Source: a virus. From it: a stretch of DNA of 22,160 nt. Positions 1 through 22,160 of the stretch are shown in pieces. Position 1 is the first letter of the stretch, and every line of letters begins with the position of its first letter. The notes below the pieces were generated by a model, which was not told the origin of the DNA, did not search any database, and was given only the letters and a program-made list of their open reading frames with translations. The stretch spans positions 1-22,160 of the IMG/VR virus record IMGVR_UViG_3300010151_006083. The stretch is one strand, 5' to 3'. Both the position numbers and the translations under genes were made by a program.

Positions 1-179
1 TAGATTATGTTGGTATAGATGAACAACATACAGAATTAGCAAAAGAATGGTCAGAATATCTTGCAAAGATATTATGGGAAGAGTCATATGATAATAATGG
101 AAATTTTATAAGTGATAAAGAAAAATCTTTACATAATTCACCTACGAAATCTGCACTATCAATATTGCATTGGAAATAA
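1..179 (+). CDS. C-terminal end of an unknown protein (partial)
   Basis: An open frame runs in from the left edge in frame 3 (first full codon at base 3) and stops at TAA 177-179. The 58 visible residues begin DYVGIDEQHTELAKEW and end SALSILHWK. They are rich in Trp and acidic residues and show no motif I recognise. Codon use (ata, tca, gaa, aaa) matches the other genes of the window, so it is probably a genuine phage gene whose start lies outside the window. A terminator-like hairpin overlaps its stop codon, which suggests it ends a transcription unit. Confidence 0.65.
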   Translation, partial: DYVGIDEQHTELAKEWSEYLAKILWEESYDNNGNFISDKEKSLHNSPTKSALSILHWK

Positions 180-199
180 GTGATGCAATTTTTATTTTT
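164..199 (+). terminator. Probable intrinsic terminator
   Basis: A perfect 7-bp inverted repeat (ATTGCAT at 164-170, ATGCAAT at 183-189, 12-nt loop) is followed by two T runs broken by one A (189-193 and 195-199). It overlaps the stop codon of the upstream gene and precedes the tRNA genes by a few bases. The stem is AT-rich and therefore weak, so termination may be partial and may let transcripts through into the tRNAs. Confidence 0.45.
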
Positions 200-207
200 A
201 GCTTTTT

Positions 208-285
208 AGGCCAGATGTGAATGCCGGTATCCACGCTACTCTTATAAGGTAGAAATAGCAGGTTCAAATCCTGCCTGGCCCACCA
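208..285 (+). tRNA. tRNA-Ile, anticodon UAU, CCA encoded
   Basis: The T arm is canonical (stem 258-262/270-274 around TTCAAAT). The anticodon stem is 236-240/248-252 with one G-U closing pair. The 7-base loop CTTATAA has U33 at 242, anticodon TAT at 243-245 and A37 at 246. The D stem is 217-219/232-234 with GG at 226-227 in its loop. The acceptor pairs 209-214 with 275-280; base 1 (A208) faces C281, an A-C mismatch. Discriminator A282 is followed by an encoded CCA (283-285). The A-G-G 5' end is like many tRNA-Ile. Position 8 is A rather than the usual U, which is odd. The tRNA would read AUA, a very common Ile codon in these genes. Confidence 0.8.
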
Positions 286-339
286 ATAAGGTTATATAAT
301 TAATGAATTGAAGTTTATAGAAAATATATACATAAATAA

Positions 340-425
340 GGAAGGTGTCCGGATGGCCCGAGGAAATGCACTTGAAATGCATTACGGCTTAATAGGTCGC
401 TAGGGTTCGAATCCCTAACCTTCCT
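340..425 (+). tRNA. tRNA-Ser, anticodon UGA, no encoded CCA
   Basis: A perfect 7-bp acceptor stem pairs 340-346 with 418-424. The T arm is 401-405/413-417 around TTCGAAT. The anticodon stem ATGCA/TGCAT flanks loop 371-377 with anticodon TGA (373-375). A long variable arm (about 383-400) is typical of class II tRNAs and supports Ser. The base after the acceptor is T425, followed by GCT rather than CCA, so CCA would have to be added by the host nucleotidyltransferase, unlike the upstream tRNA-Ile. It would read UCA, the Ser codon that dominates this window. Confidence 0.88.
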
Positions 426-426
426 G

Positions 427-491
427 CTCAGAATAATGCAAGCCTTCACGTGGCTCTGAGTGATAACTGATTTATTCAGGCTAATTGCATT
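427..491 (+). other. Structured non-coding stretch with two alternative folds
   Basis: Directly after tRNA-Ser, CTCAGA (427-432) pairs with TCTGAG (455-460), and AGCC (441-444) pairs with GGCT (452-455). Alternatively, AATGCAAGCCT (435-445) pairs with AGGCT (478-482) and TGCATT (486-491), giving 11 bp interrupted by three unpaired bases. The two folds share bases and exclude each other. No convincing third tRNA, ORF or T tract is present. It could be a tRNA-processing signal, an attenuator-like switch or a small RNA. The pairings are seen directly; any function is inference. Confidence 0.4.
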
Positions 492-543
492 GAGGTTCAA
501 TTAAAAAATATTAGAATAAGTTAGTTTAATAGTCGGCTTATTT

Positions 544-570
544 TTATTAGAAACATATGTATTCTAATAA
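544..570 (+). other. AT-rich hairpin ahead of the small membrane gene
   Basis: A perfect 9-bp inverted repeat, TTATTAGAA (544-552) and TTCTAATAA (562-570), surrounds a 9-base loop that itself contains the palindrome ACATATGT. It lies 22 bases upstream of the ATG at 592, between the tRNA region and the first operon. It may be a weak terminator or an mRNA 5' stabilising hairpin. The rest of 492-591 shows no gene; GGAAAG just before 592 serves as ribosome binding site. Confidence 0.35.
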
Positions 571-591
571 ATTTATTTTTGGAAAGCAAAT

Positions 592-843
592 ATGTCACAT
601 GATTTAGAAAAAAATATAAAAAGTGGTGGAATTGGATTCTTTGGTCTTTTAACAGTTTTGTTTATAGGTTTAAAATTAACAAACTATATAAACTGGGCGT
701 GGTATTGGGTATTGGGTCCTTTATGGATTCCAACAGCATTAACTCTTAGTGTTGCCGGAACATTATTTGCAATCGCCGGAATATTGTATGCCTTTGAAGA
801 TATTGCTTGTCATATCTGGGAACATATAAAGAAAAAGAAATAA
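592..843 (+). CDS. Small two-helix membrane protein
   Basis: This 83-residue protein has a short polar N-terminus and a first hydrophobic helix at about residues 13-29 (GFFGLLTVLFIGL). A Trp/Tyr-rich interfacial segment follows at 32-46 (NWAWYWVLGPLWIP), then a second helix at about 47-68 and a tail ending in four lysines that should stay in the cytoplasm. The pattern GLLTVLF-x-LKLT...W.W.WVL.PLWIP is one I know from many small phage proteins that databases label transmembrane Fragile-X-F-like; their function is unknown. GGAAAG lies upstream of the ATG. It is the first gene of a short run with the IMPDH-like gene 28 bases downstream. A role at the host inner membrane is likely but unspecified. 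Confidence 0.75.
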   Translation: MSHDLEKNIKSGGIGFFGLLTVLFIGLKLTNYINWAWYWVLGPLWIPTALTLSVAGTLFAIAGILYAFEDIACHIWEHIKKKK

Positions 844-871
844 TGATCGGTATTTTAATAAAGGTTATTAA

Positions 872-2035
872 ATGACAGAAGAAGCAACTCGTCCAGAACT
901 TATGCGTGAAGCATTAGGATTTGATGATATTGGTTTAATTGCAGCAGACCAATCAAATATAGCTTCACGAAAACAAGTATATACATACACAAAACTTTCT
1001 AAAAATATAACTATAGAGTATCCTATTATATCATCGCCAATGGATACAATATCAGATGTTGATACTTGTATAGCGTTGAATAATATTGGTGCTGCAGGTA
1101 TTCTTCATAGGTTTATGTCAATTGAAGAACAAGTAGAAAAAGCGGAAAAGATAAATAAAGAAAGTGGAGCAGTCTATGTAGCAATAGGATTAGGTGATTA
1201 TGAAGAACGTATTAATACATTATTAAAATCATCAGCTGATCCAGATTTATTATTTTTGGATACTGCAAATGGTGCTTCAATTCAAGTAACAGAATTTATG
1301 AGATGGTGGAATAATAAGAAGAAATCATTCGCATCGGATTATATATCTCCTGATATGATAATTGGAAATACAATGTCAAAGGCATCTGTTTCAAGAGCTT
1401 TTAATTTAGGCGCGGATGGAGTTAGGCACGGAATCGGTATCGGAAGTATGTGTATTACATCAATGCAAACAGGAATTCATTGTCCAGCCGTCACATCATT
1501 ATATTATGGATGGAAAGCAAAACGCAATTACGAACTGCAACAGGTAGATTCGTTATCCAACAACCCAATGCCATCCTTACTTTGTGACGGAGGAATAAGA
1601 AAACCTGCAGATTTGGTTAAAGCAATTATTTCAGGTGCTGATGCAGTAATATGTGGTAATATATTTGCAGGATGCAATGAAACACCAGGTAAAGTTATAA
1701 TAAAAAAGCCGATTGCAGGTAATCCTGATTCTGGTCCAATTGATAAGTATAAGAAATTCAGAGGTATGGCTTCAGCAGGTGTTGTAGAAGATTACGGTTT
1801 AGGTGATGGAACTACAGAAAACAGATTTATTGAAGGTGAAGAAACCCTCGTGCGATGCAACGGAAAATCCGTTGTTGATGTCGTACACGAGTTGAATAAT
1901 GGTCTTAGAAGTGCAATGTCTTATCTAGATTATGAAAAATTAAAAGATATGAAAGGTACTTTGTGGACCGGTGGTGTTAAGGCAATTAGATTAACAAATT
2001 CATCGTATATTGAAGGAACACCACATGGAAAGTAG
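872..2035 (+). CDS. IMP dehydrogenase / GMP reductase family enzyme without CBS domains
   Basis: This 387-residue TIM-barrel enzyme of purine nucleotide metabolism would either oxidise IMP to XMP with NAD (IMPDH) or reduce GMP to IMP (GMPR). Family landmarks occur in order: the N-terminal LGFDDIGL (15-22), ISSPMDT (53-59), the catalytic Cys loop GIGSMCITS (189-197, Cys194), the substrate-binding Asp239 in LLCDGGIRKPADLVKAI, the phosphate loop SGADAVICGNIFAG (254-267), and KFRGMASAG (295-303), which precedes the mobile flap. The two CBS domains usual in bacterial IMPDH are absent, so it is short and lacks that allosteric control. The usual IMPDH Arg-Tyr flap dyad is not obvious (NRF at 317-319 is the nearest), so IMPDH versus GMPR stays open. 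AAAGG at spacing 8 supports the ATG. Phage versions could shift the guanine pool for DNA synthesis. Confidence 0.85.
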   Translation: MTEEATRPELMREALGFDDIGLIAADQSNIASRKQVYTYTKLSKNITIEYPIISSPMDTISDVDTCIALNNIGAAGILHRFMSIEEQVEKAEKINKESGAVYVAIGLGDYEERINTLLKSSADPDLLFLDTANGASIQVTEFMRWWNNKKKSFASDYISPDMIIGNTMSKASVSRAFNLGADGVRHGIGIGSMCITSMQTGIHCPAVTSLYYGWKAKRNYELQQVDSLSNNPMPSLLCDGGIRKPADLVKAIISGADAVICGNIFAGCNETPGKVIIKKPIAGNPDSGPIDKYKKFRGMASAGVVEDYGLGDGTTENRFIEGEETLVRCNGKSVVDVVHELNNGLRSAMSYLDYEKLKDMKGTLWTGGVKAIRLTNSSYIEGTPHGK

Positions 2036-2043
2036 AGGTATAT

Positions 2044-2205
2044 ATGTCTAAAATTCTTTTTACATGTATGGCGCAAAAGAATCATGAATCTACAGAAATG
2101 GAAGTTATAGCAAATAATTGTACATGGGATGCAATGAAAGCTTTAGAATCATACTATAAAAATACTTTATGGTTAAATTTCAAGTATAAGAAAGAAGAAA
2201 CTTAA
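2044..2205 (+). CDS. Small hypothetical protein, 53 residues
   Basis: A short gene starts 8 bases after the IMPDH-like gene with AGAGGT as ribosome binding site before ATG 2044. The product begins MSKILFTCMAQKNHESTEME and ends KYKKEET. It has two Cys residues (8 and 26), a likely helix around WDAMKALESYYKN (residues 28-40) and a basic C-terminus. I do not recognise a family. Its tight spacing and shared codon use suggest co-transcription with the IMPDH-like gene, and a terminator-like hairpin follows 13 bases after its stop. Confidence 0.6.
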   Translation: MSKILFTCMAQKNHESTEMEVIANNCTWDAMKALESYYKNTLWLNFKYKKEET

Positions 2206-2218
2206 GAATACGTTTATA

Positions 2219-2274
2219 GATAGAAATTAGGAGAAGAATGGAGTCATACAGTATATATTCCTCTTTTTTCTATC
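2219..2274 (+). terminator. Probable terminator of the membrane protein / IMPDH unit
   Basis: A long imperfect hairpin pairs GATAGAAA (2219-2226) with TTTCTATC (2267-2274). An inner stem (2229-2233 with 2261-2265, and 2236-2239 with 2257-2260, with bases 2234-2235 bulged) closes a 17-base loop. A six-T run (2264-2269) follows the inner stem, so the inner stem alone resembles an intrinsic terminator, while the outer stem would sequester the T run. It is placed just after the 53-residue gene. Confidence 0.45.
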
Positions 2275-2305
2275 GTAATTTAATATAGTTTTTATATAGT
2301 TATTA

Positions 2306-2416
2306 TATAATTCGAAATGACTAGAGATAGATCGTTCGAGTTACACTGTTCTTGTAGGAATGGGACGACGAGGAATTTAAGGTCTATAGGCATTAACACC
2401 TATAGGCCTTTTTTTG
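2306..2416 (+). ncRNA. Candidate small RNA between two terminators
   Basis: Between the hairpin ending at 2274 and the strong terminator at 2379-2416 there is no credible ORF. A perfect -10 hexamer TATAAT sits at 2306-2311, though no good -35 is visible. Downstream, TCGTTC (2332-2337) can pair with GGACGA (2363-2368, one G-U) around a small inner hairpin, and the strong terminator follows. A transcript of about 95-100 nt starting near 2318 would therefore have the layout of a phage small RNA. The hexamer and pairings are seen; transcription is inferred. Confidence 0.3.
2379..2416 (+). terminator. Strong intrinsic terminator
   Basis: A 12-bp stem (2379-2390 with 2399-2410, one G-U pair) has an 8-base loop (CATTAACA) and is followed by a run of seven T (2409-2415). 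This is the clearest rho-independent terminator in the window. It separates the upstream region from the promoter of the exonuclease/helicase transcription unit. Confidence 0.88.
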
Positions 2417-2442
2417 TTTAAAAAAGAGGCTCTTTTTGTTTA
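2413..2442 (+). repeat. Palindrome flanked by a direct repeat, abutting the -35
   Basis: An odd-centred perfect palindrome (2421-2437, eight-base arms AAAAAGAG/CTCTTTTT around one G) is bracketed by two copies of TTTGTTTA (2413-2420 and 2435-2442) spaced 22 bp, about two helical turns. It ends one base before the putative -35 element at 2439. With no loop, it is a poor RNA hairpin but a good shape for a dimeric DNA-binding protein, so I read it as a candidate operator or activator site. Confidence 0.4.
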
Positions 2443-2467
2443 CATAGAGGCGCCAATTGTTTATATT
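2439..2467 (+). promoter_or_regulatory. Sigma70/sigmaA-like promoter
   Basis: TTTACA (2439-2444) and TATATT (2462-2467) are separated by exactly 17 bases; each differs from consensus (TTGACA, TATAAT) at one position. It lies just downstream of the strong terminator and upstream of the leader ORF and exonuclease gene, where a promoter is needed. Transcription would start near 2474. This implies use of the host housekeeping RNA polymerase for this unit. Confidence 0.55.
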
Positions 2468-2515
2468 CTAACGACTAAGTAATTATATGGTATATTATAT
2501 GGCTGGAGGAAAAAG

Positions 2516-2605
2516 ATGACTATATGCTTCTCTGGGACGCGGTTTTATGACCCAATTAGACCTTCAAATGTGATAAAAATTACAGATATGGTAGTAGATA
2601 CTTGA
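2516..2605 (+). CDS. Short leader ORF, 29 codons
   Basis: ATG 2516 is preceded by one of the best ribosome binding sites in the window (TGGAGGAAAAAG). The frame encodes 29 residues beginning MTICFSGTRFYDPIRPSN and ends at TGA 2603-2605. It lies in the 5' leader of the exonuclease gene, about 40 bases downstream of the predicted transcription start. A perfect 7-bp hairpin surrounds its stop codon. The peptide may be functional in its own right, or its translation may control folding of the leader. I recognise no family. Confidence 0.45.
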   Translation: MTICFSGTRFYDPIRPSNVIKITDMVVDT

Positions 2606-2613
2606 TAAGTATC
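2597..2613 (+). other. Hairpin around the leader stop codon
   Basis: GATACTT (2597-2603) and AAGTATC (2607-2613) form a perfect 7-bp stem with a 3-base loop, so the TGA stop spans the end of the left arm and the loop. Just after it, TCAATC (2615-2620) can pair with GATTGA (2656-2661), placing a second stem over the alternative ATG at 2662. A ribosome stopping on the leader ORF would melt the first hairpin. This suggests leader-dependent control of the exonuclease gene. Confidence 0.35.
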
Positions 2614-2694
2614 CTCAATCATTAGTCTTCGGAATACGATAAAATATGCACAGAGGATTGAATGTCCTGTAACAATAACAGAATTGGAGACCAT

Positions 2695-3747
2695 ATGGCA
2701 GAAATTGTAGAAGTAGATGGTAAAAAGATTGAACGTAGGAAGATTCTCCATATTGACATGTTAAATTTATTCATCAGAAATTTTGCAGTTCAACATGCAA
2801 CAAATGAACAAGGAGTTGATGTCGGTGGTATTTTTGGATGTCTTCAAAGCTTTAATAAATTCCTTAGAATTCATAAGCCAGATGTAGTTCATGTAGCATG
2901 GGAAGGTAAAGGTTCATCTAAGCGTAGAAGAGAAATGCTTGAACAATATAAATCAAGTAGAAAATTTAGTGGATTTAATAAGAAGAAATATAAGGATGAT
3001 GAAAAAGGTGAGAAGGAATCTTTAATAAGGCAGCTTAATAGGTTAAGAGATTATATTGCAATTTTACCGTTTTATCAAACATCTGTAGATTTCTTGGAAG
3101 CAGATGATACTATTGCATATTGTGTAGAACATATCTTTGATGGGCCTGAATGGGAAAATGTTATTATAACTACAGATAGAGATTATTTCCAATTAGTATC
3201 AGAAACAACTACAATTCATCGACCAGTAAAAACTAAGAAGTATAAGGATGGTGAAATTGTTACACCTGAATTTGTAATGGATTTTTATGGTATACATCCG
3301 GATAATTTACCTATCCTTAAAGCAATCATGGGTGATGCTTCTGATGAGATTGATGGAATAAAAGGTGTTGGGGCAAAAACAGCAATAAAAGATTTTGAAA
3401 TGCTTGAATCCTTGAAAGATGGAGCTGATATTTATACCATTGATGACATACTTGAGATAGCACAGCATAGGTTCGAAGTTGAAAAGAAGAAGAAATATGC
3501 CAAATATTTAGATCATAGAGACCTACTCAAACGTAACTATGAGCTTATGCAACTTCTCATTCCAAACATGTCACTGCAAGCAAGAAGCGTAATTCATAAA
3601 ACTTTTAAAGATATACCAAAGTTTAAACCCACACAATTCAGATTAATGATTATTGGAGATTCTATTAGTCCCCCAAAGATGTTCACCTGGGCCGAAATGT
3701 ATATGGATATGAAACCAAAACCTATTATATTAGAAGAAAAAATATAA
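2695..3747 (+). CDS. 5'-3' exonuclease (FEN / Pol I 5'-nuclease family)
   Basis: This 350-residue metal-dependent 5' nuclease, like T4 RNase H or T5 D15, would remove RNA primers and flaps at the fork. Acidic metal ligands sit in family order: Asp21 in LHIDMLNLF, the helical-arch basic region with KRRREMLEQYKSSR (about residues 78-91), EADD (135-138), TTDRDYFQL (Asp161, Asp163), and GDASDEIDGIKGVGAKTA (Asp214, Asp217). The last continues into the helix-hairpin-helix that binds the duplex. The ATG at 2695 is chosen for TTGGAGA five bases upstream; ATG 2662, 11 codons earlier with AGAGG upstream, remains possible. The gene follows its own promoter and leader and precedes the helicase. Confidence 0.92.
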   Translation: MAEIVEVDGKKIERRKILHIDMLNLFIRNFAVQHATNEQGVDVGGIFGCLQSFNKFLRIHKPDVVHVAWEGKGSSKRRREMLEQYKSSRKFSGFNKKKYKDDEKGEKESLIRQLNRLRDYIAILPFYQTSVDFLEADDTIAYCVEHIFDGPEWENVIITTDRDYFQLVSETTTIHRPVKTKKYKDGEIVTPEFVMDFYGIHPDNLPILKAIMGDASDEIDGIKGVGAKTAIKDFEMLESLKDGADIYTIDDILEIAQHRFEVEKKKKYAKYLDHRDLLKRNYELMQLLIPNMSLQARSVIHKTFKDIPKFKPTQFRLMIIGDSISPPKMFTWAEMYMDMKPKPIILEEKI

Positions 3748-3842
3748 TAAAATATTATATAAGTTTGTGTTTAAGTATGGCGTATTGAAGATTAATAATA
3801 AATGGAAATATCATAAATACATACTTTAATTGAGGATAATTA

Positions 3843-5204
3843 ATGTCACAAGAAACATTTCGTAAATTTGGTCATAAATTCGAAGATCGTCTAATTCAGG
3901 CCGTTCTTTCAGATGTAGACTTTTTCCAAAAGATATATCCGTTAAGCAAAAAGGAATTTTTTAGTGAAAATCATGGCATAATATGGAATTTAATAACAGA
4001 CTTTTTTGAAAAATATAAGACGGTTCCTACATATGAAAATCTTGGAGTTACGTTATCTAAATTAAATAATGAAGATATAATAGATTCTTGCAAACTTATA
4101 ATCTTACACATGCAGAAAGATTTTAAAGTAAAAGAAGTAGAACAAGCTAAAGAAGAAGGTTTTGAATTTCTGGAAGAAAAAGAGATGGAATCAGCAATTT
4201 TAGAATGTGCTGTTCATCTTAAAGAAGGTAAGAAAGATATGATCAAGCCAAGAATCGAAAAGGCTATGAAACATATCTATATTTCAGATACCGGCCATGA
4301 TTATTTTGAAGGATTATCCGATAGAACATCAGAAACAATAAGAAAATCTATCCCTACAGGACTTAAGTTATTAGACGATATTGATTATCTTGATGGGGGA
4401 CTAGCAGGTGGTGAGATAGGCGTTATGATGGCACCAACTGGTGGTGGTAAATCCTATTGGTTAATGCAAATGGGTTATGGTGCACTGAAGGCAGGATATA
4501 ATGTAGTCCATTATACATTCGAGCTTTCAGAAATTAATATTGGTAAGAGATACGATGCTAAAATTTCTGGTTTCCCAATCAAGGATATTAGAAATAATGA
4601 AAAAGATGTACAAAAGATACTTTCAGAATTTAAAGGTGGCAGATTAATCATCAAAGAATTTCCAACACGAACAGCAAATATTCATAAAATAAAATTTCAT
4701 ATTGATAGATTACAAGCATCGGGTATTCAAGTTGATTTAGTTGTCCTTGATTATGCTGATCTTATGCTGTCAACAAGATCGTATGAACAAAAAACTTGGG
4801 AATTAGAAGCAATTTATGAGGAACTTAGAAGTTTCTCAATGGAAACAAAAATCCCAATTTGGACAGCATCACAAACAAATAGAGCAGGATTGGATGAGGA
4901 TATTATTGGGTTAGATAAGATAGCTGATGCATATTCAAAAGCACAAGTTGCAGATTTTATTGGAACATTCAGTAGAAACAAATATGAGAAGGAAACAAAC
5001 GGTGGTAAATTCTATATTGCAAAAAATAGAATGGGATTTGATGGCAAGGTTTGGACAACTTATTTTGATCCTGCAAGATCAGTGATTCAGTTAAGTGAAC
5101 CTGATCAGATTGGGGGAGATTTTATTGTTAATGTAGATAAAGAATTTAAAGATGGAGTTGGAGAATTATGGAGCAAATTCAAAGATAATAAAGGTGTGAA
5201 TTAA
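3843..5204 (+). CDS. Replicative DNA helicase, DnaB / T4 gp41 family
   Basis: This 453-residue RecA-fold hexameric helicase would unwind duplex DNA at the phage fork by moving 5'-3' on the lagging strand. The N-terminal 140 residues resemble the DnaB/gp41 N-terminal helical domain (RLIQAVLSDVDFF...FFEKYKTVPTYE). The motor domain begins with DGGLAGGEIGVMMAPTGGGKS, with Walker A at 197-204 (Lys203). Walker B is VDLVVLDYADLM (Asp303), followed by the sensor-like TASQTNRAG and the arginine-rich ADFIGTFSRN region. Length is close to gp41 (about 475). TGAGG lies 8 bases before the ATG. The stop overlaps the next ATG by one base (TAATG), so the downstream orphan is probably translationally coupled. 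A gp41 homologue is a known split-intein host, but this copy is uninterrupted. Confidence 0.93.
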   Translation: MSQETFRKFGHKFEDRLIQAVLSDVDFFQKIYPLSKKEFFSENHGIIWNLITDFFEKYKTVPTYENLGVTLSKLNNEDIIDSCKLIILHMQKDFKVKEVEQAKEEGFEFLEEKEMESAILECAVHLKEGKKDMIKPRIEKAMKHIYISDTGHDYFEGLSDRTSETIRKSIPTGLKLLDDIDYLDGGLAGGEIGVMMAPTGGGKSYWLMQMGYGALKAGYNVVHYTFELSEINIGKRYDAKISGFPIKDIRNNEKDVQKILSEFKGGRLIIKEFPTRTANIHKIKFHIDRLQASGIQVDLVVLDYADLMLSTRSYEQKTWELEAIYEELRSFSMETKIPIWTASQTNRAGLDEDIIGLDKIADAYSKAQVADFIGTFSRNKYEKETNGGKFYIAKNRMGFDGKVWTTYFDPARSVIQLSEPDQIGGDFIVNVDKEFKDGVGELWSKFKDNKGVN

Positions 5205-5458
5205 TGTCAAGAGACAATTATACAATATCAGTAATATTTTCAAGTGCTGATGAAAGTTTACCTCTTCAGATGCCTAGTACTATAAGGAATGATACTTCAT
5301 TTGAAAAAGAAAAGCGTAAAGTAAGAACTGTGTTTGGGGAATATTTGAAAAGAAAAAAGCTTAATGAGCACTTAAGAGTTGAACTTTGGTTACATAGAGC
5401 TAATGGCATTAGTGAATTACAATATCATCATGGAACTGAAGAAATGTTTAGGGATTAG
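5204..5458 (+). CDS. Small hypothetical protein coupled to the helicase
   Basis: This 84-residue product starts in the TAATG overlap with the helicase stop. It begins MSRDNYTISVIFSSADE and has a basic middle (EKEKRKVRTVFGEYLKRKK, residues 35-53). It ends with a mixed alpha/beta tail, LRVELWLHRANGISELQYHHG. No Cys, signal peptide or membrane segment is present. I do not recognise it. Coupling to the helicase gene hints at a replisome accessory role, but nothing in the sequence proves that. Confidence 0.7.
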   Translation: MSRDNYTISVIFSSADESLPLQMPSTIRNDTSFEKEKRKVRTVFGEYLKRKKLNEHLRVELWLHRANGISELQYHHGTEEMFRD

Positions 5459-5492
5459 TTATGATTTTAAGATAAATAATGAGGGAAAATAA

Positions 5493-6743
5493 ATGGCAGT
5501 AGATAAGTTGTTAGAATGGTATAATGGTGATAAAATGGCTTCGGATATTCTTAAGGAAAAATATCTTATGAAAGATGAAGAGCTTCCTAATGATATGTGG
5601 CGAAGATTAGCAAGTTCAATTGCCAAAGTAGAAAGTGACCCTGACAATAGTAATAGTGATAATGGTGTAGAAGTATATGATATGTGGAATTCAAAATTCT
5701 ACGAACTTTTAAAAGATTGGAAATTCATACCAGGGGGTAGAATTAATTATGCTGTAGGTAGAGATGAAAAAGTTAGTTGTACAAATTGTTATGTAGTTCC
5801 TATCAGAGATACTATAGATTATGAAAGTAATAATGAAATAATTGAAGCTGATTCTATTGAAGGTATATATAACTGGCTTAAAGAATCTGCATTAACATAC
5901 CGTTCAACAGGTGGTGTTGGTGTAGATATATCTGTTTTAAGGCCAAAAGGAACAAAAGTAAAAAATTCAGGGGGTGAATCTCCTGGTGCTACATCGTTCA
6001 TGGATTTAATGTCGAGGTCAACGCACACTGTCCATCAAAAACTAAGACGCGGTGCATTGATGATTACAATTAATGTTCATCACCCTGACATATTGAATTT
6101 TATAAACATAAAGAAAATCCTTGGTCAAATTAACTATGCAGAAGGTGAAGGAGATGGTTATAATGACCTTTATAAATTGGTAGAATATGCAAATATATCT
6201 GTCCTTATAACAGATGAGTTTTTGGAAGCATTAGAAAAAGAAGAAAAATATGAACAAAGATTTCCTGTCGATGTAGAAAAGCCGCAGATCAAGAAAAAAG
6301 TTTCTGCAAAAAAGATTTGGAATGCTATTGTTGAAAATGCTCATGCTCATGCTGAGCCAGGTATTCTTTTTATTGATAATCATCGTAGGAATGATAGTTT
6401 AGGTTATATTAACCCTACTATTACAACAAACCCTTGTTTTGTAGATAATACAAAACTCAAAACTTCAGATGGTTTAATAGAAATAAAAGAATTGGCTTTA
6501 ATGTATGCTAATGAAGTTAAAATGCCTAAAATACTTACATTTAATGTAGATACTAAACAATTAGAATGGGAAGAAATTATTCAGGCCGGTAAAACTGGTG
6601 AAGATAAAAATATTATAGAAATAGAAACAGATGATGGATGTATACTAAGACTCACACCAAATCACAAGATATATACAGAAAATAGAGGGTATATAGAAGC
6701 AGCTAAACTCACAGAAGAAGATATACTTATAAGTATAGAATGA
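5493..6743 (+). CDS. nrdJ: Class II ribonucleotide reductase N-half fused to N-terminal split-intein fragment
   Basis: Residues 1-314 are the N-terminal part of an adenosylcobalamin-dependent (class II) ribonucleotide reductase, which makes deoxyribonucleotides. Visible motifs are WKFIPGGRI (76-84), NCYV with the redox-active Cys99, STGGVGVDISVLRPKG (138-153), RRGALM (185-190), HHPDILNFI and AEPGILFIDN (287-296). At TTNP (311-314) the reductase breaks off and residue Cys315 starts an intein N fragment that runs to the stop. The fragment has block B TPNH (388-391 of this protein). The catalytic CGEQ continues only in the gene at 7389. The protein is therefore inactive alone and needs trans-splicing. 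TGAGGGAAAATAA precedes the ATG. The half-gene is not degenerate: the frame is clean and ends naturally after the intein fold segment. Confidence 0.93.
   Translation: MAVDKLLEWYNGDKMASDILKEKYLMKDEELPNDMWRRLASSIAKVESDPDNSNSDNGVEVYDMWNSKFYELLKDWKFIPGGRINYAVGRDEKVSCTNCYVVPIRDTIDYESNNEIIEADSIEGIYNWLKESALTYRSTGGVGVDISVLRPKGTKVKNSGGESPGATSFMDLMSRSTHTVHQKLRRGALMITINVHHPDILNFINIKKILGQINYAEGEGDGYNDLYKLVEYANISVLITDEFLEALEKEEKYEQRFPVDVEKPQIKKKVSAKKIWNAIVENAHAHAEPGILFIDNHRRNDSLGYINPTITTNPCFVDNTKLKTSDGLIEIKELALMYANEVKMPKILTFNVDTKQLEWEEIIQAGKTGEDKNIIEIETDDGCILRLTPNHKIYTENRGYIEAAKLTEEDILISIE
6435..6740 (+). other. Split intein N fragment (IntN, 102 residues)
   Basis: The fragment starts with the nucleophile Cys1 (CFVDNTKLKTSDGLIEI, block A). 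It continues with a HINT-fold strand LTFNVDTKQLEWEEI and block B CILRLTPNHKIYT, with Thr74 and His77 of the N-S shift motif. It ends with GYIEAAKLTEEDILISIE, the usual end of naturally split IntN pieces. No endonuclease domain is inserted. Length and layout match the NrdJ-1/gp41-1/IMPDH-1 class of naturally split phage inteins. Confidence 0.92.
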
Positions 6744-6746
6744 TTC

Positions 6747-6793
6747 TAATCCCTGTTTAACTTATATTTATTTATAAAAGGGGGCAGGGATTA
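6747..6793 (+). promoter_or_regulatory. Hairpin burying the homing-endonuclease start, with a late-promoter-like sequence
   Basis: TAATCCCTG (6747-6755) pairs perfectly with CAGGGATTA (6785-6793): 9 bp whose last base is the A of the ATG. The Shine-Dalgarno run AAGGGGG (6778-6784) abuts the stem inside the loop. Translation from long upstream transcripts should therefore be blocked. The loop holds TTATTTATAAAAG (6768-6780), like the T4 late promoter core TATAAATA. A transcript starting within the loop would lack the left arm and be translatable. In T4, I-TevI and related genes are regulated in just this way. The pairing is seen; the promoter role is inferred. Confidence 0.6.
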
Positions 6794-7437
6794 TGAATAG
6801 AGAATTAAATGAAGAATTAAAAAAAGAATTAGAAGAAAAATATAATGATGGATATGGATTTAAAGCTTTAGCTAAAGAGTATAATTCATCATATACAAGA
6901 ATGAGAACAGTTTTTAAAAAACTTGATATTAAACATAGAAAAGGCCGAAAAGTAGTTACTAATAGATTAAGAAAATTAAGATCAGAAAAAGCTAAAAAAG
7001 AATATGAAACAAAATCTGGTTGGTGGAGTGATAATATTGTTAGAAAAATACATAATGCAACAATTGGATATCAAGGATACTATTATAATAGAATAAGAAA
7101 AAAATATGTTTGGTTAAGAAGTTCTATAGAATATTCTTATGCTAAGTGGCTTGATAGAAATAAGATAGATTGGGATGTAGAATACAAAACATACGAAGTA
7201 AATGGAAAGTTATATAAACCAGATTTTTTTATTTTTGAAAATGGAAATCTTGTAAAAATAGTAGAAACAAAAGGTTATGATAGAAGTCGAGATTGGAAAA
7301 CCACAGAATTAAATAAGATTTTGAGTATACCAGTGGTTTTAATAGATAATATCAAATCTTATACCCAGCATTCACAGGAGACCGAAGAGTGGAAAAAAGT
7401 AAGATTAAACGAACAAGAATTAAAGCAATTAAAGTAA
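6793..7437 (+). CDS. Free-standing homing endonuclease, PD-(D/E)XK type, in the split intein gap
   Basis: This 214-residue DNA endonuclease probably cuts intein-free nrdJ alleles and so spreads the element. The N-terminal 50 residues are a charged helix plus a helix-turn-helix-like segment (DGYGFKALAKEYNSSYTRMRTVFKKL), as in other phage homing enzymes, then a basic linker. The nuclease core is YVWLRSSIEYSYAKWLD (Glu113), IDWDVEYKTYEV (Glu130), YKPDFFIF (Asp144) and KIVETKGYD (Glu158, Lys160), a PD-(D/E)XK arrangement. It is not an in-frame intein domain: it has its own start and stop. Its mRNA start is hidden in a hairpin, and its last 49 bases overlap the reductase C-half in another frame. 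Base composition is even more AT-rich than its neighbours, which fits a mobile insert. Confidence 0.87.
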   Translation: MNRELNEELKKELEEKYNDGYGFKALAKEYNSSYTRMRTVFKKLDIKHRKGRKVVTNRLRKLRSEKAKKEYETKSGWWSDNIVRKIHNATIGYQGYYYNRIRKKYVWLRSSIEYSYAKWLDRNKIDWDVEYKTYEVNGKLYKPDFFIFENGNLVKIVETKGYDRSRDWKTTELNKILSIPVVLIDNIKSYTQHSQETEEWKKVRLNEQELKQLK

Positions 7438-7514
7438 TTGAAAATGCTGATGTATACAATTTAACTACTGAAAAGAACCATAATTATTTTGCAGAAAATG
7501 TTTTAGTTAAAAAT
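7389..7514 (+). other. Split intein C fragment (IntC, 42 residues)
   Basis: Block F is VYNLTTEKNHNYFAEN (residues 22-37), and block G is VLVKN followed by the +1 Cys. The terminal Asn42 needed for cyclisation is present, but the penultimate His found in most inteins is Lys41. The basic N-terminus (KSKIKRTRIKAIK) complements the acidic IntN tail (TEEDILISIE), the charge pairing that drives association of natural split inteins. Confidence 0.9.
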
Positions 7515-8978
7515 TGTGGTGAACAATTTCTTGGAGCTTATTCAAATTGTCTTTTAGGGCATATGAATTTAAGTAAATATGTTACAAATTTAAATAGTGA
7601 TAATAAACCATTTTTTGAATTTATTAACTTTAAAGAAGATATAAAAACAGCAGTTCGTTTCATGGATAATGTGATAGATTATAATGATGGTAAGCATGCA
7701 TTGCTACAACAAAATGAAACAGCAATGAATGAGCGTAGAATCGGTTTAGGTTTTACAGGCCTTGCTGATATGTTTGTAAAATTAGGAGTAAAGTATGATA
7801 GTGATAAAGCAATAGAATTAATTGATTTAGTAATGAAAGAATTCAGGGATGCTGCATATGAAGCATCAGTGGAATTGGCAGAAGAAAAAGGTGCATTTCC
7901 TTGGTTTGAAAAAGATGAATGGTTAAAATCGGAATTTACTAAAAATTGGTATGATGAAGTTTTAGCAGGTGATTCCGAGTTAAATGAAGAAGGTTTAAAA
8001 CCTAGTGAACTATATGAAAAATTTAAAAACACTGGAATTAGAAATTCATTCCTTCTTACAGTAGCACCAGTTGGAAGTGGATCCATTATCGCTCAAGTAT
8101 CAAGTGGTCTTGAACCAATCTTTGCAACTTCCTATACACGAAGAGTTAGACAACCTGATGGCCAAAAATTCTACGAATATAAAACATATCCTAAAATCAT
8201 ATCAGAACTTTTTGGAGATGATACATCACTTCCAAATTATGTAGTTACTTCGCATGATATTGATCCCTTTTATAGAGTGAAGCTTCAAGGTGTTATTCAA
8301 AGATATATTGATAATTCAATTAGTAGTACGATTAACTTACCATCAGACACGCCGATTGATGTTGTTGCAAAAATTTATATTGATGCCTGGAAAGAAGGCC
8401 TTAAATCAACTACTATTTATCGAGATGGTTGTAGAGAAGGCGTACTTATTACAGATAAAAAATCTAAAACAGCGGAAAAAGAAGATGAAGCTAAAAAAAC
8501 TAGGCCTATCACTTTGGGAAGTAAAACGTACAAAATCCCAGACGGCCCAGACAGAAAATTATACATCACAATTAGTGGGTTTGAAAATGATCCTTATAGA
8601 CCGTTTGAAGTTTTCATACAAGCTTATGGACCCGATGATGCAGAAGTAAAGGCAATTGCAATTTTAGTTTCAGCATTACTCAGAAAATGCGAAGATATAG
8701 ATTTTCTTATAGATCATTTAGGAAAGATTGATTCGCCAAAGCAAGGTGCAATGTGGCATGATAAAGAAGCTAAGAAGAAATACTACATTAACTCTGTCCC
8801 TAGAGCAATAGGGATTGCATTGAAAAAGTTTATAAGTAATGGGCAAGATGTTATAAAGGAAAAAGATGAAGCATCACTTAATGGTGCACAATACTGTCCG
8901 AAGTGTCATGCAATAGCATTGATAAAAGAAGAAGGCTGTGAAAAGTGCCTGAATTGTGGGGCCGCAAAATGTTTCTAA
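7389..8978 (+). CDS. nrdJ: C-terminal split-intein fragment fused to class II ribonucleotide reductase C-half
   Basis: Translation starts at GTG 7389 (AGGAG 9 bases upstream, inside the endonuclease gene). Residues 1-42 are the intein C fragment; residue 43 is the +1 Cys, and from there the reductase continues CGEQFLGAYSNCLLG (Cys43 thiyl-radical residue, Glu45, Cys54 redox partner). Next come NERRIGLGFTGLADM, IRNSFLLTVAPVGSGSI (about 217-233), SSGLEPIFA, DNSISSTINLPSDTP, STTIYRDGCREGVL, and a C-terminal Cys-rich tail CPKC...GCEKCLNCGAAKCF typical of class II NrdJ. Joined to the other half it gives an 801-residue enzyme of normal length. It needs host or scavenged adenosylcobalamin. AAAGGAGGG after the stop belongs to the next gene. 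Confidence 0.93.
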   Translation: MEKSKIKRTRIKAIKVIENADVYNLTTEKNHNYFAENVLVKNCGEQFLGAYSNCLLGHMNLSKYVTNLNSDNKPFFEFINFKEDIKTAVRFMDNVIDYNDGKHALLQQNETAMNERRIGLGFTGLADMFVKLGVKYDSDKAIELIDLVMKEFRDAAYEASVELAEEKGAFPWFEKDEWLKSEFTKNWYDEVLAGDSELNEEGLKPSELYEKFKNTGIRNSFLLTVAPVGSGSIIAQVSSGLEPIFATSYTRRVRQPDGQKFYEYKTYPKIISELFGDDTSLPNYVVTSHDIDPFYRVKLQGVIQRYIDNSISSTINLPSDTPIDVVAKIYIDAWKEGLKSTTIYRDGCREGVLITDKKSKTAEKEDEAKKTRPITLGSKTYKIPDGPDRKLYITISGFENDPYRPFEVFIQAYGPDDAEVKAIAILVSALLRKCEDIDFLIDHLGKIDSPKQGAMWHDKEAKKKYYINSVPRAIGIALKKFISNGQDVIKEKDEASLNGAQYCPKCHAIALIKEEGCEKCLNCGAAKCF

Positions 8979-8993
8979 AGGAGGGCGTGGAAA

Positions 8994-9230
8994 TTGGCGA
9001 AGCAGAAAACTAGATTTGATGTAAAGCCAGCAAAACCAAAAAAGACAGGACCAGGTATGGGATTTGAAGCAACAGTTGCAAATTTGGCAAGAAAATATAA
9101 GAACTTAGATGAGATATTTCGAAGAATGACTTATGGCCAATTAAGAAATCATTTTGAGAGAGATGGCTGTATAATTCACTATGAACGAGGACTTATATAT
9201 AATAAGAATACTGGGGAAATAAATGACTAA
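8994..9230 (+). CDS. Small basic hypothetical protein with a TTG start
   Basis: A TTG start at 8994 is supported by the very strong AAAGGAGGG (8978-8986) and the absence of an in-frame ATG before residue 22. The product has 78 residues: a Lys/Pro-rich disordered start (MAKQKTRFDVKPAKPKKTGPG), a helix VANLARKYKNLDEIFRRMT, and GQLRNHFERDGCIIHYERGLIYNKNTGEI. No family recognised. The basic N-terminus would suit nucleic-acid binding. It overlaps the methyltransferase gene by 8 bases, so the two are likely co-translated. Confidence 0.75.
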   Translation: MAKQKTRFDVKPAKPKKTGPGMGFEATVANLARKYKNLDEIFRRMTYGQLRNHFERDGCIIHYERGLIYNKNTGEIND

Positions 9231-10023
9231 AGAAGAAGTTGGTAAATCATTACCAAAGTTTTTTGGTTGTAAAAACAATACAGAAATGTGGAAAAAACTT
9301 TGTAGCATTGCAGAAGAATATGATGGAACAGATTTAAACTATTATTATTGGATGAATAATTATGTTCCTGAAGATACACCAATGTTTAGACAATGGGTCA
9401 ATGTTAAAGATACAATTCCTACTTATGATTTTTCTGTATATAGTATGCCTCAATATAAAGTAGATACATTTTACTGTTATAAAGAAATTACAAGACAATC
9501 AGTTGGAACAATTTCTAAATGGCTTTCTGAAAAGAAGGATATAAAATCTATTTTAGATTTTGCAGGTGGAACCGGTTTATCAACTCTCCAGTTAGCATTG
9601 AACTTCCCGGATATTGAAGTATATTATTATGATACTGGAAAGCAGAAAAAATTTTTAGAATATATATTAGATTCTTATACACAATTCGTACCAAATAATT
9701 TTATCATACTTGACGATCTAGATGATAGAACATTCAACCTTATCACCGTATTTGAAGTAATAGAACATTGGCAACGTCCATATGACTTTGTGAGAGATGA
9801 TTTATTACCGCACATATCAGAAAAAGGATATATGGCAGAAACAAAGACATTTGGCATTATGTCTATAGGACACTTCCATGAATATCTTTTTGAAAATGAT
9901 ACTGTAAGTAAATATGGTAGATCATGTACAGCATATTTCAATAAAAAAATTAAAGAACATTTTGAACCAGAGTTTATAGGGTGGAATAATAGGCCTATAA
10001 TTTATAAAAGGAAAGTATCATGA
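9223..10023 (+). CDS. SAM-dependent methyltransferase, class I fold
   Basis: This 266-residue protein has a Rossmann methyltransferase core from about residue 95. Motif I is ILDFAGGTGLS (110-120) with Asp112 and the Gly loop, which bind S-adenosylmethionine. YYYDTG follows as motif II. VFEVIEHW (176-183) is motif IV, typical of enzymes that methylate small molecules, sugars or lipids rather than the (D/N)PPY of amino-methylating DNA methyltransferases. The first 90 residues are a Tyr/Trp-rich domain I do not recognise. GGGGAAATAA precedes the ATG. It overlaps genes on both sides and heads a six-gene block that looks like a nucleotide or sugar modification pathway, so a modified base or its sugar is a plausible target. 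Substrate unknown. Confidence 0.8.
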   Translation: MTKEEVGKSLPKFFGCKNNTEMWKKLCSIAEEYDGTDLNYYYWMNNYVPEDTPMFRQWVNVKDTIPTYDFSVYSMPQYKVDTFYCYKEITRQSVGTISKWLSEKKDIKSILDFAGGTGLSTLQLALNFPDIEVYYYDTGKQKKFLEYILDSYTQFVPNNFIILDDLDDRTFNLITVFEVIEHWQRPYDFVRDDLLPHISEKGYMAETKTFGIMSIGHFHEYLFENDTVSKYGRSCTAYFNKKIKEHFEPEFIGWNNRPIIYKRKVS

Positions 10024-11039
10024 GAAAATATAAAAATTTCGCGCAAGCTTATATAACAAGCATCGACGATATATTGGCAGATGGTACTGATATAGAAACT
10101 GTAAATGATAAATCCTCGATAACTTTTGGTAAAGGCTCTAAAGAAATTATAGGTTATACCTTTGAAGTATCAGATATAAAAACTAGACTCATTACCATTC
10201 CAGAAAGAAAAGTAAATTTAATAAATTCTATAGGGTTTTTTCTTTGGATTCTTAGAGGTAGCAATAATCTTAAAGAAATAAGTTACTATAATCCAATTGC
10301 AAACAAATTATCAGATGATGGAATTTCTCATAGAGGTGCTTACGGTTTCAGATTAGGATTGTTTAATGAACAAGAACCTCATACTATAACTAGAAATCAA
10401 GTCGAAGATGCAATTCAGAGGTTAAATATAGATAATAATTCTAGAAGAACTTTTTTGAGTATATATGATCCAAGTGAAGATTCTAAACCAGAACCTACAA
10501 AAGATTATCCATGTACGATTGGTTATCATTTACTTATTCGTAATGGATGTCTTGATATGATATGTATGATGAGATCACAATCAGTTGTAATGGTAATGCC
10601 TTATGATATTTTTAATAATACAATGTTACAGGAATATATAGCAACAAGATTGAATATTCCTGTAGGAAAATATATACATTTTGCAAGTAGTTATCATATT
10701 TTAGATTCTGAACTAGAATTTGCTAGCACAATAACAAATGCATCTGGAATCCCGCAGAATATACAAACACAACCAATGCCTTCTATGCTTGTAGAAGGTC
10801 TAAAAGTTAAAGAAGCATGGGAATGGGTTATTCATAAAGAAATGATGATAAGAGAAGCTGCAATGGAAGATAAATATACTGCTATAAGTGAAGAAACAAA
10901 ACATAAATATGGAAAGTATATGGCTGATATTATAACACTTTTTCAATTACATGCAATAAAAAAAGTGCAGCCTGATAATGATAATTGTAGAGATTTATTA
11001 ATAGAAAATCTACACACTGTTTACAAGAGAAATTTATAG
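10020..11039 (+). CDS. Thymidylate-synthase-fold enzyme, possibly acting on dCMP
   Basis: This 339-residue protein aligns by motif spacing with thymidylate synthase and T4 dCMP hydroxymethylase, which act on C5 of a pyrimidine nucleotide. LWILRGSNN (75-83) matches LWFLxGDTN, AYG is at 107-109, and PC at 164-165 gives catalytic Cys165 (E. coli Cys146). RS at 185-186 and His226 lie at exactly the E. coli spacing. The residue at the position of E. coli Asn177, which selects uracil, is Asp196 (PYDI); T4 gp42 also has Asp there, so dCMP is the likely substrate. However, the positions of catalytic Glu58 and Asp169 are Phe73 and Ser188, so the chemistry may be unusual. AAGGAAAG precedes the ATG, which overlaps the methyltransferase stop. 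About 90 extra C-terminal residues are uncharacterised. Confidence 0.78.
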   Translation: MRKYKNFAQAYITSIDDILADGTDIETVNDKSSITFGKGSKEIIGYTFEVSDIKTRLITIPERKVNLINSIGFFLWILRGSNNLKEISYYNPIANKLSDDGISHRGAYGFRLGLFNEQEPHTITRNQVEDAIQRLNIDNNSRRTFLSIYDPSEDSKPEPTKDYPCTIGYHLLIRNGCLDMICMMRSQSVVMVMPYDIFNNTMLQEYIATRLNIPVGKYIHFASSYHILDSELEFASTITNASGIPQNIQTQPMPSMLVEGLKVKEAWEWVIHKEMMIREAAMEDKYTAISEETKHKYGKYMADIITLFQLHAIKKVQPDNDNCRDLLIENLHTVYKRNL

Positions 11040-11066
11040 ATAGATGGTAATTGATTGGAGAATAAT

Positions 11067-12203
11067 ATGGCTAAAGAACTGATGATTGGGAATTTATGGA
11101 CAAAGAAATATCTTAATGCTGCACATAATCTGAATTTGGCAAATTTAGGAAATCCAAAGTCAGCAAAAATTACAGAAATGTATGGGTCACTTCCTAGTTA
11201 CCATAACCCAATAGGGTCCGCACGTCCAGATTCTAGATTACCAAAGGTAGAACCAGAATATTTTGAAGATTATGTTCAAGCAGCAAACAAATTAGGAATA
11301 GATATTAATTATACATTAAATATATCATGTATAGGTGAATTAAATGAATTAAATAATAGAAAACCAGAAATTGAAGCATTTTTAAAAAATCTTGAAGATG
11401 TCGGTGTTAAAAGAGTTACTGTAGCGCATCCTATTATTGGCAAACTTGTATGCGAATATACAAAAATACCTATTGAGGTTTCTACTATTATGCATGTAGA
11501 AACAGTTGGTCAACTGGAACAATATAAGAAAATGATGCCAAACATCGATAAAATATGTATGAACGTTTATAAGAACAGAGACTTCAGATTTCTTAGAAGA
11601 TTTAAAAGAAAAGCTGATGAATTTGGTATTATTGTGGAATTAATGGCCAATGAATTTTGTTCTATAGGAGGAATTCCTTGTTACGGATTATATAGAACTT
11701 CATGTTATATGGTACATTCTCATGGCGGTAATGATGATCTTGCTTTCGATGGGTTCCCTATTAAAGGTCCTTGTGGCTGTATTACTTCTCGTATACAGTC
11801 ACCAAGTTCTTACCTTAAGGCTCGTTTTATATTGCCTCAATGGTATGATATTTACAAACAAGAAACAGGAATAGAACATTTTAAAATTACAGGTAGAACT
11901 CATACATTTGAACAAATAATTCCAGTTGTTCATGCATATGCAAGTGGTTATTATGGTAATGATCTAATGAAATTGTGGTTGTTAGATAAAGATCATGCAG
12001 ACCTTAAAATTGATTCAAAGGAACTGAATAATTTTATAGATCATTGGGTCGAAAATTCAAGAAAAGGAAAAGACTTTCCATGTGATGAATTATGTGGAGA
12101 TGGGTGTAAATTTTGTGATGATGAGTTTATAAAGATATGTCCAGATACACCTTTACATAGACCAGAACTCATTCATCAGTATGAAGGAATTGGGATTGAA
12201 TAA
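11067..12203 (+). CDS. U32 peptidase-like protein, probable Fe-S hydroxylase relative
   Basis: This 378-residue protein belongs by overall look to the U32 group (TIM-like barrel). Its characterised bacterial members (UbiU/UbiV, RlhA, TrhP) are not proteases but take part in oxygen-independent hydroxylations, with a [4Fe-4S] cluster. NISCIGELNEL, KRVTVAHPIIG and EVSTIMHVETVGQLEQYK represent successive barrel strands. NEFCSIGGIPCYGLYRTSCY (195-214) has Cys198, Cys205 and Cys213, followed by GPCGC (Cys236, Cys238), a suitable cluster set. FKITGRT resembles the family's KIEGR. The tail carries more cysteines (FPCDELCGDGCKFCD). The start is ATG 11067 with TTGGAG 7 bases upstream. It sits between the TS-like enzyme and the kinase, so it may hydroxylate a base or nucleotide; that is inference. 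Confidence 0.72.
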   Translation: MAKELMIGNLWTKKYLNAAHNLNLANLGNPKSAKITEMYGSLPSYHNPIGSARPDSRLPKVEPEYFEDYVQAANKLGIDINYTLNISCIGELNELNNRKPEIEAFLKNLEDVGVKRVTVAHPIIGKLVCEYTKIPIEVSTIMHVETVGQLEQYKKMMPNIDKICMNVYKNRDFRFLRRFKRKADEFGIIVELMANEFCSIGGIPCYGLYRTSCYMVHSHGGNDDLAFDGFPIKGPCGCITSRIQSPSSYLKARFILPQWYDIYKQETGIEHFKITGRTHTFEQIIPVVHAYASGYYGNDLMKLWLLDKDHADLKIDSKELNNFIDHWVENSRKGKDFPCDELCGDGCKFCDDEFIKICPDTPLHRPELIHQYEGIGIE

Positions 12204-12768
12204 AAAATTGGTTATATTCGAAGGTGCAAGCAAAACTTTTAAGACATCTATTATAAAGGAAATAAATGAATCTAGTGAATTGAATGCTTTCTTCTTTAAA
12301 CTCAAGAAGCGAGTGAGATGGGGCCAAACATATTTTAATATGAATATTAACTCCCCAGATTTGTCAACGTTTCTTGAAGGAATGAATGTTGGATCACTTG
12401 AAGCTTTATTATATACTGATTATGATTACATTCTAATTGACCGTATGCATATTTCTCAATACGTATACGATAAATTATATAGGAGAATGAATTATACATT
12501 GCAAAGTTTCAAGCTCTTTGAAGATCATTTAATTAATATTTATGGGCTCTCAAATATCAGGATGATATACTTGAGAGATAATGTTAGCGGGATAAAAAGT
12601 AGATTAGAAAAAGAAGATATAAATGAAAGTGAACAATTACAGGATGTATTAGATAGATTCGAAGAAGCTTTCACATTCACTAGATTTGCTTATAAAAGAA
12701 TAGAAGCAAGCAGTTTTGATGAATTAGAATTTTATGTGCAGCAAGTAAAGGAATTTATAAATGAGTAA
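12181..12768 (+). CDS. P-loop kinase-like protein, possible (modified) nucleotide kinase
   Basis: This 195-residue protein begins with a beta strand and P-loop-like turn, KLVIFEGASKTFKTS (9-23). Lys21-Thr22 fit Walker A, but the Gly before Lys is Phe20. YDYILIDRMHISQYVY (81-96) matches the Asp-Arg-x-x-x-S-x-x-Y segment of thymidylate and deoxynucleoside kinases, and IRMIYLRDNVSGIKSRLEKE resembles their arginine-bearing lid. It overlaps the U32-like gene by 23 bases. ATG 12181 has no clear ribosome binding site, whereas TTG 12196 has AAGGA 7 bases upstream and would give MNKKLVIFEG; that start may be the true one. Next to a dCMP-type enzyme it could phosphorylate the modified monophosphate, as T4 gp1 does, but the degenerate P-loop leaves activity uncertain. 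Confidence 0.68.
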   Translation: MKELGLNKKLVIFEGASKTFKTSIIKEINESSELNAFFFKLKKRVRWGQTYFNMNINSPDLSTFLEGMNVGSLEALLYTDYDYILIDRMHISQYVYDKLYRRMNYTLQSFKLFEDHLINIYGLSNIRMIYLRDNVSGIKSRLEKEDINESEQLQDVLDRFEEAFTFTRFAYKRIEASSFDELEFYVQQVKEFINE

Positions 12769-13996
12769 GATTCTTTATGTCCCACAATTAACAGCAATTG
12801 ATAAGATAACAAAACAATATAATATTCATGCAGATTCCAATGTAGTTATATTGGAATGTATTGCCGAATGTATGAAAAATACAGGAGTTGAATTTGATTT
12901 AATGGTTCCAACTGGAACACAAACAGAATTTTCTAAAAAACTTATAAAGTATCATAATTGGAATATAATTCTTGAAAGACCAATAAATTCTTTGGTAAGA
13001 TCTGCATTTACATTAAGATACGATTTTGATATGTCTTATTGGTTTGATATACTAAATAATAAGTATGATGTTATTATAATTCATACGCCTACATTAGTCA
13101 ATAATATAAATGCATTGGTAAAACATATGATGCTTTCAGGTTACCTAGAAAAGAAACCAAAGATTGTAGCATATTTGCATTTTACTGATGTTCCAACCCA
13201 AAATAAAGTTCCAAAAGAATTTTCATATTTTTATAGGCAAATAGAAGGATTGGCAAATGCAGATTTTCCAGTAACACAAAGCCATGCAAACAAACAGGTT
13301 ATAGTTGCAAATGCAAAGAAATATATGCCAGAATTGGAAACACCAATACCTGAAGTTTGGAATTCGACGTATTCTCAAAAAGAAATCGATAAATATAAGA
13401 ATAATAATAATAGATATGATGATAAAATCATTATAAATTTTCCTAATAGATTATCAAGTACAAATTATTGTAATCATGAAAAATTTTTTGAAGTAATGAG
13501 AAAAATTAATAAGACAAGAGATGACATAATTTGTTATATAACAAATCCATCAAAATACATTCCAGATATACAACTGGAAAGTTTAGTTGGATGTCCAGTT
13601 GAAACTCCTGCAGATTTAGATTCAAGGGAAGAATATATAAGTAGGTTACATAAGTCGGATATCGTAGTAGCATTATTTAATAAAGAAGCACATGGTGGAG
13701 TAAGTTCTAAAGAAGCTATGGCAGCAGGGTGTCTCCCTATATTTCCAAAATGCTATGAATATAAAGAAATAATGCCAAAAACATATCCTGGTTTTTGTAA
13801 TAAAACATTAATCGATCTTCAACATGCAATAGAATGGGGAATTCAAGTATGTAAAAATGAAATAGGTAAAGAATGGGCTGAAGATTCAAAACTTAATATA
13901 TTTGAAAGAGATTCAGTAGAGTTTAATGGCTCTGAAATTAGAGAACAAATAGAAAGATTATGTGATGAAAATATTGGAGAGTCTAAAACAGATTAA
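12761..13996 (+). CDS. GT-B glycosyltransferase, candidate DNA glucosyltransferase
   Basis: This 411-residue protein has the two-domain GT-B pattern. The N-terminal acceptor domain includes ILYVPQLTAIDK, DVIIIHTPTLVNN and IVAYLHFTDVPTQNKVP. The C-terminal domain starts near KIIINFPNRLSS and contains the nucleotide-sugar site SDIVVALFNKEAHGGVSSKE (Glu309, Glu318), then AMAAGCLPIF, like the E-x7-E motif region of retaining glycosyltransferases (spacing here is 8). No signal peptide or membrane helix is present, so it acts in the cytoplasm. AAGGA precedes the ATG, which overlaps the kinase gene by 8 bases. Beside a dCMP-type enzyme, the simplest role is sugar transfer to a hydroxylated base in DNA, as T4 alpha- and beta-glucosyltransferases do; modification of a surface glycan is an alternative. 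Confidence 0.75.
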   Translation: MSKILYVPQLTAIDKITKQYNIHADSNVVILECIAECMKNTGVEFDLMVPTGTQTEFSKKLIKYHNWNIILERPINSLVRSAFTLRYDFDMSYWFDILNNKYDVIIIHTPTLVNNINALVKHMMLSGYLEKKPKIVAYLHFTDVPTQNKVPKEFSYFYRQIEGLANADFPVTQSHANKQVIVANAKKYMPELETPIPEVWNSTYSQKEIDKYKNNNNRYDDKIIINFPNRLSSTNYCNHEKFFEVMRKINKTRDDIICYITNPSKYIPDIQLESLVGCPVETPADLDSREEYISRLHKSDIVVALFNKEAHGGVSSKEAMAAGCLPIFPKCYEYKEIMPKTYPGFCNKTLIDLQHAIEWGIQVCKNEIGKEWAEDSKLNIFERDSVEFNGSEIREQIERLCDENIGESKTD

Positions 13997-14567
13997 TGAA
14001 GAGAAAGAAAAGTGTACTAAATGCTCTTTGCATGAGAATTCAAAAATAAGATGCCATGGTTATTTTTATCCGTCTAAACAGTCAGTAAATACAAAAATAG
14101 TATTCATAGCAAGAAATCCAGGAAATTTTAAAGATCAAGAAATTGCATCAGAAGATGTAGCCCCTTTTGGTCTCCAAAAAGATCCAAATATCCTCAAATA
14201 TTCCGAAGTATATTTTAGAAAACTTATAACAGAATTACATTTCACAGAATTTCATATAACTAATATCGTAAAATGTGACTCAAAAAATAATGTTCCAACA
14301 AAAGAACAGCAATATCAATGTATGCATTTTTTAGCAAAAGAATTGAATATAATAAAACCTGAACAAATATACTGTCTGGGAAGGGAAGCAGCAAATCTTT
14401 TTGGTTTAAATTTTGGCCAATTTGTTTATAATACAATGTGGAATAAGAAAGTATTTGTAGGTGCAGTATATCATCCTGCATATATTTATCGAAATCCAGG
14501 TATGTATGAAAAATGGAAAAAACAAGTAAATGAATTTCAAACACATTCATTTTTTAAGGATAGTTAA
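13965..14567 (+). CDS. Uracil-DNA glycosylase superfamily protein with Fe-S cysteines
   Basis: This 200-residue protein resembles family 4-type uracil-DNA glycosylases. Cysteines occur as C17-x2-C20 (KCTKCSLHE) and again in NIVKC and QYQC 15 residues later, the layout of the family's [4Fe-4S] cluster. The catalytic motif A GEAPG is replaced by ARNPG (IVFIARNPGNFKDQE), motif B appears as YHPAYIYRN, and the core strand IYCLGREAANLF is typical. The altered motif A suggests a shifted substrate or another DNA-base lesion. ATG 13965 is preferred (AGAAAG upstream); GTG 13962 and TTG 13974 are alternatives. It overlaps the glycosyltransferase gene by 32 bases and the polymerase start by one (TAATG), tying repair to replication. 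Confidence 0.82.
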   Translation: MKILESLKQINEEKEKCTKCSLHENSKIRCHGYFYPSKQSVNTKIVFIARNPGNFKDQEIASEDVAPFGLQKDPNILKYSEVYFRKLITELHFTEFHITNIVKCDSKNNVPTKEQQYQCMHFLAKELNIIKPEQIYCLGREAANLFGLNFGQFVYNTMWNKKVFVGAVYHPAYIYRNPGMYEKWKKQVNEFQTHSFFKDS

Positions 14568-17500
14568 TGAATAAAGAAGTCACAACTTTTACTCATCTAC
14601 ATTGTCATACTTCATTTAGTATGATTGATGGTATAGGTAAGCCTCCTGATAATGCTAAACGTGCGGCTGATATAGGTCAGCAAGCATTAGCTATAACAGA
14701 TCATGGTACTTTGGCTGGTTCATATGAGTTTCAGAAAGCATGTCTTGTAAATGGTGTAAAACCAATTATTGGTAATGAAATGTATCTTTGTAACGATATG
14801 AATGAAGCACCTTTATCTAATGCTGAAAAAGCAATCATGACAAAGGACCAAATCAAAGAAGTTCAATCAAAACGTGCTAGAAGTTCACATCTACTTGTAT
14901 TAGCAATGAACGATAAAGGTATGGAAAATTTATATACTTTGAATTATCAGGCCAATAAGTTTGGATTTTATTACAGACCTAGAATTGATTTAGATATGTT
15001 AGAAAAACATAGTGAAGGTCTAGTTGTAACATCAACTTGTATTGCATCAAAAATGGGTAGATCATTCTTTGATGGTGATTATAAAGCTATGCAAAATTAT
15101 TTTGAAAGAATGACATCAATGTTTGGTGAAAGGTTCTTTCTTGAAATCCAGCCAAATGAGTTACAGATGCAAATTGATTATAATGAATATATCATTAATA
15201 ATTTTGCAAAAAAATATGATGTAGGAACTGTGATTACATGCGATGCTCATTATCCTATTAAAGAAGGAAATGATGCAAGAACATTTCTATTAAGTTTGAC
15301 AACTGATATGGAAGAATCTGAATGTAAGAATATGTTTATTATGCCTGAGGAAAATGTAAGGGAACTTTGGAAAATTCATGGGCATCAAGATGTTATGGGA
15401 ACAAAATGGCTTGATGAAGGTATTGAAACAACTAAAAAGGTTGCAACAATGTGTAATGGTCTTATTGATACTGAATCATTGAAGGAACCTACATTTGTTA
15501 CACCTGAAGGTTATAAAAATAATAGGGAATTCATTAATAAAGCTCTTATAAACGGTATTCAAAAGAAAATTAAGCTTGGGCAGGTAACAACAGAAAATGC
15601 CAAGGATTATATGCTTAGAGCTAAAAATGAAATCGAGGTTATTGACGATAAAGGATATGTAGATTATTTCCTTATTACAAAAGATTTTACCGATTGGGCT
15701 TATGAACATGATATATTGATGTCGCCAGGGAGGGGCAGCGCGGCTGGGAGTGTTGTATGTTGGTTGTTGGATATTACACAGTTGGATCCAATTAAATATG
15801 ATTTGTTCTTCGAGAGGTTCATGAATCCGGAACGAATTAAGGTGCCAGATATTGATAATGACTTTGAAGCTGGACGTCGCAGAGAAGTTAGAGATTATGT
15901 AGCAGGTAAATGGGGGTTTGATAATATTGCACCAGTTGGGTCAATTATGAGGTATACATGTAATAATTTGTTTAGAGAATATTGTAAGAATTTAGGAATG
16001 GATTTTTTTGAAGTAAACAAAATAGCTAAAACAATTAATTCAACTGGATCAGAATTCAAATCATTAAAAGCATTTGCTGATGTTGCTAAAGATAACGAAA
16101 AATTAGCAGCGTATCTTGCACAATTTGAACAGGATGACAAAAATAAATTGATAGAAACTATATCAGCAATTGAAGGAAATCCAAAAACATACTCTGTTTC
16201 AGGAGGCGGAACTATTATATCATCGGATGTATTATACAAAAGTATGCCACTTAGAAGAGCTAAATTGAATAAAGAGGATGAGGAAATTGCAAAGAATACT
16301 AATGAAGAAGTAATTAAGATGGTTACAGAATGGCAAGTAGAGGAACTTGGTAAGATTGGGTTCCTTAAAATTGATATGCTTGGAATTAAAACTTTGGATG
16401 TTGTTAAGAGAGTGGCGGAACAAGTAGGTATATCAATTGATGACCTATATTCTATGCCTATGATGAGAGAGGATATTGATCCTGAAGATACAGAGTATAT
16501 GAAGTATTATGATAAGGCATATGAAATGTTGTCACAAGGAAAGACAGAAGGTATATTCCAATTTGAAGGTGATAATATTACAAGGTTATTGAAGGATATT
16601 TGTCCAAGAAATGTCGAAGACCTTGCAGTAACATCAGCATTATATAGACCTGGTGTTATAAAAGCTGGTCTTACACAGAAATATGCAAAGAGAAGATTGG
16701 GTAAAGAGGAATCAACAAATGATGTTCATCCATTCTTTGATGAAATCCTTGCACCAACAGAAAACATTATGGTATACCAGGAACAATTCATTCGAATGTT
16801 TAATAAGATGGGAATGGGCCTTGGTCCTGCTGATCTTCTTCGTAGAGCATGTGAACATTTTGATTACGAACAGATTGATGACCTATTGGATAACCATCTC
16901 TTTAATAATGATGACCTTAAGTTACCGGTAAAAGATGTGAAGAAAATAACAAAGTATATGATTGACAATGCAGGTTATTTATTCAATAAACCTCATTCAG
17001 TATCATATGGAATGTTATCGTATTGGGGTGCATATATGAAGGCACGCTATCCCGCCTTATTTTGTGAAGTATTACTTAACTATAATCAAGGGATCCAAGA
17101 AAAGATTGCAAGTTATATTAATATGGCAAGAGAATTATTGCCTGATGCTAAGGTAAGTATTGGTTCAATCAATAATTTCTCTGAAAATTTTAAAGTAAAT
17201 GAAACAGATATTCTGATTGGTATTGTAAATGTAAAAGGAATCGGTCATAAAGTTGTTTCGAAAATCAATGAACATAAGCCTGAAAAAGGTTGGGAAACAT
17301 TTCTAGAATTCTATAAAGATAACATGGATCATAGAATGGCATCGAATAAAAATATTAGTATTATGGCTATCTTGGGAATGTTTGATAATATGCCATTTAG
17401 TGATAAGGTGGATAATATAGGTAGAAAACCACTATCACAAATAGTAATATTATTTGATAAATTTACAAGACTTAAAGTAGTAGAAAGAAGAGAAATATTT

Positions 17501-18010
17501 AAGAAATGTGGTTTTGAAGATAAAAAGATGAAGCCAATTATGTTAATGGAGTCGGATAAATTTAAGAAATTCTTTTCAGAAGTTGGTGTATATTTCAATG
17601 ATGATTTTAATGAAAAGGAAACGATTAAATTAGAATTAGAATATCTAGGGTTTAGATATTCAGGAAGTGAAAGAACAGCTGAATTAGAAGAAGCATTGCG
17701 GGGTATAGGAATACCTCATATATCTGAATGGGATGCAATATCACATGAGGATTCTACATATGTTTGGGGAACTATACAAAATGTGGATCATCGTACAACA
17801 AAGAATGGAAAACCATTTGCTATACTTAAATTTAATGGGAATATATCCGTTAAGATATGGGAAAATAAACTTAGATATTTTATTGATGATCTATTTGCCG
17901 GAGCATTAATATTACTTAAATTAAAAGAAGATAGTTTTGGATTATCTGTAGCATGGGACAGAATGTCATTACTTACAGAAAAAGATATAATGGAGAAAAT
18001 GAATGAATGA
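14567..18010 (+). CDS. dnaE: DNA polymerase III alpha subunit (DnaE family), phage replicase
   Basis: This 1147-residue family C DNA polymerase is close to E. coli DnaE in length (1160). An N-terminal PHP domain is visible from FTHLHCHTSF (8-17, metal-type His10, His12, His14), through AITDHGT (42-48), to TCDAHYPIKEGNDA. The palm has SPGRGSAAGS (386-395), catalytic Asp428 and Asp430 in VPDIDNDFE, and the third aspartate Asp603 in GFLKIDMLGIKTL. EGIFQFEG, TALYRPG, KPHSVSYGMLSYWGAYMKARYP and the helix-hairpin-helix region follow. A C-terminal OB domain (TYVWGTIQNVDHRTTKNGKPFAIL) ends the protein. PHP metal ligands look largely retained, so proofreading could be intrinsic, as in bacterial DnaE lineages with an active PHP. 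Start is the TAATG overlap with the glycosylase gene. Confidence 0.96.
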   Translation: MNKEVTTFTHLHCHTSFSMIDGIGKPPDNAKRAADIGQQALAITDHGTLAGSYEFQKACLVNGVKPIIGNEMYLCNDMNEAPLSNAEKAIMTKDQIKEVQSKRARSSHLLVLAMNDKGMENLYTLNYQANKFGFYYRPRIDLDMLEKHSEGLVVTSTCIASKMGRSFFDGDYKAMQNYFERMTSMFGERFFLEIQPNELQMQIDYNEYIINNFAKKYDVGTVITCDAHYPIKEGNDARTFLLSLTTDMEESECKNMFIMPEENVRELWKIHGHQDVMGTKWLDEGIETTKKVATMCNGLIDTESLKEPTFVTPEGYKNNREFINKALINGIQKKIKLGQVTTENAKDYMLRAKNEIEVIDDKGYVDYFLITKDFTDWAYEHDILMSPGRGSAAGSVVCWLLDITQLDPIKYDLFFERFMNPERIKVPDIDNDFEAGRRREVRDYVAGKWGFDNIAPVGSIMRYTCNNLFREYCKNLGMDFFEVNKIAKTINSTGSEFKSLKAFADVAKDNEKLAAYLAQFEQDDKNKLIETISAIEGNPKTYSVSGGGTIISSDVLYKSMPLRRAKLNKEDEEIAKNTNEEVIKMVTEWQVEELGKIGFLKIDMLGIKTLDVVKRVAEQVGISIDDLYSMPMMREDIDPEDTEYMKYYDKAYEMLSQGKTEGIFQFEGDNITRLLKDICPRNVEDLAVTSALYRPGVIKAGLTQKYAKRRLGKEESTNDVHPFFDEILAPTENIMVYQEQFIRMFNKMGMGLGPADLLRRACEHFDYEQIDDLLDNHLFNNDDLKLPVKDVKKITKYMIDNAGYLFNKPHSVSYGMLSYWGAYMKARYPALFCEVLLNYNQGIQEKIASYINMARELLPDAKVSIGSINNFSENFKVNETDILIGIVNVKGIGHKVVSKINEHKPEKGWETFLEFYKDNMDHRMASNKNISIMAILGMFDNMPFSDKVDNIGRKPLSQIVILFDKFTRLKVVERREIFKKCGFEDKKMKPIMLMESDKFKKFFSEVGVYFNDDFNEKETIKLELEYLGFRYSGSERTAELEEALRGIGIPHISEWDAISHEDSTYVWGTIQNVDHRTTKNGKPFAILKFNGNISVKIWENKLRYFIDDLFAGALILLKLKEDSFGLSVAWDRMSLLTEKDIMEKMNE

Positions 18011-18593
18011 TCCAGGTAGAGCACGAGGAAGCCGACGGAGTTTTAAAGATAAGATAAGTAAATTTGCTCCTCGCGGATCCGGCCGTCTTAAAAATACAGT
18101 GGAAGGTGAAGATAGGAAAACTATTAAACCAAGCGAAACTGCAATAAGGGAAGATACAACATCAATAGAGTTCAGAAGAATATATGATGAAGATAGTGGC
18201 AAAGACAAATTCGACCAAATGTATAATACTCAATTGGAATCCCAATTATATTTATCAAGATATGTCGATCATGCATGTTATCCAGGGAATGATTTGGTTG
18301 GTAAGCAACAATTGTTTAAAGATGTTCTATTATTGCTTATAAAGGAATGCACAGAAGTACTTGATGAAATAAACTTTAAACATCATATGAAAAGAAAAAT
18401 AGTAGATAAAGAAGCATTAAAGGAAGAATTGATCGATGTTTTAAAATATTGGATGAACCTTTGTTTATTATATGATATAAAATCAGAAGAAATAATTGAT
18501 ATTTTTATGAAAAAAACAAAGAAAGTAATTGAGAAGTTTGACAATGAGATGGGGATCAATAATGTTAGTCAAAACACCACTGATTCAGAATAA
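18003..18593 (+). CDS. MazG / dimeric dUTPase-like NTP pyrophosphohydrolase
   Basis: This 196-residue all-alpha pyrophosphohydrolase would hydrolyse (d)NTPs to monophosphate and pyrophosphate. The metal motif is E115-x-x-E118 (LLIKECTEVLDEI) plus E142-x-x-D145 (EELIDVLKYWMNL), the ExxE...ExxD signature of the MazG/dUTPase-2 superfamily. Before it lie about 75 basic, Arg/Ser/Gly-rich residues (GRARGSRRSFKDKISKFAPRGSG) that look disordered and could bind nucleic acid. The ATG overlaps the end of dnaE by 8 bases with GGAG upstream, so it is coupled to the polymerase. Likely roles are removing dUTP (paired with the uracil-glycosylase-like gene), destroying an unmodified dNTP such as dCTP, or blocking host (p)ppGpp signalling as phage MazG proteins can. 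Confidence 0.8.
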   Translation: MNDPGRARGSRRSFKDKISKFAPRGSGRLKNTVEGEDRKTIKPSETAIREDTTSIEFRRIYDEDSGKDKFDQMYNTQLESQLYLSRYVDHACYPGNDLVGKQQLFKDVLLLLIKECTEVLDEINFKHHMKRKIVDKEALKEELIDVLKYWMNLCLLYDIKSEEIIDIFMKKTKKVIEKFDNEMGINNVSQNTTDSE

Positions 18594-19161
18594 AAAAGAT
18601 AGGAAAAAGCCAGGATTAATAACTACTAGACTTACCTATAATAACATAATTGATATGAATTATCGGTTATGGTTCTTATCAAATGAAGCAGGGAATGCTT
18701 TGTTTTATATCATGTTAGATGGCAATGAACCAGGATGCACCATTGCATTTACTGAAGAAAATATAGGGTTAAGATATATAAACAGTGAATTTGTTAAAAT
18801 GGGATTATTGAAATCATTTGGACCAAAAGTTGTATTAACAAATATGTCATTGTTTTATATTCAAAAAATTCTCAATCCAGCTAATGCAACATTTCTTAAT
18901 GTTGTAGCAGTTAATCCTAATAATAAAGATAATTTTTTTGTTCCATTACAATTATCATATTTCAAAGGTATGTATGAAAATTGTTGTAATGATGAAGCAA
19001 CAATTGTAGACAGTCATAAACAATCTTCTGTATTTCTTACGTATAATACAGAAAATTCGATATATGAAGTAGTAAATAGGTCTAATCATGATTCAGATTC
19101 GTTTGGTTTATTTGGAATGGGCCAGGATGATGGTGATGACGACGATATTAATAGTTTTTAG
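18562..19161 (+). CDS. Candidate single-stranded DNA-binding protein (acidic tail)
   Basis: A 199-residue protein from ATG 18562, chosen because GGGGAT lies 6 bases upstream; an open frame extends 11 codons further up. The body is a mixed-strand domain (LITTRLTYNNIIDMNYRLWFLSN, GLRYINSEFVKMGLLK, FFVPLQLSYFKGMY) that I cannot assign. The last residues, GMGQDDGDDDDINSF, form an acidic tip ending in Phe, like E. coli SSB (DFDDDIPF) and T7 gp2.5. Such tips recruit polymerase and helicase partners. No other SSB is seen in the window although helicase, 5' nuclease and polymerase are. It overlaps the MazG-like gene by 32 bases. The SSB call rests on tail and position, so it is tentative. Confidence 0.55.
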   Translation: MLVKTPLIQNKKDRKKPGLITTRLTYNNIIDMNYRLWFLSNEAGNALFYIMLDGNEPGCTIAFTEENIGLRYINSEFVKMGLLKSFGPKVVLTNMSLFYIQKILNPANATFLNVVAVNPNNKDNFFVPLQLSYFKGMYENCCNDEATIVDSHKQSSVFLTYNTENSIYEVVNRSNHDSDSFGLFGMGQDDGDDDDINSF

Positions 19162-19189
19162 TTGATATTTATAATTAAGGAAAATAATC

Positions 19190-19270
19190 ATGGCTAGTTA
19201 TTCACATGAACAATGCTGGGTCTCCCAAACTTTTCTATATTCAGCAGAATTTGAATGTGTGTTTAACTAG
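19190..19270 (+). CDS. Mini-ORF of 26 codons inside a terminator-like structure
   Basis: ATG 19190 has AAGGAAAATAATC upstream, a fair ribosome binding site. The peptide is MASYSHEQCWVSQTFLYSAE plus EFECVFN minus the shared E, ending at TAG 19268-19270. It contains two Cys and several aromatics and no obvious membrane helix. Both start and stop regions lie in the arms of one inverted repeat followed by eight T, so translation and folding of the RNA would compete. It may be a leader peptide or a chance ORF. Confidence 0.35.
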   Translation: MASYSHEQCWVSQTFLYSAEFECVFN

Positions 19271-19279
19271 CTTTTTTTT
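19193..19279 (+). terminator. Nested inverted repeat with T8 tract (terminator or structured RNA)
   Basis: GCTAGTTA (19193-19200) pairs with TAACTAGC (19264-19271). Inside it CACAT (19203-19207) pairs with ATGTG (19255-19259) and TGCTG (19214-19218) with CAGCA (19242-19246). Eight T (19272-19279) follow at once. The long span is unusual for an intrinsic terminator, but the T tract directly after the closing stem is typical. It separates the replication block from the orphan-gene block; GGAGG for the next gene begins five bases after the T tract. Confidence 0.5.
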
Positions 19280-19292
19280 ATTCGGAGGTAAA

Positions 19293-19712
19293 ATGCCACA
19301 AGAACAAGAAAAAGAATATATTGATGAGATAGAAAAAATATTATCTATTGAACCGGAAACAATTAAATTAAGAGTTGCTACAATTCAAGAAGAACTTGAT
19401 AAAGTTGCAACAGGTCTCCGAGCCGAATTAGATAATCAAGTAACTGATAAAATAACAGATTTAGAGATTATGGAATTACCAGTTTTCAAAACTTGGATGT
19501 TATGCAAATTAATTATAGAACAGAGTCAAACATCTATTGGCGATGATACATGTAATAGATTATTATATTACATATATGAAGAAAAGAATGGTTCTATACC
19601 AGAATTACTTAACCAATATGATCTTGTTACAGTTACTAATCCTGTAACAGGTGAGTTAAGTTTTGAATTAATAGTTATGGAGACTGAAACTTATGAAAAG
19701 TCCGGAGAGTGA
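19293..19712 (+). CDS. Hypothetical acidic helical protein
   Basis: A 139-residue protein from ATG 19293, preceded by TTCGGAGGTAAA; an upstream in-frame extension to 19206 runs through the terminator structure and is rejected. The first half is highly charged and helical (EQEKEYIDEIEKIL, RVATIQEELDKVATGLRAEL) and may form a coiled coil. The second half has a compact segment, LPVFKTWMLCKLIIEQSQTS, and an acidic tail. I recognise no family. It is the first gene after the terminator and overlaps the next by 20 bases, so it probably starts a new operon, perhaps of structural or assembly genes. Confidence 0.75.
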   Translation: MPQEQEKEYIDEIEKILSIEPETIKLRVATIQEELDKVATGLRAELDNQVTDKITDLEIMELPVFKTWMLCKLIIEQSQTSIGDDTCNRLLYYIYEEKNGSIPELLNQYDLVTVTNPVTGELSFELIVMETETYEKSGE

Positions 19713-20364
19713 AGAGGAACAGGCTGCAAGGATAGCGAAAACATTTATGGAAAGCGCTAGGCAAGAAGAATTAAATATTAAAGAACAAATTAGAATCGTT
19801 GCAGTAACATTATCAAATGTTGATCAACAAGTTAGAACAGCAATACAATTAGTTAATCAAGCACATGAGAAAATAGAAGATATGGTTGCTCATAAGGTTT
19901 ATAGAGATAATAGTGATCCTAATATCAATATTAATTCTCACTATAATATATTAGATGCATTTAATGATATAGTCAAAACTTCTAGTTTTTTAAGAATGCA
20001 ATTAGGAGTACCATTAAGAAGATTTTTGTTATTAGCAGAAGAACAAAAAGTAGAAGAACAAAATAATCCTAATAAACTACCTGAAATTGTTGAAGGTTCT
20101 GAAGATGAACAAATAAAACAAGAAGATTTATTGAATGCTTTTCATGAAAGTGAAAAGATAATGGAGAACTCTAAAGAACATTTCAAAGGAATTGCCAATG
20201 AATCGGAAGAAAACGATGAAGAAGACAGATATAGTGAAACAGGCGAAAGAGAAATTGAATTCATCTTCAACCCAAACCTCGGCGAAGAAGACTCGGAAGA
20301 AGAGGATTTCGAAAAAAGCGAAAATAAAGAAAATTCCGAGGACGAAGAAACCGAAGAAGATTAA
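19693..20364 (+). CDS. Hypothetical protein with a very acidic C-terminal third
   Basis: A 223-residue protein with GGAGA 9 bases before ATG 19693. Residues 1-75 are helical with heptad-like spacing (VAVTLSNVDQQVRTAIQLV). A short globular segment, ILDAFNDIVKTSSFLRMQLG, follows. From about residue 115 it is dominated by Glu and Asp, with long runs of acidic residues to the stop (GEEDSEEEDFEKSENKENSE and beyond). The acidic third is encoded by purine-rich GAA/GAG/GAC codons that, read one base later, encode the Lys/Arg-rich start of the next gene. Function unknown; an acidic disordered tail could act as a chaperone-like or DNA-mimic segment. Confidence 0.72.
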   Translation: MKSPESEEEQAARIAKTFMESARQEELNIKEQIRIVAVTLSNVDQQVRTAIQLVNQAHEKIEDMVAHKVYRDNSDPNININSHYNILDAFNDIVKTSSFLRMQLGVPLRRFLLLAEEQKVEEQNNPNKLPEIVEGSEDEQIKQEDLLNAFHESEKIMENSKEHFKGIANESEENDEEDRYSETGEREIEFIFNPNLGEEDSEEEDFEKSENKENSEDEETEED

Positions 20365-20689
20365 ATTAAAAATAGAAACTACCAAAGATAGATATGGTAC
20401 GAAAAGGTTAAAATATGTTGACATTCCAGAAGAATTATTAATAACAAAGGATCATATTAATAAATATTTAGAGTGCGCTGATTATAAAGAAAAGCGATAC
20501 TTTAAATTAAAAGAATTAAATAAAGAAAAAGGATATGTATCAGTTATAACAGAACAAGGTGCTGCTAAGACACTTAATTTACAATCAGTATGCTTACATA
20601 GAAATATTAATGTAAGAAATCAAAATTTGGATCCAAATGAATTGTTGAGAGCTGCAAAAGCTAGAAGAAGAGGAGCTAAAAAGAAATGA
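20198..20689 (+). CDS. Lys/Arg-rich hypothetical protein starting inside the preceding gene
   Basis: A 163-residue protein from ATG 20198 with AAAGGA 7 bases upstream (a TTG at 20192 is less likely). Residues 1-60 are extremely basic (MNRKKTMKKTDIV, KKTRKKRISKKAKIKKI, RTKKPKKIKLKIE), then a folded domain appears: RLKYVDIPEELLITKDHIN, RYFKLKELNKEKGYVSVITE. A basic C-terminus RRRGAKKK closes it. It overlaps the acidic gene by 167 bases in the +1 frame; only the part after 20364 is free of that constraint, and it looks like an ordinary protein there. Binding to nucleic acid is likely from charge alone; no family recognised. Confidence 0.72.
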   Translation: MNRKKTMKKTDIVKQAKEKLNSSSTQTSAKKTRKKRISKKAKIKKIPRTKKPKKIKLKIETTKDRYGTKRLKYVDIPEELLITKDHINKYLECADYKEKRYFKLKELNKEKGYVSVITEQGAAKTLNLQSVCLHRNINVRNQNLDPNELLRAAKARRRGAKKK

Positions 20690-20931
20690 ATAAAGGGAAT
20701 TTAATATTACCTAATGATTTAAATACAGCAGGCATTCAACCTGATGAAATCGACCCTGCTGATGCATTAGTAGCTGTTCATAGAAGAATGGTATCATCAG
20801 AACAGGCAGTTATGACATTTCGTCAGCATTTAAATGATGTGATGATTGAAGTAGAAATGATTAAGGAATCACAAGCAAAATTGGAGAATGAGATTGAGTC
20901 TCTCAGAACGACAAAGAAAGATATATCATAA
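20686..20931 (+). CDS. Small coiled-coil hypothetical protein
   Basis: An 81-residue product beginning MNKGNLILPNDLNTAGIQPD in an ATGA overlap with the previous stop. A Pro/Asp-rich start is followed by a long helix from about residue 26 with hydrophobic heptads (VAVHRRMVSSEQAVMTF, VMIEVEMIKESQAKLENEI), probably a dimerising coiled coil. No Cys, no membrane segment. It might be a small virion, scaffold or terminase-associated protein, but I cannot tell. Its last 44 bases overlap the endonuclease gene downstream. Confidence 0.7.
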   Translation: MNKGNLILPNDLNTAGIQPDEIDPADALVAVHRRMVSSEQAVMTFRQHLNDVMIEVEMIKESQAKLENEIESLRTTKKDIS

Positions 20932-21418
20932 TGTAAAAGATTCTGAATGGGAAGAAACTAAGGAACGTTATTATGAAAAGGAAAGAGACAATGGCCATCA
21001 TTTAAAATGGTGGGCTAAAAATATGAAAACACGAGCACCACGTGATATGTCTATTGCACGAAAGAAAATGAGACGTACCGCTCCAGAAAAAGCAATGATA
21101 GAGATTCTTGAGGGATTAGGTATAGAATTTGAGGTAGAATTTCCATTAAGATTTTTAGATAGTTATAAGATATATGACTTTAGAGTTGGTAAACTACTTA
21201 TTGAAGTAGATGGTGATTATATACATGGGAATTTTGATAATGATTCAGTATCATTCAATTATATGCAAATGAAAAATAAGAAGAATGATGGTCAGAAAAA
21301 TTGGATAGCAAAGAAATCAGGCTATCAGATAATAAGATTTTGGCAATCAACTATTGAGAGAGATAAACTACTTGTGATCGAAAGGTTAAAAAAGGCAATT
21401 AATGGAAATAAAAAATAA
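20888..21418 (+). CDS. Vsr-like (EDxHD family) endonuclease, probable homing enzyme
   Basis: A 176-residue nuclease. A basic N-terminal region (KTRAPRDMSIARKKMRRTAP) is followed by a Vsr-type core: PEKAMIEILEGLGIEFEVEFP (Glu67), KIYDFRVGKLLIEVDGDYIH (Asp97, Glu106, Asp108, Asp110, His113) and KNDGQKNWIAKKSGYQIIRFW (Asp134). This E-D-x-H-D arrangement is that of the endonucleases described with fractured phage genes and of I-Bth0305I. It is free-standing, in an otherwise compact run of orphans, and overlaps genes on both sides (44 and 17 bases). ATG 20888 has GGAG only one base upstream, so initiation may rely on coupling. It may nick or cut an intron- or intein-free allele elsewhere, or a rival phage. 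A repair role like true Vsr is less likely. Confidence 0.83.
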   Translation: MRLSLSERQRKIYHNVKDSEWEETKERYYEKERDNGHHLKWWAKNMKTRAPRDMSIARKKMRRTAPEKAMIEILEGLGIEFEVEFPLRFLDSYKIYDFRVGKLLIEVDGDYIHGNFDNDSVSFNYMQMKNKKNDGQKNWIAKKSGYQIIRFWQSTIERDKLLVIERLKKAINGNKK

Positions 21419-21728
21419 GACATTGGTAGAAGTTATATCAGATTATATAGCAATATTAATAACTAAACAAATATCAGAATATGAAAATGCAATTGATTCT
21501 ATTCTCAATGGTATAGATAATCCTACTACAAAAAGTGATATTGTTACAAGAAAACATTTGATAGTTAGTGTTATGAATTCTATAAAAAATGAGATAAGAG
21601 AGGAAATAACTGATGAAACATTCCTACCTTCGATTGCACAATCGATAAGAGATAGGGAAGATTTTGAACATTTGGAAACCCCTAAGGTGCGACAGAAGGA
21701 GATTGGGGACGACGTTTCGCTTGTATGA
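21402..21728 (+). CDS. Small helical hypothetical protein
   Basis: A 108-residue product from ATG 21402 (AAAAAAGG 7 bases upstream). The first half is amphipathic helix (TLVEVISDYIAILITKQISE), the middle polar, the end acidic (REEITDETFLPSIAQ, DREDFEHLETPKV). No motif recognised. It overlaps the Vsr-like endonuclease by 17 bases and ends 21 bases before the next TTG start. A small virion or assembly protein is possible, unproven. Confidence 0.68.
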   Translation: MEIKNKTLVEVISDYIAILITKQISEYENAIDSILNGIDNPTTKSDIVTRKHLIVSVMNSIKNEIREEITDETFLPSIAQSIRDREDFEHLETPKVRQKEIGDDVSLV

Positions 21729-21749
21729 TAAACTATATGGAGAAATAAA

Positions 21750-22160
21750 TTGGCTAAACAGAAGGGTAAAGCAAATGACTGGAAGCGAATCAAGCAGTCA
21801 AAAAGTAAGTTCGCTACTGCTGGAGGAGAATGGGAGATTACAAGAAAACCTTGGATGATGATTTTCTTGGTAGGATTCAAAATTAAAGCAACTGATTTCG
21901 CAAAAGATATTTATGAAGGTGATGATAATGATTATCGTATTGCCCTTGCAGAAATATTTGGATTGAAAGCATTGGATAGAGAATTTGGTAAAATTATGCC
22001 TGCTGGATGGGATTTTCTTGGTTCAAATTATACATTCGAACATAATCCTCACCAGTTTACATTAAATAAACAATCAGATTTTCAATTTGCATTAGATGCA
22101 ATGTTTCCTCCTGAATTTGCAAAGAAGGATGATAAAAAAGGAGCAGTCAAAACAGCTGAA
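21750..22160 (+). CDS. Hypothetical protein with a TTG start (partial, runs off the right edge)
   Basis: The frame opens at TTG 21750 with ATGGAGAAATAAA upstream (GGAG at spacing 7) and stays open for 137 codons to the window end. The product begins MAKQKGKANDWKRIKQSKSK, a basic disordered start. A folded, aromatic-rich region follows: GGEWEITRKPWMMIFLVGFK, IALAEIFGLKALDREFGKIM, GWDFLGSNYTFEHNPHQF, FALDAMFPPEFAKK. I do not recognise the family. Continuous coding character and codon use like its neighbours support it. Confidence 0.72.
   Translation, partial: MAKQKGKANDWKRIKQSKSKFATAGGEWEITRKPWMMIFLVGFKIKATDFAKDIYEGDDNDYRIALAEIFGLKALDREFGKIMPAGWDFLGSNYTFEHNPHQFTLNKQSDFQFALDAMFPPEFAKKDDKKGAVKTAE

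What the first reader, a model, noticed from the sequence alone, without database searches (positions are those of the whole stretch)
5493..8978. Fractured nrdJ: reductase halves in two genes joined by a split intein with an endonuclease gene between
The N-half ends NP, then an IntN of 102 residues and a stop; the C-half begins with a 42-residue IntC ending KN, followed by CGEQ. Between them is an independent PD-(D/E)XK endonuclease gene. This is the fractured-gene arrangement reported by Dassa and co-workers (2009) from marine metagenomes, here in a full genomic setting, with an endonuclease class that differs from the EDxHD enzymes of that report.
Basis: partly seen in the sequence, partly recalled or inferred. 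Interest (0 to 1): 0.85.

Follow-up and report, generated by a model that had tools for sequence, protein, structure and literature searches.

The report
Phage reductase gene in two pieces
A phage gene for the enzyme that makes DNA building blocks is broken in two at its catalytic residue, with a self-splicing protein tag (split intein) to weld the halves together and a DNA-cutting 'homing' enzyme gene parked in the gap; the kind of arrangement is known, but this class of homing enzyme and its dedication to this one target spot appear new.

Summary
Confirmed. nrdJ (class II ribonucleotide reductase) is split: N-half + 102-aa IntN (5493-6743), a separate endonuclease gene (6793-7437), then 42-aa IntC + C-half (7389-8978). 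Intein profiles match both parts; the closest solved structure is the NrdJ-1 intein. Two near-identical contigs carry the same arrangement, 33 in-frame stops rule out one frameshift, and relatives carry intact nrdJ (about 60% identical) reading TTNPCGEQ straight through the junction. The +1 splicing residue is the catalytic cysteine. The endonuclease is a canonical PD-(D/E)XK type (E113, D144, E158, K160 invariant in 33 relatives), distinct from EDxHD by motif and profile. Scans seeded with it found 49 phage contigs, all with IntN before it (48 with IntC after) in RNR genes at the catalytic-Cys codon or one codon later, plus 4 bacterial loci with the endonuclease in a group I-like insert at nearly the same place. 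Endonuclease and intein are far more alike (56/47%) than the RNRs they interrupt (23%), so the cassette has moved. A hairpin covering its ribosome-binding site precedes the endonuclease. Best reading: a 'fractured gene' homing cassette with an endonuclease family dedicated to the RNR active site. Splicing and cleavage are inferred, not shown.

The parts
5493..6434 (+). nrdJ N-terminal extein (314 codons, ends TTNP)
   Evidence: NrdJ_Z E=1.1e-63; ligated product aligns to T. maritima NrdJ 1xje E=4.5e-67
6435..6743 (+). IntN, 102 residues (C1, TPNH block B) plus stop codon
   Evidence: intein_Nterm E=2.7e-8; NrdJ-1 intein structure E=9.7e-21
6744..6792 (+). leader of the endonuclease gene; hairpin AATCCCTG (6748-6755) / CAGGGATT (6785-6792) holding the ribosome-binding site
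   Evidence: z=-3.80, 0 of 200 shuffles; recurrent in relatives
6793..7437 (+). free-standing PD-(D/E)XK endonuclease, 214 aa: helix-turn-helix-like N-terminus (about residues 7-50) and catalytic domain (about residues 92-185; E113, D144, E158, K160)
7376..7380 (+). Shine-Dalgarno AGGAG of the C-half, inside the endonuclease ORF; same position in several relatives
7389..7514 (+). IntC, 42 residues (GTG start; NHNYFAENVLVKN)
   Evidence: intein_Cterm E=5.3e-5
7515..8978 (+). nrdJ C-terminal extein (487 codons plus stop); first codon is the catalytic Cys (equivalent of T. maritima C322)
6434..6515 (+). polymorphic tract: 16 of the 21 differences to two otherwise near-identical contigs, starting at the insertion junction

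Best explanation
This is a fractured-gene homing cassette. The two nrdJ products are made from one gene cluster; IntN and IntC associate, form one Hint fold and trans-splice, restoring an 801-residue NrdJ whose +1 splicing nucleophile is the catalytic cysteine, so neither half is an enzyme before splicing (active-site Cys 99 is in the N-half, Cys 315 and 326 in the C-half). The gene in the gap is a PD-(D/E)XK homing endonuclease that is inferred to cut intein-less nrdJ alleles at the conserved NPCGEQ codons; break repair then copies intein halves and endonuclease into the cut allele. Its translation is inferred to be held back by a hairpin that covers its ribosome-binding site, as in T4-type homing endonucleases, while the C-half has its own ribosome-binding site inside the endonuclease gene. 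Shown by sequence: parts, frames, intact alleles, conservation, movement between divergent RNRs. Inferred: splicing, cleavage, homing, hairpin function.
For: Intein HMMs and NrdJ-1 structure match. Intact relatives L083-L090: single ORFs, 763-802 aa where complete, 59-63% identity over the predicted product with TTNPCGEQFLG uninterrupted. Catalytic Cys at the junction by alignment to 1xje. 49 viral contigs found through the endonuclease alone all have IntN upstream and 48 have IntC downstream (the 49th is cut off), all in RNR genes; the break is at NP|C or NPC|C/S wherever it could be read. Window vs L008: endonuclease 56%, intein 47%, RNR core 23%; 187 pairs with RNR below 35% average 37% endonuclease and 37% intein vs 20% RNR. 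Invariant nuclease residues, confident fold, PD-(D/E)XK neighbours, NUMOD3 in 12 of 33 members, I-TevI DNA-binding domain match E=0.0015. Polymorphism at the junction: 16 of 21 SNPs in 82 bp and a contig that stops within about 12 bp of the site (L082). Hairpin z=-3.80; 19 of 32 loci below -2.
Against: Nothing was tested at the bench. The penultimate IntC residue is Lys, not the usual His, which can slow C-terminal cleavage; other members also have Lys or Ser there (L051, L065, L068, L038), so it is tolerated in the family. The Foldseek PDB matches are superfamily-level (best E=0.01). patterns came from RNR-linked members, so 'all in RNR' is partly a search bias; a distant homologue in Prevotella phage Lak-B1 lies outside an RNR. 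The SNP tract could also arise from mixed-strain assembly.
Confidence: 0.87

Rival explanations
1. The two halves are not ligated but assemble non-covalently into an active enzyme, as reported for the Aeh1 NrdA-a/NrdA-b genes in pieces.
For: Aeh1 nrdA split by mobE stays functional without a self-splicing intron (PMC3653736; cited); penultimate Lys could weaken splicing.
Against: Here both complete splicing blocks are conserved across dozens of phages, and the break falls inside the catalytic motif NP|CGE, where an unligated chain end plus 102 and 42 extra residues would obstruct the active site.
Confidence: 0.06
2. nrdJ here is a decaying gene, broken by an endonuclease insertion into a former contiguous intein.
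For: The endonuclease sits between intein halves; the penultimate residue is unusual.
Against: All frames are open and nearly identical in three contigs, with mostly synonymous change in IntN (7 synonymous, 4 nonsynonymous codons against L003); catalytic and C-terminal Cys residues are intact; both halves have their own start signals.
Confidence: 0.04
3. Assembly artefact: an endonuclease gene or a foreign IntN stretch has been joined in by mixed-strain assembly.
For: Sharp SNP tract at 6434-6515 and a contig ending at the junction.
Against: Same order in two further contigs with the endonuclease identical base for base, and in the other 47 viral contigs.
Confidence: 0.02
4. The endonuclease is not a homing enzyme but a resolvase- or repair-like nuclease parked neutrally in the gap.
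For: Distant similarity of family members to phage endonuclease I / Holliday junction resolvases and Bax1.
Against: Strict association with one target spot in divergent RNRs, presence in an intron-like insert at nearly the same place in bacteria, NUMOD3 modules, and greater similarity than the host genes.
Confidence: 0.08

Closest known systems
Fractured genes of Dassa et al. 2009 (NAR 37:2560; not held, known here from citations and from memory)
   Same: Conserved phage enzyme gene broken by a split intein with a free-standing endonuclease gene between the halves; RNR genes among the hosts (cites 7 nrdA and 2 nrdJ interrupted by inteins in ocean metagenomes).
   Different: Signature endonuclease of that report is Vsr-like/EDxHD; here it is a PD-(D/E)XK family with ExK, tied to the RNR catalytic-cysteine codons. 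Whether any non-Vsr loci of that report carry the same family could not be checked.
NrdJ-1 split intein (PDB 8ubs, 9omb)
   Same: Closest solved intein; also from an nrdJ; split at the equivalent place, about the same total length.
   Different: Clearly diverged sequence; from memory NrdJ-1 has Ser at +1 (site one codon later) and penultimate His; here +1 Cys and penultimate Lys.
I-Bth0305I and EDxHD homing endonucleases
   Same: Same nuclease superfamily and use in phage homing; appears in the Foldseek list (3r3p, E=0.52).
   Different: EDxHD active site (DGxxWH) absent here; profile comparison finds no family relation. The window holds a separate EDxHD-type ORF at 20888-21418.
I-Ssp6803I, the described PD-(D/E)xK homing endonuclease (PMC3943268)
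   Same: PD-(D/E)XK catalytic motif and homing role.
   Different: From memory, from a cyanobacterial group I intron; not among the listed hits of the PDB sequence or fold searches.
Aeh1 nrdA / mobE genes in pieces and T4 homing endonucleases with RBS-sequestering hairpins (PMC2988022)
   Same: Homing endonuclease inside a phage RNR gene, hairpin over its ribosome-binding site.
   Different: HNH/GIY-YIG enzymes; the Aeh1 product is not reported to be spliced.
[quoted passage not shown]
   Same: One endonuclease family using different splicing elements in one host gene.
   Different: There RNA introns of two classes; here split inteins and a group I-like insert.

Membership tests
Naturally split intein | N- and C-terminal splicing blocks on two separate genes, C/S at position 1, C-terminal Asn, C/S/T at +1 | tested here: met
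   C1, TPNH, stop after IntN; VKN then Cys
Naturally split intein | Penultimate His (usual, not universal) | tested here: not met
   Lys in the window and its two near-copies; Lys/Ser also in L051, L065, L068, L038. From memory, inteins without it can splice, so this lowers efficiency expectations rather than membership
Naturally split intein | Trans-splicing activity | not testable with these tools
   needs expression of both ORFs
Fractured gene (Dassa 2009) | Conserved enzyme gene broken by a split intein with a free-standing endonuclease gene in between | tested here: met
   intact homologues
Class II ribonucleotide reductase (NrdJ) | RNR barrel with NPCGE motif, redox Cys pair and C-terminal Cys motif; best match to B12-dependent enzymes | tested here: met
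   (1xje E=4.5e-67); C99, C315, C326; CPKC...CLNCGAAKC C-terminus. NCBIfam equivalog cut-offs are not reached by either half alone, as expected for half-proteins
PD-(D/E)XK nuclease superfamily | Conserved E...(P)D...ExK on an alpha-beta-beta-beta-alpha core | tested here: met
   invariant E113, P143, D144, E158, K160 in 33 sequences; helix 111-122, strands 134-159, helix 164-176; Foldseek neighbours
EDxHD (Vsr-like) homing endonucleases | E...D x H D active site (DGxxWH in this group) | tested here: not met
   motif absent; hhalign probability 0.6% vs three EDxHD-type proteins
Homing endonuclease | Gene tied to one insertion site and moving between host genes | tested here: met
Homing endonuclease | Cleaves the empty allele and promotes its own copying | not testable with these tools
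   needs cleavage assay or phage cross

The most novel reading that the evidence does not exclude
A previously undescribed PD-(D/E)XK homing endonuclease family is dedicated to the catalytic-cysteine codons of ribonucleotide reductase and changes its splicing shelter: split inteins at two adjacent codons in phages, and a group I-like intron about two codons downstream in bacteria, with some phages carrying both. The splicing element would then follow the endonuclease's target rather than the reverse, and some hosts (L029, L036) now run an RNR made of four genes joined by three split inteins.
Probability: 0.5. Interest if true: 0.75.

Novelty: new variant of a known kind. Interest (0 to 1): 0.62.

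Why it matters
It extends the fractured-gene arrangement to another homing endonuclease family and gives a rich natural series (occupied, empty, alternative splicing elements, adjacent codons, polymorphic population) to test how endonucleases and splicing elements meet at one site and how contiguous inteins become split. It also supplies about 30 natural split inteins, several of them working side by side in one protein, and candidate site-specific nucleases for a conserved target.

Tried and rejected
Intron instead of intein in the window: no Rfam hit in 6350-7600 even at E<=1, and IntN/IntC are clear protein domains. One-frameshift or assembly error: 33 in-frame stops, three concordant contigs. 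Cultured-phage relatives of the endonuclease: none; the PD-ExK family reaches only Prevotella Lak phages, weakly and outside RNR. First AlphaFold model with 10 sequences was weak (pLDDT 72) and was replaced by the 33-sequence model. A T4-type late promoter as the explanation of the leader: TATAAATA on the + strand in only 4 of 31 leaders (L033, L036, L044, L057); in the window the motif is on the minus strand, so promoter function there is left open. Paper searches for a PD-(D/E)XK enzyme with split inteins found none (the term itself cannot be searched as written); Dassa 2009 is not held.

Full report
OBSERVATION. The window is a 22,160-base IMG/VR viral fragment with a replication and nucleotide-metabolism block (exonuclease, DnaB-type helicase, nrdJ, thymidylate synthase-like, UDG, dUTPase, DNA polymerase III alpha). 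nrdJ lies in two ORFs, 5493-6743 and 7389-8978, with a third ORF, 6793-7437, between them. The first ends in an intein N-terminal region (NCBIfam intein_Nterm E=2.7e-8), the second begins with an intein C-terminal region (intein_Cterm E=5.3e-5), both above their curated cut-offs. The RNR barrel profile is divided exactly between them. IntN plus IntC match the NrdJ-1 intein structure 8ubs with E=9.7e-21.

IT IS NOT AN ERROR. Two other contigs carry the same cassette with about 19-20 differences in 3.5 kb and an identical endonuclease gene. IntN and IntC share a reading frame but 33 stops lie between them.

THE SPLICE JUNCTION IS RIGHT. Eight contigs (L083-L090) encode intact NrdJ, 763-802 residues where complete, about 60% identical over residues 3-800 of the predicted 801-residue product, and read TTNPCGEQFLG without interruption. 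The joined flanks match these empty sites at 48-55 of 72 bases. The predicted product aligns with T. maritima NrdJ (1xje, E=4.5e-67); NP|C falls on the NPCGE motif (that its Cys, C322, is the catalytic cysteine is established knowledge of that enzyme). So the +1 nucleophile of splicing is the catalytic residue, and the active-site cysteines are divided between the halves (C99; C315, C326; C99 by motif and position, inferred). Each half alone should be inactive (inference).

THE ENDONUCLEASE. The 214-residue protein has a helix-turn-helix-like N-terminus (weak matches) and a catalytic domain with invariant R109, S110, E113, P143, D144, E158, K160 in 33 relatives. The AlphaFold2 model with that alignment has mean pLDDT 91.5. 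The PDB fold matches are PD-(D/E)XK enzymes: Bax1 (E=0.01, probability 0.99), TnsA, XisH-like proteins, R2 endonuclease, with I-Bth0305I lower down; viral models matched include phage endonuclease I and resolvases (E down to 3e-7 in the list). Over the family Pfam finds NUMOD3 in 12 members, DUF790 (the Bax1 family, from general knowledge) in 9 and Phage_endo_I in 4 (best 4.7e-10). Against three EDxHD-type proteins, one of them from this window (20888-21418), the profile comparison gives probability 0.6%.

WHERE RELATIVES LIVE. Scans with the endonuclease alone returned 49 viral contigs (about 33 distinct cores at 95%) and 4 bacterial loci. All 49 viral contigs have IntN immediately before the endonuclease, 48 have IntC immediately after (the other is cut off), and the host genes are RNRs. 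The break is at NP|C (window type) or one codon later, NPC|C or NAC|S, always with Cys or Ser at +1. In the four bacterial loci (Mesobacillus, Bacillus, an Aneurinibacillus plasmid) the endonuclease sits in an insert without intein, one codon after the catalytic Cys (NPCG or NPCA, then the E codon); two phage groups (L057-L059 and L060) carry the split intein at NP|C and, two codons later, an insert homologous to the Mesobacillus one. These inserts fit the group I rule (5' exon ends in U, insert ends in G) but match no Rfam family. Hence one endonuclease family, one target, two kinds of splicing shelter. Caution: the search patterns came from RNR-linked members; a distant homologue in Lak phages is elsewhere.

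EVIDENCE OF MOVEMENT. Window and L008: endonuclease 56%, intein 47%, RNR core 23% identical; over 187 pairs with RNR identity below 35% the endonuclease and intein both average 37% against 20% for RNR. Endonuclease and intein trees recover the same main groups and their identities correlate at 0.76, against 0.33 for endonuclease and RNR. Within the window's own population 16 of 21 differences in 13.6 kb fall in 82 bases that begin at the junction, and another contig (L082, 100% identical) ends within about 12 bases of it. This fits gene conversion or allelic variation at a homing site; mixed-strain assembly remains possible. An occupied/empty pair at 71% protein identity is L055 and Microcystis phage Mel-JY01.

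EXPRESSION. The 49-base leader of the endonuclease folds into a hairpin that covers its ribosome-binding site (-20.4 kcal/mol, z=-3.80). Over 32 loci the mean z is -2.3 and 19 are below -2. Six share a CCCTG/CAGGG-type stem next to the start codon, with a C-G to T-A exchange in L031. This is the theme shown for I-TevI, segB and mobE (PMC2988022). The C-half has its own AGGAG inside the endonuclease gene; an overlap of the two genes recurs in most of the loci checked.

COMPARISON AND NOVELTY. It works like, and by its anatomy is, a fractured gene in the sense of Dassa et al. 2009. The new part is the endonuclease family, its link to the RNR active-site codons and its use of inteins and intron-like inserts. 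Six homing endonuclease families are listed in PMC3943268; a 2020 intein review (PMC7765530) lists none of PD-(D/E)XK type with inteins. I could not read the 2009 paper, and from memory only about half of its loci had Vsr-like enzymes, so prior sight of this family in that report cannot be excluded. Hence 'new variant of a known kind'.

Noticed in passing
L029:1704-6250 and L036:2029-6519: RNR genes in four pieces joined by three different split inteins (fractures near GG|TGVG or RR|SACI, at NP|C, and near KPAG|TTSL or PSGSA|SCVL); only the middle gap holds the PD-ExK endonuclease. Would need three orthogonal trans-splicing reactions for one enzyme.
   Followed up: partly
window 6434-6515: 16 of 21 SNPs against two otherwise near-identical contigs begin exactly at the extein/IntN junction; a further contig (L082) ends within about 12 bases of it.
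   Followed up: partly
L069:3790-5000, L072:3680-5050, L057:3915-4200, L060:5045-5290: Group I-like intron (U before it, G at its end; conserved CGGGAACCCTG.GATGGGAATCCGAACCGAAGG in L057, L060, L069) at the codon after the catalytic Cys in RNR genes; no Rfam match at gathering in all four, nor at E<=1 in L069.
   Followed up: partly
L018:4631-9414: One RNR gene fractured twice: PD-ExK endonuclease at NPC|C and an EDxHD endonuclease in a second split intein at KPSG.
   Followed up: partly
L012:5204, L014:9433 and 10919, L016:5914 and 9963, L018:2212, 5923 and 7564, L033:7335: TATAAATA or TATTTATA(N)TAA motif shortly upstream of endonuclease genes of four classes (PD-ExK, EDxHD, HNH, GIY-YIG); TATTTATA in 8 of 31 PD-ExK leaders against 0.7 expected. 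Possibly a shared phage promoter; orientation unexplained.
   Followed up: partly
window 20888-21418: Free-standing EDxHD/Vsr-like endonuclease ORF (EVDGDYIH) in the same fragment.
   Followed up: partly
L038:3690-4700: Endonuclease reads through only if in-frame stops at conserved Trp positions are decoded, suggesting a phage with a recoded stop (probably TGA as Trp).
   Followed up: no
L073:2187-6254 (Campylobacter phage CPt10): nrdA of a cultured phage is a fractured gene: IntN and IntC with two small genes of unknown function in the gap, annotated as a disrupted gene; a second, contiguous intein lies further on.
   Followed up: partly
L015:3727-5919: The N-half of this RNR carries a further contiguous intein (NCFSRDTRFV...) upstream of the fracture.
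   Followed up: no
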